Shown: positions 1 to 64,000 of the stretch, piece after piece
Position numbering within the stretch: position 1 is the first letter of the stretch
How the letters are laid out: every line of letters starts with the position of its first letter
Origin: Achromobacter sp. Root83
GTDB lineage: Bacteria; Pseudomonadota; Gammaproteobacteria; Burkholderiales; Burkholderiaceae_B
Assembly (NCBI RefSeq): GCF_001428845.1
Contig: NZ_LMIU01000001.1
Location: 248,984-312,983, forward strand
Direction: 5' to 3'
DNA length: 64,000 nucleotides
Notes under the pieces: generated by a model
The model's database searches: none
Seen by the model: only the letters and a program-made list of their open reading frames with translations
What the model was told of the DNA's origin: nothing
Program-made: the position numbers and the translations under genes

Positions 1-696
1 GACGCCCAGGCCGGCGGACACCAGCGCCGTCAGCGCCGCCAGCGACTGCATGTCGATGCGGCAGCGGGCATGCGGCGCATGCTGCGCCACATACCGCGCG
101 GCCAGCCGCCCGCCGATGGTGGTCTTGTCGAAGCGGATCCATTCGTACTGCTGGAAAAGCTCGGCAATGCGCGTCTCGCGCGACTCGGGCGGGGCGATCA
201 GCACCAGCGTTTCGCGGAACAGCGGCGTCCATGACAGCCGGCTGGAACCGCCGGTCTCCGGCTGGGTGATGATGGCGGCGTCGATATCGCCTTTCTTCAG
301 CCTTTCCGTCAGCTCGGTGGCGCGGCCCCGCTCCAGCCGCACATCCAGCAGCGGATAGCGCTCTCGCAGCTTGCGCAGCAGCGGCGGCAGCAAGGTCACC
401 TGCAGCGGTTCGATGGTGCCCAGCCGTACCCGGCCCTCGACGGCGGGCGTGCTGCGGCGGCGCAGCTCATCCAGGCGGGCCAGGGCCTCCTGCAGCACCG
501 TGTCGACTTCCGCCGCAAAGGCATTGGGCCGGACCTGCAGCGCGGAGCGGTCGAACAGCGGCTGTCCGAAGTACTCCTCCATCTGCTTCATCTGCAGGCT
601 GACCGCGCTGGGCGACAGATTCATGTCGGCCGCGCCCGCCGCGAAGCTTCCGCCGCGCAGCACGGCATTGAGGGTACGGAAAGATTCGATCTTCAT
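1..696 (-). CDS. LysR-family transcriptional regulator (C-terminus outside window)
   Basis: The minus-strand frame opens at 696 with MKIESFRTLNAVLRGGSFA and runs off the left edge. Residues 1-60 form a typical LysR winged-helix domain (SFAAGAADMNLSPSAVS, then QMEEYFGQPLFDR), followed by the start of the periplasmic-binding-like effector domain (RVRLGTIEPLQVTLLPPLL). It is divergent from the Bug receptor gene, with 144 bp between them, so it probably controls the receptor/lyase/CoA-transferase genes to its right; that role is inference from position. The effector is unknown. About 232 residues are visible, against roughly 300 for the family. Confidence 0.9.
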   Translation of the reverse strand, partial: MKIESFRTLNAVLRGGSFAAGAADMNLSPSAVSLQMKQMEEYFGQPLFDRSALQVRPNAFAAEVDTVLQEALARLDELRRRSTPAVEGRVRLGTIEPLQVTLLPPLLRKLRERYPLLDVRLERGRATELTERLKKGDIDAAIITQPETGGSSRLSWTPLFRETLVLIAPPESRETRIAELFQQYEWIRFDKTTIGGRLAARYVAQHAPHARCRIDMQSLAALTALVSAGLGV

Positions 697-840
697 CAGA
701 AATCCTCACGTAGTGTTTTAAGAATCCTCGCTTTATATCACCAGGTGCCAGGCCTAGTATTCCTTTCAGAAAAAACGACAACCGGCTGGATTCCAGGCAT
801 GCGTGGCATGCCGGCCAGACCGGAACCGAGGAGACTGGCC

Positions 841-1836
841 ATGATCAAGACCTTGACCGGCGTGCGCGCCGCCCTGTTGCCCGCATTGGCGCTGACTGTC
901 GCGATGGGCGGCCCGGGGGCCGCGGCGGCCCAGACCGCCGCGCCCGCCGTGCCGGCCACCATCACGATGGTGGTGCCGTTCCCGCCGGGCGGCAGCAACG
1001 ACGTGTTCGCGCGCGTGCTGGCCGAGAAGCTGGGCGAACGGCTGTCGTCGACCGTCATCGTGGAAAACCGGCCGGGGGCGGGCGGCGCGATCGGCGCGGA
1101 GTATGTCGCCCGCGCGCCCAAGGATGGGTCGGTGCTGATGCTGTCGTCGTCCACCCTGACCACCAACGCCGCCGTGCAGACCAACCTGAAGTACGACGTG
1201 GTGCGCAGCTTTGCGCCGGTGGCCATGCTTGCCCGCAGCCCGATGGCCTTGGTCGTGGGCAAGGATTCGCCTTACCAGACCATGGCCGATCTGCTGGCCG
1301 CGGGCCGCAAAGAGCCGGGCAAGCTGACCTATGGCAGCGCCGGCCTGGGCTCGGTCAACCAGATGGCCAGCGAGATCCTGGCGGGCGGCGAGAAGACCTC
1401 ATTCACGCATGTGCCCTACAAAGGCATGTCGCATGCGCTGAACGACCTGGCGGGCGGACGCGTGGACTTCGTGATCGGCAGTTTCGCGTCCACCGCGTCC
1501 CTGCTCAAGGGCGGGCGCTTGAAGGTGCTGGCCGTGACCTCGCCCGAACGGTCGCAGTTCTATCCGGCGCTGCCCACCATCGGCGAAGGCCAGCCCGGTT
1601 ATTCGGTGGAATTGTGGTGGGGCGTGCTGGCCCCGGCGGGCACGCCCGCGCCGCTGGTGGACAAGCTGAACGCCGAGATCCGCGCCATCGTCAACGACCA
1701 GAAGATGCGTGCCATGTTCGCCGAGGAAAGCGCGGTGCCGGCCGAGTTGACCGTGTCGCAATTCGCCGACCTGGTCCAGGCCGACGCCACCAAGTGGAAG
1801 CAGGTGGCCCGCGACCGCAACATTTCCATCCAGTAA
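841..1836 (+). CDS. Bug-family tripartite tricarboxylate transporter substrate-binding protein
   Basis: This is a 331-residue periplasmic solute receptor of the TctC/Bug family. An N-terminal signal peptide (about residues 1-30, ending AAAAQ) is followed by the family hallmark TMVVPFPPGGSNDVFAR, then IVENRPGAGGAIGAEYVA and the FTHVPYKG segment. I place the start at 841 because GAGGAGA lies just upstream and the signal peptide begins there; an in-frame ATG at 745 would add 32 residues of non-signal sequence. No TctA/TctB membrane subunits are nearby, so the receptor is an orphan, as is common in Bordetella. The ligand is probably a carboxylic acid handled by the lyase and CoA-transferase genes that follow. 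Confidence 0.9.
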   Translation: MIKTLTGVRAALLPALALTVAMGGPGAAAAQTAAPAVPATITMVVPFPPGGSNDVFARVLAEKLGERLSSTVIVENRPGAGGAIGAEYVARAPKDGSVLMLSSSTLTTNAAVQTNLKYDVVRSFAPVAMLARSPMALVVGKDSPYQTMADLLAAGRKEPGKLTYGSAGLGSVNQMASEILAGGEKTSFTHVPYKGMSHALNDLAGGRVDFVIGSFASTASLLKGGRLKVLAVTSPERSQFYPALPTIGEGQPGYSVELWWGVLAPAGTPAPLVDKLNAEIRAIVNDQKMRAMFAEESAVPAELTVSQFADLVQADATKWKQVARDRNISIQ

Positions 1837-1873
1837 GCGCGCTCCCGCAACCAACCTATCCAAGAGTCCACGC

Positions 1874-2755
1874 ATGAGAAGCAAGCTATTCGTACCCGGA
1901 TCGCGTCCCGAGCTGTTCGGCAAGGCACTGGCGGGCCCGGCCGATGCCCTGTCTTTCGACCTGGAGGACGCGGTGGCTCCCCAGCGCAAGGACGAGGCCC
2001 GCGATCACCTGGCCCGCATGCTGGCCACGCCGCAAGCCGCCGCGTCGGGCAAGACGCTGATCGTGCGGGTCAATGCGCTGGACTCCGGACAGTTCCATGC
2101 CGACGTGCGGGCGGTGGTCCGGGAAGGCCTGCACCTGGTGAACCTGCCCAAGGCGGAAACCGAAGCCGATGTGGTGGCCGCCGCCGCCGCGATCGAGCAG
2201 GCGCGCTGCGCCAACGGCGTGGGGCATCCGGTGGGGCTGCTGCTGAACATCGAATCGCCGCGCGCATTGCGCCGGGCCGCGGACCTGGCGGCGGCGCATG
2301 CCTGCGTGGCGGGTCTGCAGCTGGGGCTGGGCGACCTGTTCGAGCCGGCCGGCATCTCTCGGCGCGAACCGGCGGCGGTGCACCAGGCGATGTTCGCGCT
2401 GCGCATGGCGGCGGCCGAGGCGGGCGTGTTCGCGTACGACTCGGCTTTCGCCAACATCGAGGACGAAGCCGGCTACCGGGCCGAGGCCGAGCTGGCGCGC
2501 CGCCTGGGCTATCTGGGCAAGAGCTGCATTCATCCCCGGCAGGTGCCGCTGGCCAACGCCGCGTTCCGCCCGTCCGACGAAGAGATCGCCCATGCGCAGC
2601 GCGTGGTGCAGGCGGCGCGCGACGCGTCCGCGCAGGGTGTCGCGGCATTCGTGGTGGATGGCCGCATGATAGACGGCCCCTTCCTGCGCCGTGCCGAGAC
2701 CATCGTGCGCGCCGCCGCCGGGCTGGGCCTCGTGAGCGCGGCGGGGGAGCAATGA
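1874..2755 (+). CDS. HpcH/HpaI aldolase / citrate lyase beta-subunit (CitE)-like protein
   Basis: This 293-residue TIM-barrel protein begins with MRSKLFVPGSRPE, the usual CitE/CoA-lyase opening, followed by the SFDLEDAVAP motif (residues about 28-37) that carries metal ligands and the NIESPRA strand. Family members cleave or form carbon-carbon bonds in acyl-CoA thioesters such as citramalyl-CoA, malyl-CoA or 3-hydroxy-3-methylglutaryl-CoA-like substrates. The next gene is a class III CoA-transferase overlapping it by 4 bp, so the pair can be read as acid activation to a CoA ester followed by cleavage. The exact substrate cannot be told from the sequence. Confidence 0.85.
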   Translation: MRSKLFVPGSRPELFGKALAGPADALSFDLEDAVAPQRKDEARDHLARMLATPQAAASGKTLIVRVNALDSGQFHADVRAVVREGLHLVNLPKAETEADVVAAAAAIEQARCANGVGHPVGLLLNIESPRALRRAADLAAAHACVAGLQLGLGDLFEPAGISRREPAAVHQAMFALRMAAAEAGVFAYDSAFANIEDEAGYRAEAELARRLGYLGKSCIHPRQVPLANAAFRPSDEEIAHAQRVVQAARDASAQGVAAFVVDGRMIDGPFLRRAETIVRAAAGLGLVSAAGEQ

Positions 2756-3948
2756 TGCCGGACAACGCGCAATCGCCGGGCGGTCCCCTGGCCGGGGTCC
2801 GGGTGCTGGACCTGAGCGCCTACATCGCCGGACCCTACGGGTGCGCGCTGCTGGCGGACCAGGGGGCCGACGTCGTCAAGATCGAGCCTCCCGGCGGCGA
2901 CAACCTGCGCAAGTATCCGTCCACCCTCGACACCGAGAGCCGCGCGTTCCTGGGCGTGAACCGGGGCAAGCGTGGCCTGGTGCTGGACCTGAAGCAGCCG
3001 GATGCGCTGGCCGCGCTGCACGAACTGGCGCGCCAGGCGGACGTGCTGGTGCACAACTTCCGCCCCAGCGTGCCCGCGCGGCTGGGCATCGGCTACGAAC
3101 AGCTTGCCGCGATCAATCCCCGGCTGATCTACTGCGCGGTCAGCGGCTACGGAGAGACCGGGCCGCTCAAGGACAAGGCAGGCTACGACCAGGTGCTGCA
3201 GACGATGACGGGCATGTGCGCCTTGCAGGGCAAGGCCGAAGGTCCGCCCGAAATCTTGTACGGATCCATCGTGGACTATTACGCCTCGTCCATGGTGGCC
3301 GCGGGCGTCGCATCCGCGCTGTACGAGCGCGAGCGCAGCGGGCGCGGCCAGTTCGTGGGCGTGTCCCTTTTGCGCAGCGCACTGGCGCTGCAATCGGCGC
3401 GGCTGGTCTGGGCCGAAGGCGAGCCCCGCGAAATCGGACGCGACATGCGTTCGGGCGGTATCACCGGCATCCATCCCACCGGCGACGGCCATCTCTACAT
3501 CTCGGCGAACACGCCGCACTTCTGGCAGGCGCTGTGCGCCAAGACCGGCTTGCAGGAACTGGCCGCGAATGCGCGCTACGACTCGGTGCGCAAGCGCGCC
3601 CAGCATCGCCACGAGATCGTGCCGCGCCTGCACGAGGCGCTGCGCGCGCGTAGCGCGCTGGAATGGGAGGCGTTGTTCGGGGAAGAGGTGCCTTGCGCCG
3701 CCGCGCGCGGTGTGGAGGACATGTTCGATTTTCCGCAGGTGCAGGCCGAGGACATGATCTCTACGTTCGCGCATCCCGTGGTGGGCAGCTACCGCGGTTT
3801 TGCCCAGGCCATCAAGTTCGGCCGCAGCCAGCCGGCCGTGCCGCGCGCCGCGCCGGCATTCGGCGAGCACAGCGCGCAGGTGCTGGCGGAGGCTGGCATG
3901 TCCGCCGCGCAGTTGACGGCGCTAAGGGAAAAAGGGGCGCTTGGATGA
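2752..3948 (+). CDS. Class III (CaiB/BaiF) CoA-transferase
   Basis: This is a 398-residue formyl-CoA/CaiB-type CoA-transferase. Family features are the N-terminal GVRVLDLSAYIAGPYG segment, LADQGADVVKIEPPGGD, and SIVDYYASS, where Asp175 sits at the position of the catalytic aspartate that forms the acyl-anhydride. The ATG overlaps the stop of the CitE-like gene (ATGATG at 2752), indicating translational coupling. It probably transfers CoA from succinyl-CoA or a similar donor to the acid bound by the upstream Bug receptor; the substrate is inferred only in general terms. Confidence 0.88.
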   Translation: MMPDNAQSPGGPLAGVRVLDLSAYIAGPYGCALLADQGADVVKIEPPGGDNLRKYPSTLDTESRAFLGVNRGKRGLVLDLKQPDALAALHELARQADVLVHNFRPSVPARLGIGYEQLAAINPRLIYCAVSGYGETGPLKDKAGYDQVLQTMTGMCALQGKAEGPPEILYGSIVDYYASSMVAAGVASALYERERSGRGQFVGVSLLRSALALQSARLVWAEGEPREIGRDMRSGGITGIHPTGDGHLYISANTPHFWQALCAKTGLQELAANARYDSVRKRAQHRHEIVPRLHEALRARSALEWEALFGEEVPCAAARGVEDMFDFPQVQAEDMISTFAHPVVGSYRGFAQAIKFGRSQPAVPRAAPAFGEHSAQVLAEAGMSAAQLTALREKGALG

Positions 3949-4006
3949 GGCGGGGCCGGCTCGGGCAGACCCCAGCGTCGCGCGCGGCAGGGCCTGCCGG
4001 CAGGCG

Positions 4007-5443
4007 CTAGTCCGCCTCGGCCGGCGCGCCGTCCAGCGCCGCCAGGCATTCCGCCAGCGGCGGGATGCCCTGCGCCAGCAGGTCCACCGCGGCGGCGTCC
4101 ACCCGGGGCAAAGGCGGAATCTCGGCCAGCACGCGCACGCCGCCGAAGCGTTCGATGGCCTCTTTGTTGCCGGCCGACAGCGGGCCGCTCATCACCACGC
4201 CCAGCAGCGGAATGCCGCGCCGCTTGAGCGCCTCGATGCTGAGCAGGGTGTGGTTGATGGTGCCCAGCCCGCTGCGCGCCGCCAGCACGACCGGCATGTC
4301 CAGCCGCGCAATCAGGTCGATCATCATGTGCGTGTCGTCGATGGGCACGTACAGGCCGCCCGCGCCTTCCACGATCAGCGGGGCCCGCGTGGCGGGCGGG
4401 ACGATGGTGGTCGCGTCGACCACGGTGTCCTCAAGCGTGGCGGCCGCCCACGGCGACAGCGGCGCCTGCAGCACGTAGGCGGGCAGGTGCAGGCGGTCGG
4501 GCGCAAGCCTGGCCAGTTGCGCCACGGTCTCGGTGTCGCCCGGTTCTTCGGACACCCCGGTCTGCACCGGCTTCCAGTAGTCCGCGTTCCAGGCGCGGGC
4601 CAGGATGGCCGACACCAATGTCTTGCCGATGCCCGTGTCGGTGCCGGTCACGAAAACCCCGGCGGGGCGTTGCGTCGATTTTTTCCACATACCGTAGGCC
4701 AGGTGATAGGTCACCGTGGCTCCGTGTTCGTCAAACTCGGCCAGCACGCGGCGCAGCGCGGCCGCGCCGAGCGGCGGCCGGCCGGGCGCGGGCGTGGTGG
4801 CGCCGATGCCTTTCAGGCCTTTCAGGAAGTGCAGGCCATCAGGATGATTTTGTATCAGCCGCTCGCTGCGCACGCCACCGGCCAGATTGATCATGGCCGG
4901 ACGGATGGCGCCGGCGGGCGGGTAGGGCGGCGTGGCCGCCGCCAGGCCGGCGGCCACGTGGGCGGCCTGCCATTCGCCGAACGTGCCGGCCGCCAGGGTG
5001 GCCACGGCCAGGTGGCCGCCCGGGGCCAGCAGCGCGGCCAGCCGGGCCAGCCCCGTGTTCAGGTCCGCGAACCACTGCACGGCCAGGCTGGAACAGATGA
5101 GGTCGTAGCCGCCGGCAAGCGCGCCGGGATGCTCGCCGTCCAGCACCTGATACCGGACGCTGCCGGGCGGAGCGGGTCCGCGCCGCGCGGCGGCCAGCAT
5201 CGCGGGCGATATGTCCGTCACTGTCCAATCGGCCGGTCCCAGGCGGCGCGCCACCGCCTGCGTCAGCAGGCCGGTGCCGCAGCCGATTTCGAGGATGCGG
5301 GGGACGCGGGGCAAGGGAAGCAGGGCGATGTCGCTGGCCAGCCGTTCGGCCGCGATCCGCTGGATGGCGGCGTGGTCTTCATAGCGGCTGGCCGCCGCGC
5401 CGAAACGGGCGCCGACCTGGGCGTTACGCGTGGCCAGGGTCAT
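4007..5443 (-). CDS. bioCD: Fused malonyl-ACP methyltransferase BioC and dethiobiotin synthetase BioD
   Basis: This single 478-residue frame joins two biotin enzymes. Residues 1-250 are a BioC-like SAM methyltransferase (ILEIGCGTGLL at 50-60, LICSSLAVQWFADL), which caps malonyl-ACP to start pimelate synthesis. From about residue 260 it becomes BioD: the ATP-binding loop VFVTGTDTGIGKT, DYWKPVQTG, IVEGAGGLYVPI and LAARSGLGTINHTLLS. BioD closes the ureido ring of dethiobiotin from DAPA, CO2 and ATP. The linker is short and there is no internal stop. It is last in a minus-strand bioF-bioH-like-bioCD run, 54 bp after the hydrolase gene. The fusion brings together the first and penultimate dedicated steps. 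Confidence 0.93.
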   Translation of the reverse strand: MTLATRNAQVGARFGAAASRYEDHAAIQRIAAERLASDIALLPLPRVPRILEIGCGTGLLTQAVARRLGPADWTVTDISPAMLAAARRGPAPPGSVRYQVLDGEHPGALAGGYDLICSSLAVQWFADLNTGLARLAALLAPGGHLAVATLAAGTFGEWQAAHVAAGLAAATPPYPPAGAIRPAMINLAGGVRSERLIQNHPDGLHFLKGLKGIGATTPAPGRPPLGAAALRRVLAEFDEHGATVTYHLAYGMWKKSTQRPAGVFVTGTDTGIGKTLVSAILARAWNADYWKPVQTGVSEEPGDTETVAQLARLAPDRLHLPAYVLQAPLSPWAAATLEDTVVDATTIVPPATRAPLIVEGAGGLYVPIDDTHMMIDLIARLDMPVVLAARSGLGTINHTLLSIEALKRRGIPLLGVVMSGPLSAGNKEAIERFGGVRVLAEIPPLPRVDAAAVDLLAQGIPPLAECLAALDGAPAEAD

Positions 5444-5497
5444 GGGGCCGACTCCATCAGGACCAACTTCATCGGGGCCGACGTCACGGGGTCAAGC

Positions 5498-6175
5498 TCA
5501 TGATGCGGGCCCCAGGCGGGACGCGTAGGCGCGGATAAGGCCGGCGCACCAGCCCGGGTCCGACACGGGCAGCAGATGGCCGCCGTGCTCGCGCCAGTGC
5601 CGTTCATCGCCCGGGCGGGCGGGAAAGGCGGCTTCGGTCATCGCCGCGGAAACGATGGGATCGGCCTGGCCGGCCAGCATCAGAAGCGGCACGGGCAGCG
5701 CGGCAAGCGCCGCGCGCTGGTCTTCGTCGCGCAGCGCCTCCAGGTCTCGGGCCAGGGCCTCCATCCGGGGCTCGCCGAACGCGGATGGGTCGCCGCAACG
5801 CTGGCGGAAGTCCTGCAATACGGCGCCCGGCGCCTCGGACAGGCGCTTGCGCATGCGGTCCAGCATGCGCGGCGGCACGCCGGCGGCGAAGTCCGGCGCT
5901 GCCCCAAAGCGCGGAAATCCGTTGATCGACACCAGGCCCAGGCAAGAAGCCGGCAGGCCGCGCAACAGGCGCAGCATGCCCAGCGAGTGGCCGATGGCGA
6001 TGACCGGGCCTTCGAGGGCTGGGGCTTGCGCGGGGCCGAAGTAACCGGCGTCGTCGACGGCCTGGGGCCAATCGGCCAGTTCCGCGCGCAACGGCGCCCA
6101 GACCGAAGCGTCGAAGGCCCATCCATGGGCGAACAGCAGCGTGGGGCGCACGGCCAGCGGAACGCTTGCCGTCAT
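5498..6175 (-). CDS. BioH-like alpha/beta hydrolase (pimeloyl-ACP methyl ester esterase)
   Basis: This 225-residue alpha/beta hydrolase has its catalytic triad visible: Ser in GHSLG (about residue 65), Asp in LAGQADPIVSA and His in REHGGHLLP. The N-terminus carries LLFAHGWAFDASVW, the usual oxyanion region. The start at 6175 overlaps the bioF stop by 4 bp (ATGA), so it is translationally coupled to bioF. By context it should hydrolyse the methyl ester of pimeloyl-ACP made after BioC action. Several unrelated BioH-type esterases (BioH, BioG, BioK, BioV) do this job, and I cannot assign which subgroup this belongs to, so I leave the symbol blank. Confidence 0.82.
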   Translation of the reverse strand: MTASVPLAVRPTLLFAHGWAFDASVWAPLRAELADWPQAVDDAGYFGPAQAPALEGPVIAIGHSLGMLRLLRGLPASCLGLVSINGFPRFGAAPDFAAGVPPRMLDRMRKRLSEAPGAVLQDFRQRCGDPSAFGEPRMEALARDLEALRDEDQRAALAALPVPLLMLAGQADPIVSAAMTEAAFPARPGDERHWREHGGHLLPVSDPGWCAGLIRAYASRLGPAS

Positions 6176-7377
6176 GCCAGCACCGCGGCAAAGCCGTCTA
6201 TCAGTTGCGACACGTCGGCCTCGCGATGCGCGGCGCTGAGCGTGACGCGCAGCCGGCTGGTGCCGGCGGGCACCGTAGGCGGGCGGATCGCCACGGCCAG
6301 GAGGCCGCGTTGTTCCAGGGCGGCCGCCATCGCCAGCGCGCGGGCTTCGTCGCCCACGATGGCCGGCACGATCTGGGTGGACGATGCGCCGGTGTCCAGG
6401 CCCATGCCTTGCAGCGCGGCGCGCAACCGCGCACCGCTGGCCGCCAGCCGGGCGCGCTCGGCGTCCAGCGCGGGCACCAGATCCAGCGCGGCGTCCATGG
6501 CGCCCAGGACCGCGGGCGGCAGCGCCGTTGTGTAGATGAAGCCCGAGCAGGTGTTGATCAGGAAGTCGCACATCGCCCGCGACCCGGCGACATAGGCGCC
6601 GAAACCGCCCAGCGCCTTGCTGAAGGTGCCCATGGCCAGATCGATCCGGCCGGGAGCCAGGCCGGCCAGGCCCATGCCTCCGGGGCCCAGCACGCCAGTG
6701 GCGTGCGCCTCGTCCAGGTAGACAAAGGCCTGATAGCGGTCGGCCAGATCCGCCAGCCGGGCCACATCGGTCCGGTCGCCGTCCATGCTGAACACGCTCT
6801 CCGTGACGATGAACCGGGTGACCGGCTTGCCGGCGGCCGGGGGCTCGTCTTCAACTCCCCCGGCCCTGGACGCCAGCAGGCGCTCCAGATGGTCCAGGTC
6901 GTTGTGGCGGAAGCGGATCTGCCGGACGCCCGCGGCCTGGCAGCCGTGGTGCAGGCTGGCATGGTTGAGCTTGTCGGCGTACAGCTCCACCTCGCCCTGG
7001 CTGGCGGCCGCGCGCAGCAGGGCGGGCAGCACGGCCGCGTTGGCCTGCCAGCCCGAGGCCAGCAGCAGGGCGGCTTCCGTGCCTTTAAGCCGGGCCAGCT
7101 TGGCCTCCACCTGCTCGTGCAGGTCCAGGTTGCCGCAGACCAGCCGCGAGGCCTGTGCGCCCGCGCCGTGACGGGCCGCCCATTCGCGGGCGCGTTCGAT
7201 CAGCAGCGGGTGCCTGGACAGGCCCAGGTAGTCATTGCTGGAAAAGTTCAGGGCGGGCGCGCCGTTCAGCACGATGCGCCCGGCCGGGGCGGCCGAGGCG
7301 GTGCGCAGGCGGCGGCGCACACGGCGCGTTTCGGCCTGCGCCAATTCAAAGGAAAAAAGCGAATCCAGCTTTGACAT
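6172..7377 (-). CDS. bioF: 8-amino-7-oxononanoate synthase
   Basis: This 401-residue PLP enzyme condenses pimeloyl-ACP (or CoA) with alanine. Diagnostic segments are LNFSSNDYLGLSRHP, the ELYADKLNHASLHHG region, YLDEAHATGVLGPGG, and GTFSKALGGFGAY, which contains the PLP lysine. I use the ATG at 7377 (MSKLDSLFSFELAQA); the open frame extends far upstream but without homology. It heads the minus-strand biotin operon and is divergent from bioA across 180 bp. Confidence 0.95.
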   Translation of the reverse strand: MSKLDSLFSFELAQAETRRVRRRLRTASAAPAGRIVLNGAPALNFSSNDYLGLSRHPLLIERAREWAARHGAGAQASRLVCGNLDLHEQVEAKLARLKGTEAALLLASGWQANAAVLPALLRAAASQGEVELYADKLNHASLHHGCQAAGVRQIRFRHNDLDHLERLLASRAGGVEDEPPAAGKPVTRFIVTESVFSMDGDRTDVARLADLADRYQAFVYLDEAHATGVLGPGGMGLAGLAPGRIDLAMGTFSKALGGFGAYVAGSRAMCDFLINTCSGFIYTTALPPAVLGAMDAALDLVPALDAERARLAASGARLRAALQGMGLDTGASSTQIVPAIVGDEARALAMAAALEQRGLLAVAIRPPTVPAGTSRLRVTLSAAHREADVSQLIDGFAAVLA

Positions 7378-7557
7378 CAAGATATCCGGCAGCGGCCAGG
7401 GGCCTGCCGGCCGCAAGGCGTGAGGCAGGCGCGGGCGCGGGGGCGGCCGCGCCAGGCCGTAGAATGCGGGCCATTGTAGTGGAGGTGCGCAAGCCGCCTT
7501 TGCCGGCGGAAGCGCCGGAAAGCCGGCCGCGCGCCGCCGGTTTTCGAGAGGTGAACC
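7378..7557. promoter_or_regulatory. Divergent bioF-bioA intergenic region
   Basis: These 180 bp separate the divergent biotin transcripts and must contain both promoters. I see no copy of the enterobacterial BirA operator (TTGTAAACC half-sites) and no convincing BioR- or BioQ-like palindrome. The N-terminal half of any BirA is not in the window, so the regulator is unknown. Confidence 0.4.
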
Positions 7558-8826
7558 ATGCACGCGCCCGACTGGATGGCCCAGGGCCAACCCCATATCT
7601 GGCTTCCCTATGCCCAGATGAAGACGGCGACGCCGCCCTTGCCCGTGGTGCGCAGCCACGGCAGCCGCCTGGAACTGGCCGACGGCCGCAGCCTGATCGA
7701 CGGGGTGGCGTCGTGGTGGACGGCCTGCCACGGCTATAACCATCCGCACATCGCCCAGGCCGTGCGCGCGCAGCTCGACGCCATGCCGCACGTGATGTTC
7801 GGCGGGCTGACCCACGAACCCGCGCTGACCCTGGCCCGCCGCCTGGCCAGCCTGCTGGGTCCGGGCCTGGACCGGGTCTTCTATACGGACTCCGGCTCCG
7901 TGGCGGTGGAGGTCGCCATGAAAATGGCCCTGCAATTCTGGCTGAACCAGGGCGAGCGCGGCCGCGGCCGGTTCCTGGCGTTCCGGGGCGGCTACCACGG
8001 CGACACCTTCGGCACCATGGCGGTGTGCGACCCCGACGACGGCATGCACAGCCTGTACCGGGGCATGCTGGCCGAGCACGATATCGTCGACCTGCCGCGC
8101 GACGAGGCCGGGCTGGCCCGACTGGACGCGTGGCTGGAAACCCGCGCGTCCCAATTGGCGGGGATACTGGTCGAGCCGCTGGTGCAGGGCGCGGGCGGCA
8201 TGCTGCTGCATGACCCGGAAGTGCTGCGCCGCCTGCGCCGTGTGGCGGACAAGCACGGCCTGTTGCTGATCTTCGACGAGATCTTCACCGGTTTCGGCCG
8301 CACCGGGACCCTGTTCGCCTTCGAGCAGGCGGGTATCCGGCCCGACATCATCACGCTGTCCAAGGCGCTGACCGGCGGCACCTTGCCGCTGGCCGCCACG
8401 GTGGCCAGCGAACGGGTGTTCCAGGCGTTCTGGTCCGACGATCCCGCGCACGCGCTGATGCATGGCCCCACCTTCATGGGCAATGCGCTGGCCTGCGCGG
8501 CGGCCAACGCGTCGCTGGACCTGTTCGAGACACAGCCCCGGCTGGCGCAGGCGCAAGCGATATCGGCGGCCCTGGCCGCCGGCCTGGCGCCCTGCCGTGA
8601 GCTGCCCTGGGTGCGCGACGTGCGCGTGCTCGGCGCGATCGGCGTGGTCGAACTGGACGGCATCGCCGACCGCGAAGCCCTGAAGCGGCGGCTGGTCGAG
8701 GCGGGCGTCTGGGTGCGTCCTTTTGGCAATGTGGTCTACCTGACCCCGGCGCTGACCATCGGCGAAGAGGACCTGGCCACGCTGACGCGGGCCGTGGCGG
8801 ACGTCCTGCGCCGGCAGCGTCCCTGA
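7558..8826 (+). CDS. bioA: Adenosylmethionine-8-amino-7-oxononanoate aminotransferase
   Basis: This 422-residue class III aminotransferase makes 7,8-diaminopelargonate using SAM as amino donor. Visible features are HIWLPYAQMKT at the N-terminus, SWWTACHGYNHP, DSGSVAVEVAMKMA, LIFDEIFTGFGRTG and TLSKALTGGTLPLA, with the PLP lysine in the last. A GAGAGGTGAACC ribosome-binding region precedes the ATG. It is divergent from bioF. No bioB lies in the window. Confidence 0.95.
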   Translation: MHAPDWMAQGQPHIWLPYAQMKTATPPLPVVRSHGSRLELADGRSLIDGVASWWTACHGYNHPHIAQAVRAQLDAMPHVMFGGLTHEPALTLARRLASLLGPGLDRVFYTDSGSVAVEVAMKMALQFWLNQGERGRGRFLAFRGGYHGDTFGTMAVCDPDDGMHSLYRGMLAEHDIVDLPRDEAGLARLDAWLETRASQLAGILVEPLVQGAGGMLLHDPEVLRRLRRVADKHGLLLIFDEIFTGFGRTGTLFAFEQAGIRPDIITLSKALTGGTLPLAATVASERVFQAFWSDDPAHALMHGPTFMGNALACAAANASLDLFETQPRLAQAQAISAALAAGLAPCRELPWVRDVRVLGAIGVVELDGIADREALKRRLVEAGVWVRPFGNVVYLTPALTIGEEDLATLTRAVADVLRRQRP

Positions 8827-8869
8827 ACCCCGGGGGGCCGGCGCGGCGTTGCGCCGGCAAACCGCGAAA

Positions 8870-8895
8870 GGCGCCTTGATCCATATCAAGGCGCC
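8870..8895. promoter_or_regulatory. Perfect FNR/ANR box inside a larger dyad, upstream of the CcoI-like gene
   Basis: TTGAT-CCAT-ATCAA at 8876-8889 is a perfect match to the FNR consensus. It is embedded in a perfect inverted repeat with 11-bp arms (GGCGCCTTGAT at 8870-8880 and ATCAAGGCGCC at 8885-8895). A -10-like TACCAT lies at 8912-8917. If the box is centred at -41.5, transcription would begin at about 8924, the first base of the proposed start codon. The extended dyad could also act as a hairpin after bioA, but it has no T-run. Confidence 0.8.
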
Positions 8896-8923
8896 GGCGC
8901 GTAGCGCTGGTTACCATCGGCGC

Positions 8924-9898
8924 ATGCGTGCAAAATCGATTTTCGCCGTCCCGGCCCACCTGCCCGATGCCGACCGCCAGCAGCGCCGCCATGCGCTGGT
9001 GCGCCTGTCGCTGGCGTGGCTGGCGATGATGCAGGTGATGATGTTCGCGTGGCCCGGCTACCTGCGCCACGAAGACATGCCCGCCGACGCGCTGGAAACG
9101 CTGGACTGGGCCATCGTCCTGATGAACTGGGCCAGCTTCGCGCTGACGGTGCCGGTGGTGCTGTATTCCGCCTGGCCCATCTGGCGCCACGCGGGCGACA
9201 ACCTGCGCCACGGCCGAGCCGGCATGGACGTGCCGGTGGCGCTGGGTATCGTTGCCGCTTTCATTCCCAGCGTGCATGCCACCTACACGGGCGTGGGCGA
9301 GGTGTACTTCGATTCCGTCACGATGTTCGTGGCCTTCCTGCTGACCGCGCGCTACCTGGAGCTGTGCGCCCGCCAGTCGTTCGGCGGCGCGGCCGGCGGC
9401 CAGCGCCACGCCCGCGTCGAGGCGCAACGCCTGCGATTGGGCGCGCGCGCCGACCGCCTGGCCTCGCGCTTCGTCCTGATCCAGGTTGCGCTGGCGCTGG
9501 CCGCCGCGGCCGGCTGGGCCTATATCGACCCCGCGCACAGCATCCCCGTGATGGTGGCCTTGCTGGTGATGAGCTGTCCGTGCGCGATGTCGATGGCGGT
9601 GCCCACCGCCATGGCCTCCGCCCATTCCGCGCTGGCGGCGCATCCGAACATGCCCGAGGCGGCGCTGGACGCGCTGTTGGACGAGGCGCGGCGCAAGGCC
9701 CGTCAGAACCTGAATGGCTCGCTGGCCTGGCATCTGCTGATGACGCCGCTGGCGCTGGCGGGCTGGGTCACGCCCTGGCTGGCCGCGATCACCATGCTGG
9801 TGTCGTCGCTGGCGGTCGCCTACAACTCCTGGCGCCTGTGCCGCCGCGACTGGTCGGGCGAACCCGCGGCCGGCGGCGCGCTGGAAGCGGCGCGATGA
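8924..9898 (+). CDS. CcoI/FixI-type copper P1B-ATPase membrane domain lacking all catalytic domains
   Basis: This 324-residue protein aligns by eye with CcoI/FixI, but only with its membrane part. It keeps the N-terminal helices (about 28-46, 62-84, 104-120, 128-146, with DSVTMFVAFLL and TARYLE), the helix with the transmembrane metal site VMSCPCAMSMAVP (Cys218, Cys220), and the two C-terminal helices (ARQNLNGSLAWHLL, PLALAGWVTPWLAAIT, SSLAVAYNSWRL). The N-terminal metal-binding domain, the actuator domain with TGE (expected near residue 150-180) and the whole P/N domain with DKTGT (expected near 240-258) are absent, yet the frame is open. It sits where ccoI belongs, overlapping ccoS by 4 bp. 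ATP-driven transport is impossible as written; a passive or scaffold role in copper delivery to cbb3 oxidase is inference. An in-frame ATG at 8849 would place the FNR box inside the gene. Confidence 0.85.
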   Translation: MRAKSIFAVPAHLPDADRQQRRHALVRLSLAWLAMMQVMMFAWPGYLRHEDMPADALETLDWAIVLMNWASFALTVPVVLYSAWPIWRHAGDNLRHGRAGMDVPVALGIVAAFIPSVHATYTGVGEVYFDSVTMFVAFLLTARYLELCARQSFGGAAGGQRHARVEAQRLRLGARADRLASRFVLIQVALALAAAAGWAYIDPAHSIPVMVALLVMSCPCAMSMAVPTAMASAHSALAAHPNMPEAALDALLDEARRKARQNLNGSLAWHLLMTPLALAGWVTPWLAAITMLVSSLAVAYNSWRLCRRDWSGEPAAGGALEAAR

Positions 9899-10056
9899 CC
9901 ATTCTCTACCTGCTGCTGCCGCTGTCGCTGTTGTTCGTGCTGGCCATCGGGGTATCGCTGTGGTGGGCCGTGTTCAACGGCCAGTACGACGATACCGACA
10001 ACGCCGGCACGGCCATCCTCCGCGACGACGACAGCGGCGCCGCCAGCCGTCACTGA
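9895..10056 (+). CDS. ccoS: cbb3-type cytochrome oxidase assembly protein CcoS
   Basis: This 53-residue protein begins MTILYLLLPLSLLFVLAIG, a single membrane helix, and continues WWAVFNGQYDDTD and ILRDDD, the conserved CcoS tail. CcoS is required for cofactor insertion into cbb3 oxidase. Its ATG overlaps the stop of the CcoI-like gene (ATGA at 9895), so the two are translationally coupled. Confidence 0.9.
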   Translation: MTILYLLLPLSLLFVLAIGVSLWWAVFNGQYDDTDNAGTAILRDDDSGAASRH

Positions 10057-10150
10057 GCAGCGCCCCAAGGGCCGCCGCAAGCCTTTTCACGGGTGGATAC
10101 CCCTTTCGCTGTTGCGGTTATGCCGCTATGTCTAAGCCGTCGCTGTGCGA

Positions 10151-10164
10151 TTGATCCAGATCAA
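10151..10164. promoter_or_regulatory. Perfect FNR/ANR box upstream of ccoN
   Basis: TTGAT-CCAG-ATCAA matches the FNR consensus exactly. Its centre at 10157.5 would place a class II start near 10199, with CATCAT at 10187-10192 as a -10-like hexamer. This fits low-oxygen activation of the high-affinity cbb3 oxidase genes. Confidence 0.85.
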
Positions 10165-10230
10165 CGCCGACACGGGTGACTAGTCCCATCATCGAACCCT
10201 GGAGCTATTTGTTACTTTAGGGGAAGGGTG

Positions 10231-11724
10231 ATGAACGATTGCGCCGCAATCGCAAGCAAGGCCGATACCTTCAACTACAAGGTCGTGAGGCAGTTCGCGC
10301 TCATGACGGTGGTTTGGGGCATAGTCGGCATGGCTGTAGGCGTTTTTATCGCCGCGCAGCTTATTTGGCCGCAGTTGAACTTTGACACCGCATGGCTGAG
10401 CTACGGCCGCCTGCGTCCGCTGCACACCAACGCGGTGATTTTCGCGTTCGGCGGCAGCGCACTGTTCACGACGTCGTACTACGTGGTTCAACGCACCTGT
10501 CAGGCGCGCCTGTTTTGCGGCCCGCTGGCCGCGTTCACGTTCTGGGGCTGGCAGATCGTCATCGTCGCCGCCGCCATCACCTTGCCGATGGGTTTCACCA
10601 GCAGCAAGGAATACGCCGAACTGGAATGGCCCATCGACATCCTGATCACGCTGGTCTGGGTGGCCTACGCCATCGTGTTCTTCGGCACCATCATCAAGCG
10701 CCGGTCCAAGCACATCTACGTGGCCAACTGGTTCTTCGGCTCGTACATCCTCACCATCGCCATCCTGCACATCTTCAATAACATCGAGATGCCGGTGTCG
10801 CTGTGGAAGTCCTATTCCGCCTACTCCGGCGTGCAGGACGCCATGGTGCAGTGGTGGTACGGCCACAACGCGGTGGGCTTCTTCCTGACCACCAGCTTCC
10901 TGGGCATGATGTATTACTTCGTGCCCAAGCAGGCCGGCCGTCCCATCTATTCGTACCGCCTGTCCATCGTCCACTTCTGGGCGCTGGCCTTCACCTACAT
11001 GTGGGCGGGCCCGCACCATCTGCTGTACACGTCTTTGCCCGACTGGACCCAGTCGCTGGGCATGACCTTCTCGCTGATCCTGCTGGCGCCTTCGTGGGGC
11101 GGCATGATCAACGGCATCATGACCCTGCAGGGCGCCTGGTACAAGCTGCGCACCGACCCGATCCTGAAGTTCATGGTCACCGCGCTGTCGTTCTACGGCA
11201 TGTCGACCTTCGAAGGCTCGATGATGTCGATCCGCACGGTCAACGCGCTGTCGCACTACACGGACTGGACCATCGGCCACGTGCACTCCGGCGCGCTGGG
11301 CTGGGTTGCCATGATCTCCTTCGGCTCGCTCTACTACCTGATCCCGCGCCTGTACGGCCGTGAAAAGATGCACAGCGTGAAGGCCATCGAACTGCATTTC
11401 TGGATCGCGACCATCGGCGTGGTGCTGTATATCGCCGCCATGTGGATCGCCGGCGTGCAGCAGGGCCTGATGTGGCGCGACACCGCTCCCGACGGCACGC
11501 TGGTCTACAGCTTCGTCGAAGAACTGAAGACGCGCGTCCCGTACTACCTGATCCGTTTGCTGGGTGGCACCTTGTTCTTGTGCGGCGTGTTCGTCATGGC
11601 CTGGAACGTGTGGAAGACGGTGAGCGGCGCGCAGCCGGTCAACCCCGCCATTCCGCAAGACGATCCCCACGCCGCCCGCGCGCCGGCCGCCGCTGCCGCG
11701 GCGCCCGTGCCGGCTACTGTTTGA
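10231..11724 (+). CDS. ccoN: cbb3-type cytochrome c oxidase subunit I
   Basis: This 497-residue, heavily membrane-spanning subunit carries the haem b and the haem b3-CuB centre where oxygen is reduced. Recognisable segments include [14 protein letters not shown] near the N-terminus, [39 protein letters not shown] and [14 protein letters not shown], which supply the histidine ligands. I start at ATG 10231 after AGGGGAAGG; a GTG directly before it is possible. It heads a compact ccoNOQP run behind the FNR box. A C-terminal Ala/Pro tail is present. Confidence 0.97.
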
Positions 11725-11734
11725 CGAGGACATC

Positions 11735-12475
11735 ATGGCCAACAAGAAACCTGGCTTCTTTACCCACCAGACCCTCGAGAAGAACATCGGCTGGATGATC
11801 ATCGCCAGCATCCTGGTCGTGTCCTTCGCGGGGCTGGTCCAGATCATCCCGCTGTTCTTCCAGCACAGCACCACCCAGCCCGTGGCGGGCGTCGAACCCT
11901 ACAGCGCGCTGCGGCTGATGGGCCGCGACGTCTACATCCGCGAAGGCTGCGTGGGCTGCCACTCGCAACAGGTGCGCGTGCTGGCCGCCGAAGTGCAGCG
12001 CTACGGTTCGTACTCGATCGCCTCGGAATCGGTGTTCGATCACCCGTTCCTGTGGGGCTCCAAGCGTACCGGTCCCGATCTGGCTCGCGTGGGCGAACGC
12101 TACTCCGATGACTGGCACCGCATCCACCTGCGCGATCCGCGCAAGGTGGTGCCGGAGTCCAACATGCCCGCCTATCCCTGGCTGGAAAAGACGGTCATCA
12201 CCGGCCAGAACGTAGAGCAGCGCATGCGCGCCCTGCGCACGCTGGGCGTGCCGTACACCGACGAGGAAATCGCCGCCGCGCCCAAGGCCATCGAAGGCAA
12301 GACGGAAGAGGACGCGCTGGTCGCCTATCTGCAGGGCATGGGCGTGGGCGTGCGCAAGGCCCAGCTTGCCAAGCAGGCCGAACAGGCCAAGAAGGCGGAA
12401 GAGGCCAAGAAGGCTCAACAGCCCGCTGCCCAGTCCGCCGTGCAGCCCGCCGCGCAAGCGGCGGCGGGAGGCTGA
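11735..12475 (+). CDS. ccoO: cbb3-type cytochrome c oxidase subunit II (monohaem)
   Basis: This 246-residue subunit has one N-terminal membrane anchor (about residues 20-40) and a periplasmic monohaem c domain with CVGCHSQQ at about residue 72 and a distal methionine in ESNMPAYPW. It passes electrons from CcoP to CcoN. The C-terminal 45 residues are a Lys/Ala/Gln-rich repeat-like tail ([17 protein letters not shown]), which is variable among family members. It follows ccoN by 10 bp. Confidence 0.97.
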
Positions 12476-12477
12476 TC

Positions 12478-12654
12478 ATGGTGGGCTACCTGAGCGCAAT
12501 CGTCACCGCCATCTCGATGGCAACCTTTTTCGGCATCGTCTGGTGGGCCTGCTCGCGCGGCCGCCAGGGCGCCAACCGCGAATCGGCCATGTTGCCGTTC
12601 GCACTGCCCGATGAATTCGGGCAGGCACAACAAGATGGAGCGAATCGGTCATGA
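12478..12654 (+). CDS. ccoQ: cbb3-type cytochrome c oxidase subunit CcoQ
   Basis: This 58-residue frame (MVGYLSAIVTAISMATFFGI, then VWWACSRGRQGANRESAML) has one membrane helix followed by a short cytoplasmic tail, as expected for CcoQ, which stabilises the oxidase complex. It lies 2 bp after ccoO, and its stop overlaps the ccoP start (ATGA at 12651). Confidence 0.9.
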   Translation: MVGYLSAIVTAISMATFFGIVWWACSRGRQGANRESAMLPFALPDEFGQAQQDGANRS

Positions 12655-13613
12655 GCGATTTCGTTAATGGCTTCTGGGGATATTTCATCTCGATCGTCGC
12701 CGTGGGCGGCGTGGTCTGGTGCGTCTGGCTGCTGTACACGCAGCGCCGCTGGCTCAGCTCCAAGCCCGCCAACGGCCAGGTCGAGGACACGGGCCACGTC
12801 TGGGACGGCGACCTGACCGAGCTCAACAACCCGGTCCCCACCTGGTGGACCTGGATGTACCTGCTGGCATGCGCGTTCGCGCTGGGCTATCTGTTCCTGA
12901 TGCCCGGACTGGGCCAGTACAAGGGTCAGCTCGGCTACAGCAGCACCGAAGAGGTCGCGCAGCAGCAGGCGAAGATGGCCGAGGCTGTCCGTCCCATCTA
13001 CGCGCGCTTCGAGACCATGACGGTGCCGCAGATCGCCCAGGATCCGGGCGCCCGCGAAATCGGCCAGCGCCTGTTCCTGAACACCTGCGCGCAGTGCCAC
13101 GGTTCGGACGCGAAGGGCGCGCCCAGCTTCCCCAACCTGGCGGACGGAGACTGGCTGCACGGCGGCTCGCCCGAGTCCATCATGCAGACCATCAAGGAAG
13201 GCCGCCACGGCGTGATGCCTCCCTGGAAGGACTCGATCGATCCCAAGATGGCGGGCGACATCGCGCAATACGTGCGTTCGCTGTCCGGCCTGACGGCGGA
13301 TCCGGTGCGCGTGTTCCGGGGCAAGCGCGACTACGGCAACTTCTGCGTCGCCTGTCACGGTGTCGACGGCAAGGGCAACCAGCTCGTGGGCGCGCCGAAC
13401 CTCACGGACGACGTCTGGCTGTACGGCAGTTCGGAAGCGACCATCGTCAAGACGATCCTGGACGGCCGCGACAACCGCATGCCGGCGCACGAGCACATCC
13501 TGAGTCCCGAGCAGATCAAGATCCTGACTGCCTGGGTCTGGGGGCTGTCCAACAAGCCGGATGCGCAGAAGCAGGCGGCGGCAGGCGCCGCCGAGCCGGC
13601 CACGGTGAAGTAG
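12651..13613 (+). CDS. ccoP: cbb3-type cytochrome c oxidase subunit III (dihaem)
   Basis: This 320-residue subunit has the N-terminal cytoplasmic/membrane hairpin (FVNGFWGYFISIVAVGG, WWTWMYLLACAFALGYL) and two haem c domains with CAQCH at about residue 147 and CVACH at about residue 232. It accepts electrons from soluble cytochrome c and hands them to CcoO. The tail is Ala-rich. Confidence 0.97.
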   Translation: MSDFVNGFWGYFISIVAVGGVVWCVWLLYTQRRWLSSKPANGQVEDTGHVWDGDLTELNNPVPTWWTWMYLLACAFALGYLFLMPGLGQYKGQLGYSSTEEVAQQQAKMAEAVRPIYARFETMTVPQIAQDPGAREIGQRLFLNTCAQCHGSDAKGAPSFPNLADGDWLHGGSPESIMQTIKEGRHGVMPPWKDSIDPKMAGDIAQYVRSLSGLTADPVRVFRGKRDYGNFCVACHGVDGKGNQLVGAPNLTDDVWLYGSSEATIVKTILDGRDNRMPAHEHILSPEQIKILTAWVWGLSNKPDAQKQAAAGAAEPATVK

Positions 13614-13614
13614 C

Positions 13615-13652
13615 GGGCCGCGCCACATAGATGGGGGTCCGCGGCGCGGCCC
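13615..13652 (+). other. Long hairpin between ccoP and ccoG
   Basis: GGGCCGCGCC at 13615-13624 pairs perfectly with GGCGCGGCCC at 13643-13652 across an 18-nt loop. No T-run follows, so it is not a classical intrinsic terminator. It may partly separate ccoNOQP from ccoG or protect the upstream mRNA 3' end. Confidence 0.55.
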
Positions 13653-13686
13653 CCATATCACTTGGACTTACAGTACGGAGCAGCAA

Positions 13687-15177
13687 ATGGAAGATGGGTC
13701 AACCGCAAGCGTCGGCAGTTCGCCCGGCGGTGACCCGCCGCCCTGGCGGCCGCATACGCGGCCGCCGCGTCCCGGCCAGGAAACCCTGGAACAGACGCTG
13801 GCGGGGGTGCGCAGCAAGATCTATCCGCGATCCGTCAGCGGCATCTTCGCCCGCTGGCGCATCGCGTTCGTCTTTATCACCCAGATCATCTTCTACGGCC
13901 TGCCGTGGCTGCAATGGAACGGGCGGCAAGCCGTGCTGTTCGACCTGGGCGCGCGCAAGTTCTACCTGTTCGGCCTGGTGCTGTGGCCGCAAGACGTCGT
14001 CTACCTGGCCGTGCTGCTGGTCATCTCGGCGCTGGCGCTGTTCCTGTTCACCGCGGTGGCCGGACGCCTGTTCTGCGGCTACGCCTGTCCGCAGACCGTC
14101 TATACCGAAATCTTCATGTGGATCGAGCGCAAGGTCGAAGGCGACCGCATCGCGCGCATCCGCCTGGACGAGTCGCCGTGGAGCTGGCGCAAGGTCCGCC
14201 TGAAGTTCACCAAGCACTTCCTGTGGATCGCGCTGGCGTGGTGGACCGGATCCACCTTCATCGGCTATTTCGCGCCCATCCGCGAACTGGGCCACGAGCT
14301 CTTCGCGCTGCAGCTTGGGGGCTGGCAATGGTTCTGGATGCTGTTCTACGGCTTGGCCACCTGGGGCAACGCCGGCTTCCTGCGCGAATCGGTGTGCAAA
14401 TACATGTGCCCGTACGCCCGCTTCCAGAGCGTGATGGTGGACCCGGACACCTTCGTGGTCACCTACGACAAGCGCCGCGGCGATCCGCGCGGCAGCCGTT
14501 CGCGCAAGGTCGACCACAAGGCCGCGGGCCTGGGCGATTGCGTCGATTGCAGCCTGTGCGTGCAGGTCTGTCCCACGGGCATCGACATCCGCGACGGGCT
14601 GCAATACATGTGCATCGGCTGCGGGGCCTGCATCGACGCCTGCGAACAGGTGATGGACAAGATGCAGTACGAGCCCGGCCTGATCCGCTACACCTCGGAG
14701 CGCGCCATGCTGGAAGGGTTGCCGGCCAAGACCGCGCGTTCGCACCTGCTGCGCCCGCGCGTGCTGATCTACGGCACGATGATCCTGCTGCTGGCGGTGG
14801 CCTTCGTGGTGTCGCTGGTGGTGCGCAACCCCTTGCGCGTGGACGTCATCCGTGACCGCGGGGTGCTGGGCCGCGAAGTCGCCGGCGGCCTGATCGAAAA
14901 CGTCTACCGGCTGCAGATCATCAATACGTCCGACACGCCGATGCGCCTGCGCCTGACGGCGGAGGGCATGCCGGGCCTGGCGGTGCTGGCCGGCCAGCAG
15001 GGCTCCGAGGAGGTCGAGGTGGAAGCCGCGGCCAACAAGCTGCTGCCCATGGTCATCCGCGCCCCGGCCGGCGCCGCGCCGGGCGCGCATCCGATCACGC
15101 TGCGCGCGCGCGGGCAGGACGGCGAAAGCCGGACGGTCGAGACCGACGAAGCCGCCAGTTTTTACGTGCCCGATTAA
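13687..15177 (+). CDS. ccoG: Cytochrome c oxidase accessory protein CcoG (FixG/RdxA)
   Basis: This 496-residue polyferredoxin-like membrane protein is implicated in copper(II) reduction during cbb3 assembly. It has N-terminal membrane helices, CGYACPQTVYTEIFMW and CKYMCPYARFQSV in the membrane part, and two [4Fe-4S] motifs (CVDCSLCVQVCPTG near residue 286; CIGCGACIDACEQ near 310). The C-terminal 110 residues form the Ig-like FixG domain (INTSDTPMRLRLTAEGMPGL). Confidence 0.95.
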   Translation: MEDGSTASVGSSPGGDPPPWRPHTRPPRPGQETLEQTLAGVRSKIYPRSVSGIFARWRIAFVFITQIIFYGLPWLQWNGRQAVLFDLGARKFYLFGLVLWPQDVVYLAVLLVISALALFLFTAVAGRLFCGYACPQTVYTEIFMWIERKVEGDRIARIRLDESPWSWRKVRLKFTKHFLWIALAWWTGSTFIGYFAPIRELGHELFALQLGGWQWFWMLFYGLATWGNAGFLRESVCKYMCPYARFQSVMVDPDTFVVTYDKRRGDPRGSRSRKVDHKAAGLGDCVDCSLCVQVCPTGIDIRDGLQYMCIGCGACIDACEQVMDKMQYEPGLIRYTSERAMLEGLPAKTARSHLLRPRVLIYGTMILLLAVAFVVSLVVRNPLRVDVIRDRGVLGREVAGGLIENVYRLQIINTSDTPMRLRLTAEGMPGLAVLAGQQGSEEVEVEAAANKLLPMVIRAPAGAAPGAHPITLRARGQDGESRTVETDEAASFYVPD

Positions 15178-15196
15178 GCAAAACAAGGATATCGAT

Positions 15197-15460
15197 ATGA
15201 ATGCCGCGCAAATCGCCAACGCGCCTTCCCATCCCGCCAAACCCTGGTATCGCGAACCCTGGCCATGGATCCTGATGGCGGGTCCGTTCGCGGCCATGGT
15301 AGGCTGCTTCGTCACGATCTATTTCGCGGTGACGCAGTTTGGCAATCAGCCCATCCAGGACGGCGTCGTCAAGCGTGGGCTGGTCATCGAGCAGGCCGCG
15401 GGCAAGGCCGCCGAGGGCGTTACGTCCTTGAACGCCGGCGCCGCGCCCGCCAAACCTTGA
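15197..15460 (+). CDS. Short FixH/CcoH-like membrane protein
   Basis: This 87-residue protein carries the FixH opening PWYREPWPWILMAGPFAAMV, one membrane helix, and GVVKRGLVIEQ in place of the usual YYKxGLxIN segment. FixH/CcoH assists cbb3 oxidase assembly. Typical FixH proteins are about 150-170 residues with a periplasmic beta domain, which is missing here. It follows ccoG by 19 bp with an AAGGA ribosome-binding site. Confidence 0.75.
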   Translation: MNAAQIANAPSHPAKPWYREPWPWILMAGPFAAMVGCFVTIYFAVTQFGNQPIQDGVVKRGLVIEQAAGKAAEGVTSLNAGAAPAKP

Positions 15461-15476
15461 CAGAAAGAGAGCACGC

Positions 15477-15713
15477 ATGGGATTGCGATCGCTGATGTGG
15501 ATCTTGTGGCCGTCTTTTCTGGCCGCCGCGGCGGGAAGCGCGCTGATCTTCGCCCTGATAGACCCGCTGGACGTCGCCATCTTCGGCCACGTCCCCACGG
15601 GCAGGACGGGTTTCTATACCGTGTCGTTCTTCGTGCTGTGGGTGATGGCGGGGCTGTCCAGCACCCTGACGGCCTATCTGATGCCCAAGGTCGAAGAGGA
15701 CGAGGACTTCTGA
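15477..15713 (+). CDS. Small membrane protein at the end of the cco cluster
   Basis: This 78-residue protein has two predicted membrane helices (LMWILWPSFLAAAAGSALIF and FFVLWVMAGLSSTLTAYLM) and an acidic tail (KVEEDEDF). It follows the FixH-like gene by 16 bp with an AAGAGAG ribosome-binding site, so it is probably co-transcribed with the oxidase assembly genes. I do not recognise a named family. Confidence 0.75.
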   Translation: MGLRSLMWILWPSFLAAAAGSALIFALIDPLDVAIFGHVPTGRTGFYTVSFFVLWVMAGLSSTLTAYLMPKVEEDEDF

Positions 15714-15716
15714 GGC

Positions 15717-16058
15717 TCAGGCCTTCCTGACGAACTCGGTCTTCAGGCTCATGGGGCCGAAGCCATCGATCTTGCAGTCGATGTCGTGGTCGCTGTCGAC
15801 GAGGCGTATGCCCTTGACCTTGGTGCCCATCTTGATCACGCCGCCCGAACCCTTGAGCTTCAGGTCCTTGATGACGGTGACGGTGTCGCCGTCCTGCAGG
15901 ACGTTGCCCGCGGCGTCGCGGTAGACCTTGCCGGCGTCTTCCGCCGCCGCCTCGGCCTGCGCCGGCCACTCGTGCGCACATTCCGGACAGACGAAAAGCG
16001 TACCGTCCTGGTAGGTGAATGCGGATTGGCATTGGGGGCAGGAAGGCAGTGCGCTCAC
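15717..16058 (-). CDS. YjdM/PhnA-like zinc-ribbon protein
   Basis: This 113-residue protein has an N-terminal zinc ribbon (CPQCQSAF and CPECAHEW) and a C-terminal SH3-like beta domain ([18 protein letters not shown], then [12 protein letters not shown]). It matches the YjdM family, once annotated as PhnA from E. coli phosphonate work, although the family has no proven phosphonate function. Its stop is 3 bp from that of the cco-cluster membrane protein, in convergent orientation. Confidence 0.88.
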
Positions 16059-16181
16059 GGTTGAACCTCGAGTAAATGGCGCGCATGTCGCGCAACCCCG
16101 AAGTATACGTTGCCGCGCGGGTGTAAAACCCCTTGAAACCCCTTTAAAAAGGCCTGCGGGGTGATGGCCCCTGCATTGCCG

Positions 16182-17111
16182 TCATGCCGCGCCGCCGTGC
16201 AACAAACCCACGAAATCCCGGGCCGGCGCGCTTAGCGGACGGTCCCGGGGCACGATGCTGCCGAAGGCCGTCAAGGTCTGCCGGATCCGGTACGGCAGGA
16301 TGGCCAGCAGGCCATGCGCGGCATAGCGGCTGGCCACCGACTCGGGAATGACGCCGAGCATCGTGGACTTCATCGCCAGGTTCGTGGTGGTCAGGATGGA
16401 AGCCGACTCGATCAGCCCCTGCGGCGTCGTGGCGTTGTGCGAACGGAACTCCTGTTCTATCACATCGCGCATCGGGCTGCCGTGCGGCTGCAAGACCCAG
16501 GGATAGGCCTGCATGGCCTCGAAGCTCACGCGTTTGCGGCCGGCCAGCGGATGGTCCACGGCGGCGATCACCGACAGCGCCTCGTCGCCGATGGGGCGGA
16601 AGCGGTAGTGGCGGTCCGACAGGGTCAGCATGCGTCCGATCACCACATCCAGCTTGCCTTCGTTCATGCGCCCGATCAGCAGGTCGCTGGTGCCGGTGGA
16701 TATTTCCACGGACAGCAGCGGGTAGATCCGCTTCAGGCTGAGCAGGGCGTCGGTCAGGTGGCCGGGCGACGCCGCCATGATGCTGCCGATCAGGAGCTTG
16801 CCCGCGCTGCCCAGGCGCAATTCCTCGAGCTCGCGGGCCAGGGACGACACCGTTCCGCGCATGCCCCGGAAGTATCCCATCACGCATTCGCCGGGCGCGG
16901 TCAGCGCCAGGCCGCGTCCCACCCTTTCGAACAGCGGCTGGCCGATGGCCAGTTCCAGTTCGTGCAGCATCTTGCTGGCGGCGGACTGGGTCATGTTGAG
17001 CTGCGCCGCCGCGGCGCGCAGCGTGCCGCGCTCTTCGATGGCCAGCAGCAGCACGATCTGCCGCATGCGCAGCCGGGACAGCAGGGCGGGGACGTTCTGG
17101 GTGCGTTCCAT
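16182..17111 (-). CDS. LysR-family transcriptional regulator
   Basis: This 309-residue regulator has the LysR HTH at residues 10-70 (LLLAIEERGTLRAAAAQLN, SAASKMLHELE, GQPLFERVGRGLALT) and a full effector-binding domain. It is divergent from the Bug/PdxA-like/dehydratase/aldolase cluster and is the likely regulator of that cluster. An inverted repeat in the shared intergenic region could be its operator. Confidence 0.93.
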   Translation of the reverse strand: MERTQNVPALLSRLRMRQIVLLLAIEERGTLRAAAAQLNMTQSAASKMLHELELAIGQPLFERVGRGLALTAPGECVMGYFRGMRGTVSSLARELEELRLGSAGKLLIGSIMAASPGHLTDALLSLKRIYPLLSVEISTGTSDLLIGRMNEGKLDVVIGRMLTLSDRHYRFRPIGDEALSVIAAVDHPLAGRKRVSFEAMQAYPWVLQPHGSPMRDVIEQEFRSHNATTPQGLIESASILTTTNLAMKSTMLGVIPESVASRYAAHGLLAILPYRIRQTLTAFGSIVPRDRPLSAPARDFVGLLHGGAA

Positions 17112-17145
17112 GATTGATCGCCTGAGGTGAACGGTTGGTGCAAAA

Positions 17146-17163
17146 GTTTCATTTTACGGAAAC
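17146..17163. promoter_or_regulatory. Candidate LysR operator between divergent genes
   Basis: GTTTC-N8-GAAAC is a perfect 5-bp inverted repeat located 35 bp upstream of the LysR start and 77 bp upstream of the Bug receptor gene. The position is usual for a LysR recognition site, but the dyad is not of the exact T-N11-A form, so the assignment is tentative. Confidence 0.4.
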
Positions 17164-17239
17164 AGATCTTCTTTCTAAGATTGACGCATAAGAAATCCCC
17201 GCGCCGCGGGAAAAAAAACGATCAATCAAGGAGACAACC

Positions 17240-18223
17240 ATGAAGATCCGCGTATACGCCGCGTTGGCGGCAGGCGCCCTGTGCCTGTCGGCCCTGGCGC
17301 CCCTGGCATCGGCGCAGTCGTCCGCCGCCGACTGGCCCGCCAAGCCGCTGCGGCTGCTGGTGGGGTCCGCCCCGGGCGGCGGCACCGACGCCATGGCGCG
17401 CGCCGTGGCGGACAAGCTGGGGCCCCTGCTCAAGCAGACCGTCGTGGTCGAGAACAAGCCCGGCGCGTCCAATACGCTGGCCGCCGACCTGGCCGCCAAG
17501 TCGACGGACGGCCATACCCTGGTCATGGGCGTGTCCACCGCGCATGCGATCGCGCCGCATCTGCTGAAGCTTTCCTATGACAATGACCGCGACCTGACGC
17601 CGGTGGTGTTCGTGGGCGCCGTGCCGAACATCCTGGTGGTCAACAACCAGGTGCCGGCCAAGTCGGTGCAGGAGCTGATCGCGCTGCTCAAGAGCAAGCC
17701 GGGCGAATACAACTTCGCCAGCAGCGGATCGGGCAGCACGCAGCACATCGCGGCCGAACTCTTCAAGGACGCCACCGGCGTCCAGATGACGCACATCCCC
17801 TATCGCGGCAGCGGTCCGGCCATGGTCGACCTGATGGGCGGGCAGGTGCAGATCGCCTTTGAAACCGCGTCGTCGGTGATTCCGCACATCAAGAGCGGCA
17901 AGGTGCGCGCGCTGGCTGTATTGAGCGCCAAGCGCAACCCCCAACTGCCCGACATGCCGACGATGGCCGAGGCCGGCGTGCCCGGCGTGGAGATGAGCGC
18001 CTGGTACGGCATCTACATGCCCAGCGCCACCCCGGCCGCCGTCCAGAAGCGCATCCATGACGCGGTCAACAGCATCATTGCGCTGCCCGACACCCAGACC
18101 CGGCTGCTGGCGATCGGCGCCGACATCAGTCCGATGAGCCAGGAGCAGTTCGCGCAGTTCCACAAGGCCGAGAACCAGCGCTACGCCGGCATCATCAAGA
18201 AAAACAACATTTCTGTGGAATGA
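17240..18223 (+). CDS. Bug-family tripartite tricarboxylate transporter substrate-binding protein
   Basis: This 327-residue periplasmic receptor has a signal peptide (MKIRVYAALAAGALCLSALA, cleavage near ASAQS) and Bug hallmarks: LRLLVGSAPGGGTDAMAR, VVENKPGASNTLAAD, MTHIPYRGSGPAMVDLMGG. The AAGGAGA upstream supports the ATG at 17240. No TctAB genes are adjacent. Its cluster suggests that a sugar acid or related hydroxy acid is the ligand. Confidence 0.92.
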   Translation: MKIRVYAALAAGALCLSALAPLASAQSSAADWPAKPLRLLVGSAPGGGTDAMARAVADKLGPLLKQTVVVENKPGASNTLAADLAAKSTDGHTLVMGVSTAHAIAPHLLKLSYDNDRDLTPVVFVGAVPNILVVNNQVPAKSVQELIALLKSKPGEYNFASSGSGSTQHIAAELFKDATGVQMTHIPYRGSGPAMVDLMGGQVQIAFETASSVIPHIKSGKVRALAVLSAKRNPQLPDMPTMAEAGVPGVEMSAWYGIYMPSATPAAVQKRIHDAVNSIIALPDTQTRLLAIGADISPMSQEQFAQFHKAENQRYAGIIKKNNISVE

Positions 18224-18230
18224 CCCCATC

Positions 18231-19259
18231 ATGACTACGCAGCAGAAACCCGTTGTCGCCCTGACGCTGGGCGACCCGGCCGGCATCGGCCCCGAACTGA
18301 TCGCGCGCCTGCTCGCCATGCCGGAAGCGGCGCGGCGGGCCAACATCGTGCTGGCGGGCGACGCCTGGCTGTGGCGCGAGGGGCAGCGGGTGGCGGGCGT
18401 GCAGATCCCGACGCGGCCCGTGGACAGTTTCGAGGCGGTGCGCGGCCGGCCGGACGACGGCATGCCCGCCTGGCTGGAGATGGATACGGTCAGCCCCGCG
18501 CAGGTGCGCATCGGCCAGGCCCAGGCGCCGGGCGGCGCGTCCGTGCTGCGGGTGCTCGACGCCTGCATGGACGCGGCGCTTGGCGGACACATCGACGCCA
18601 TCTGCTTCGCGCCGCTGAACAAGTACGCGATGAAGCTGGGCGGCCTGCGGCATGGCGACGAGCTGCACCACTTCGCGCAGTACCTGGGCGTGACGGACTA
18701 CTTCTGCGAATTCAATACGCTGGGCGATCTGTGGACGGCGCGCGTGTCGTCGCATATTCCATTGAAGGACGCGGCCGCGGCGCTGAGCATCGACGGCATC
18801 AAGGCCGCCACCCGGCTGATCTCCCGGTCCCTGCAGGCCAACGGTATCGAGGCGCCGCGCGTCGCCGTGGCGGCATTCAATCCGCACGGCGGCGACGGCG
18901 GCACCTGCGGCCGGGAAGAGGTCGACATCATTGCTCCCGCCGTGCGGCAGTTGAATCAGGAAGGGCTGCCGGTGCAGGGGCCGTTTCCCGCCGACACCAT
19001 CTTCCTGAAGGCGCAGGCGGGCGAGTTCCAGGCCATCGTCACCATGTATCACGACCAGGGGCAGATCGCGATCAAGCTGCTGGGCTTTTCGCGCGGCGTG
19101 ACGGTGCAGGGCGGCCTGCCCATTCCCATCGCCACGCCCGCGCACGGCACCGCCTACGACATCGCCGGCCAGGGCCGCGCCAATGCCGACGCCATGTGGC
19201 AAGCCTTTCAGATCGCGTGCCGCATGGGCACGACCACCTTGAGCAGGAACCCGTCATGA
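18231..19259 (+). CDS. PdxA-family dehydrogenase (PdxA2-like)
   Basis: This 342-residue NAD-dependent beta-decarboxylating dehydrogenase has the PdxA signatures [23 protein letters not shown] and [11 protein letters not shown]. Classical PdxA acts in pyridoxine synthesis, but PdxA2 paralogues use 4-phospho-D-threonate or -erythronate in sugar-acid catabolism. The location between a Bug receptor and an enolase-superfamily dehydratase favours a catabolic paralogue. No DUF1537 kinase, usual for the tetronate route, is present, so the substrate is open. Its stop overlaps the next ATG. Confidence 0.85.
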
Positions 19260-20428
19260 AAATCAAATCCGTCCGCGCGCGTGTCTACGAATGGACCGGC
19301 AAGACCGTGCCGCCGCAAGGCAACTTCTGCTCCAACGCCATGGACCTGCTGTATTCCGGCCAGGAAACCATGAGCACCTTCCGCTTTCACGGCTGGACCG
19401 TCGTTGAAGTGGAAACGGACGATGGCATCGTCGGGCTGGGCAACGTGGCGCTGGCGCCGCGCGTGGCCAAGGCCATCGTGGACCAGTACCTGGCCCCGCT
19501 CGTCATCGGGCAGGATCCCTGGGACTACGAGTACCTGTGGCAGCGCATGTACCGGTCCACGCACGCCTGGGGCCGCAAGGGCGTGACGATGGCGGCCATC
19601 TCGGCCATCGATCTGGCCATCTGGGACATTCTTGGAAAATCGGTGAACAAGCCGGTCTTCAAGCTGCTGGGCGGGCGCACCAAGGAGAAGATTCCTGTCT
19701 ACTACTCCAAGCTGTACCGCACCGACCTGAAGGCGATGCAGGAAGAGGCGCAGACCTACCTGGACCAGGGCTTCACCGCGTTCAAGATGCGCTTTGGCTA
19801 CGGCCCGGCGCATCTGCAGAAGGGCGTCTCGGAAAACCTGAAATCGGTCGAGGCCGTGCGCGAAGTGATCGGCTACGACACCGACCTGATGCTGGAATGC
19901 TACATGGGCTGGAACCTGGAGTACGCCAAGCGCATCCTGCCAAAACTGGAAAAGTTCGAGCCGCGCTGGCTGGAAGAACCGGTCATTGCGGACGACATCG
20001 ACGGCTATGCGGAACTGAACCAGCTCACCTCGATTCCTATTTCCGGCGGCGAGCACGAATTCTCGCTGTACGGCTTCAAGCAACTGCTGGACCGCAAGGC
20101 GGTGTCGGTGGTGCAGTACGACACCAACCGGGTGGGCGGCATCACGGCGGCGCACAAGATCAACGCGCTGTGCGAAGCCTATAGCGTGCCGGTCATTCCG
20201 CACGCGGGCCAGATGCACAACTACCATCTCACGATGAGCACGCTGGCCTCGCCCATGAGCGAATACTTCCCGATGTTCGATGTCGAGGTCGGCAACGAGC
20301 TGTTCTATTACATCTTCGATGGCGAGCCGGTGGCCAAGGAAGGGTTCATCGATCTCGACGACAGCAAGCCCGGCCTGGGCCTCACGCTGAAGACCGAATA
20401 TCTCAACGACTTCAACATCATCGAGTAG
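19256..20428 (+). CDS. Enolase-superfamily sugar-acid dehydratase (L-rhamnonate dehydratase-like)
   Basis: This 390-residue mandelate racemase/muconate lactonizing enzyme-type protein matches the RhmD subgroup by pattern. The metal ligands appear in [15 protein letters not shown] and SGGEHEFS, and the catalytic histidine in [12 protein letters not shown]. Such enzymes remove water from aldonic acids to give 2-keto-3-deoxy acids. In RhmD the first ligand is Asp; here it is Glu. The DHDPS-like aldolase that follows would be a logical next step. Confidence 0.85.
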
Positions 20429-20435
20429 GCCCGCC

Positions 20436-21365
20436 ATGACCCCAGTGCAGACGCCGCGCTACCGCGGCATATTTCCGGTGGTGCCCACCCCGTTCACCGA
20501 ATCCGGCGAGCTGGACCTGCCGAGCCAGAAGCGGGCAGTGGACTTCATGATCGATTCCGGGGTGGACGGCCTGTGCATCCTGGCGAACTTCTCCGAGCAG
20601 TTCGTGCTGTCCGACGACGAACGCGAGGTGCTGACGCGGACCATACTTGAACACGTGGCCGGCCGGGTTCCGGTGATCGTCACCACGACGCACTTCGGCA
20701 CCCAGGTCTGCGCCGCGCGCAGCCGGCGCGCCCAGGAGCAGGGCGCGGCCATGCTGATGATCATGCCGCCCTATCACGGCGCCACGATCCGAGTGTCCGA
20801 AGAGCAGGTCGCGGGATTCTTCCAGCGCGTGTCGGACGCGGTGGACATCCCCATCATGATCCAGGACGCGCCGGTGGCGGGCACGCCGCTGTCCGCCGCC
20901 TTGCTGGCGCGCATGGCGCGCGAGATCGAACATGTGTCGTACTTCAAGATCGAAACCGCGGGCGCGGCCTCCAAGCTGCGCGACCTGATCGCATTGGGCG
21001 GCGCGGCGGTGGAGGGGCCCTGGGACGGCGAAGAAGCCATCACCCTGCTGCCGGACCTGGACGCCGGGGCCACGGGGTCCATGACGGGCGGCGGCTTTGC
21101 CGATGGCATCCGCCCGATCATCCAGGCGCATCTGGCCGGGCGCCGGGACGAAGCCTATCGGCTATATGAGCGCTGGCTGCCGCTGATCAACTATGAAAAT
21201 CGCCAGGGAGGCATCCTGACGGCCAAGGCGCTGATGAAGGCCGGCGGCGTGATCGCCTGCGAGGCGCCCCGGCATCCGTTCCCGCCGATGCGCGACGAGG
21301 TGCGGCAGGGCCTGCTGGAAACGGCCAGGCGGCTGGACCCGCTGGTGCTGCGCTGGGGGCGTTAG
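20436..21365 (+). CDS. Dihydrodipicolinate synthase-family aldolase/dehydratase
   Basis: This 309-residue class I aldolase-fold protein opens with YRGIFPVVPTPFTESGELD. The Schiff-base lysine is at residue 171 in YFKIE. The tyrosine and arginine positions typical of true DapA (YNRP and YNVPGRT) are replaced by YHGA and QDAPVAG, so it is not lysine-pathway DapA. By context it could act on a 2-keto-3-deoxy sugar acid made by the upstream dehydratase. Confidence 0.82.
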   Translation: MTPVQTPRYRGIFPVVPTPFTESGELDLPSQKRAVDFMIDSGVDGLCILANFSEQFVLSDDEREVLTRTILEHVAGRVPVIVTTTHFGTQVCAARSRRAQEQGAAMLMIMPPYHGATIRVSEEQVAGFFQRVSDAVDIPIMIQDAPVAGTPLSAALLARMAREIEHVSYFKIETAGAASKLRDLIALGGAAVEGPWDGEEAITLLPDLDAGATGSMTGGGFADGIRPIIQAHLAGRRDEAYRLYERWLPLINYENRQGGILTAKALMKAGGVIACEAPRHPFPPMRDEVRQGLLETARRLDPLVLRWGR

Positions 21366-21460
21366 TTACTGGAATCCAAACACACCGTTCCGCCACGCAG
21401 AACAAGCGGCAAGCGCGTGGCGGGTAAAATCCCCGGCTATTGGTCAAGTTAGGGGCTCGT

Positions 21461-22384
21461 GTGCAGCCGGTCATTTCAGTTCAGGATTTATCCAAACGGT
21501 ACGCCTCGGGATTCCAGGCGCTAAAGAGCGTAAACCTGGATATCCAGCGCGGCGAGATTTTTGCCTTGCTCGGGCCCAACGGCGCGGGCAAGACGACGCT
21601 GATCAGCATCATCTGCGGCATCGTCAATCCCACCGGCGGCAAGGTGCTGGCCGATGGCCACGATATCGTGTCGGACTTCCGCGCGGCCCGGTCCAAGATC
21701 GGGCTGGTGCCCCAGGAAATCTCCACCGACGCCTTCGAGAGCGTCTGGAACACCGTCACCTTCAGCCGCGGCCTGTTCGGCAAGCCGGCCAATCCCGCGT
21801 ACATCGAAAAGGTGCTGCGCGACCTGTCGCTCTGGGACAAGAAAGACAGCCGCATCATGGCGCTGTCCGGCGGCATGAAGCGCCGCGTCATGATCGCCAA
21901 GGCGCTGTCGCACGAGCCCGCCATCCTGTTCCTGGATGAGCCCACGGCCGGCGTGGACGTGGAACTGCGCCGGGGCATGTGGGAAATGGTGCGCCGCCTG
22001 CGCGAAAGCGGGGTCACGATCATCCTGACCACGCACTACATCGAAGAAGCCCAGGAAATGGCCGACCGCATCGGCGTGATCCGCAAGGGCGAGATCATCC
22101 TGGTCGAAGAAAAGAACGCGCTGATGGCCAAGCTGGGCAAGCGCCAGCTTGCCCTGACGCTGAAGGCGCCCCTGCCCGGCGTCCCGACCGCGCTGGACGC
22201 CTATCAGCTCGACCTCTCCAGCGACGGCTACAAGCTGGTCTACACCTACGACAACCAGGGCGGCGGCGATATTTCCCGGCTGCTGCAGGACCTGAGCAGG
22301 CTGCAGATCGAATTCACGGACCTGAATTCATCGGAAAGCTCGCTCGAGGACATCTTTGTCAGCCTGGTACACGGTCAATCATGA
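21461..22384 (+). CDS. ABC-2 type exporter ATP-binding protein
   Basis: This 307-residue ATPase has Walker [14 protein letters not shown] near residue 36, signature [15 protein letters not shown] near 133, Walker [14 protein letters not shown] and switch His in [11 protein letters not shown] choose the GTG at 21461, preceded by AGGGG, over a TTG at 21440. It overlaps the permease gene by 4 bp. DrrA/NodI-like exporters of this type move drugs, polysaccharides or lipids; the cargo here is unknown. Confidence 0.9.
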
Positions 22385-23142
22385 ACTTCTACGCCATACG
22401 CGCTATCTACCTGTTTGAAATGGCCCGCGCCTGGCGCACGCTGATGCAAAGCGTGCTGTCGCCGGTGATCTCCACCTCGCTCTATTTCGTGGTGTTCGGC
22501 TCGGCCATCGGCTCGCACATGGTCGAGATCGACGGCGTCAGCTATGGCGCCTTCATCGTGCCGGGCATGATCATGCTGTCGCTGCTGACGCAAAGCATCG
22601 CCAATGCGTCCTTCGGCATCTACATGCCGCGCTTTTCCGGCACCATCTACGAAATCCACTCCGCGCCCATCTCCTACGTCGAGATCGTCATGGGCTACGT
22701 GGGCGCCGCCGCCAGCAAATCCATCATCCTGGGCCTGATCATGCTGGCCACGGCGCGCCTGTTCGTGTCGTTCGAAGTCGAGCACCCGTTCTGGATGCTG
22801 GCCTTTCTGGTGCTGACCGCGGTCACGTTCAGCCTGTTCGGCTTCATCATCGGCGTCTGGGCGGACGGCTTCGAGAAACTGCAGATCATTCCGCTGATGA
22901 TCATCACGCCGCTGACCTTCCTGGGTGGCACCTTCTATTCCATCAACATGCTGCCGCCGTTCTGGCAGACGGCCACGCTGTTCAATCCGGTGGTCTACCT
23001 GGTCAGCGGCTTTCGCTGGGCGTTCTTCGGCGTGGCGGACGTCAGCATCGAGATCAGCGTGGGCATGACACTGGCGTTTCTGGTGGCGTGCCTGGTGGGC
23101 GTGCGCTGGATCTTCAAGACGGGTTACCGCTTGAAGACGTAG
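22381..23142 (+). CDS. ABC-2 type exporter permease
   Basis: This 253-residue permease has six predicted helices and the ABC-2 pattern [15 protein letters not shown], a central amphipathic stretch ([13 protein letters not shown]) and [15 protein letters not shown]. Its ATG overlaps the stop of the ATPase gene, so the two form one exporter. Confidence 0.92.
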
Positions 23143-23206
23143 GGGATTCGCGCCGGAAGACGCAGCCCCGCCGGCGCCCGGACGGCGGCGCCATTCCCCC
23201 TCACGT

Positions 23207-23240
23207 AAAAAACGCCACGCGCCCGGATGGGCGGGTGGCG
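23207..23240 (-). terminator. Intrinsic terminator for the DUF4168 gene
   Basis: On the minus strand a hairpin (CGCCAC at 23213-23218 pairs with GTGGCG at 23235-23240, inner CGCCC pairs with GGGCG, GGAT-type tetraloop) runs directly into six T residues (A-run at 23207-23212 on the plus strand). It lies 40 bp downstream of the DUF4168 stop. Confidence 0.85.
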
Positions 23241-23280
23241 CGGGCTTGCAGCCGGATGGGCTGCAGGCGGGGCGCTGGGC

Positions 23281-23691
23281 TTAGCGCGGCGCGGCGCCGC
23301 CCTTGCTCATGCCGATCACGCGTTGCTTGAGCTGCGGGTCCTGCTGCACGGCCTGGCCGATGCCGTTGAATTCCTCGACGGTCAGGCCGTCGGCACGCAC
23401 CAGTTGCACCATCTTGGCGTCCGCTTCCTGGACGACCTTCTGCTTGGCTTCGTCCGACTTGGCGGCGTCGACCTTGGGACGGTATTCGTCCACCACGCCC
23501 GAGATCTTCTGCGACGCCGACGCAAAGCGCTGCAATTGCTGATCGGAAGGCTGCTGCACGGCGGGCGCCATGCCCGGCTGGGCCTGAGTCTGCCCTTGGG
23601 GCTGGCTGGCCTGTTGCGCCAGGGCAGGAGCACCGGACAGCGCCGTCGTCAGTATGGCGGCGGATAGGAATGCGTATTTGGAACGCTGCAT
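23281..23691 (-). CDS. DUF4168-domain secreted protein
   Basis: This 136-residue protein has a signal peptide (MQRSKYAFLSAAILTTALSG, cleavage near ALAQQ), a Gln/Pro-rich linker and a helical DUF4168 domain (LQRFASASQKISGVVDEYRP, then DGLTVEEFNGIGQAVQQDP). The family's function is unknown; members are periplasmic or secreted. AAGGAGG lies upstream of the start. Confidence 0.88.
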   Translation of the reverse strand: MQRSKYAFLSAAILTTALSGAPALAQQASQPQGQTQAQPGMAPAVQQPSDQQLQRFASASQKISGVVDEYRPKVDAAKSDEAKQKVVQEADAKMVQLVRADGLTVEEFNGIGQAVQQDPQLKQRVIGMSKGGAAPR

Positions 23692-23907
23692 GAAACCTCC
23701 TTGTTCCGGTTGAATGTCCGATCATGATGACGACGGGACCGGGGAGGGGACAAGTTTCCCGATGTGTTTTCCTGTGTCGGCAGGCCACGATATGCGCAGG
23801 CGCCGCAGGAGGGCGGCCCAGGGGGCGGCCCGGAAACGTTTTGCGCGGTTTCGTAGTCGCTGCTGGCCGCGATGTGTCCTTAGGTTTGCGCGCCGTGGCG
23901 CCTGGCG

Positions 23908-24552
23908 TCAGGCGGCGTACCAGAACACCGCGAAAAAATGGCAGACGGTGCCGGTCAGCACGAACAGATGCCAGATGAAATGGCCGTAGCGCCAGCGGTT
24001 GTCGAACACGAAGAACACGACGCCGCCCGTGTAGGCCAGCCCGCCCGCCACCAGCCACCACAGCCCGCCCGTGGGCACCAGTTCGATCAAGGGCTTGGCG
24101 GCGATGACGACGATCCAGCCCATCGCCAGATACAGCCCGGTCGAAAGCGCTGGCCGGTTGAGCCGCTTGCTGGCCTTCAGCCCCACGCCCAGCAGCGCCA
24201 GCCCCCAGACCAGTCCGAACAGGGTCCAGCCCCAGGGGCCGCGCAACGCGCCCAGCGCGAACGGCGTATACGTGCCCGCGATCAGCAGATAGATGGCGGA
24301 GTGGTCGAGCACGTTGAAGATCTGCTTGGCGCGGCAGGGGGGCAGCGCGTGATAGATGGTGGAAGCCAGATACAGCAGGCACATCGAGGCCGCGAACACC
24401 GCCGCGCCCGCGATGAAGGCGGCGTCGCCCTGGCGCACGGCGGCGGCGATCAGAAGCGGCGCCGCGGCCAGCGCGCCGGCGGCGCCGAGTCCATGGCTGA
24501 TGCTGTTGGCGATTTCTTCGCCCAATGTCTGGGGACGGTCGTTAGGGAACAT
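23908..24552 (-). CDS. Hemolysin III (YqfA/PAQR-like) family membrane protein
   Basis: This 214-residue protein has about seven membrane helices and hemolysin III hallmarks: EEIANSISHGLGAAGAL near the N-terminus, YLASTIYHALP, FNVLDHSAIYLLIAGTYTPF and a C-terminal YGHFIWHLFVLTGTVCHF. The histidines form a probable zinc site, as in PAQR receptors. I start at MFPNDRPQ (24552), which fits the family length; an ATG at 24600 would add 16 residues. Neither has a strong ribosome-binding site. Confidence 0.85.
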   Translation of the reverse strand: MFPNDRPQTLGEEIANSISHGLGAAGALAAAPLLIAAAVRQGDAAFIAGAAVFAASMCLLYLASTIYHALPPCRAKQIFNVLDHSAIYLLIAGTYTPFALGALRGPWGWTLFGLVWGLALLGVGLKASKRLNRPALSTGLYLAMGWIVVIAAKPLIELVPTGGLWWLVAGGLAYTGGVVFFVFDNRWRYGHFIWHLFVLTGTVCHFFAVFWYAA

Positions 24553-24842
24553 GGGCACTTGATGTCGGGCTGGACTGGTTGGGAACAAGGCTTCCACCAT
24601 AGGCGTTTTACGGCGGCTGCTCAAGCGCGCAGGCCGTGCTGGGCGCAGCCATGCGGGGCCGGTTTGATCTGGTGCAAATCCGCCGGGGACCCCGCATAAA
24701 AAATGGGCCGGAACAGTTACTGTGTGATACATTTGACGCGCCAACAAGCCGCCCGCAGAGGTGGCCAGCATTCTTCTTTCCGGGCTTGCACCAGCGGCGC
24801 GCGTCAGCGCGTCCGCAACCGATACTCTTAGGGGAGGCACCG

Positions 24843-25025
24843 ATGATTCCGGCAATTGGCCTTATGGTTGGGGCATACATCGTCACGCGCATGACGGCGA
24901 TGCTGACCCGGCCCGACTCGAGTAAAGTGGTCAAGGTGCTTTCGATAATCACGATCGCCGTGGCGCTGGTTTCCTGTCTGGAATTGCTCACAGGCGCCGC
25001 AGCCCTTCCGCCCGCCCGGTTCTAA
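24843..25025 (+). CDS. Small membrane protein
   Basis: This 60-residue frame, MIPAIGLMVGAYIVTRMTAM and onward, has two hydrophobic segments (residues 2-17 and 31-51). GGGGAGGCACCG gives it a strong ribosome-binding site. I do not recognise a characterised family; the ribosome-binding site and hydrophobic pattern argue that it is real. Confidence 0.65.
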   Translation: MIPAIGLMVGAYIVTRMTAMLTRPDSSKVVKVLSIITIAVALVSCLELLTGAAALPPARF

Positions 25026-25138
25026 GGCCAGGCGTCCCCCCTCACGAACGGCATGGCCGCCGCAATCGGCACCTGGCGCGGTCATGCGCGCCGGGACCTT
25101 GACGTGAGGTAAGAGGATCTACCGAACAGGCCCTAGCA

Positions 25139-26296
25139 ATGGCGCGCAGTTTCAGCAGTCTGTTTTTCAAAGCCGCAAAAAAAATCAGCAAGCTCCAGCG
25201 CGCCGCGTTGCGCATGGCAGCGCCCAAGGCCGCCCGCAAGCGCACCGTCTCGGCGCGCAAGGCCGCGGTCGCGGCGGGCCATGCGGCCAAGGCCGCCAAA
25301 GCCGCCAACGCCGCCATCGCGGCCAAGGCCACTTCCGGCGCCGCGCCGCGCAGCACGGCGGCGCCGCCGCTGGGCAACGGACGCTGGGAAGCCTCGCGCC
25401 AGTTCTCCGACGGTGCGGGGCGCAGGCTGGCTTTCGCGCGCTATACGCCGGCCGCCCCGCCCGCTACGGGCATGCCCGTGGTCGTGATGCTGCATGGCTG
25501 CCGGCAGACATCGGTGGCGTTCGCGCGCGGTACGCGCATGAACCAATGGGCCGATGCGGGCGGCTTCATGGTGTTGTATCCGCAGCAGTCCATGGCGCGC
25601 CAGGTGCAGCGTTGCTGGCGCTGGTTTCAGCCCGACGCCCACCATGGGGGCGCCGAGGCCGACCTGATCGCGGCAATGATCCAGGCCGAGGTCGCGCGCC
25701 ACGGCCTGGACCCCGAACGCGTCTATATCGCCGGGCTGTCCGCGGGCGCGGGAATGGCGGCGCTGGTAGCCTTGCGCCATCCCGGGCTGATTGCCGCGCT
25801 GGCCATGCATTCCGGCCCCGTCGTGGGCGACGCCCACAACGCCGCCAGCGGCATCGGCACGATGCGGCGCGGCAGCATCAAGCCCTTGTTTCCGCTGCTG
25901 GAATCCGTAGCGGATCCGGCCGTGCTCCAGCTTGGCATGCCCGCCCTGATCCTGCAGGGGCAGCTCGATCCGGCCGTGGCCCCGCGCAATGCCCGGCAAT
26001 TGTTCGAACAGTTCCGGGCATTGAACCTCCCGCACCCGGAAGACGTGCCGGTCGAGCGCGTGCTGGGCCTGGGCACCGAAAAGGCCTATCGCCGGGTGGA
26101 CATGCTGCGCGGGCGCAAGACCGTCGTGCGCCTGTGCGAGATCACGCGGCTTGAGCACGCGTGGAGCGGCGGGGATCCCGCAGTGAGGTATCACGCGCGC
26201 AGCGGTCCCGATGCCTCGGCGTTGATCTGGCGATTCTTCCAGGGCCAGCGGCGCGTCGCCGCCGTCCCGGCGGAGCTGGGGCAGGCCGCCACGTAG
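25139..26296 (+). CDS. PHB depolymerase-family esterase (LpqC-like)
   Basis: This 385-residue alpha/beta hydrolase has an Ala/Lys-rich N-terminus of about 65 residues (histone-like KAAKAAKAANAAIAAKA), then PVVVMLHGCRQTSVAFARG, YPQQ and WRWF as in PHB depolymerases. The nucleophile Ser201 is in YIAGLSAGAGMA, Asp in LQGQLDPAV, and His in EHAWSGG. It probably cleaves polyhydroxybutyrate oligomers or other esters. There is no clear signal peptide; the basic N-terminus might bind granules or nucleic acid, which is speculation. Confidence 0.88.
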   Translation: MARSFSSLFFKAAKKISKLQRAALRMAAPKAARKRTVSARKAAVAAGHAAKAAKAANAAIAAKATSGAAPRSTAAPPLGNGRWEASRQFSDGAGRRLAFARYTPAAPPATGMPVVVMLHGCRQTSVAFARGTRMNQWADAGGFMVLYPQQSMARQVQRCWRWFQPDAHHGGAEADLIAAMIQAEVARHGLDPERVYIAGLSAGAGMAALVALRHPGLIAALAMHSGPVVGDAHNAASGIGTMRRGSIKPLFPLLESVADPAVLQLGMPALILQGQLDPAVAPRNARQLFEQFRALNLPHPEDVPVERVLGLGTEKAYRRVDMLRGRKTVVRLCEITRLEHAWSGGDPAVRYHARSGPDASALIWRFFQGQRRVAAVPAELGQAAT

Positions 26297-26443
26297 ATGC
26301 GGCGCGCGATTGTTCGCGCGTGAGGAATGCATATGTCGCGCCCGCGCGCGTCCGGATCGGCCGGACGCGGCGTAAGATCGCCGCATTCCCGACAAGCCCG
26401 GAGCGCCGTGCTCCGGCCAGGAAGTCCCTACGGAAATCAAGCC

Positions 26444-26956
26444 ATGTCTCTGTCCATGTACCAGGCGTCCGTGCCTGTCTTCGTTCGCGGCCTGACCGTG
26501 CTGGCCGCGCTGCTGGAAAAAGCCGCCGCCCATGCCCAGGCGGCGGGTATCGACCCGTCCCAGCTCGTCAACGCCCGCCTTGCCCCCGACATGTATCCCT
26601 TGTCGGGCCAGATCCAGCGCGCAAGCGACGCGTCCAAGTTTGCCGTGCAGCGCCTTACCCAAGGCGACGCCCCGAAATTCCCGGACGACGAAACCACGCT
26701 TGCGCAATTGCAGCAGCGCATCGCCGGCACCATCGCCTATCTGCAAAGCGTGACGCCTGAACAGATCGATGGCGCGGAAGGCCGCAAGGTCACCTTGAAC
26801 TGGGGGGAATTCAAGCCCGAATTTCAGGGCGACAGCTATCTGCTGACATTCGCGTTGCCCAACTTCTACTTCCACGTCACCACCGCCTACGGCATCCTGC
26901 GCCAGGCGGGCGTGCCCATCGGCAAGCTGGATTTCCTGGGGCCGTACCCTCAATAG
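26444..26956 (+). CDS. DUF1993-domain protein
   Basis: This 170-residue protein matches the DUF1993 pattern: LSMYQASVPVFVRGLTVLAA, LAPDMYPLSGQIQRASDASK, then FYFHVTTAYGILRQAGVPIG and LDFLG at the end. Members resemble DinB-like helical bundles, and their function is unknown. I start at 26444; longer in-frame extensions upstream lack homology. Confidence 0.88.
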   Translation: MSLSMYQASVPVFVRGLTVLAALLEKAAAHAQAAGIDPSQLVNARLAPDMYPLSGQIQRASDASKFAVQRLTQGDAPKFPDDETTLAQLQQRIAGTIAYLQSVTPEQIDGAEGRKVTLNWGEFKPEFQGDSYLLTFALPNFYFHVTTAYGILRQAGVPIGKLDFLGPYPQ

Positions 26957-27006
26957 GACGGCTCAGGCGCGCAATCGGGGCCGTCGCCGTGCGGCCCCCG
27001 GCCTGG

Positions 27007-27504
27007 TCATGTTTTCGCGGCGTCGCCGCAGCCTTCCAGGTTGCCCATCTTCGCCATGTTCTGCTGGATCTCTTCCGGCGTCAGGTCCTGCTTGTGCGTC
27101 GCGATGGACCAGCGGTGGCCAAACGGATCCACCACCTGGCCATAGCGGTCGCCCCAGAACATGTCGGCCGCCGGCATCGTCACCTGCGCGCCCGCGGCCA
27201 CTGCCTGCTGCATCGCGGCGTCGACATCGTTCATGTACAGGTGCAGGGTGACCGGGGTGCCCTTCAGCGCCCGGGGTCCCAGTGTGCCCCAGTCCGGAAA
27301 GTCGTCCATCAGCATCAGGACGGAATCGCCGATGCGTATGGCCGCGTGCATGATCTTGCCGCCGGGGCCCGGCAGGCGCGTGATTTCCTGGGCGTTGAAC
27401 GCTTTTTTGTAGAAGTCGATGGCATCGGAAGCTCCTTCGCACACGATGTGCGCGGTCAGCGTATGCATGCCTTCGGGTATGGGTTTGACTGCGGTGGTGG
27501 CCAT
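27007..27504 (-). CDS. VOC (glyoxalase/bleomycin-resistance) family protein
   Basis: This 165-residue protein belongs to the PhnB-like VOC group: LTAHIVCEGASDAIDFYKKAF, HAAIRIGDSVLMLMDDFP, DVDAAMQQAVAAGAQVTMP and GDRYGQVVDPFGHRWSIATH. Its substrate is unknown. It lies downstream of the DUF1428 gene? No: transcription runs from DUF1428 towards this gene on the same strand, 62 bp apart, so they may be one operon. AGGAGAC precedes the start. Confidence 0.88.
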   Translation of the reverse strand: MATTAVKPIPEGMHTLTAHIVCEGASDAIDFYKKAFNAQEITRLPGPGGKIMHAAIRIGDSVLMLMDDFPDWGTLGPRALKGTPVTLHLYMNDVDAAMQQAVAAGAQVTMPAADMFWGDRYGQVVDPFGHRWSIATHKQDLTPEEIQQNMAKMGNLEGCGDAAKT

Positions 27505-27566
27505 GGTTTGTCTCCTGGTTAGTCTGATTGGCTGCGTTCGCGGCGCAGCCCGGGCGAGGGTGCGCG

Positions 27567-27923
27567 CTACTTGCCGATCAGGGAGGTGAATCCGCCCCAG
27601 CACATGCGCTTGACATCGAATACTCCGTCGCAGCACATGTCCGCGAGCCGTGGATCCGCCATGACTTTCGCATTGATCCGGTCGCGTTCGGCTTTGCTGG
27701 CGTACAGGATCCAGGCAAAGACCACGGTCTCGCCGTCGCGCGCGCCAGCCGCCGCGCTGAACGATGCGAAGCCCTCGCCGTCGATGTCGTCGGCGACGCC
27801 TTCCCGGTAATCGAGCGCGCCATGCTCCAGCCAGATGCCTTGGGCATGCTGCGCCATTTCCTTGTACTTCTCCAAGTTCTCCTTGGGGACGGTAAGCAAG
27901 AAACCATCTATGTACTTTTCCAT
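27567..27923 (-). CDS. DUF1428-family protein (YbaA-like)
   Basis: This 118-residue protein carries the DUF1428 pattern YIDGFLLTVPKENLEKYKEM, FAWILYASKAERDRINAKVM and FDVKRMCWGGF. The fold is ferredoxin-like; function is unknown. It is divergent from a GlxA-type regulator and followed on the same strand by the VOC gene. Confidence 0.9.
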   Translation of the reverse strand: MEKYIDGFLLTVPKENLEKYKEMAQHAQGIWLEHGALDYREGVADDIDGEGFASFSAAAGARDGETVVFAWILYASKAERDRINAKVMADPRLADMCCDGVFDVKRMCWGGFTSLIGK

Positions 27924-28105
27924 CGATCACTCCTTTTGTCCGTGTTGTTCTGCCTTCTGCCTGGGCGCCCGCAAGCCGCCTTGGCCGCCGTCCGGATTCG
28001 GGATCGGCAGGTGTCACTTTATCGGGATATTTCCGCGTTTCAGATAGGCAATTGCGACAATCTTGCGGGTGGATTGCGTCAGCTTGCAGGCGTATGCTTG
28101 GCAAC

Positions 28106-29068
28106 ATGAAAAACGTCGCGTTCCTTCTGCCTCAGGCGGCCAATATCGCGTCCCTGGAAACCGCGCGCCATGGCTTCCTGGTGGCCAACGAATACCTTGC
28201 CGCGCATGGCCGCGAGCCGCGTTTCCACGTGCGCACCCTGGGCCTGACGCGCGAGGTCAGCCTGGACGACGGACGCATCAAGGTGCAGGCCGACATGGTG
28301 CTGGCGGACGCGCACGACATCCACATCTGCATCGCGCCTCCGCTACTCGGTTCGGTGTCCGACGCCGTGCTGTCCAACCGCGAGCTCATCGAATGGCTGT
28401 CGCGGCACCACCGCGAAGGCGGCGAGGTCGCCAGCCTGTGCATGGGCGCCGCGCTGCTCGCGGCGGGCGGCGTGCTGGACGGGCAGCAGGCGGTCGTCCA
28501 TTGGGTGGCGCAGAACCTGTACGCCAGCCTGTTTCCCAATGTGCGGTGGATCAGCGACCGCGTGGTCATGGCGGAGAACGGGGTCTACACCAGCGGCGGC
28601 GCATTTTCGGCGGCGCATCTGGTCCTGCACCTGATCGAGAAATACACCGACCGCGACACCGCCATCTGGTGCGCCAAGTATTTCCAGCTTGACTGGAGCC
28701 GTCAAAGCCAGTTGCCGTTCTCTGTCTTCATGGGCCAGAAATCGCACGCCGACGACATCGTGCGCGCGGTGCAGGACTACATCGAAGGCCGCTACACAGA
28801 GAAGATCACCGTCGAGGATCTGGCCGGGCGCCACGCGCTGGGCCGCCGCACGCTGGAGCGTCGTTTCCGCCAGGCCACCGGCAACAGCATCGTCGAGTAC
28901 GTGCAGCGCGTGCGCGTGGAAGCGGCCAAGCAGCGCCTCGAAACCTCGCGCAAGAGCGTCGCCGAGGTCATGTACGAGGTCGGCTACAACGACACCAAGG
29001 CGTTTCGCGACATCTTCAACAAATACTGCGGCATGTCGCCGGTGGGGTATCGCGAGCGCTATCAATAG
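28106..29068 (+). CDS. GlxA-type AraC-family regulator with DJ-1/PfpI domain
   Basis: This 320-residue regulator has an N-terminal DJ-1/PfpI-like sensor domain (VAFLLPQAANIASLETARHG, SLCMGAALLAAGGVLDG with the elbow Cys) and two C-terminal AraC HTH motifs (VEDLAGRHALGRRTLERRFR and SVAEVMYEVGYNDTKAFRDI). It is divergent from the DUF1428/VOC genes, with about 180 bp between, and may control them. I use the ATG at 28106; starts at 28094 or 28052 would add 4 or 18 residues. Confidence 0.9.
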   Translation: MKNVAFLLPQAANIASLETARHGFLVANEYLAAHGREPRFHVRTLGLTREVSLDDGRIKVQADMVLADAHDIHICIAPPLLGSVSDAVLSNRELIEWLSRHHREGGEVASLCMGAALLAAGGVLDGQQAVVHWVAQNLYASLFPNVRWISDRVVMAENGVYTSGGAFSAAHLVLHLIEKYTDRDTAIWCAKYFQLDWSRQSQLPFSVFMGQKSHADDIVRAVQDYIEGRYTEKITVEDLAGRHALGRRTLERRFRQATGNSIVEYVQRVRVEAAKQRLETSRKSVAEVMYEVGYNDTKAFRDIFNKYCGMSPVGYRERYQ

Positions 29069-29080
29069 CGCGGCCCGCGA

Positions 29081-29533
29081 TCAGCCCTGGTAGCGGTACA
29101 CCCGCGTGTCGCGCATGACGAAGCCCGCCGATTCATACAGGTGATGCGCCGACAGGCGGCTGGGGTTGGACGTCAGGTCCAGCGTCCGCGTCTTCAGTTC
29201 ACGGCTCTTCACGATGGCGGCATGGGTGAGCGCCAGGCCCACCTTCAGGCCGCGCGCCTGTTCATCCACCACCACGTCCTCGATCCATGCGCGCACGCCG
29301 GTCGGAATGCGGAAATGCACCAGCGTGAGCGTGCCCACGATCCGCTCGTCGGGACCCATGGTGGCGATGAACACATGATTGCAGGGCGCGCGGATGATCT
29401 CGTCCAGGTCGGCTTCCGATAGCGGCGGGGCGGTCTTCGAGAGCTGGGGCAGCAGCCGCGCAAAGGCCTGCGCCAGGCGTGCGTCGGCGTGGGACGCCAG
29501 GGTCACGGTCACGCCATTGTCCAAGGGTTTCAT
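29081..29533 (-). CDS. GNAT-family N-acetyltransferase
   Basis: This 150-residue protein has the GNAT acetyl-CoA-binding motif VDEQARGLKVGLALTHAAI after the beta strand AWIEDVVV, and an end typical of the fold (HHLYESAGFVMRDTRVYRY). The substrate is unknown. It converges with the GlxA-type regulator, with 12 bp between stops. Confidence 0.9.
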   Translation of the reverse strand: MKPLDNGVTVTLASHADARLAQAFARLLPQLSKTAPPLSEADLDEIIRAPCNHVFIATMGPDERIVGTLTLVHFRIPTGVRAWIEDVVVDEQARGLKVGLALTHAAIVKSRELKTRTLDLTSNPSRLSAHHLYESAGFVMRDTRVYRYQG

Positions 29534-29757
29534 GGTTGTCTCCGCAAGGGGGATGCTGTGTCGATCTTAGCAACGCCGCGCGGCGATATCTCGGCTGTCT
29601 TTGCAGAATCGCAAACAAGTCTCACGTAAATCTTGCAAATTGTGTCAATGAAATTAGACTGGGGTTTTCCCTGGTTCGATGTTCTGTGTAATTTCCGTGT
29701 GGTAATGCCCGACAGCATGGCGATGGCGGAGATCGACGCCCCTGACCGTAGACGACA

Positions 29758-31383
29758 ATGACGATTCTCCGCATCAATTCCGGCAGTTTTTCCATCGGTG
29801 CCCGCCTGGCGCTGGGCTTTGGCGCGGTGCTCGCCCTGCTGCTGGCGCTGGCCGGCCTGTCGCAGTACGAACTCACGCACATCGGCGGCATCAACCGCGC
29901 GATCACCCAGGAAACCTGGACCAAGGCCAGCGCCATATCGGTCGTGGACGTGACGACGCGCGCCAATGCGCGCGTCAACCTGGAACTGATCGTCAACGCC
30001 AACCCCGCGGCTGCCGACAAGCTGTTTCTGCAGATCGACGCGAACCGCAAGGCCATCGATCAGGCGCTGGCGACGCTGCGGCCCTTGTTCAAGGCCGAGG
30101 ATGCGCGCGCAAGGCTGCGCACGCTCGAGGACTTGCGCGGCCGCTACGTCAAATCCTTCCAGTCCGTGGGCGCGATGCTGAAAAGCGGTGAGCGCGACGC
30201 GGCGCGCCAGCGCATGCTGGCAGAGACCCTGCCGCTGCTCGACAGCCTGCAGGACCACATCATCGAGCTGTCCAGGCTGCAGTCCGTCGAAATGAACGAG
30301 GCCGCCGTCGCCAGCCAGGAAGTCATCCTGGAGGCGGAGCGATTGAACCTTGCCCTGGCGGGCCTGGCCCTGGTGCTGGGCGCGCTTTTCGCCTGGCGGG
30401 TCACCCGCTCCATCACCCACCCGCTCGCGCGCGCGGTCAAGGCGGCCGAAACCGTCGCGGGCGGCGACCTGGGCCAGCGCATCGAAGCCGGCGCCAAGGA
30501 CGAAACCGGGCGTCTGCTGCACGCCTTGCAGGACATGCAGGAAAAGCTGGCTGGCGCCGTTCGCGTCATCCGGCACGGATCGGAAACGATATCCAGCGCT
30601 TCCGGCCAGATCGCCGCGGGCAACGCGGACCTGTCCAGCCGCACCGAAGAGCAGGCCGCTTCGTTGGAACAGACCGCCGCGTCGATGGAAGAGCTTGCAT
30701 CGACCGTGAAGCAGAATGCCGACAACGCGCGCAAGGCCAACGGCCTTGCCGCCAACGCCTCTGAAATCGCCCATCGCGGTGGCGCGGCCGTGTCCGCCGT
30801 GGTCGGCACCATGCACGACATCTCCGCCAGTTCGCGTAAGATATCCGAGATCGTGTCCGTCATCGACGGCATCGCGTTCCAGACCAATATCCTGGCGCTC
30901 AACGCGGCGGTCGAGGCCGCCCGCGCGGGCGAACAGGGCAAGGGCTTCGCGGTCGTGGCGGGCGAAGTGCGCTCGCTGGCGCAACGCAGCGCGCAGGCCG
31001 CCAGGGAGGTCAAAGCCCTGATCGAGGAATCCGTCGGCAAGGTCGGCGAGGGATCGCGGCAAGTCCAGGAGGCGGGCGCCACCATGGAAGAAGTGGTGAC
31101 GTCCGTGAAGCACGTGACCGGCATCATGGGCGAAATCGCCGCGGCCTCGCAAGAGCAGGCCAGCGGCATCGATCAGGTGAATCGCGCCGTGGCCCAAATG
31201 GACGAGGCAACCCAGCAGAACGCGGCCCTGGTCGAAGAGGCCGCCGCCGCCGCGGGGTCCATGCAGGATCAGGCGCGTGAACTGGTCAGGGCGGTGGGCG
31301 TGTTCCGGCTGGCGGAAGATGCCGTGCGCCGCGGCCAGGGCGAGGCCGCGGGGCAGGGGCATGCCAAGCTGTTGCTGGCTTGA
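29758..31383 (+). CDS. Methyl-accepting chemotaxis protein
   Basis: This 541-residue chemoreceptor has TM1 at about 15-36, a periplasmic four-helix-bundle-like ligand domain, TM2 at about 196-218, a HAMP domain, and a highly conserved signalling tip ([20 protein letters not shown] at about residues 380-400). The C-terminus lacks a NWETF-type CheR tether. It should pass ligand information to CheA/CheW at the cell pole. No sigma-28 promoter of good quality was seen in the 224 bp upstream. Confidence 0.95.
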
Positions 31384-31395
31384 CGGGCCGGGCGC

Positions 31396-32280
31396 TCAGC
31401 GCGCCAGGTGCGCCACCGGGATCGGACGGTCTCCCGATATCGTGGTCCGGTGCATCTCGCGGTCGAAGCCGTCATAGTCGTTCATCGCAAGATGCTGGGT
31501 GCAACGGTTATCCCACAGCGCCAGCGATCCGGGCGTCCAGCGGAAACGGCAGGTGAATTCGGGCCGGGCCGCATGGCGGTACAGGAACTGCAGCAGCGGC
31601 TCGCTTTCCTCCTGCGTCATGCCGTCGAACCGCAGCGTATAGGTGCCGTTCACATACAGGGCCTTCCTGCCGGTTGCCGGGTGCACGCGCACCACCGGGT
31701 GGATCACCTCGCTGATGGCGCGATTGTCGGTACGCACGTCCATCTTGTGCGCCGGGTCTCCGTTGTTCACCACGGCGCCGCCCGCGCCGTACGATCGGAC
31801 CGCGCTGTGCACCGCGCCCAGCCCGTCGAGAATCTCCTTCAGGCGCTCCGACAGGCCCTCGTAGGCGCGGTACATGTTCGCCCACATCGTGTCGCCGCCA
31901 TACGGCGGAATGATCCGGCCATACAAGGCCGAGCCCAGCGGAGGTTCTTCGGCATAGCTCATGTCCGTGTGCCACAGGCCGCCGAACAGGCGGCGGGTGC
32001 TTTCCGCCTTGCCCTTCATCACGGGAAGGATGGTCGGATGACCTTCCAGCGCGCGCACGAACGGCACCTCCAGCAGCTCTCCGAAGCGCGAGCTGAAATC
32101 GATGTGTTGTTGCGGCGTTAATTGCTGGTCCCGGAAAAACACCACCAGGTGTTCATGCAGGGCGGTGCGTACCTCTTCGAACTGATCGTCGGACAGCGGC
32201 CGGGACAGGTCGATGCCCCGGATCTCGGCGCCCAGGGCGCCGGCGATGGGATACGTTTCCAGATGGCGATACAGGGTCAT
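31396..32280 (-). CDS. TauD/TfdA-family Fe(II)/2-oxoglutarate dioxygenase
   Basis: This 294-residue oxygenase has the iron-binding HxD in LWHTDMSY and the distal His/Arg in MHRTTISGDRP, with the 2-oxoglutarate-binding Arg. Family members hydroxylate taurine, sulfonates, 2,4-D or similar compounds. GGAGACAAGC precedes the ATG at 32280. It lies 14 bp downstream of a Bug receptor gene, so the receptor probably captures its substrate or a relative. Confidence 0.9.
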   Translation of the reverse strand: MTLYRHLETYPIAGALGAEIRGIDLSRPLSDDQFEEVRTALHEHLVVFFRDQQLTPQQHIDFSSRFGELLEVPFVRALEGHPTILPVMKGKAESTRRLFGGLWHTDMSYAEEPPLGSALYGRIIPPYGGDTMWANMYRAYEGLSERLKEILDGLGAVHSAVRSYGAGGAVVNNGDPAHKMDVRTDNRAISEVIHPVVRVHPATGRKALYVNGTYTLRFDGMTQEESEPLLQFLYRHAARPEFTCRFRWTPGSLALWDNRCTQHLAMNDYDGFDREMHRTTISGDRPIPVAHLAR

Positions 32281-32294
32281 GCTTGTCTCCTGGC

Positions 32295-33263
32295 TTATTG
32301 GATCTTGATCTGGGCGCTGCGCACGAGCGCGCCCCACTTGTCCGTTTCCGCGGCGATATACCGCCCAAAATCCGCCGGGCCTCCGGCGGCGATGATTCCG
32401 CCCATGGCCGCGATCTGCTCGCGCACATCGGGCAGGGCCAGCACTGCCAGCAACTCCTTGTGCAAACGCTCCACGACGGGCTTGGGCGTTGCCGCCGGCG
32501 CCAGCACGCCGAACCATCCGGCGATTTCATAGCCCGGCAAACCCGCCTCTGCCATCGTCGGCACGTCCGGCAGTTGCGGCGAACGCGCGGCGCTGGTGAT
32601 GGCCAGCGCCCGCAACTTTCCTGCCTTCACCAACTGCAGCGCGGAGGGCATGTTGTCGAACATCATGGGCACATGTCCGGCCACCGTGTCATTCAATCCT
32701 GGCGCGCTGCCCCGATAGGGAACCTGCGTCAGCCGCAGGCCCGCCGTCGACGCGAACAGCTCGCCCGCCAGATGCAGCGACGTTCCCGTGCCCGGCGTTG
32801 CATAGCCCAATGGCTCGGGCGCCTTGCGGGCGTAGGCGATCAGCTCCTGCACCGAGCGCACCGGCAAGGACGGATTCACCACCAGCAGATTCGGCACGCT
32901 CATCAGCATCGCCACGGGCGCCAGATCACGCTGCGGCTTGTAGGGCAGGTCCGGGTACAGGGCGGGGTTGATGGCGATGGGGCCGATATTGCCCATCACG
33001 ATGGTGTAGCCATCGGCGGGCTGCTTCACCGCGTAATCGGTGCCGACGTTGCCGCCGGCGCCGGCCTTGTTCTCGACGATGACGGGCTGCCCCAGGCGTT
33101 CTCCCAGCTTATGGCTGACCAGCCGGGCAAGCATGTCGGTCGATCCGCCGGGCGGATACGGCACGATCCATTTGATGGGTTGCGACGGCCATGGCGCTTG
33201 CGCCAGGACCGGCCCCGTACAGAGGGCAAGGCCTGCCGCAAGCGCGAGTGCGATGCGTTTCAT
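32295..33263 (-). CDS. Bug-family tripartite tricarboxylate transporter substrate-binding protein
   Basis: This 322-residue receptor has a signal peptide (MKRIALALAAGLALCTGPVL, cleavage after AQA) and Bug motifs KWIVPYPPGGSTDMLARL, IVENKAGAGGNVGTDYA and LTQVPYRGSAPGLND. It is first in a Bug-TauD operon, divergent from an IclR-type regulator, and starts about 55 bp from a strong inverted repeat. No TctAB genes are nearby. Confidence 0.93.
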   Translation of the reverse strand: MKRIALALAAGLALCTGPVLAQAPWPSQPIKWIVPYPPGGSTDMLARLVSHKLGERLGQPVIVENKAGAGGNVGTDYAVKQPADGYTIVMGNIGPIAINPALYPDLPYKPQRDLAPVAMLMSVPNLLVVNPSLPVRSVQELIAYARKAPEPLGYATPGTGTSLHLAGELFASTAGLRLTQVPYRGSAPGLNDTVAGHVPMMFDNMPSALQLVKAGKLRALAITSAARSPQLPDVPTMAEAGLPGYEIAGWFGVLAPAATPKPVVERLHKELLAVLALPDVREQIAAMGGIIAAGGPADFGRYIAAETDKWGALVRSAQIKIQ

Positions 33264-33318
33264 GTTTGTCTCCTTCCCTGGCTCGCCGGTCTTGCCGGGA
33301 GCATCATTAGTGTGTAAT

Positions 33319-33353
33319 GTTCACCTAGTGATCAATATGTTTATCAGGTGAAC
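33319..33353. promoter_or_regulatory. Candidate IclR-type operator between the Bug-TauD operon and its regulator
   Basis: GTTCACCT at 33319-33326 and AGGTGAAC at 33346-33353 are perfect 8-bp inverted arms separated by 19 bp. The right arm includes the AGGTG ribosome-binding site of the IclR gene, so binding there would also block its own expression. The left arm lies about 55 bp upstream of the Bug start. Confidence 0.65.
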
Positions 33354-33355
33354 GT

Positions 33356-34003
33356 GTGAAGAATAATAGATCGATCCAGAGGTGTCTATCCATCATTCGG
33401 GCCTTCCGTGGCAACGGCCGGCCCACGCTGGCCGAACTGGCGCGCGCGGTGGAACTGCCGCACGCCACCGTGCTTCGCTTCCTGCAAACGCTGGAAGAAG
33501 AGGGCTACGCCGCGCGTGAAGGCAGCCGCTGGCGGCTGACTCCGCAGGTCTTCGAACTGGGATTCGCGGCCATGGAAAGCCTGGGCGTGACGGATGCGGT
33601 GCAGGAGATCCTGCAAAACCTCGCCGACACCTACTCGGGCACCTCCAACCTGGGCGAGGCCAATCCGGAAGGCGTCATCATCATCGGCCGCGCCATGGCG
33701 CCGGCCGAACGGCGCCGGCTCGTGGTGATGAACCTGCGCGTCGGCAGCATATTGCCGCCGGCCAGCGCCCTGGCCGGCGGGCTGCGCCTGCCGGCCGGGC
33801 AATGGAGCCGATTCGACTACCCCGACAGCAATCAGGTGTCCGTGGCGGTGCCCGTGACGCAGGCCGGTGCGCGCGTGCTGTCAGTGGGAATTTCGGTGGC
33901 GGCGCCTGAGGCGGCAGGAGGCAGGCTGGAAGCAGAGATGGTGCCGGCGCTGCAGCGCGCCGCCGAGAGCATTGGGGGAGTAATACGAGTGGGCGTGGTC
34001 TGA
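33356..34003 (+). CDS. IclR-family regulator with shortened effector domain
   Basis: This 215-residue protein has the IclR winged helix at residues 1-70 (RSIQRCLSIIRAFRGNGRPT, ELPHATVLRFLQTLEEEGY) and an effector domain (LGEANPEGVIIIGRAM). The GTG at 33356 is the only plausible start, with AGGTG just upstream. Typical IclR proteins have 250-270 residues. Here the stretch between GSILPPASALAGGL and VSVAVPVTQAG is about 45 residues shorter than usual, so the helical part of the ligand pocket appears deleted. It is divergent from and probably controls the Bug-TauD genes. Confidence 0.85.
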   Translation: MKNNRSIQRCLSIIRAFRGNGRPTLAELARAVELPHATVLRFLQTLEEEGYAAREGSRWRLTPQVFELGFAAMESLGVTDAVQEILQNLADTYSGTSNLGEANPEGVIIIGRAMAPAERRRLVVMNLRVGSILPPASALAGGLRLPAGQWSRFDYPDSNQVSVAVPVTQAGARVLSVGISVAAPEAAGGRLEAEMVPALQRAAESIGGVIRVGVV

Positions 34004-34143
34004 GTGCCTGGGAGGCCATCAAGCCCAGTAGATGGCGCGCGTCCGCCTCCAGCGGCGGCACGTCCTGCATCCGCAGGCAAAGCTGCTCGGCCTGCGGGGC
34101 CTGCCTCGCTGTCCTCGTTCGCTGCGGCCCGGTCCAAAAACCG

Positions 34144-34659
34144 TCAGTCGCCAGCAGGCCGGCCCGCGCCATAGCGGACTTTCACGTGACTCGAAAACGC
34201 CAGATACAGCGTCCAGCCCGTGGCGGCAAGCATGGAGCGCAAGAAAGTGGCCGGCGCGCTGGTGTCCAGCAGGCTGGTTAGCGGCAAGTTTCTGGCCCAC
34301 AGGGTGACGGCGAGCATCACCGCGCCCGCGATGGGCCCGGCGAGCCACAGGGCCAGATGGACGATCTTGACCGTCGAGGGCTTGCGGCGGGCAAAGAGTA
34401 GCGCGCCGGCTGCGATGCTCAGGACGGAGCACGCCGCCATGATGACCAGGATGGTCCACCAGAACCAAGGCACTGCCGGCTCCATCGCGTTGATCGCCTT
34501 CAGCAGCGGGATGCCTTGCGCAAGCTCGAACAGCGGCCGCACGCAAAGCAGGTGTATGCCAAGAAACATGAGCCACGCATTGAGAGCCCCGGGGTCGGCT
34601 TCGGGATTGGCCGGTAGGGAGGGGGCGTTCTGAAAGGGGCGTGCGGGTTTGGAGGTCAT
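34144..34659 (-). CDS. DUF2569-like membrane protein
   Basis: This 171-residue protein has four predicted membrane helices (LNAWLMFLGIHLLCVRPLF, FWWTILVIMAACSVLSIAAG, VHLALWLAGPIAGAVMLAV and MLAATGWTLYLAFS) and ends with TLYLAFSSHVKVRY, which resembles the YFxxSxRVKxTF end of DUF2569 proteins. Function is unknown. I see nothing between it and the IclR gene apart from 140 bp of spacer. Confidence 0.75.
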   Translation of the reverse strand: MTSKPARPFQNAPSLPANPEADPGALNAWLMFLGIHLLCVRPLFELAQGIPLLKAINAMEPAVPWFWWTILVIMAACSVLSIAAGALLFARRKPSTVKIVHLALWLAGPIAGAVMLAVTLWARNLPLTSLLDTSAPATFLRSMLAATGWTLYLAFSSHVKVRYGAGRPAGD

Positions 34660-34666
34660 CCAAATA

Positions 34667-35166
34667 CTACGGCCAAGCGCGCGGATTTTTAAGCCGGCAA
34701 CGCAAGCCCGGCTTGAGATTCGACAACGGGCGGCAGGTTCCCCGCCGCCCGCAGGCCACCTGCAAAGCCTTCATCTGAGCGCTGCCTTCGGGGAAGCGGA
34801 CGAATTGAACCTGGCCATCGTCGCCAAATTCGTCGCCCATCCTGTCTACGAGATCGTCGTTCATGTAGAAGCTCGTGGCCGCAAGAAAGCCGACCCGTGA
34901 CTGCTTGCAGTCGAACACCACGTCCGTGATCGAGCGGTTGTAGGCCCTGATTTTTTGTCCTTGCCCGGGGTGCTCTGGGGCGTGGCATACCGCAATTCCA
35001 TTTTCCCCTTCGCGCTTCCGGAAGGCTGCCGCGAATCCGGCATGGCTCCGATCCTGATGGCGGTACTGGGATGGTCGGGGCGAGGCGGCACCTCGAACCA
35101 TTTCTGCGCGAGGGCGGCGGGGCAGAACAGGGCGGCTGCCGCAACGGCCAGGCCCAGGCGCGCCAT
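34667..35166 (-). pseudogene. Frameshifted adhesin-E-like exported protein gene
   Basis: Two overlapping minus-strand frames each hold half of one protein. From the ATG at 35166 comes a signal peptide (MARLGLAVAAAALFCPAALA) and about 65 further residues (QKWFEVPPRPDHPSTAIRIG). After a run of six A residues (minus strand, near 34958-34963), the coding sense continues in the -1 frame (IRAYNRSITDVVFDCKQSRV, then SFYMNDDLVDRMGDEFG) to a stop at 34667. The tail, with VVFDC and ALQVACG, resembles the surface-adhesin E domain. One more A would restore a continuous protein of about 166 residues. It may be a pseudogene, a slippage-controlled gene or a sequencing error. Confidence 0.6.
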
Positions 35167-35376
35167 CAAGCCCGGCGCACAGGACTTGCGAGCGGCGAGT
35201 GCGGGCGCTGCGTGCCTTCTCGTGCCATGACCGGGATCTGGTTTCATGAGCCGCTTGCCCTGTGTTGTTACGGGTGGATCGTTCCATCCGGTCGCGGCTT
35301 CAAATGTAGCAAAATGCCGTCTCGCGCTGAATGCGCGGTGCTTTTCCACCCAGGGTTCACCCTTCTTCTCCTTCCC

Positions 35377-35970
35377 ATGTCCAAGACTTCCATCCAGCAC
35401 CTCCGCGACCAGTTCTCCAGATTTGGCGAACTTCGCCCGCAGTCGCGCGACCAATGGAAAGGCGAGATCCCGCTGCCGGACGTGCTCGTCGATTTCTACG
35501 AGCGGATCGGCCCGTGGGGCGCTACCCATCACCAGAGCGTGGGCCCGGTCGGCATCACGCTTTCCGAGACGAACATCAGTTTCCTCCCGCTGCATCGGCT
35601 GTGGAATCTGCAGGCCGGCTATCGCTGGGACGCGTCTGACGGGCAGCGCGTGCCGCAATGGCAGGAGAACTGGCTTGTCATCGCGGACCAGAACGCGGAT
35701 CCGTTCATACTCGACACCGAAACTGGAAGGATCCTGTACGCCATGCACGGCACGGGCGCCTGGGATCCGTACGAAGTGGCGCCGGACCTGTATACGCTGG
35801 CCGCCGCCCTGGCGGCGGTGGGCGTGGTGTTCCTGGAAGCGGATGAGGACCTGCGCGACGACGACTGGGCGGTGAAGCCCGAACACCGGCTGCGGGCGAT
35901 GCGCGAGCTGGCCGCCGTCCTGGGCGACGCGCAGGATGCCGAGAATTTCCTGGCTGTTCTGGAACTGTAG
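35377..35970 (+). CDS. SMI1/KNR4 (SUKH)-like protein
   Basis: This 197-residue protein has the SUKH pattern: LPDVLVDFYERIGPWGATH near the N-terminus, LWNLQAGYRWD, NWLVIADQNADPFILDTETG and ILYAMHGTGAWDPYEVAPDL. SUKH proteins are often immunity partners of polymorphic toxins, but no toxin gene lies next to it, so it may be an orphan immunity gene. I start at 35377. Confidence 0.75.
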   Translation: MSKTSIQHLRDQFSRFGELRPQSRDQWKGEIPLPDVLVDFYERIGPWGATHHQSVGPVGITLSETNISFLPLHRLWNLQAGYRWDASDGQRVPQWQENWLVIADQNADPFILDTETGRILYAMHGTGAWDPYEVAPDLYTLAAALAAVGVVFLEADEDLRDDDWAVKPEHRLRAMRELAAVLGDAQDAENFLAVLEL

Positions 35971-35976
35971 CTTCCC

Positions 35977-37206
35977 TTACCGCGGCGGCACGGCTTCGCT
36001 GACGCTCGCCGCCAGCATCTGCGCCGTGGCGGCCGACAAGGTCCATCCCAGGTGGCCATGGCCCGTGTTGTAGAACACGCCCGGGCGTTTTCCGGGGCCG
36101 ACACGCGGCATCATGTTCGGCGTCATCGGCCGCAGGCCGCACCACGGCACCACGCGGGAGGTCCGGATACCCGGGAAGTGCTTGCGCGTCCAGTCCACCA
36201 GCGGCTGCACGCGCTCCGCCCGGATATCCATGTTGAAGCCGTTGAATTCCGCCGTCCCCGCAACGCGGAACCGGTCGCCCAGCCGGCTGGTGACGATCTT
36301 GGCGGCTTCGTCCAGCAGGCTGACGCTGGGCGCGCTGGCTAGGCTCTGCGCGTCGTCCAGGTGCACGCTGATCGAATAGCCCTTGACCGGATAGATGTTC
36401 AGCGCGTCTCCGAGCTGCCTGGCGAACTGGCGGCTGGCGGCGCCGGCGCAGACGACGATGGCGTCGGCTTCGTGCTGCTCCCGTTCGCGGCCGTCGTCGC
36501 GCAGCATGTCCAGCACGTAGGGGCGGCTGTCGCGGCTGATGTGGCGGATGTCGGCGTCCTGCACGAACCTCACGCCGCGCCGCTCGCACGCCTGCGCCAG
36601 TCCGCTGGTGAACTTGTGGATGTCGCCGGTGGCGTCCGACGGGGTGTAGAAGCCGCCGTGGCAGCCCGTCCGCAGGGCGGGTTCGATGGCGAGCGCTTCC
36701 TGGCTGGATACGGCGTAGCGGTCCAGCCCGCCTTCCCGCAGCAGGGCATTCGCGCGGCGGGCCGTTTCGAAGCTGGCGGCGTCGTGATAGATGTGCAGGA
36801 TGCCCCGGCGCTCCAGATCGAAGTCGATGCCTTCTGCTTCGGCCATGTCGAACAGGTGCTGGCGAGCCTGGATGGCCAGGCGCGTGGTCGCGATGGTGTT
36901 TTTTCTGTAGTGGGGAATTTGTGCCACGAACTGCGCCAGCCACGAGTACTTGTGCCAGCCCGGCCTGGGATTCAGCAGCAGCGGCGCATTGCGGCGCCAC
37001 ATCCAGCGCAGGCCCTTCATGAGGGTGGCGGCGCTGTTCCAGACCTCGGCGTTGCTGGCCGATAGCTGGCCGCCGTTGGCATAGGAAGTTTCCATGGCGG
37101 GGTAGCGCTGGCGGTCGTAGACCGTGACCGTGTAGCCCAGCTTGCAGAGGGCGTAGGCGGACGTGACGCCGGTGATACCGGCGCCGATGATGGCGATGCG
37201 GGGCAT
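35977..37206 (-). CDS. dadA: D-amino acid dehydrogenase/oxidase, DadA-like
   Basis: This 409-residue FAD flavoprotein has the dinucleotide-binding motif IAIIGAGITGVTSAYAL at the N-terminus, SYANGGQLSASNAEVW, the YPVKGYSISV segment and the C-terminal WCGLRPMTPNMMP and GHGHLGWTLS motifs typical of DadA. DadA oxidises D-amino acids to 2-oxo acids and passes electrons to the membrane. It lies 48 bp downstream of a tandem glycine riboswitch, so glycine itself, or a compound metabolised with it, probably controls and may be a substrate of the enzyme. GGAG lies 9 bp before the ATG. Confidence 0.9.
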   Translation of the reverse strand: MPRIAIIGAGITGVTSAYALCKLGYTVTVYDRQRYPAMETSYANGGQLSASNAEVWNSAATLMKGLRWMWRRNAPLLLNPRPGWHKYSWLAQFVAQIPHYRKNTIATTRLAIQARQHLFDMAEAEGIDFDLERRGILHIYHDAASFETARRANALLREGGLDRYAVSSQEALAIEPALRTGCHGGFYTPSDATGDIHKFTSGLAQACERRGVRFVQDADIRHISRDSRPYVLDMLRDDGREREQHEADAIVVCAGAASRQFARQLGDALNIYPVKGYSISVHLDDAQSLASAPSVSLLDEAAKIVTSRLGDRFRVAGTAEFNGFNMDIRAERVQPLVDWTRKHFPGIRTSRVVPWCGLRPMTPNMMPRVGPGKRPGVFYNTGHGHLGWTLSAATAQMLAASVSEAVPPR

Positions 37207-37253
37207 GATGGCTCCAGAAAGGGTGGCCGCGGCCGTGGTTGGCCGCCGCACCC

Positions 37254-37428
37254 CATCTGTCTCGGTACCTGAGAGCTTCACCCGTGGCGCGCTAGGCGGC
37301 GGGATCCCCTTCGGTGGGCGCGCACGGCGCCTCTCTCCAGATTGTCTAGACCGCGCAGTCCTGTTGCCTGAGAGTTTCCGGGGCGGTTGCTCCGTCGGCG
37401 CCCGCCACGGGGGCGAGTCTCTTCTGCG
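37254..37428 (-). ncRNA. Tandem glycine riboswitch in the dadA leader
   Basis: The minus-strand leader contains both conserved glycine-aptamer cores. Aptamer I (about 37428 to 37354) has GCAGAAGAGACTCGCC, GGAGCAACC and GGAAACTCTCAGGCAACAGG. Aptamer II (about 37342 to 37254) has CTGGAGAGAGGC, CACCGAAGGGG and GAAGCTCTCAGGTACCGAGA. A linker of about 10 nt joins them, the usual cooperative arrangement. The expression platform lies between 37253 and the ATG at 37206. A TTTAAA-like -10 occurs just upstream (near 37431-37437), so transcription would begin near aptamer I. Confidence 0.92.
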
Positions 37429-37590
37429 GGGTTTTAAATCGACCCGCAGAGCATAGCCAAAAACCTGAGCGGCGAGCTTAGGGGTTAGTACCAGGAGCGC
37501 CCGGCGCCACGGTACGATGCACGCAGTGCCGCGCGCCGCGTCTGTGGCCCAGCGCGCGCCGGCCGGATTCCGACACATAGAGGACGATGC

Positions 37591-38781
37591 ATGCGTATCC
37601 GAAGACTGCTCCGCGCAGGCTTGGTTTTCATCAGTGTTTTCACCGGCGCGGCCGGCCCGGCCTGCGCGCGCTCGGAGCTGCCGTACATCGACAGCGTGGT
37701 GAACGAGGCCGCGCGCGCCGCCATGCGGCAGCATGACATCGCGGGGATGGTGATCGGCATCACGCATCAAGGCCGGCAGCGGTTCTACACCTACGGCGTG
37801 GAATCGCTGCAGACGCGGCGAGCCGTCACGCGCGACACGCTGTTTGAACTGGGGTCGATCAGCAAGACCTTCACGGCGACGCTGGCGGCCTACGCGCAGG
37901 CCAAGGGCCAGCTCGCGCTAAGCGACAGCCCCGCCCGATTCCTGCCTGAACTGGCCGGCAGCGAGTTCGCGAAACTGACGCTGCTCAACCTGGCCACGCA
38001 CACCACGGGCGGCTTTCCCTTGCAGGTGCCCGACGCGGTGCGCAACGAGGCGCAACTGATGGATTACCTGAAGGCCTGGAAGCCCGAACATGCGCCCGGC
38101 ACCTACCGCAGCTATGCCAACCCCGGCATCGGCATGCTGGGCGTCGTCGCGGCCGCAAGCATGAAGCAGCCCTTCGCGCAGGCGATGGAAAAAGAGCTGT
38201 TTCCGAAGCTGGGCCTGTCCAGCACGTACGTCGATGTTCCCGCCGCCAAGGCATCGCGCTATGCGCAGGGCTACAACAAGCAGGGCGCGCCCGTGCGTGT
38301 GAATCCCGGCGTGCTCGCGGCCGAGGCCTACGGGGTCAAGTCCAGCGCGCGCGACATGCTGCGGTTCGTGGAGGCCAACATGGGCATGGACGTCCTGGAT
38401 CGCGACATTCGGCGCGCCATTGCGGATACGCACGTGGGCTATTACCAGGTGGGCGGGATGACACAGGACATGGTCTGGGAACAGTTTCCGTACCCGGTGA
38501 CGCTGGACACGCTGCTGACGGCCAATGCGGGCACGCTGAACAGCCAGAGCCACGCGGCCTCGGCCCTGATCCCGCCGCTGGCGCCGGAGGACGCGGCCTG
38601 GATCAACAAGACGGGGTCGACCAACGGCTTCGGCGCCTATGTGGCGTTCGTGCCCGCCAGGAAGCTGGGGATCGTGATCCTGGCCAACCGCAATTATCCC
38701 AACGAGGCGCGGGTCCGGCTGGCGGCCGGCATCCTGGGCGAACTCGACAACAAGGCGCCGTCGGGATGGGCGCCGCCCTGA
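37591..38781 (+). CDS. ampC: Class C (AmpC-type) beta-lactamase
   Basis: This 396-residue serine hydrolase has a signal peptide (residues 1-27) and all three class C motifs: S89-I-S-K92 in LGSISKTFTA, Y175-A-N in YRSYANPGIG and K340-T-G in NKTGSTNGFG. It should hydrolyse cephalosporins in the periplasm. Class C enzymes usually have SVSK and YSN, so the Ile and Ala are mild variants. No ampR regulator is adjacent; the divergent neighbour is the dadA riboswitch leader, 160 bp away. Confidence 0.92.
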   Translation: MRIRRLLRAGLVFISVFTGAAGPACARSELPYIDSVVNEAARAAMRQHDIAGMVIGITHQGRQRFYTYGVESLQTRRAVTRDTLFELGSISKTFTATLAAYAQAKGQLALSDSPARFLPELAGSEFAKLTLLNLATHTTGGFPLQVPDAVRNEAQLMDYLKAWKPEHAPGTYRSYANPGIGMLGVVAAASMKQPFAQAMEKELFPKLGLSSTYVDVPAAKASRYAQGYNKQGAPVRVNPGVLAAEAYGVKSSARDMLRFVEANMGMDVLDRDIRRAIADTHVGYYQVGGMTQDMVWEQFPYPVTLDTLLTANAGTLNSQSHAASALIPPLAPEDAAWINKTGSTNGFGAYVAFVPARKLGIVILANRNYPNEARVRLAAGILGELDNKAPSGWAPP

Positions 38782-38957
38782 TGTCAGTGGGGTCTATTTA
38801 GATACCAATTACAACCCCGGCCAGCGTGGCCGCGCGAGGGCAATCGACGGCTTCCTCTCCAAACTGTTTCAACCTATCACCACTAACACCCGTCCCCAAT
38901 AACGACTCCGGTTTCTTGGCCGATAATGCAGGTTCGTTGCCCCAAGCCGGACCCCCT

Positions 38958-39827
38958 ATGCCCTGCGTCACCCGCCGTATCGCTTTTCCTCTGCTCGCCA
39001 CGTTGACGGCTGTTCTGGCCGGATGTTCCTCCCCCAAGCCCGCCTACGAAAAAGAGGACTTCGCGCAGAGCGACACGTTCTCGCGGACGTTTCCCGCCGG
39101 TAGCAACGCGACGTGCGACGCCGGCCGCCGGGCCTTGCTGAGCCAGGGATACAACATCGACAAGTTCGAGCCGTCGCGCGTGACCGGCCACAAGAATTTC
39201 CAGGGCGAGGACGGTCAGCACACCCAGATCAGCTTCAATATCGAATGCGCATCGGACGCCAGTTCGAACGAGCGCGCGACGGTGTTTGCGAACGCGGTGC
39301 AGGATCGCTATTCGATCAAGCGCACCAGCAACTCCGCCAGCGTGGGCGTGAGTGTGCTGGGCCAGGTCTCCATGCCCTTCGGCGCCAGCGACGACTCGCT
39401 GGTGAAGACGGGCAGCCAGACCGTGACGCGGCCCAAGTTCTACGACGGTTTCTTCCAGTTGCTGCAGCGTTTCCTGCCGGATGCGCAGGCGGCCGCGGCG
39501 CCGCACGTGCCGCCGCCCAGCCACGGCAAGGCCGCGCCGGCCAAGGCGCCGCCCGTGCCCGCCGATCCCGTGGTCTCGCCCGAGGCGCCCGCCGACACCT
39601 TGAATCCGGCGGCTGCCAACGGCGGCGCGTCGAACGGGGGCGGCAAGCCGGCGCCTGCCGCGACGGCGCCGGCATCGGCCGCGCCCGCCGCGGCTTCGCC
39701 CCCTTCGGGCAATTCCGAAGCCGGCGCGGCGCCGGACGCAACGCCCGCGCCGACCCCGCCCGCGTCGGGCAGTTCCGAAGCTGCCGCATCGCCAGAAAAG
39801 CCGGCCGCGCCGAAAACGGACAACTGA
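38958..39827 (+). CDS. DUF2242-domain lipoprotein
   Basis: This 289-residue protein begins MPCVTRRIAFPLLATLTAVL and continues with the lipobox LAGC, so it is an outer- or inner-membrane lipoprotein. The DUF2242 domain follows (YEKEDFAQSDTFSRTFPA, GRRALLSQGYNIDKFEPSRV, QISFNIECA). The last 120 residues are a low-complexity Ala/Pro-rich tail with a repeated PxSGxSEAxA unit. Function is unknown. I use the ATG at 38958 because the lipobox then lies at a normal distance. Confidence 0.85.
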   Translation: MPCVTRRIAFPLLATLTAVLAGCSSPKPAYEKEDFAQSDTFSRTFPAGSNATCDAGRRALLSQGYNIDKFEPSRVTGHKNFQGEDGQHTQISFNIECASDASSNERATVFANAVQDRYSIKRTSNSASVGVSVLGQVSMPFGASDDSLVKTGSQTVTRPKFYDGFFQLLQRFLPDAQAAAAPHVPPPSHGKAAPAKAPPVPADPVVSPEAPADTLNPAAANGGASNGGGKPAPAATAPASAAPAAASPPSGNSEAGAAPDATPAPTPPASGSSEAAASPEKPAAPKTDN

Positions 39828-39928
39828 GGCGCGGCGGGCAGGGCGAACGATGCGCTGTTTGCCGTAGCGCAAATCCCGGATGCCGCCCGGCGGTTCCACG
39901 CCACGCGTGAACGGCGATAATGCCGGCC

Positions 39929-40354
39929 ATGACCTACCAACTCCTGAAAATGGCCCACGTCGCGGCCGCCGTGGCCTGGCTTGCGGGCTCGCTCTTCGTT
40001 TCCCTGTTTCTCCTGTCCTCGCAGCCGCAGGACGGCGACGAAGCGCCCAAGGAGCGCAAGATGCTGAAGGCGCTGCGCCGCTGGACGCTGTTCGTCACCA
40101 CGCCCGCCATGGTCATCACATGGCTGATCGGCCTGCACCTGGCCATGACGTTCGGCTGGTTCGCCATGAACTGGATCTGGATCAAGGTGGCTTGCGCGCT
40201 GGCGCTGTCCGGCCTGCTGGGCCTGCAGAGCGCCTCGTTGCGCCGCATGGCCAACGGCAGCGCGCACCGTCCGCCCATGGTGGACCTGTACGCGCCGTTC
40301 ACGGTCGTGGCCTCCGCGGCCATCGTGACGCTGGTGGTGGTCAAGCCGTTCTAG
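39929..40354 (+). CDS. HemJ/CopD-like membrane protein
   Basis: This 141-residue protein has four membrane helices and the HemJ/CopD pattern: KMAHVAAAVAWLAGSLFVSL at the N-terminus, LRRWTLFVTTPAMVITWLIG, and WIWIKVACALALSGLLGLQS. HemJ oxidises protoporphyrinogen IX, and related CopD proteins act in copper handling, so the exact role cannot be fixed here. An ATG 9 bp upstream (39920) is an alternative start. Confidence 0.78.
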   Translation: MTYQLLKMAHVAAAVAWLAGSLFVSLFLLSSQPQDGDEAPKERKMLKALRRWTLFVTTPAMVITWLIGLHLAMTFGWFAMNWIWIKVACALALSGLLGLQSASLRRMANGSAHRPPMVDLYAPFTVVASAAIVTLVVVKPF

Positions 40355-40489
40355 CGGTGCGGCATATTCTGTCGGGGCATATCCAAACGCCCGGTAATAA
40401 GGACGCAACCAACGCGTCGTTCGTGTCAGCGAAGCTCCTCCCTAGAATCGTCTCCTTGATCACTGCGTTGACCTGGAGGCGATTCCATC

Positions 40490-40672
40490 ATGACAGTCCA
40501 TACGTCTGTCGCCGCGCCATGCCGGGAAGCGGGCCTGGCACTTGTTCCGCAGCAGGCGAACGCGTCACGCGCGCCATTTTTCAAGCGTCTGGTGTACGCG
40601 GTGCTGGCGTCGGCGTCCATGTTCCATGGTCCGGGCTTCGGGCCCGACCCCGATCCGCCGGAAGGCCGCTAG
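40490..40672 (+). CDS. Small protein of unknown function
   Basis: This 60-residue frame has a good ribosome-binding site (TGGAGG 10 bp before ATG), a short hydrophobic segment (RLVYAVLASASMF) and a Pro/Gly/Asp-rich end. Its last 92 bp overlap the 3' end of a minus-strand gene, so one of the two ends is probably not functional. I do not recognise it. Confidence 0.45.
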   Translation: MTVHTSVAAPCREAGLALVPQQANASRAPFFKRLVYAVLASASMFHGPGFGPDPDPPEGR

Positions 40673-41102
40673 CGCGCCGCCACGCCACCCATTCACCCTC
40701 GCCGTCGCAATGGTGGGGGCCGCGCCTGGCCGTAGCCAGCCCTGCCCGCAACACCTGCATGTCCAACCCCGGCAGATTGCGCAACAGGGCCGGGGGCAGG
40801 CGGTCAAGGTCCAGCTTCGATTGGTCGAAGTCCAGCAGCAGCAGTCCGCCGCCATCGCTCGGCACCCGGAAGAACCACAGGCTTTCCATGTAATGGCCGA
40901 ACCAGGGGTCCGGGAAGATGGCCTCCGTGAACAGGAAGCCGAACTCATGGATGTCGCTCCAGGGCCAGAATTCCCGAAAACCCATGGCGCGCGACAACGC
41001 GTTGGTCCGCGTAAAGCCGGCGTCGTCGAAGGACACGATCTGCTGCAAGGGGTCGGGCGGCGCGGGCGCCCGCGCAACCCAGCGTTTGATGTATGACCAC
41101 AT
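40581..41102 (-). CDS. Uncharacterised protein, possibly extended at its C-terminus
   Basis: This 173-residue protein starts MWSYIKRWVARAPAPPDPLQ. Its core (IVSFDDAGFTRTNALSRAMG, WSDIHEFGFLFTEAIFPDPW, FFRVPSDGGGLLLLDFD) has a protein-like hydrophobic pattern. After EWVAWRR the remaining 35 residues are Pro/Arg-rich and look unselected, so the ancestral stop may have been lost. It lies 10 bp downstream of the DUF218 gene, on the same strand. I cannot name a family. Confidence 0.6.
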   Translation of the reverse strand: MWSYIKRWVARAPAPPDPLQQIVSFDDAGFTRTNALSRAMGFREFWPWSDIHEFGFLFTEAIFPDPWFGHYMESLWFFRVPSDGGGLLLLDFDQSKLDLDRLPPALLRNLPGLDMQVLRAGLATARRGPHHCDGEGEWVAWRRASGLPADRGRARSPDHGTWTPTPAPRTPDA

Positions 41103-41112
41103 GGCGTTTGTT

Positions 41113-41982
41113 TCAGTAGGGTGGAAGCTCGAAAGGCCGCGCGCTGAATGCCCCATCCCCGAGCCGCGCTGCATTGGGCCCGGCGTACGCCGGATCGCGG
41201 GAATCCATGTCCAGGTTCACTGGCCGGCCTGGCCGTGGCGGCGATGCTCGGAAAACAGGCGGCGCGGCAAGCGGCATATTCTGCCTGACGAGCGCAAGGC
41301 GTTCCTTGATGGCGATGTCCGTCAATAAAAAATTCCAGGCGACATGATAGGGGCTGCTGGCCGCGCTCAAATAGTCCGTCGAGACGGGCGTGGCGCGGAT
41401 GCCCAGCCGTGAAAACCGCAACATCGCCCTGCGTGAAAATACCGCGGGCGAAACCAGATATACCTTGTCGGCCTGCCAGTCATTGATCGCCAGATGCGCG
41501 CCATCGTCGATTTCCGCTTCGGCTGAAAACAGATCGGTATCGGGAATCATGTCGCCGTCGTCGACGCCCAGCGCGCTCAGCCTTTTGCGGTATGCCTCGA
41601 AATCCGGGGTTTTTATATAGCGCGACGTGGTGCCCGCAACAAAAATCCTGCAAGCCGCCGATTGCTCCATGCAGTGGCGGTACAGCTGGGCGGCGGCAAT
41701 CACGCTCTCTGAAATGAAAATATCGGATTCCGCGCGCACGCCCGACGCCGGCAGCCCGGGCCCGGGGTCCAGCAGCACAATCGCATTGACCGATCCAAAG
41801 GCGGCATCAGAGCCATGGGCAGGCTGCAGATCATCCAACAGCCACGACGCCAGCCTGCCGTCCCCGACCAGCGCACCCGCGGCAATCGCGGATGCATAAA
41901 AGAGCGAGCTGATCCGCCGGCGCTTCAGTATGTTGAACAGCATGCCCAGCAGCATCAGCAGAAAAACAGATCCTGCAGCCAT
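41113..41982 (-). CDS. YdcF/DUF218-family membrane protein
   Basis: This 289-residue protein has two N-terminal membrane helices (SVFLLMLLGMLFNIL and LFYASAIAAGALVG), then a DUF218-like domain (AIVLLDPGPGLPASGVRAES, IFVAGTTSRYIKTPDFEAYR, DDGDMIPDTDL, KVYLVSPAVFSRRAMLRFSR). Relatives include SanA and ElyC, which act in envelope integrity. It is divergent from the S9-like gene, so the weak regulatory dyad at 42123 could serve either. Confidence 0.78.
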   Translation of the reverse strand: MAAGSVFLLMLLGMLFNILKRRRISSLFYASAIAAGALVGDGRLASWLLDDLQPAHGSDAAFGSVNAIVLLDPGPGLPASGVRAESDIFISESVIAAAQLYRHCMEQSAACRIFVAGTTSRYIKTPDFEAYRKRLSALGVDDGDMIPDTDLFSAEAEIDDGAHLAINDWQADKVYLVSPAVFSRRAMLRFSRLGIRATPVSTDYLSAASSPYHVAWNFLLTDIAIKERLALVRQNMPLAAPPVFRASPPRPGRPVNLDMDSRDPAYAGPNAARLGDGAFSARPFELPPY

Positions 41983-42122
41983 GCTTGATTCCTCGTGCCG
42001 CCTACACTGGGTTAATGGAAAATCAGGCCTTCATGTTAATGCGCGGTGGCCGTGCAAGATATGGGTATAAATGCTCAATCTGGCCCGGATGGTCCGCCGG
42101 ACGTGCGCGCAATGGCAAAAAT

Positions 42123-42136
42123 AAGTAATTCATCTC
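42123..42136. promoter_or_regulatory. Degenerate copy of the GAGTA-N4-TACTC dyad
   Basis: AAGTA-ATTC-ATCTC followed by T differs at few positions from the 50548 copy and lies 60 bp before the S9-like gene. The two half-sites are not symmetric, and the -10 at the expected distance is poor, so this is a weak member of the set. Confidence 0.35.
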
Positions 42137-42196
42137 TGGATAAACGCGTCCGCGTTTAGCAAGCTGGGTGGAGTCCGGCAGAAAACAGGCAGAATC

Positions 42197-44146
42197 GTGA
42201 AATTCAAAAGGCGCAGAAAAGACTGGCTGGGTAAAGCCGATGTCGTGGTACTGATATGCTTGCTCTTCGCCATATATTGGGCGCTTTCCACCAATACCCG
42301 GCCGCCCCTCTATCCGGTCGAGGCCTTCTTTGCGCTGTCGCCCCGAACGGATTTCCAGATTTCCCGGGACGGAAAACACCTGGGCTATATCGAGAGCGGC
42401 GTGGACACCGACGGAACGCCGTTGCGGGGGCTGTTCGTGCAGTCGGTCATTGCCGGAACGCCTGATGCGGCGGCCAGGCGAATATCGGACGAGCGCGACG
42501 GGGCCATCAAGGGCTATGCCTGGAAAGATTCCTCGACGTTATTGGTATACAAGGAGATGCGCGAAAACCGGCTTGTGCGCATCATCGCCATCGACGCCGG
42601 TACCGGGCGTTCGACAAGCCTGGCCATGCCCCAAGACGGTCCGGTGCGCCTTGAAGACATCCTGCTGCACGACCCGCATCGGGTCTTGATCAGCCGCGAT
42701 GGCGCCGATGGCGTCAGCACGCTGATGCAAGTGGACGTCCGCGACGGACAACAGACGGAAATCGCGGCGCTGCCTGAAAATGTGATCGCCTGGATCGAAG
42801 GCGATACAGGCCTTGCGCGCACCGCCATATCCAGAATCGGTTCCGACCTCTGGATCTACGCGCAGCAAGACGCAGAATCCGGGTTGCGCGCGGTATTGAC
42901 CGTGGATTTTCGGACGGTATTTCAGCCAATCCGGTACGCGCCCGGCAGCGGCTCGCTTTATGTGCTGTCGAACCGAAACCGGGACAAGGTCGCATTGGTT
43001 AAATGGAACCCCGGCTCGCCCGACGCGGAGGAACTGTTATTCGCTTCCGAGTCGTTCGACGTGACCGGGATGGATTATTCGGAAGGCCGCGCCCAGGTGG
43101 ACAGCGCGTCGTATCGGGATTCCAGGCTCGCCTACCATTTCTTCGCGGCGAAATCCGAACTGCTACACCGGAAACTGAGGCAAAGGCTGGACGACCGCGA
43201 ATTGGTGTTGTCGGGGTCAAATGCCGACGAAACGCTTTATATCGTGCGGACATCCGGTGACCGCGACCCGGGCGGCGAATACCTGTATTACGCCCCGACG
43301 GACACCTTGACCAAACTGACGCTGGACACGGAATTGATTCCGCCGGCAGCCCTGGCCGGCATGCAACCGGTAGCGTATGCGGCGCGCGACGGCAGGGATA
43401 TCGAAGGCTATTTGACGCTGCCCGTCGGCCTGGAGGCAAAAAGCCTTCCGTGCATCGTGATGCCTCACCGGAACCCCTGGGGCCGGGACCGCTGGGAATA
43501 CAACCCGATCGTGCAACTTTTCGCCAACCGGGGCTACTGCGTCATGCAAATGAACTACCGCGGTTCCGCCGGGTACGGCCGCGCATTCCGGGAGGCGGGA
43601 TTCGGCCAGTGGGGGCTGGAAATGCAGGACGACATTACCGACGCGGCGAACTGGCTGATCGCCACGGGGGTGGCGGACGCCAACAGAATTGGCATCTTCG
43701 GCATGAACTACGGCGGCTATGCGGCGATCGCGGGCGCGGCGTTTACACCGGGCATGTATGGCGCGGCGGTAAGCTACGGCGGAATGGCCAATCTGTTCAC
43801 GACGTATGCCACGGTGCCCCACGAGTGGGACGGAATCCTGCCCATGATCGGGGAAGTGCTGGGCGACCCCATCAGGGATAAGGGCAGGCTCGTGGCCACG
43901 TCGCCGATATTCCATCTGGACAGGATCAGAACGCCATTGTTCATCGCGCACGGGCAATCCGATGCGCGCGTGCCGCGAGCGGAGATCGCCAGCATGGTCA
44001 GATTGCTGCGCCAGAGCGGCGCGCAGGTGAAGTACATGACCAAGCCCGGCGACCACGGCGGCTTCTCAAGCGCGTCGGATAAATTGCAGTTCTATCATTC
44101 GATGGTCCAGTTCTTCGACAGCAAACTGGCATTTGTTCAAGAATGA
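42197..44146 (+). CDS. S9 (prolyl oligopeptidase)-like protein with nucleophile Ser replaced by Asn
   Basis: This 649-residue protein starts at a GTG, has one N-terminal membrane helix (residues 14-30), a beta-propeller-like region to about residue 390, and a C-terminal alpha/beta hydrolase domain. In S9 peptidases the elbow reads GxSYGGY; here it is IGIFGMNYGGYAA with Asn504 (AAC at 43706-43708) in place of Ser. The partner Asp589 (GQSDARVP) and His620 (KPGDHGGF) remain. It is probably a non-catalytic binding or scaffold protein, anchored in the inner membrane with the domains in the periplasm. Confidence 0.85.
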   Translation: MKFKRRRKDWLGKADVVVLICLLFAIYWALSTNTRPPLYPVEAFFALSPRTDFQISRDGKHLGYIESGVDTDGTPLRGLFVQSVIAGTPDAAARRISDERDGAIKGYAWKDSSTLLVYKEMRENRLVRIIAIDAGTGRSTSLAMPQDGPVRLEDILLHDPHRVLISRDGADGVSTLMQVDVRDGQQTEIAALPENVIAWIEGDTGLARTAISRIGSDLWIYAQQDAESGLRAVLTVDFRTVFQPIRYAPGSGSLYVLSNRNRDKVALVKWNPGSPDAEELLFASESFDVTGMDYSEGRAQVDSASYRDSRLAYHFFAAKSELLHRKLRQRLDDRELVLSGSNADETLYIVRTSGDRDPGGEYLYYAPTDTLTKLTLDTELIPPAALAGMQPVAYAARDGRDIEGYLTLPVGLEAKSLPCIVMPHRNPWGRDRWEYNPIVQLFANRGYCVMQMNYRGSAGYGRAFREAGFGQWGLEMQDDITDAANWLIATGVADANRIGIFGMNYGGYAAIAGAAFTPGMYGAAVSYGGMANLFTTYATVPHEWDGILPMIGEVLGDPIRDKGRLVATSPIFHLDRIRTPLFIAHGQSDARVPRAEIASMVRLLRQSGAQVKYMTKPGDHGGFSSASDKLQFYHSMVQFFDSKLAFVQE

Positions 44147-44181
44147 GCGTGCGCGTATCGAAAGGTAAATTGGACTGACTT

Positions 44182-44224
44182 GAGTACAAATACTCTGGCT
44201 CCGGTTTTGTTTTGAATCAAAAAT
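44182..44224 (+). promoter_or_regulatory. GAGTA-N4-TACTC operator and promoter of the response regulator gene
   Basis: The perfect dyad GAGTA-CAAA-TACTC lies at 44182-44195. TGGCTC directly follows at the -35 position and AAAAAT at 44219-44224 sits where a -10 should be. The implied start is near 44231, so the dyad is centred at about -42.5, the class II position used by LuxR-type activators. This suggests autoregulation. Confidence 0.7.
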
Positions 44225-44294
44225 TTGCCAAAAGAAACCTGGGTGCGCATGCGTCCACGTTGAGATCGTGCCTCTATTCTTGAAACCAGAACAA

Positions 44295-45029
44295 ATGAGC
44301 AATCCCCAGCAGTTGTTTCGTCTTCCTTTTGACGAGTTGGCAATTCCGGCCCCGATAGGCCCCGTACCGCAAAACAAGGCCGCCACATTCCGCCGGGCCA
44401 ATTATCTTCGAGCCGCCGCCAAGGTGTATGTCGTGGACGACGACGACCTTGTGGTCTGGATAATAAAGCAGCAGCTCAGGGACCTGCGCGTCGAGATCGT
44501 AGCCTATTCGTCAGCGGAGGCATTCATGGCGCAATATTCGCCCGCCGAATGCGAATGCCTGATCCTTGATTTGAGAATGCCGGCATTGGATGGGCTGAGC
44601 CTGCAGCGCTACCTTCTGGAAAAGGGCGTGGCGCCACCCATCATCTTCATCACGGCGAATCCCGACTTCGACGATGCAGTCGAGGCCATGAAGCATGGCG
44701 CGTTCGATTTTCTATCCAAGCCGCTTCAAGCCGACCGATTATGCGACGTGGTGCATGCCGCCCTGGAGACAAGCCGGAAAATGCATGTGAAGCGGCTTCA
44801 GGAAGAAGAAGAAAACGCAAGAAAGGCGCTACTTACATCGCGCGAACTTTCCATCGTCGAAGGAGTGATCGCCGGGTATTCCAGTAAAGAGATCGCAGAG
44901 CGGCTGCATCTGTCCGTGCGCACCGTCGAAAATCACAAGGCGCACATCTATTCCAAACTGGGTATCCATTCGTCCCTAGGCCTGGCCCGCCTGTTCATCG
45001 GGCTGGTGAATCCGGGGCACGGCCAGTAG
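44295..45029 (+). CDS. FixJ/LuxR-type response regulator
   Basis: This 244-residue regulator has an unusual 40-residue N-terminal extension, then a receiver domain (VYVVDDDDL, phospho-acceptor Asp92 in LILDLRMPALDG, Thr/Ala in FITAN, Lys142 in FLSKPL) and a C-terminal GerE HTH (residues 180-237: LTSRELSIVEGVIAGYSSKE, LHLSVRTVENHKAHIYSKLG). A GTG at 44268 would add 9 residues. It is the only LuxR-type protein in the 42-54 kb region, so it is the best candidate to bind the GAGTA-N4-TACTC dyads. The hybrid kinase at 51103 is the likely phosphodonor. Confidence 0.93.
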   Translation: MSNPQQLFRLPFDELAIPAPIGPVPQNKAATFRRANYLRAAAKVYVVDDDDLVVWIIKQQLRDLRVEIVAYSSAEAFMAQYSPAECECLILDLRMPALDGLSLQRYLLEKGVAPPIIFITANPDFDDAVEAMKHGAFDFLSKPLQADRLCDVVHAALETSRKMHVKRLQEEEENARKALLTSRELSIVEGVIAGYSSKEIAERLHLSVRTVENHKAHIYSKLGIHSSLGLARLFIGLVNPGHGQ

Positions 45030-45111
45030 CGGCTGGCGTATTGGGGAAGGGTGCGCCTGCCTGCGGCTTGGACGCCGTCCTTCGGCGCGAGCGGGCTATT
45101 TCAAGAAAAAT

Positions 45112-45155
45112 GAGTAATTTTGCTCTGTGGGTCCCCGTCCAAGTATTGAAATAAT
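45112..45155 (+). promoter_or_regulatory. GAGTA-N4-TACTC-type operator and promoter of the Ig-like protein gene
   Basis: GAGTA-ATTT-TGCTC lies at 45112-45125 (one mismatch in the right arm). TGTGGG follows as -35 and AATAAT at 45150-45155 matches five of six -10 bases. The implied start near 45162 puts the dyad centre at about -43.5. Downstream are 80 bp of leader before the ATG. Confidence 0.65.
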
Positions 45156-45240
45156 GCGACGCATCATGTTGCCAGGTGCTGCCATCAGCCATTTCGACAG
45201 CATTTGACGCATGGAATTCTCAATGACCAAGGATCACGCT

Positions 45241-46341
45241 ATGGGAAATCGAATTATTCATTCTGCTGCTACGTTTGGGGTGGCGCTAGGGGTATTGGCG
45301 CTGGCGCTGGCGCCGGCCCATGTCGCGCACGCGGCGGAAGACAGGGGACCCGTCGGGAAAATCACGGAACGGGTCGTGCCTGCCCGGAACGGGCCGTCCA
45401 CCGCGCCGGGCGCGGCGCCCAGCAATGGCGCGGCGACGCCAGCCCGGGCCCCGGAATCCAATCAGCCCGCGGATCGCGGCTTGTCCATTACCTCGGGCGC
45501 CGCGCTGAATTCCCAACTGGTGAAGGTACGCACGTCGGGCGGCACCGGATCCTTGTCTTTCCGGCTGCTGGACCCCAGCGGCAAGCCCGCCGAATTGCCG
45601 CCCGGCCTGGTATTCGGCTCGGATGGCTCGCTGTCGGGCGAGGCGCCTTCGGTGTCCACCCCCAAGACGATCACGTACCTGATCCAGGTGCAGGACAGCG
45701 GCGGCGGCAAGGCGAGCAGGACGGTGCGGCTGACCATCAATCCCCCCTTGAGCGTGCAGGGCGGCGCCATCCAGGCTACCGCCGGCGGCAAGATCAAGAG
45801 CCCCGTGAAATTCCTTAATGTGTCGGGCGGCACCGGCAAGTACACGGTCGCGTATTCGAACGCCGAAGGCGGAGCCATGCGGATGCCCTCCGGCCTGATA
45901 CTGGACGGCGCGGGCAATGTCAGCGGGTCGGTGCCCGCGTCGGCGGAGAAGATGGCGGGACTCACCGCCACGATCACCGACGAAGGCGGGGCGCGTGTGT
46001 CGATGCCGGTCGAGTTCAACCTGGCTCCCGCGCTGGAAATCGCGACGAACCCCGTGGAACTGACCGCCGGCGCGGCCATTCCGGCTCCGATCCCGGTGGT
46101 CTCGTCCATGGGCGGAAGCGGCGCTGTCCGCTATACCTTGCTCGACAAGGACGGATCCACGCCGGCCCGGCTACCGGAGGGATTGCGGTTCGATTCGACC
46201 GTGGGCGCGCTTACCGGCCTGGTGCCCTCGACCCCGCAGGAAGGCAGGTACGTCGTGCTGGCGCAGGACGCCGGGGGCGGCGAGGCCAACGCAAGATTCG
46301 AATGGAAGGTCAACCCGCAGCTGCAAATCTCCCTCGAATAA
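45241..46341 (+). CDS. Secreted protein with three Ig-like (He_PIG-type) repeats
   Basis: This 366-residue protein has a signal peptide (MGNRIIHSAATFGVALGVLA, cleavage near AHAAE), a Pro/Ala-rich linker to about residue 78, and three repeats of about 90 residues, starting near LSITSG, LSVQGG and LEIATN. Each has a GGTG or GGSG turn, a PxGLxxDxxxGxLxG-like turn (LPPGLVFGSDGSLSG, MPSGLILDGAGNVSG, LPEGLRFDSTVGALTG) and a final beta strand. Such putative-Ig domains occur in surface adhesins. There is no membrane anchor or autotransporter domain, so it is periplasmic or released. AAGGA before 45241 sets the start. Confidence 0.85.
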   Translation: MGNRIIHSAATFGVALGVLALALAPAHVAHAAEDRGPVGKITERVVPARNGPSTAPGAAPSNGAATPARAPESNQPADRGLSITSGAALNSQLVKVRTSGGTGSLSFRLLDPSGKPAELPPGLVFGSDGSLSGEAPSVSTPKTITYLIQVQDSGGGKASRTVRLTINPPLSVQGGAIQATAGGKIKSPVKFLNVSGGTGKYTVAYSNAEGGAMRMPSGLILDGAGNVSGSVPASAEKMAGLTATITDEGGARVSMPVEFNLAPALEIATNPVELTAGAAIPAPIPVVSSMGGSGAVRYTLLDKDGSTPARLPEGLRFDSTVGALTGLVPSTPQEGRYVVLAQDAGGGEANARFEWKVNPQLQISLE

Positions 46342-46414
46342 TCTGACGAAGCGCAGGCCGGCGCGCATCTGACAGCAGCGTGCGTGCCGGCGCGTGGCGC
46401 GGGAGGTGAAGAAA

Positions 46415-46819
46415 ATGGGGAAGCTACAGGCGCTTGCATTCGATCCCGGCGGACAGCAGGCCGAGCCCGGCCGCATCCAGTCGAATGTGGCGCCGATCTC
46501 TGCAATCCGCAGCTTGCGTGGCAGAAGCGGGCTGGTGATTCCGGTACGCAACGTGCGAGTCAGCCTGTCGGAGACTTTTGTAACCCGGTATCAGGCAAGG
46601 CGCGTATTGAATACGGTGCCGCCGGGCACCCTGCGCGTGTGTTTTGATTTCTCTGGCATCGGCAGCATAGGCCCTGCGTTCGCGGACGAAATATTCTTTA
46701 TTTACGCGCGGCAAAACGCAAGCACGGAAATCGCCTGGGAAGGCGCCGAAATGCATGTGAAAAACCACATCCTGTGGGCGGTATCGCGCGCGAAGCAATA
46801 CCAGCCGGCGCCGGTCTGA
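46415..46819 (+). CDS. DUF4325 (STAS-like) protein
   Basis: This 134-residue protein has the DUF4325 pattern: SETFVTRYQARRVLNTVPPG, LRVCFDFSGIGSIGPAFADE and IFFIY. Stand-alone or fused DUF4325 domains are found with histidine-kinase-like ATPases and resemble anti-sigma-factor antagonists. GGAGGT 8 bp upstream fixes the ATG at 46415. It follows the Ig-like gene by 73 bp with no dyad of its own, so it is probably in the same transcript. Its partner is not evident; the hybrid kinase is a possibility. Confidence 0.82.
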   Translation: MGKLQALAFDPGGQQAEPGRIQSNVAPISAIRSLRGRSGLVIPVRNVRVSLSETFVTRYQARRVLNTVPPGTLRVCFDFSGIGSIGPAFADEIFFIYARQNASTEIAWEGAEMHVKNHILWAVSRAKQYQPAPV

Positions 46820-46923
46820 CATCGCATAACACCACACCCGAATAACGCCTCGTCGCTTTAGTGCGACGAGGCGTAGCCGTATTCGGATTGGAAACGAAAC
46901 GGCTGCGGTGAATCAGCAATATG

Positions 46924-46966
46924 GAGTAATCGTACTCTCGGCGCGGTGGCGGCGGGTGGGGAAAAT
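46924..46966 (+). promoter_or_regulatory. GAGTA-N4-TACTC operator and promoter of the autotransporter gene
   Basis: The perfect dyad GAGTA-ATCG-TACTC lies at 46924-46937. GAAAAT at 46961-46966 has exactly the same spacing to the dyad as the -10 elements at 44219 and 50585. The -35 is weak (TCGGCG), as expected for an activator-dependent promoter. The implied start near 46973 leaves a leader of about 120 nt. Confidence 0.7.
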
Positions 46967-47092
46967 TGCGCCTTGAAACGATCAGGGTTCAGTTTTTTTA
47001 AACCAAAGATATTACAAAGCCCAGGCTTTTCGGTGCGGTGTTTTACGCCGCGACCGCTGCTTTGTGTGTCTTCCAATATGCCGAGAGAAATA

Positions 47093-50000
47093 ATGAGTAT
47101 TGATTCCCGCCATTTTTCGTCGTGGGCGGCCAGCCGCAGGAATATCTTCAGGGCCAGGCACTCGGGACTTAAGTTGTGCTGCAGCCTGGCAATACTGTCC
47201 GCCGGCGTGCTGGCTTCGACGGAAGCGATGGGCGTGATTATCGGGGAGGCGGGAACCGGGGGCGTGGGCGGAGCGCGGAACGGCGGAGATGGGGGCGATG
47301 GCGGAGACGGCGGCGCCGCGCTGACCCTGACGGATTCGTACACGACCATAGACGACGTGGAAGGTGCGCCTGGCGGAGGTGGAGGCGGAGGAGGCGGCGG
47401 CGGGGTCGGCGGAGTTAGTTTCAATGGCGGCGCGGGCGGCAACGGAGGTGGCGGCGGGCACGGCATCGTTTTGTCCGGCGATGGCATCGTCTTGAAAAAC
47501 GATGGCTGGTCGATCAGCGGAGGAAAGGGCGGCGGCGGCGGTGGCGGCGGCGGTGGAACATACAGCGACGAGGTTGAGAGCGACGGAGGGGCCGGGGGGA
47601 ATGGGGGCGGCGGCGCAGGGGGAGGCGGCGGCGGCGGCGGTGGAGGCGGGGCCGACATCAACGAATCATACTTTGGAGGCCTTCCTGGAACCGGCTACGG
47701 CGGTGACGGCGGCAATGGCGGGGAAGATGGGCAGGCCGCCGGCGGAGACGACAACGTACACGGTGTTTATGCGGGCGGCGGCGGCGGCGGTGGCGGCACC
47801 TACACGCACGGCGGGGAAGGAGGCGGGTCCGTGGAGACGACCGGTATCGTCGGTCTCGGCTCGCCGGGCGGTCGCGCGGGGGGTGCCTCTGGAGTCGACG
47901 GTCTTGCCGGCGCAAGCGCACAGATCGTGGGCGGAGGATGGTCTGGGGGAGGCGGGGGCGGCGGTGCGGCTGGCGGAGCCGGCGGGGCCGGGGCCAATGG
48001 CCGCCGGGTTGAGGGGGGCCCTGCCGGCGGCCCCGGTGGCAGCAGCGGCTATGGGATCTACGTACTGAGCGCCAACACCCTCATCATCAACGCCGGACAA
48101 GTCCACATGGGCCCGGTCAACCAGAACACGGCGATCAAGTATGCCGCCAGCGCCAGCAATTCCACCCTGGCGCTCCAGGAGGGCAGCCAGATATTCGGCA
48201 TCGTGGACGCGACCGAATCCACCGGTGTGAACACCTTCGTCCTGGACGGCGGATCGGCGCTGGCCTTCGACGCCAGCAAAATCGGAGGCGGCAGCGCGCC
48301 AGACCAGTATCTGGGCTTCACGGCATTTGAAAAGACGTCCGCGGGAACCTGGTCGCTGACCGGGACGCCCGCGCAAGCGCTTACGCCCTGGACGCTTTCC
48401 GGCGGCTGGCTGGCGATCCAGCACGACGCGAGCCTGGGAGATTCCGCTGGCGCCCTCGCGTTCAATGGCGGCGGGCTGCAACTTGACGCCAATATCGATT
48501 CGCAGCGGGAAATGCATCTGGCGGGCGATGGCACGATCCAAACGCCGGAGGGAACCGTTTCCGTGTGGCGTGGCCAGATCAGCGGCGCGGGCACCCTGAC
48601 CAAGACGGCGCCCGGCGTGCTGATCATCGGGGGCGGCAACGTTTCGTCGGGCGCCACCGTGGTCGACCAGGGCACCTTGCAGGTGGGCGCGGGCGGGACC
48701 GCCGGCTCGCTTGGCACGGGTGCGGTGTTGAACAACGCCGTCCTGGCGTTCGACCGCGCCGACACGCTCAGGGTATCCAACGCGATATCGGGGACCGGCG
48801 AGCTGTGGCAGGCCGGTTCGGGGACGACGGTCTTGTCCGGGCCGCTTGCCTACACCGGGATTACGCGGATCAACAACGGCACGCTGGTCATCGACGGCAC
48901 GACGCTGGGCGAGCCTGAACAAGGCCGCGCCCGGGTGGTCGGCGCGGGCAATGCGCAACTCGGGCTGAGCGGCGGCGCGGCGCTGAACGGCTGGGTGGAC
49001 GGCCCCAGCGTCGAGATCGATTCGGCCAGCCAATGGAACGTGCTGACGGATCCGGCGAACCCGGCTCAGGGGAACAACCTCAGCACGGCGTACACCATCA
49101 AGCTGGCCGGGCGCATCCAGTTCGCCGAACCGGCGGTCTGGACCAACGACGCCATCGAACGCACGCTCACGGCAGACAATCTGGTGGGAGAAGGCGGCGA
49201 GATTCAATTGCACATGATTCCGTTTGCCTCGGGAACCAGCGATTACCTGACGCTGAACCAGGGGGCGACTGGCCTCAGCAATATCGCGCTCAACGCTCGC
49301 GGAAAACTGGGTGATCCCCTGCCGGGCAATGGTTTCCTGGCCGTGAAAGCCGGGGCCAGCACGGACAATGCGTTTCAGCGTAGTCCAGGCGCGCCGCTGC
49401 GCGGCGGCGCGTTCAACTACACGCTCATGCATGGCGCGAAAGACGGCGCTGCGGCGTTCGCGAACAATTGGTACATCCGCAGCGAAATCCGCCCCGAGGT
49501 CTCCATCTACTCACAGCTTGGAAGCCAGTCCGTCCGGCAATCGGAGCTTGCGGTCGGAACGCTCAACGAGCGCATGGGCGCGACGGAGACCCTGTCTGGA
49601 AAGGTATATCCGTATGCCTGGGCAAGAACGCTGGGCGCGCTGGAACGCCGCGATGGCGCCGCGAGGGGCATCATGCAATCGCACGTGGCCGCGGACACCC
49701 GGCTGGGCGGCTTTCAGATGGGCACCGACCTGCTGGTGGTGAACAAGGGCATCAGCCGCCGAAGCGCCGGCGTGTTCGGGACCGTGATGGCTTCCCGCAA
49801 CGACGTGGACCACTATCGCGAGTCAAGCCATTCCACGGTACGCGCGGGCCGCAGCGACCAGACCACTTACGGCCTTGGCGGCTATTACACCCTGCTGGAC
49901 GGCACCGGCGGCTACGCCGATTTCGTGACGCACCTGAACCGATATGGCGTAAAGACCCAATCCGGGGGCGCCGATGGCGTATCGATGCGGACTTCGGGAT

Positions 50001-50476
50001 GGGGCGGCGCGTTGTCCGCGGAGGCCGGGAAGGCCTTCCTCATGGGCAGTGGAGAGGGCAATTTCAGGATAGAGCCCCAAGCGCAACTCATGTACCAGCA
50101 CGTCAAGCTGCGCGATGGCGACGACGGCGTAAGCACCGTGTCGCTTCCCGCCGTGAACAGCCTGCATTCCCGGGTGAGCCTCAAGGTATCGAAGTCCTGG
50201 GGCGAGGGGGCCGCGCCGGTCAGCAACGGCTGGCTGATGCTCAGCTACCTCCATACCTTGGGAACGTCGTCCAGCACGTATCCCACGGCGACGCAAGGAA
50301 CGGTCTCGTTCGACAACGAGCTGGACGGTTCCCGGCTGGGTCTGAAGGCGGGCTATGACCGCAGCGTTGGCAAGAACACTTACGTCAATCTTCAGGGGAG
50401 TCTGGAGCATGGCCTGGGCGGCGATTCGACAATGCGGAGCGCGGGCGCGATCGTGGGGATAAAGCACCTCTTCTGA
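47093..50476 (+). CDS. Autotransporter (type Va) with glycine-rich passenger
   Basis: This protein of about 1127 residues has an extended signal peptide (residues 1-47), a glycine-rich region of about 250 residues (GGNGGGGAGGGGGGGGGG-type tracts separated by short polar segments), a beta-helix-like passenger with two autotransporter-associated repeats (SGAGTLTKTAPGVLIIGGGN near 497; ISGTGELWQAGSGTTVLSGP near 565) and a C-terminal 12-strand beta-barrel (about 860-1127) ending in HLF. It should insert in the outer membrane and display the passenger. I choose ATG 47093; ATG 47078 and GTG 46946 are alternatives. Its promoter carries the shared dyad. Confidence 0.92.
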   Translation: MSIDSRHFSSWAASRRNIFRARHSGLKLCCSLAILSAGVLASTEAMGVIIGEAGTGGVGGARNGGDGGDGGDGGAALTLTDSYTTIDDVEGAPGGGGGGGGGGGVGGVSFNGGAGGNGGGGGHGIVLSGDGIVLKNDGWSISGGKGGGGGGGGGGTYSDEVESDGGAGGNGGGGAGGGGGGGGGGGADINESYFGGLPGTGYGGDGGNGGEDGQAAGGDDNVHGVYAGGGGGGGGTYTHGGEGGGSVETTGIVGLGSPGGRAGGASGVDGLAGASAQIVGGGWSGGGGGGGAAGGAGGAGANGRRVEGGPAGGPGGSSGYGIYVLSANTLIINAGQVHMGPVNQNTAIKYAASASNSTLALQEGSQIFGIVDATESTGVNTFVLDGGSALAFDASKIGGGSAPDQYLGFTAFEKTSAGTWSLTGTPAQALTPWTLSGGWLAIQHDASLGDSAGALAFNGGGLQLDANIDSQREMHLAGDGTIQTPEGTVSVWRGQISGAGTLTKTAPGVLIIGGGNVSSGATVVDQGTLQVGAGGTAGSLGTGAVLNNAVLAFDRADTLRVSNAISGTGELWQAGSGTTVLSGPLAYTGITRINNGTLVIDGTTLGEPEQGRARVVGAGNAQLGLSGGAALNGWVDGPSVEIDSASQWNVLTDPANPAQGNNLSTAYTIKLAGRIQFAEPAVWTNDAIERTLTADNLVGEGGEIQLHMIPFASGTSDYLTLNQGATGLSNIALNARGKLGDPLPGNGFLAVKAGASTDNAFQRSPGAPLRGGAFNYTLMHGAKDGAAAFANNWYIRSEIRPEVSIYSQLGSQSVRQSELAVGTLNERMGATETLSGKVYPYAWARTLGALERRDGAARGIMQSHVAADTRLGGFQMGTDLLVVNKGISRRSAGVFGTVMASRNDVDHYRESSHSTVRAGRSDQTTYGLGGYYTLLDGTGGYADFVTHLNRYGVKTQSGGADGVSMRTSGWGGALSAEAGKAFLMGSGEGNFRIEPQAQLMYQHVKLRDGDDGVSTVSLPAVNSLHSRVSLKVSKSWGEGAAPVSNGWLMLSYLHTLGTSSSTYPTATQGTVSFDNELDGSRLGLKAGYDRSVGKNTYVNLQGSLEHGLGGDSTMRSAGAIVGIKHLF
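47360..48045 (+). repeat. Glycine-rich GGC/GGA codon repeats within the autotransporter
   Basis: Runs of GGCGGC, GGCGGA and GGAGGC triplets encode tracts of up to 11 glycines in a row (for example near residues 225-260 of the open frame at 46946). The tracts are imperfect at DNA level and interrupted by segments such as YSDEVESDGGAG and YAGG. Slipped-strand changes in multiples of three would alter length without breaking the frame. Confidence 0.8.
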
Positions 50477-50547
50477 TCCGGCTTTTCCACGCGTGCGTAT
50501 CGCACTTTCGAAAGGGGATTCGCTCCCCTTTCCCGCCTTGTCCTTTT

Positions 50548-50590
50548 GAGTAATTCGACTCTTGTTGCCCGGCCGCCAGGCGTCTTTAAT
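50548..50590 (+). promoter_or_regulatory. GAGTA-N4-TACTC-type operator and promoter of the HTH-kinase genes
   Basis: GAGTA-ATTC-GACTC at 50548-50561 (one arm mismatch) directly abuts TTGTTG (50562-50567), then 17 bp later TTTAAT (50585-50590). This is the best-formed promoter of the set. The start would be near 50597, placing the dyad centre at -42.5 and giving a 23-nt leader. Confidence 0.72.
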
Positions 50591-50619
50591 AGCGCTGTTC
50601 AACTGAAGCCTTGGTGGTC

Positions 50620-50976
50620 ATGCCCGACACGGAAAACGGCTATTTTGACGATATTCTGTCGTCGGGTCTGTCTGCCTATGCCGGGGTAAAAAGTTCGACG
50701 GCAACGTCGATCCCGGATTCCATATCGCATCTCGTCCGCGAAGAGCGGATGAGCACCTTGCGCGCGTGGCGTATCCATCTGGAAATATCCGTCCGGGAGT
50801 TGTCATCGAGCTCCGGAATTTCCGTGCCGGCGATTGAACTGCTGGACCGCGGCGAACTGTCTCTGTGCCTGTGGATGGCGATACGGATAGCCGCGGCCCT
50901 GCAGGTGGTGAGCGTGCAGAGCATCCTGGCTACTGAATGTCTTGTGTCGTGCCGTACCTATAACGACAAGGAATAG
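50620..50976 (+). CDS. Small XRE-like helix-turn-helix protein
   Basis: This 118-residue protein has a helix-turn-helix at about residues 48-104: TLRAWRIHLEISVRELSSSS, SVPAIELLDRGELSLCLWMA, IRIAAALQVVSVQSIL. The first 45 residues look disordered. It begins 30 bp after the shared promoter -10 and precedes the hybrid kinase by 126 bp without an obvious second promoter, so the two are probably co-transcribed. The role, perhaps a modulator of the same regulon, is inference. Confidence 0.75.
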   Translation: MPDTENGYFDDILSSGLSAYAGVKSSTATSIPDSISHLVREERMSTLRAWRIHLEISVRELSSSSGISVPAIELLDRGELSLCLWMAIRIAAALQVVSVQSILATECLVSCRTYNDKE

Positions 50977-51102
50977 CCGTGCTCGCCATTTGCCACGGAG
51001 GTGTGCTCTTATCGCAGCAGAAAATTCGGGCATGCGCGGGCCGGATCCGCACGGCGTTGCACGAATACGGGATCGAATCCACGAGGCAAGAGATCGGTAG
51101 AT

Positions 51103-53790
51103 ATGGGCGCGACGATGTCGGAGTACCGCCGGAAAATATTCCTCATACTGTTTTTTTTGTTGGCGCTGGTGATTGGCGGTTCGGTTGCTTCCATCGCTTT
51201 CTTGAAGGAAATGGCGGAGCAGGAAATATTGGTTCAGTTGTTGGCGCGGCTGCGGCTCATGCAGCCTGCCGGCGACCGGGCTGACAGCCAGGATCTGGCC
51301 AGCATGGCTTACCTGCTTGTCGGCGCCAGTCTTGGGAACACGCCAAGCCATTCCGTGGGGCCGTCCGGCGAAGCGCGGCAAGGGTCAACGGACGCGGCGC
51401 TCGGCGGGGCGAGCCAGGCCCCTGCAACGGAGTTGATGAACTACGTCAATCCACTCGGCGTGCGGGTCTATGCGGTCAGGGGCAACAGCGCCGCGGGCGG
51501 CGTGACACTCTATGCCGAACAAGAGGCAGGCCAGGTATTGGCCACCTTTCACGCGGCAAGACGGATCGTGCTGGGATTCGCGTTGTTGTTTGCCGTTGTG
51601 GCCGCCACATTCGCGGCGTTTCATATCCGGTGGCAACGCCTGTCCAGGCTGAGCGAACGCGGACGGAAGGCGTTTGGCGACTGTACGCCGGCGGCGTGGT
51701 CGATGCCGGATCCGCGCGGCTGCCGCACCCATGGCAATGCGCCGGTCGGCGAATCCAGACTGCTGGGTGAAACGCTGGAACTGCTGTGGGAACAGGGAAC
51801 ACACGCGTTGCCCGCATCCGCCGCAAAGGCCAGGGCGGAAGCCGCCGAGAAGCTGGATATCCTGTCGATGATCGCGCACGAGATCCAGACGCCGATCAGC
51901 GCCATTGCGGGCATCGCCTTTCTGATGAAACAGGCGCGTGCCGAGGAGATGCCGGGGCACGTGTCCCGCTTGATCGAGACAAGCCATTACCTGTCCGCGG
52001 TGGTGCGCAATGCGCTGGATCTTTCCAGGCTCGAATCGGGCAGGATGGATATACAGCTCAGAAAGTTCTCGCTGCGTGGCCTTGTCCAGCACGTCTTCGA
52101 GCTGGTGTGGGACAGCGCCATGGAGAATGGCGTGAACCTGTTCACGAACTTGCCGCCGGATGTTCCGGATCTGCTGGTGGGCGACGACGTGCGCATCAAG
52201 CAGATTCTGCTGAATTACATCCAGAACGCGATCAGGCATGGCGGGCCGGGCCTGGTCGTGCTCGATATCGCGGCGGACGACGATAACCCCTGCGTAATGC
52301 GCAACTTCACCTTCGTGGTGCGGGACCGCGGGCCAGGCATCGAACGGGAGGAACTGGACAGGCTGTTCAAGCCTTTGCCGTGGATCGCCGGAAGATCCCG
52401 CGCACAGGGCAACGGGCTGGGCCTGAACATCACCAGGCGTATCGCGGAATTGATCGGCGGTCAGACATGGATCGACAGCCGCCCCGGCCAGGGCGCGGCC
52501 TGCATCGCGAAACTGCCCTTGGCGGTGGACGTGTCGCAGGATGCCGGATTCAGCGTGTCGCAATTCGCGGGCAAGCGCATCTGGGTGGTGGATCCATCGG
52601 GTGAATTGACGGCGGCCATTCACGCGGGGCTTGCCGCGCGCGGCGCGCGGGTGGATGAGGCCGGCGGCCAGCGGCTGCTGTGCCCCGGCGCGATTGCAAA
52701 CGGTTCGGGTGATTCGGGCGAGGCGGCGCCTGACTACGTCATTGTCGACTGGCGGTGCTTTTCGCAAGCGCTGATGGACCGCTGCGATGCGATGTTCAAG
52801 GACAATCGCGCGCGCTTTATTGTGCTGGGTCCCCCCTTGGGCTCCTGGACCCCGGATACGTCCAGGCCGGATAGGGTGCATGTGCGGTTCAAGCCCACGC
52901 TGCTGTCCGAAACCGGCGCAAGACCGTTCAACCCCAGTGCTACGCTCAAGGGAAATATGTCAGGCCAGGATTGCTGCATCGACAAGAATTGGCTGGCCCG
53001 CTCTGTGGTGCTGCTGGTCGAAGACGACGATATCGTCCGCTCCGTTTTTCGGGAAATCCTGGTCCTGGCGGGCGCGGAGGTTCTTGTCGCGGGCGACGGA
53101 TTCGAGGCATTGACCATCTTGGGGCATTCCCACATCGATATCGTTCTGATGGACCTGCAAATGCCGGGCCTGAGCGGTTTTGAAACCGCGCGGAAAATCC
53201 GGGCCATGCCAGGGATGCGCGAGCTTCCGATCATTGTGATCACCGCGAACCCGACAGAGATGGATCGCGCCACGGCCTCATGGTATGGCGTGACGTGTTC
53301 CCTGACCAAGCCGGCAAACCCTTCCCAGCTGCTGGAACTGATGCGCGGCTTGCTTGAGCGGCGTGAAGGCGGAGGATTCGGGTTGGCGGATCGCGAGATG
53401 CTGGCGGACAGTCCGGCGAGCGGCGCGGATGCATGCCGCGCGATATCCGCCGGCATCGCGGCGCTGGATGAAATCAGGATCGACAACGCGCTGGCGCGGC
53501 TTGGCGGCCGCCACGAGATATTCGTGAATATCGTTCGGCGTGTGCTGGAGCGCGCGGACTCCGCGAAGTCGCCCCTTGCTCCCTTGGTCGAGTCCGAGGA
53601 CCTGGGTTCGGCCACCGCGGCGTTTCACAAACTGGTTTCGGAGCTTGGCATCATCGGCGCGGAACCCTTGCAGGCGTGGGCCGCGGAACTGGAATCGGCT
53701 GCCCGCCGGTCCATGCTTGAACGCAGCGCTGTCGACGCGTTTGTCAGGCGCTATCGAAAATTGATCGCGGACCTGCGCCGCGTCGCGTAA
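51103..53790 (+). CDS. Hybrid sensor histidine kinase with two receiver-like domains and HPt (BvgS-like layout)
   Basis: This 895-residue kinase has TM1 (12-31), a periplasmic region of about 120 residues, TM2 (154-174), HisKA with His259 in SMIAHEIQTPISAI, and HATPase with the N box YIQNAIRHG and the G boxes RDRGPGIE and GNGLGLNITRRIAELIGG. Next is a degenerate receiver (KRIWVVDPSG, YVIVDW, VRFKPTLL), then a full receiver with Asp684 in VLMDLQMPGLSG and Lys in CSLTKPANP, and a C-terminal HPt with His842 in AFHKLVSELGIIGA. There is no PAS or HAMP domain. A His-Asp-His relay to the regulator at 44295 is the natural reading. I start at ATG 51103; an ATG 12 bp further is possible. Confidence 0.93.
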   Translation: MGATMSEYRRKIFLILFFLLALVIGGSVASIAFLKEMAEQEILVQLLARLRLMQPAGDRADSQDLASMAYLLVGASLGNTPSHSVGPSGEARQGSTDAALGGASQAPATELMNYVNPLGVRVYAVRGNSAAGGVTLYAEQEAGQVLATFHAARRIVLGFALLFAVVAATFAAFHIRWQRLSRLSERGRKAFGDCTPAAWSMPDPRGCRTHGNAPVGESRLLGETLELLWEQGTHALPASAAKARAEAAEKLDILSMIAHEIQTPISAIAGIAFLMKQARAEEMPGHVSRLIETSHYLSAVVRNALDLSRLESGRMDIQLRKFSLRGLVQHVFELVWDSAMENGVNLFTNLPPDVPDLLVGDDVRIKQILLNYIQNAIRHGGPGLVVLDIAADDDNPCVMRNFTFVVRDRGPGIEREELDRLFKPLPWIAGRSRAQGNGLGLNITRRIAELIGGQTWIDSRPGQGAACIAKLPLAVDVSQDAGFSVSQFAGKRIWVVDPSGELTAAIHAGLAARGARVDEAGGQRLLCPGAIANGSGDSGEAAPDYVIVDWRCFSQALMDRCDAMFKDNRARFIVLGPPLGSWTPDTSRPDRVHVRFKPTLLSETGARPFNPSATLKGNMSGQDCCIDKNWLARSVVLLVEDDDIVRSVFREILVLAGAEVLVAGDGFEALTILGHSHIDIVLMDLQMPGLSGFETARKIRAMPGMRELPIIVITANPTEMDRATASWYGVTCSLTKPANPSQLLELMRGLLERREGGGFGLADREMLADSPASGADACRAISAGIAALDEIRIDNALARLGGRHEIFVNIVRRVLERADSAKSPLAPLVESEDLGSATAAFHKLVSELGIIGAEPLQAWAAELESAARRSMLERSAVDAFVRRYRKLIADLRRVA

Positions 53791-53837
53791 TCCGTTCGTC
53801 CACACGAAGACCCGCCGCCGCAAAAATGTTACAAGCC

Positions 53838-53851
53838 TTGATTCACATCAA
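53838..53851. promoter_or_regulatory. Perfect FNR/ANR box upstream of ppk2
   Basis: TTGAT-TCAC-ATCAA is an exact FNR consensus match with centre at 53844.5, 106 bp upstream of the ppk2 ATG. A class II start would fall near 53886, with TAGGGT at 53874-53879 as a weak -10. It resembles the two boxes at the cco locus. Confidence 0.75.
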
Positions 53852-53956
53852 TTCCCCGCGGCGCGGGGCAAGTTAGGGTTGCGCTTTTGCCTGACGGGTC
53901 GCCGGCGACTGGCCGGCCGGCGCGGACTGGCGCCCAGCGCAGCAAGGATAGGATCA

Positions 53957-55210
53957 ATGACCGACAAGACATCGAAGATTTCGGAACAAGAAATTGCCGC
54001 TGCGCCGAAAAAGCGCGCTAGCGGTTCGCAGGGGGCCGCCGCCAAGCGCACCGCCCGCGCGCGCCGCGCCCCGGCCGGTGATGCCGCCAAGTCCGCTGCG
54101 GGGATTTCCGCGGAAGCCGCCGCGGGTGCCGCCGCCAAGCCTGTCGCGGCAGCGGCGGCCGCGCCCGCCATCGAGCCCGCCATCGAACCCGCCGTCGAGC
54201 CCGCCGCCGAAATCCGCAAGCGCGTGGCCGCTCGCCAGGATGCGGCCCGGCAAGAGACCGCCGCGGTGCTGGCCGATATCGCCCGGCGCTATACCGTCGG
54301 CGCGCCCGGCGAGGCGCATGATGCCTTGCGTTCCGTCATCGATGAGCTTTCTGCGGACGATGCGCGCGCGGTGCATCGCGCGCTGCTGGAAGCCAACACG
54401 CAGGCGCCGGCCTCCCGCCGCAATCCCGACGATGAGCTGGCCGTGGATTGGCGCGAGGGCATCTACCCGTACCGCCATCGCATGCTGCGCCGCAATTACG
54501 AAAAGCAGAAGTACCAGCTGCAGGTCGAACTGCTGAAGCTGCAGGCCTGGGTCAAGGCCACGGGCCAGCGCGTCGTGATCCTGTTCGAAGGGCGTGACGC
54601 GGCAGGCAAGGGCGGCACCATCAAGCGCATGATGGAACACCTGAATCCGCGCGGCGCGCGCGTGGTCGCCCTGGAAAAGCCATCCGACACGGAAAAGGGC
54701 CAATGGTATTTCCAGCGCTACGTGCAGCACCTGCCCACGGCCGGCGAGATCGTCATGTTCGACCGGTCCTGGTACAACCGCGCCGGCGTCGAGCGGGTGA
54801 TGGGTTTTTGCTCGCAAGACGATTACCTGGCGTTCCTGCGGCAGACGCCCGACTTCGAACGTCACCTGGTCACCAGCGGCATCATCCTGATCAAGCTCTG
54901 GTTCTCGGTGAGCCAGGAAGAGCAGCGCCGCCGCTTCATGCAGCGCAAGGTGCATCCGCTCAAGCAATGGAAGCTGAGCCCGGTGGACCTGGCGTCGCTG
55001 GACAAGTGGGACGACTACACGCGCGCCAAGGAAGCCATGTTCGCGCACACGGACACCGCGGACGCGCCGTGGATCGTCGTGAAATCCGACTGCAAGAAGC
55101 GCGCCCGCCTGAACGCCATGCGCTATGTGCTGAGCCGCATGCCGTACGAAGGCAAGAGTGACGATCCGCAGATGGCGCTGGATTCCCTGATCGTGGGACG
55201 CGCCCTGTAG
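53957..55210 (+). CDS. ppk2: Polyphosphate kinase 2 (class I)
   Basis: This 417-residue protein has an Ala/Pro/Glu-rich N-terminal extension of about 100 residues and one PPK2 domain: Walker A LFEGRDAAGKGGTIKRMMEH near residue 210, ALEKPSDTEKGQWYFQRYV, and Walker B with lid IVMFDRSWYNRAGVERVMGF near 267. Class I enzymes phosphorylate ADP or GDP using polyphosphate. A GGATAGGATCA ribosome-binding site supports the ATG at 53957. The FNR box suggests expression at low oxygen. Confidence 0.93.
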   Translation: MTDKTSKISEQEIAAAPKKRASGSQGAAAKRTARARRAPAGDAAKSAAGISAEAAAGAAAKPVAAAAAAPAIEPAIEPAVEPAAEIRKRVAARQDAARQETAAVLADIARRYTVGAPGEAHDALRSVIDELSADDARAVHRALLEANTQAPASRRNPDDELAVDWREGIYPYRHRMLRRNYEKQKYQLQVELLKLQAWVKATGQRVVILFEGRDAAGKGGTIKRMMEHLNPRGARVVALEKPSDTEKGQWYFQRYVQHLPTAGEIVMFDRSWYNRAGVERVMGFCSQDDYLAFLRQTPDFERHLVTSGIILIKLWFSVSQEEQRRRFMQRKVHPLKQWKLSPVDLASLDKWDDYTRAKEAMFAHTDTADAPWIVVKSDCKKRARLNAMRYVLSRMPYEGKSDDPQMALDSLIVGRAL

Positions 55211-55214
55211 GCCT

Positions 55215-55595
55215 TCAGGCGCCCAGCGCCTGCAGGTTCAGCGTATGGCTGCGCCCGATCCACACGGCGCAGTCGCGGTGATCCCGCAGTGAATGGCCGG
55301 TGTTGGGATGCATGAAGACATCGAGCCCGCCGTGGTTGAGCGTCAGCCACGTCAGGATCTCGGCCAGGTGCTGGGGGGTGAACGCGATCTGGTAGCTCCA
55401 TTGCGGATGCGGGCCGACGGGACGCTCATGGAAGCGTCCCATTTCCATCCTGTCGCCGAACGTCGCGATCACGCGCTCGCGCAGCGCGAAAGCGGCGTCG
55501 CGGCTGGCGGCGTCGAAGTACACATGGGCATGCCAGCTGGCCACATCCGCCACGGCGGAATTCCCTTCAGGCTGCGCAGGTTCAAAATCGTGCAT
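55215..55595 (-). CDS. DOPA 4,5-dioxygenase-family protein
   Basis: This 126-residue protein matches the family by WHAHVYFDAASRDAAFALRE, GRFHERPVGPHPQWSYQIAF, LNHGGLDVFMHPNTG and DCAVWIGRSHTLNLQALG. The histidines in HAHVY, VGPHP and VFMHPNTG form the likely metal site. Bacterial members are mostly of unknown substrate. It converges with ppk2, with 4 bp between the two stops. Confidence 0.88.
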   Translation of the reverse strand: MHDFEPAQPEGNSAVADVASWHAHVYFDAASRDAAFALRERVIATFGDRMEMGRFHERPVGPHPQWSYQIAFTPQHLAEILTWLTLNHGGLDVFMHPNTGHSLRDHRDCAVWIGRSHTLNLQALGA

Positions 55596-55612
55596 CGTGT
55601 TCTCGTCCAGGT

Positions 55613-55975
55613 TCAGCCGCCGGCGCGCTTGGCGCGATGGCCTTGTTTTGTCAGCGCTTCGATGATCCGGTCGCAGTGTTCTCCCTGCACCTCGATCACG
55701 CCGTTCTTGACGGTGCCGCCCGACCCGCAGGCCGTGCGCAATTGCTTGCCCAGCACTTCCAGCGCCACGGCGTCCAGCGGCAGCCCCCTGACCAGTGTCA
55801 CGCTCTTTCCGCCGCGGCCCTTGGTCTCGCGCGACACGCGTGCCACGCCGTCGCCAGCGGGCGCCGGGCGGGCAGCCTGCTTGCAACGGCATTGCGCAAG
55901 CGGCTGTCGGCACTCGGGGCACATGCGGCCGGACTCGGTGGAGTAGACCAGGCCGCCGGTCGAGCCGCGCTTCAT
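55613..55975 (-). CDS. yciH: Sui1/YciH-type translation initiation factor-like protein
   Basis: This 120-residue protein has an N-terminal Cys-rich segment (CPECRQPLAQCRC, possible zinc site) and a C-terminal SUI1 domain (VARVSRETKGRGGKSVTLVR, LGKQLRTACGSGGTVKNGVI, EVQGEHCDRIIEAL). Bacterial YciH can influence start-codon fidelity in vitro. It overlaps the Hsp15-like gene by 4 bp (ATGA at 55972). Confidence 0.9.
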   Translation of the reverse strand: MKRGSTGGLVYSTESGRMCPECRQPLAQCRCKQAARPAPAGDGVARVSRETKGRGGKSVTLVRGLPLDAVALEVLGKQLRTACGSGGTVKNGVIEVQGEHCDRIIEALTKQGHRAKRAGG

Positions 55976-56358
55976 TGGGGCTTGCCTCGCATCTGGTCGA
56001 TCAGGCGCCGGTCCCGCTTGGTGGGGCGTCCCGCTTCGATACCCAGCGCGGGCTCGGGCGCAAGGCGGCGCATTTCCGCCGCGCGTTCGCGCGCCGCCAC
56101 GCTGTCGGGCGTTTCTTCGTACAACAGGCGGGCCACCGGGGCGGGGCCGCGCACGCCGCTGACCGCCACGACGCGCACCTGCACGGCGGGGTCTTCCTTG
56201 CGCACGGTGATCAGGTCGCCAGCGGCGACTTCGCGCGAGGGCTTCGCGGGCTGATCGTTCACGAAGATCCGGCCCTTGCCGATTTCCTGCACGGCCAGGC
56301 TGCGCGTCTTGTAGAAGCGGGCCGCCCAAAGCCATTTGTCGAGTCGGATCTTGTCCAT
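55972..56358 (-). CDS. hslR: Hsp15-like S4-domain RNA-binding protein
   Basis: This 128-residue protein has the S4 domain at residues 1-65 (MDKIRLDKWLWAARFYKTRS, GRIFVNDQPAKPSREVAAGD) and a basic C-terminus (AGRPTKRDRRLIDQMRG), as in HslR/Hsp15, which rescues stalled 50S-nascent chain complexes. I choose the ATG at 56358, where the S4 domain begins; an in-frame ATG at 56481 adds unlike sequence. It is coupled to yciH. Confidence 0.9.
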   Translation of the reverse strand: MDKIRLDKWLWAARFYKTRSLAVQEIGKGRIFVNDQPAKPSREVAAGDLITVRKEDPAVQVRVVAVSGVRGPAPVARLLYEETPDSVAARERAAEMRRLAPEPALGIEAGRPTKRDRRLIDQMRGKPQ

Positions 56359-56492
56359 CCTGGGAGTTCCTGCGGAAAAACTGTCTGAAGGATCAATGAT
56401 AGCCGGGCCTACGGCGCCAAGCGTCGCCACGCTGCGAGGCCTCGGCCCGAGGGACGGCGCTTTGGCTTGGGGCGACCCCACGGCAAAAGGCC

Positions 56493-56520
56493 AAAAAAAA
56501 CGGCGCTCCGAAGAGCGCCG
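56493..56520 (-). terminator. Intrinsic terminator of the amidohydrolase-Bug operon
   Basis: On the minus strand, CGGCGCTC-TTCG-GAGCGCCG forms a perfect 8-bp stem with a stable TTCG loop and is followed by eight T residues (A-run at 56493-56500 on the plus strand). It lies 43 bp downstream of the Bug receptor stop. Confidence 0.92.
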
Positions 56521-56562
56521 AAGGACCGGCTAACCGGCAGCCAGGGCCAGGCCCGGCAGTAC

Positions 56563-57552
56563 TCAATCCAGTTTCAGACCCGCTTCCTTCACGACGCGCT
56601 GCCACTTGGCGATCTCGGCGCGGCGGAAGGTATCCAGGTCGGCGGGGGTGGAACCAATGGGTTCCGCGCCGATGCCGGCCAGTTGCTCGGCGATGGCCGG
56701 ATCCTTCAGCACCTTGGCCAGCGCCTGCGATACCTGGTCGACGATGGCGGGCGGCGTGCCGGCCGGCGCGAACACGGCGTTCCATTCATAGGTTTCATAG
56801 CCCGGCACGCCGGATTCGGCGATGGTGGGCAGGTCCGGTGCGGTCTTGGACCGTTCCAGTCCGCCGACGGCCACGGCGCGCAGCTTGCCGTTCTTCACGT
56901 GCTGCCATGCCGAGCCCATGCTGGCGAACATGACCGGGACCTGGCCCGCCATCACATCGATCATGGCCGGACCGCCGCCCTTGTACGCGACGTGCTGCAA
57001 CTGGGTCTTGGCCAGCAGGTTGAACAGTTCGCCCGCCAGATGCTGAGCGGAGCCGGGGCCGGCCGAGGCGAAGTAGACGTGGTCCTTTTCGCCGGGCTGG
57101 CCCAGCTTGATCAGGTCCGCCACCGTCTTGACTTCGTACGAGGGCGTGACGACCAGCACGTTGGGCACGCGCAGCAGCAGCGACACGGGCGCGAAGGCCG
57201 TCAGCGTGTCGAACTGCATCTTGTCGTGCAAGGCGGGATTCTGGGCGTGGTTGGAGGCGTCCAGCATCAGCGTGTAGCCGTCGGGCTTGGCCTTGGCGAC
57301 GACGGCGCCGCCGATCATGCCGCCCGCGCCGCCGCGGTTTTCAATGACGACGGGCTGGCCCAGTTCGGCGGCGAGCTTGGGGCCGATCAGGCGGGCAACC
57401 ACGTCCACGGTGCCGCCGGGCGGATAGGTGACCACCAGCGTGACCGCGCGCTCGGGATAGGCGGCGTGCGCCGCGCCGGCCGCGCCGGTCAGCAATCCGG
57501 CGGCGGCGAGCAAGGCGCTGCGGCGCGCCAGGCGTTTGAACAGGTGGGTCAT
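56563..57552 (-). CDS. Bug-family tripartite tricarboxylate transporter substrate-binding protein
   Basis: This 329-residue receptor has a signal peptide (MTHLFKRLARRSALLAAAGL, cleavage near AHAAY) and the motifs TLVVTYPPGGTVDVVARL, VIENRGGAGGMIGGAVVA, LQHVAYKGGGPAMIDVMAGQ. Its ATG overlaps the stop of the amidohydrolase gene (ATGA at 57549). A strong terminator follows. The ligand is probably related to the amidohydrolase substrate. Confidence 0.93.
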   Translation of the reverse strand: MTHLFKRLARRSALLAAAGLLTGAAGAAHAAYPERAVTLVVTYPPGGTVDVVARLIGPKLAAELGQPVVIENRGGAGGMIGGAVVAKAKPDGYTLMLDASNHAQNPALHDKMQFDTLTAFAPVSLLLRVPNVLVVTPSYEVKTVADLIKLGQPGEKDHVYFASAGPGSAQHLAGELFNLLAKTQLQHVAYKGGGPAMIDVMAGQVPVMFASMGSAWQHVKNGKLRAVAVGGLERSKTAPDLPTIAESGVPGYETYEWNAVFAPAGTPPAIVDQVSQALAKVLKDPAIAEQLAGIGAEPIGSTPADLDTFRRAEIAKWQRVVKEAGLKLD

Positions 57553-58415
57553 GGTGTCTCTCCTTGGAATTGGAACAGCTTCAATGGGGTGTCCGCCAGC
57601 AGGATGCGCCGTTGCGCGGGATCGTCGATCCAGGCGTCCAGCCACTGCGTCGCCGCGGGGTAGGACGCCAGGTGGCGGTGTTCGGTATGGGGCCAGTCGC
57701 TGCCCCACATGAGGCGTTCGGGCGTGTAGGCGTCCAGAAGCTGCTGCGCGGCCAGGCGGCCGGGCGCGGCGCATGCGGGGGCGGCCCAGTTGCGGTAAGG
57801 GGCCGACAGCTTGACCCAGACGCAGCCGCTGTCGGCCTGCCGCAGCAAGTGCTGGAAGCCGGGGTCGGACACGCCGAGCGCCGGGTCGGGGCGGCCGAAG
57901 TGGTCCACCACGACGCGGCAGCCGGCCGCAAGCAGGGCGGACAAGGCGCCCTGCAGGCGGGCTGCCTGCAGGTGGATTTCCACGTGCCAGTGCAGCGCGT
58001 TGACGCGGTCCAGCAGGGTCCGCCATGCGGGTGCATTCAGGTCGGGCAGTTCCAGCCCGATCAGGTTCAGGCGGATGCCGACCACGCCGGCGTCGGCCAG
58101 TGTCCGCAATTCGGCCTCGGACACCTCCGGCGTCACGACGGCCACGCCGCGCAGCCGCTTGGAGGCGGCGCGCAGGGCCTGGACCATATGGCTGTTGTCC
58201 GTACCCAGGAAGCTGGGCTGGACCAGCACGCCGTGGCTCAGCCCGTGCGTGTCCAGCAGGGCCAGATAATCGGCCAGCGTCGCGTCGTAGTCGGGCGTGT
58301 GGCGGCGCGTATCGGCAAGCGCCAGGCCTTGCCGGAATACGTGCGCATGGGTGTCGACGGCGGCGCCAGTGACGGGCGGGGGCAAATCGGTCTCCTGATT
58401 CTGCATGCGGGGCAT
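57549..58415 (-). CDS. Amidohydrolase-2 family protein (LigI-like TIM-barrel hydrolase)
   Basis: This 288-residue protein has the metal-site motif AAVDTHAHVF near the N-terminus, IRLNLIGLELPD, HWHVEIHLQA, VVVDHFGRP and the catalytic Asp in LMWGSDWPHTEH. It resembles 2-pyrone-4,6-dicarboxylate lactonase (LigI) and related lactonases. AGGG before the ATG at 58415 favours that start; one at 58406 is possible. It heads the operon with the Bug receptor, divergent from a LysR gene. Confidence 0.87.
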   Translation of the reverse strand: MPRMQNQETDLPPPVTGAAVDTHAHVFRQGLALADTRRHTPDYDATLADYLALLDTHGLSHGVLVQPSFLGTDNSHMVQALRAASKRLRGVAVVTPEVSEAELRTLADAGVVGIRLNLIGLELPDLNAPAWRTLLDRVNALHWHVEIHLQAARLQGALSALLAAGCRVVVDHFGRPDPALGVSDPGFQHLLRQADSGCVWVKLSAPYRNWAAPACAAPGRLAAQQLLDAYTPERLMWGSDWPHTEHRHLASYPAATQWLDAWIDDPAQRRILLADTPLKLFQFQGETP

Positions 58416-58466
58416 TGGCCCTGCAGGCTCTTCTATACGGCGGGATTCTAGGGAGTCAGGGTATAG

Positions 58467-58482
58467 TTTTCCATTGTGAAAA
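58467..58482. promoter_or_regulatory. Candidate LysR operator
   Basis: TTTTC-N6-GAAAA is a perfect inverted repeat containing the T-N11-A pattern, located 52 bp upstream of the amidohydrolase start and 26 bp upstream of the LysR start. The place and AT-rich nature fit a LysR recognition site controlling both. Confidence 0.55.
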
Positions 58483-58507
58483 AGTGCTTTTTATATATTG
58501 GATTGAT

Positions 58508-59398
58508 ATGGAAACCCGGCACCTGAGGTATTTTCTGGCGGTGGTGGACCACGGCAGCGTCAGCCGCGCGTCGGAATGGCTGGGCATCGCGCAGCCTGCG
58601 TTGAGCCAGGCGCTGACCCGCATGGAAAGGGACCTGGGCGCGCGGCTGTTCGAGCGTTCGCGCCAGGGCTCGACGCCCACGCCCGCCGCCGAGGCCATCC
58701 TGGAGGACGTCCGGGCCAGCGTGGCGCGCATCGATGCGGCCACGCGGCGCGCGCGCGAGATCGGGCGTGGCAGCGCGGGCCAGTTGACGGTGGGGCTGGT
58801 GTCCTCGGCACTGTTCGACACCCTGCCGCGCGCGTTGCGCGAGATGCGCAGGCAGGCGCCCGGCGTGCGCGTGATCCTGCGCGAGATGAGCAACGCCGAG
58901 CAGGCCGAAGCCCTGCAGACAGGCGAGATCGACATCGGCCTGATGCATACACCGGTGGCGGTGGGCGGGCGCATGCGCGAGCGCCAACTGCTGCGCGATC
59001 GCCTGGTGGCGGCCGTGCCCGATGAATTCCAGGTGGCGGCCGATGGCCAGGTATCCATGGCGCAGATCGCGCAGGCGGGCCTGGTGATGTATCCGCAGAC
59101 GCAATTGCCCGCGTTCTACGCGGGCATCCTGGACGCCATGCGCAAGGGCGGGCACGATGCGCACGTCGCGCAAGAGGCCAATCGTACGCTGACGGTGCTG
59201 TCCTGCGTCGCGGGCGGCTGCGGCGTGGCGCTGCTGCCGAGCTGGATCCGGTCGTTGAACTTTCGCGGCGTGCGGTTTTGCGAGGTGCGAGACGGCGATC
59301 GCCTGCCCAGCTTCGACCTGAGCGCAATCTGGCCGGCCCGGTCCGTGCCGACCCTGGCGGATCTGTTCGCCAATCTGGACCTGGGCGCGGGCCATTGA
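58508..59398 (+). CDS. LysR-family transcriptional regulator
   Basis: This 296-residue regulator has the LysR HTH at residues 1-60 (METRHLRYFLAVVDHGSVSR, GIAQPALSQALTRMERDLGA, FERSRQG) and a complete effector domain (GQLTVGLVSSALFDTLPRAL, GCGVALLPSWIRSL). I start at METRHLRYF (58508) rather than the upstream in-frame ATG. It probably governs the divergent amidohydrolase-Bug operon. Confidence 0.93.
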   Translation: METRHLRYFLAVVDHGSVSRASEWLGIAQPALSQALTRMERDLGARLFERSRQGSTPTPAAEAILEDVRASVARIDAATRRAREIGRGSAGQLTVGLVSSALFDTLPRALREMRRQAPGVRVILREMSNAEQAEALQTGEIDIGLMHTPVAVGGRMRERQLLRDRLVAAVPDEFQVAADGQVSMAQIAQAGLVMYPQTQLPAFYAGILDAMRKGGHDAHVAQEANRTLTVLSCVAGGCGVALLPSWIRSLNFRGVRFCEVRDGDRLPSFDLSAIWPARSVPTLADLFANLDLGAGH

Positions 59399-59528
59399 AG
59401 GCATCCGCTTTCATCGCGCATTCAATTTCACGCAACAACGCTTAAGCCAGGCTTAAGACGGCATTTTGTCCGGAACTAGGCGGGGCGCCGCCGTCTAACC
59501 AGGAACTAACATTCAAGGTTCCTGGCTC

Positions 59529-61364
59529 ATGGATCTGAATTGGCAGCAGCAACTCGCGGAAAGCGCCTTCTGGCTTTTGCAGGCGTTCGGCATCTCGGCC
59601 GTGGCGCTGGCGCTGGTCACGCTGGTGCTTGCGCGCACCACGCGGTGGGGCCGCAAGTTCTGGCGGCTTGCGTGGCCATACCTGACGCCCAGGCGCAGCT
59701 GGAAGCCGCTGCTGACACTGGCGCTGCTGCTGTTCCTGGCCATGTTCGCGGTGCGCATGACGGTGCTGTTTTCGTTCTGGTACAACGGCTTCTATAGCGC
59801 GCTGCAGGCGCTGGACCAGTCGGCGTTCTGGCGTTTCCTGGGCATTTTCGCGGTGCTGGCCAGCGTGCACGTAGTGCGCAGCCTGGCCGACAGCTACGTG
59901 GGCCAGGCCTTCGACATCCACTGGCGCGTGTGGCTCAACGAGCGCCTGACGCGCGACTGGCTGGGCGCGGGGGCCTATTACCGGGGGCACTTCCTGGATG
60001 AGCCCGTCGACAACCCCGATCAGCGCATCGAACAGGACATTTCGCAGTTCGTCACCGGTTCCCGCACGCTGGCCATCGGCGCGCTGAGCGCGATCGTATC
60101 GCTGGTGGCGTTCACCACTATCCTGTGGGGGCTGTCGGGGCCCCTGGCGGTGGCGGGCGTGGAGATCCCGCGCGCCATGGTGTTCATGGTCTACCTGTAC
60201 GTGATCGTCGCGACCTGGTTCGCGTTCAAGATCGGACGTCCGCTGATCAAGCTGAATTTCCTGTCGGAACGCCTGACGGCCAATTTCCGCTATGCGTTGG
60301 TGCGCTTGCGCGAAAACGCCGAGAACGTCGCCTTCTATCAAGGCGAGGACGTGGAACGCGCCACCTTGTGGACGCGCTTCACCGCTTACATCGCCAACCT
60401 GTGGGCCCGCGTGTACCGGGGGCTGAAGTTCGACGGCTTCAACCTGTCGATCAGCCAGATCGCGGTGGTGTTCCCCTTCATCCTGCAGGCGCCGCGTTTC
60501 TTCAGCGGCGCGATCAAGCTGGGCGACGTCATGCAGACCTCGCAGGCGTTCGGGCAGGTGCAGGATTCGCTGTCGTTCTTTCGCAGCTCTTACGACGCGT
60601 TCGCGCAGTACCGCGCCACGCTGGACCGTCTGAACGGATTCCTGGATGCCAACGAGGCCGCGCGCGCCTTGCCGTCCGTGCGGACGCAGGCCAAGCCCGA
60701 CGGCATGGACATCGACGGCCTGCAGGTGTCGCGGCCCGACGGCACGCCATTGCTGCGGGATCTGAACCTGCGCCTGCGTCCCGGTCAGGCTCTGCTGATC
60801 AAGGGGCCTTCGGGTAGCGGCAAGACCACCTTGCTGCGCGCGCTGGCCGGCCTGTGGCCCTATGCGCAAGGCAGCGTGCTGCGGCCGGACGGCGCGTCCG
60901 CGCTGTTCCTGTCGCAGCGGCCTTATCTGCCCCTGGGCGACCTGCGCGGCGCGGTGGCGTACCCCGCGCTGGCGCGGCCGGAAGACGATGCGCGGCTGGC
61001 CGACGCGCTGCGGCAGGTCAACCTGGGGCATCTGGCTGGCCGGCTGGACGAGGTGCAGGATTGGTCGCGGGTCTTGTCGATTGGCGAGCAGCAGCGTGTG
61101 GCGTTCGCACGCGCGCTTTACAACCGGCCGGCGATCGTGTTCCTGGACGAGGCCACATCGGCCACCGACGAAGGCCTGGAACACGCGCTATACAGCCTGC
61201 TGCGCACCGCGTTGCCGGACAGCATGCTGGTCAGCGTGGGACACCGGAGCACGCTCGATCCCTTCCATACCCACCGCCTGGACCTGCTGGGCGGGGGCGG
61301 ATGGGCGATGGGCCCGATGGCGGCGGGACGCAATCCCGGGACGCTGCGGCGCGAGGCCGCTTAG
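59529..61364 (+). CDS. SbmA/BacA-like ABC transporter (permease-ATPase fusion)
   Basis: This 611-residue protein has an SbmA/BacA-type membrane domain to about residue 390 (FWYNGFYSALQALDQSAFWR, WRVWLNERLTRDWLGAGAYY, NPDQRIEQDISQFV) and an ATPase domain with Walker A GPSGSGKTTLLRALAG near 427, signature LSIGEQQRVAFARAL near 516 and Walker B IVFLDEATSATDEG. Relatives include E. coli YddA and mycobacterial BacA-like proteins that move peptides or cobalamin. Which substrate and direction apply here cannot be told. Confidence 0.9.
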   Translation: MDLNWQQQLAESAFWLLQAFGISAVALALVTLVLARTTRWGRKFWRLAWPYLTPRRSWKPLLTLALLLFLAMFAVRMTVLFSFWYNGFYSALQALDQSAFWRFLGIFAVLASVHVVRSLADSYVGQAFDIHWRVWLNERLTRDWLGAGAYYRGHFLDEPVDNPDQRIEQDISQFVTGSRTLAIGALSAIVSLVAFTTILWGLSGPLAVAGVEIPRAMVFMVYLYVIVATWFAFKIGRPLIKLNFLSERLTANFRYALVRLRENAENVAFYQGEDVERATLWTRFTAYIANLWARVYRGLKFDGFNLSISQIAVVFPFILQAPRFFSGAIKLGDVMQTSQAFGQVQDSLSFFRSSYDAFAQYRATLDRLNGFLDANEAARALPSVRTQAKPDGMDIDGLQVSRPDGTPLLRDLNLRLRPGQALLIKGPSGSGKTTLLRALAGLWPYAQGSVLRPDGASALFLSQRPYLPLGDLRGAVAYPALARPEDDARLADALRQVNLGHLAGRLDEVQDWSRVLSIGEQQRVAFARALYNRPAIVFLDEATSATDEGLEHALYSLLRTALPDSMLVSVGHRSTLDPFHTHRLDLLGGGGWAMGPMAAGRNPGTLRREAA

Positions 61365-61378
61365 CGTCCCGCGCGGGT

Positions 61379-62182
61379 TCAGGTGCCGACGCGCAAGGGG
61401 CCGGTCAGCTTGCGCAATGCCGCCACCACGCTTTGCGCGGTGATGCGCCCGGTCTTGGGATTGGCCGACGGGATGTTCTGGATCTCCATCGAGAACGAGG
61501 CCGAGTCGGACACGACCTCGACGCGGTGGAGGTTGCGCTCCAGCGAGGGATCCGCCCAGATTTCCAGTGTGGTGCGGTCCGGCCCGATGCCCGCCAGCGA
61601 CACGCTGACCGCCACGTTCAGATTGGCCGGAAAACCCACCGCCGCTTCGCGCGGCGAACCGCGGAAGATCAAACGGGGTTCGGTGATGTCCGCGATGTCG
61701 ATGTTGTTGTCGGTCAGGTAGGGCGCGCCGAGCAGGCCGCGCACCGGCTTGCGGGTGATCATCGTCACGGAATGGATGACGCCTTCGGCGGCCGCGGTGA
61801 TGGCGTCCAGGCCCAGGATGGCGCCGGACGGCACGATGATCTGCCCGCCATGCTGGCGGGCGACTTCGATCAGGTCGTCATTGCGCAGCAGCGCACCGGA
61901 GCTGAGCACCACCAGCTTCTTGCCGGCGCGCAGCACGGGTTCGGCCAGGGCGCGGAACACGGCGGCAGGCGCGCATTCGACGACCACGTCGCAATGCTCG
62001 GCAAGCGCGTCGATGGTGGTGAAGGCGGGGGCGCCATTCGTCCACGCAAAGGCAGGCGGGGCCTTGGGGTCGCGCACGGCGACCGCGGCGAGCGTCAGGC
62101 CGGACAGGCCGGCATCCAGGGATTGCGCCACGGCCTGGCCGATGGCGCCAAAGCCGGCAATGCCGACGCGGTAGCTGTTCAT
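61379..62182 (-). CDS. nadX: L-aspartate dehydrogenase
   Basis: This 267-residue NAD(P)-dependent enzyme has the Rossmann motif VGIAGFGAIGQAVAQSL, CDVVVECAPAAVFRALAE, LSSGALLRNDD, VPSGAILGLDAITAA and NVAVSVSLAGIGPDRT, all typical of AspDH/NadX. It converts aspartate to iminoaspartate, which can feed NAD synthesis. nadA and nadC are not adjacent in the window, so a role in aspartate catabolism is also open. Confidence 0.88.
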   Translation of the reverse strand: MNSYRVGIAGFGAIGQAVAQSLDAGLSGLTLAAVAVRDPKAPPAFAWTNGAPAFTTIDALAEHCDVVVECAPAAVFRALAEPVLRAGKKLVVLSSGALLRNDDLIEVARQHGGQIIVPSGAILGLDAITAAAEGVIHSVTMITRKPVRGLLGAPYLTDNNIDIADITEPRLIFRGSPREAAVGFPANLNVAVSVSLAGIGPDRTTLEIWADPSLERNLHRVEVVSDSASFSMEIQNIPSANPKTGRITAQSVVAALRKLTGPLRVGT

Positions 62183-62256
62183 GGGAATCCAAAGTTGATC
62201 AGGCGGAAAGGGCCGTCGGCAACTGTAGCCAGTGCATGGCCATGCGTCAACGAGGC

Positions 62257-63219
<963 letters not shown>

Positions 63220-63385
63220 CTAGAGGTGATGCGTATTCAGTGGCTGCCAGTGGCGGGGCGCCGATCATATCCGGAATATCCAGGCCGGCCTGGAGGGTGC
63301 CTGGGACAAGGACGATGTGCCGATTATTCTCCGCCGCCGGGCGCTTGGCAACGCGGATGCGGATACAAGTTCCAGCGCGCCCGCG

Positions 63386-64000
63386 CTACCAGGCGTGCTG
63401 CGCGTCAACGGGAAACGAACCGTCCTTGACCGCGCGCGCGTAGGCCGCGAACGAGGCTTGGACCCCGTTTGATCCATCCGCGAAGTTGCGCACGAACCTG
63501 GGCATTTTCCCGATGTTGAGCCCAAGCATGTCGTGCATGACCAGCACCTGGCCATCGGTGCCGGAACCGGCGCCGATGCCGATGGTTGCGCAGGAATTCA
63601 TCGCACCGGTGAGTTCGGCGGCCAATCGGGCGGGGATCATTTCCAGCACCAGCATCGACGCCCCGGCCTGGTCAAGCTCGCCGGCGTCCCGCAGCAGCTT
63701 GGCCGCTCCGTCTTCGTCGCGTCCTTGAACGCGGTACCCGCCCAGCGCCGAGACGGTCTGGGGGGTGAGTCCCAGATGGCCGCATACCGGAATGCCGCGT
63801 TCGACGAGGAACCTGACGGTCTCGGTGGTCCAGCCCCCGCCCTCGAGCTTCACCATGTGCGCCCCGGCCTGCATGAGGCGGATCGAGGACGCCATCGCCT
63901 GGTCGGCCGAGCGGTGGTAGGACCCGAAAGGAAGATCCGCCACCAGCAGGGCCGCTCCGTTCGATTTCTCCAGTCCGCGGGATACGCATTGGGTGTGATA
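63386..64000 (-). CDS. panB: 3-methyl-2-oxobutanoate hydroxymethyltransferase (5' end outside window)
   Basis: The last about 204 residues of PanB are visible: [12 protein letters not shown] at the right edge, [75 protein letters not shown] and FVRNFADGS. PanB adds a hydroxymethyl group to ketoisovalerate for pantothenate synthesis. The Mg ligand Glu and the catalytic Glu in LEMIP are present. The N-terminal part continues beyond 64000. Confidence 0.95.

Follow-up and report, generated by a model that had tools for sequence, protein, structure and literature searches.

A candidate, mostly private two-component regulon of surface and secreted proteins in a horizontally variable block of Achromobacter sp. 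Root83

The window analysed here comprises 64,000 nt of the Achromobacter sp. Root83 genome (contig NZ_LMIU01000001.1). One 11.7-kb block within it, at 42123-53790, carries genes for an S9-peptidase-like protein, a response regulator, an Ig-repeat protein, a DUF4325 protein, an autotransporter, a small HTH-like protein and a hybrid kinase, all on the + strand (Table 1). The 6.2-Mb genome of this strain is denoted G000, and the genomes compared with it carry other G numbers; the gene starts from the regulator to the kinase were revised against the orthologues in G018. A sequence-only reading of this DNA had named six of the genes, from regulator to kinase, and all six are present on the + strand in the order that it gave. 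The first gene of the block, for the S9-like protein, was missing from its list, though the block start that it gave, 42123, is that of the dyad before this gene.

Table 1. Features of the block and its flanks (positions within the window)
Feature	Position	Strand	Evidence or remark
Core gene	40581-~41100	-	left flank
Inserted block	41101..53878		between the two core genes
Candidate operator dyad AAGTAATTCATCTCT	42123..42137	+	before S9-like gene; weakest copy
Membrane-anchored S9-peptidase-like protein	42197-44146	+	Pfam PF00326, E 8e-38
Candidate operator dyad GAGTACAAATACTCT	44182..44196	+	before regulator gene
Response regulator, 244 aa, FixJ/StyR type, receiver and LuxR-type HTH	44295-45029 (ATG)	+	Pfam PF00072, PF00196
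Candidate operator dyad GAGTAATTTTGCTCT	45112..45126	+	before Ig-like gene (Ig-DUF4325 unit)
Secreted/periplasmic protein, signal peptide and three He_PIG (Ig-like) domains	~45223-46341	+	Pfam PF05345, 3 stretches
DUF4325 (STAS-like) protein	46415-46819	+	Pfam PF14213, E 2.5e-6; orthologue in G018
Candidate operator dyad GAGTAATCGTACTCT	46924..46938	+	before autotransporter gene
Autotransporter, glycine-rich passenger, beta-helix repeats, pertactin-like region, C-terminal barrel	~47093-50476 (ATG)	+	Pertactin PF03212
Candidate operator dyad GAGTAATTCGACTCT	50548..50562	+	before HTH gene and kinase gene
Small HTH-like protein, 118 aa	~50620-50976	+	weak HTH_25 match, E 0.097
Hybrid sensor kinase, 895 aa	51103-53790 (ATG)	+	Pfam; hydropathy and alignment with G018 orthologue
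Core gene, polyphosphate-kinase-2-like	53879-55210	+	right flank

The products other than the two signalling proteins point mainly to the cell envelope. The S9-like protein is anchored in the membrane at its N-terminus; when it was aligned with acyl-aminoacyl peptidases of solved structure, the catalytic Ser was seen to be replaced by Asn (GMNYGG), implying that the protein is probably a pseudo-enzyme. In the G018 orthologue (L079:6526-8379) all three triad positions are lost, the frame is still open and the dyad is kept as AAGTAATTCTCCTCT. The protein is therefore best read, from these alignments, as a binding or sensing protein and not as a peptidase. The Ig protein has counterparts of 70-81% identity in five further species of the genus, and the DUF4325 gene probably shares its transcription unit. 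As expected for a type V autotransporter, repeats and a pertactin region are found in the window copy; its barrel itself is unmatched, and homologues at 64-67% identity match the barrel model TIGR01414. The glycine-rich passenger with its beta-helix repeats suggests a surface adhesin. For the small HTH-like protein, the G018 orthologue is 61% identical and the AlphaFold model has a mean pLDDT of 45, too low for use in a structure search.

Regarding the regulator, the phospho-acceptor Asp92 and the switch Thr are present in both the window copy and G018. Among the NCBIfam models FixJ is the best match, at 147 bits against a cut-off of 255, compared with 64 bits for NarL; comparison with solved structures gave 1e-28 for StyR (1yio) and FixJ (5xso) and 2e-11 for NarL. 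These scores place the regulator within the wider FixJ/StyR subfamily, not as a FixJ equivalog. The kinase is ordered as a transmembrane segment, a periplasmic loop of ~120 aa, a second transmembrane segment, HisKA (His259), HATPase, receiver and HPt (His842), and its Pfam scan found neither Venus-flytrap nor PAS domains. Its best family matches, RcsC, TorS and BarA, are all far below the equivalog cut-offs, and the AlphaFold model of the sensor region has a mean pLDDT of 49, likewise too low for a structure search. Visual inspection suggests that the segment between HATPase and receiver could be a degenerate receiver; a search with this segment matched no solved structure, so that this assignment stays a guess. 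The domain content proposed earlier for both proteins is thus confirmed by Pfam, including the missing Venus-flytrap and PAS domains that set the kinase apart from BvgS orthologues, and the residue numbers Asp92 and His842 are correct with the starts in Table 1.

It can be observed that a dyad, GAGTA-N4-TACTCT, precedes five transcription units in the block, every copy in one orientation; written generally for the five units it is (G/A)AGTA-N4-(T)nCTCT. The dyad had been described earlier as common to the promoters of kinase and regulator, which is real, and it extends to five units rather than two. The kinase gene is probably the second gene of the HTH unit, because its dyad stands before the HTH gene. 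The pattern GAGTAN5RCTCT, which four of the five dyads fit, has four exact matches in the 6.2-Mb genome, all in the block, and one in its reversed control; this own-genome count is partly circular, since the motif was first read from this window, and the independent evidence for the motif is its recurrence in other genomes only. The looser AGTAN6CTCT is matched 20 times across the 6.2-Mb genome, including five times in the block, compared with 28 times for its reversed control. As background, reversed-pattern controls gave 0-11 matches, and four genomes without the regulator gave 0-2 each. With a site before nearly every gene group and almost none elsewhere, the cluster looks like a private switch for its own surface proteins.

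The position of the dyad relative to the promoter is nearly constant. Of 22 sites, 19 have a -10-like hexamer NANAAT beginning 23 or 24 nt past the dyad; both S9 sites and one autotransporter site do not. For example, AATAAT begins 24 nt after the dyad of the Ig-like gene, and TTTAAT follows that of the HTH/kinase unit. Taking this hexamer as the -10 box would place the dyad at approximately -49 to -35, with its centre near -42. Such a position is the usual place of a class II activator contacting polymerase over a missing -35 box, and the geometry therefore fits an activator better than a repressor.

Of the 43 genomes of the genus, the same six carry the regulator, the Ig protein and the autotransporter family, and the kinase is found in two of these, G000 and G018. 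In G018 the block orthologues stand in the same order, minus the autotransporter, with the dyad before the S9, regulator, Ig and HTH genes; GAGTAN5RCTCT has three exact matches in this genome, all upstream of orthologous genes. The other four species (G020, G030, G035 and G029) carry the regulator (50-54% identity) and the Ig protein (70-72%), the kinase is absent, and the genes for the autotransporter homologues (61-67%) are not linked to the regulator gene. Here, a dyad of the type GAGTA-N4-TRCTCT stands before all nine autotransporter genes with a promoter in the data. Three tandem autotransporter genes, each with its own operator copy, were seen in G020:C15 and G035:C13 (L158, L159). The Ig promoters of these four species bear the variant dyad RGGTAGTTYTRCTCT, and no clear dyad was found upstream of their regulator gene. 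Five other dyad matches occur in the four genomes; the four that were read all lie inside unrelated ORFs, at background rate, and the fifth (G029:C320) is identical in sequence to the match at G030:3695781. In the kinase-less species (L081-L084), genes for a KaiC-like ATPase and a HisKA-HATPase-REC protein follow the regulator-Ig pair, and these neighbours might replace the kinase. Prophage-tail-like genes lie on the other side of the pair in L082 and L083.

Further copies of the dyad belong to a second autotransporter family (46-52% identical): TGAGTGTTATTRCTCA-like dyads precede its genes in G000 (contig C6), in G018, where there are two, and in G035. The paralogue in G000, near C6 176,700-176,960 (L154), is unlinked to the block and has the variant dyad TGAGTGTTATTGCTCA upstream, indicating that the own genome holds at least one probable unlinked target. 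Outside the genus, a Sulfuricella MAG encodes a 47%-identical regulator flanked by two hybrid kinase genes, one of them also REC-HPt, and GAGTATTTCCACTCT stands before both kinases (L010:8270-8283 and 13399-13412). No such dyad was found near the other distant regulators, from Janthinobacterium, Oxalobacteraceae, Sterolibacterium and 15 at ~40% identity. Approximately 400 genomes of the order gave regulators of only ~40% identity, and no relative of the Ig or DUF4325 protein outside the own genome in that sample.

The receiver of the regulator varies in parallel with the kinase. In the four kinase-less species the switch Thr is changed to Lys and the M-P-x-x-D-G loop is missing; the two genomes that have the kinase (G000 and G018) encode a canonical receiver. 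This pattern fits a cognate pair in which phosphorylation has been relaxed where the kinase is missing, as a correlation that depends on a single split in the tree.

The block has been inserted cleanly between two core genes. The flanking genes are direct neighbours in 13 of 13 examined relatives without the block, and the block sits exactly between them in G000 and G018. GC3 of the block genes is 0.68-0.82, lower than the 0.80-0.94 of the flanking genes. A gene for a DUF218 protein (41113-41982, - strand) also lies within the insert and is missing from the G018 copy. In a tree of the PPK2 gene, the five testable carriers together with G005 form one clade (support 0.998), in which G000 groups with G018, and G020 with G030 and G035; the co-occurrence counts are consequently not independent events. 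Ancestral gain followed by relocation or loss, and repeated acquisition, are both possible origins. PADLOC found no defence system, no feature of the cluster itself suggested that it stems from a phage or acts as RNA, and literature searches on this cluster returned nothing relevant.

Taken as a whole, the block is probably (at about 0.72) a horizontally variable, mostly private two-component regulon in which the kinase acts through the regulator on the dyad promoters. This reading draws on the genes, the operator and its genome-wide specificity, the fixed distance to a -10-like hexamer and the conservation at unlinked homologues, all taken from sequence. The membrane-bound hybrid kinase would pass phosphate through its own receiver and HPt to the regulator encoded 6 kb away. 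The phosphorylated FixJ/StyR-type regulator would then bind GAGTA-N4-TACTC as a dimer, centred near -42, and bring RNA polymerase to weak promoters that lack a -35 box; the dyad would serve activation rather than repression. The regulator would thereby switch on its own gene and the HTH-kinase unit, giving positive feedback, together with the Ig-like secreted protein, the DUF4325 protein and the autotransporter, and probably also the membrane pseudo-peptidase and the unlinked autotransporter paralogue. The products may serve surface adhesion or community growth. Earlier, the module had been proposed to be self-contained, which agrees well with the gene cluster and less well with the paralogue on another contig; control of the linked surface and secreted genes by regulator and kinase, also proposed there, is favoured on grounds of sequence. 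Regulator, kinase and targets had been expected to keep together, and this was found in part: the regulator occurs without this kinase in four genomes, and it stays with the Ig protein, the autotransporter and the operator.

Other arrangements of the same parts should be considered. The dyad could be the operator of the small HTH-like protein, which would repress or activate the cluster while the regulator would serve different targets. Short palindromes are common binding sites of XRE-type proteins, and the HTH gene lies within the cluster in both kinase-bearing species and is itself preceded by the dyad. However, four species with no HTH homologue seen up to 20 kb from the regulator keep the dyad at their Ig and autotransporter promoters, and the dyad also occurs near the Sulfuricella regulator; among DNA-binding proteins, only the regulator has been shown to be common to all dyad-bearing cases, and it is presumably the protein that binds the dyad. 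Since the -42 position also fits an activator better than a repressor, an operator of the HTH-like protein appears improbable. Phosphorylation raises a separate question, as kinase and regulator might not be partners at all, the regulator acting phosphorylation-free or with another kinase and the present kinase being a chance neighbour. The four species that keep regulator and dyads without the kinase, beside a KaiC-like ATPase and a HisKA-HATPase-REC protein, are in favour of this. Nevertheless, the loss of the switch Thr and the DG loop exactly in those species, the operator common to the regulator gene and the kinase unit in two species, and the HPt domain needed for a relay make independence of the two proteins unlikely, and phosphotransfer from this kinase to the regulator remains the expected route.

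The reading given least weight is that of a genuine BvgAS system, an orthologue of the Bordetella one, and we consider it hardly credible. It is prompted by the HK-REC-HPt output module with a LuxR-HTH regulator, which is the same as in BvgAS (BvgS layout per PMC5829827), but the kinase lacks Venus-flytrap and PAS domains and is confined to 2 of 43 genomes of the genus, and the best matches of the regulator are FixJ and StyR, well ahead of NarL-type proteins. The earlier label "BvgAS-like" consequently describes only the relay layout of the kinase, and is no more than an analogy for the system as a whole.

For the private two-component regulon preferred here, the comparison of lineages has wider meaning. 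Most two-component regulons are spread over the genome and are hard to delimit by sequence; with an operator so specific, the full target list can be read directly. The sister lineage represents a natural experiment, with the same operator and targets, no kinase and an altered receiver, so that the manner in which a response regulator survives the loss of its kinase becomes directly testable. Tentatively, and at somewhat less than even odds, operator and surface targets may persist for long periods in a mobile private regulon to which the kinase is optional: once it is lost, the receiver would decay to a phosphorylation-independent form still driving the autotransporter and Ig promoters, and autotransporters would multiply in tandem, each with an operator. 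The dyad also gives access to the regulation of an autotransporter family about which little is known and of a conserved pseudo-peptidase.

Comparison with known systems defines the character of the block more clearly. The defining parts of BvgS are Venus-flytrap domains, a PAS domain in most members, HK, receiver and HPt (PMC5829827); the last three are found in the present kinase and the first two are not. BvgAS and the block resemble each other in the hybrid kinase with a receiver and HPt phosphorelay, the LuxR-type HTH regulator and the control, predicted in the case of the block, of autotransporters and secreted proteins (PMC5829827). The block differs in its ~120-aa periplasmic loop instead of tandem Venus-flytrap domains, its FixJ/StyR-type regulator, its different operator and its few predicted targets, nearly all in the same cluster. 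BvgA itself belongs to the NarL-type subfamily, to which comparison with NarL models and structures did not assign the block regulator. FixJ and StyR share the receiver and LuxR HTH and include the closest solved structures (1yio, 5xso), whereas the partner kinase of the block has an HPt domain and a periplasmic loop and the predicted targets are surface proteins. RcsC, TorS and BarA share the HK-REC(-HPt) layout with the kinase, whose sensor region is unrelated to theirs at the sequence level. The nearest functional parallel known to us appears to be PprAB of Pseudomonas aeruginosa, encoded inside the flp-rcp-tad locus, the several transcription units of which it activates, with an unlinked adhesin likewise under its control (PMC3510237). 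The block similarly would place two-component genes within the surface-protein locus that they control, with an unlinked autotransporter as a further probable target. The PprAB targets are instead the Flp pilus, CupE and BapA, and the likeness drawn here is one of function.
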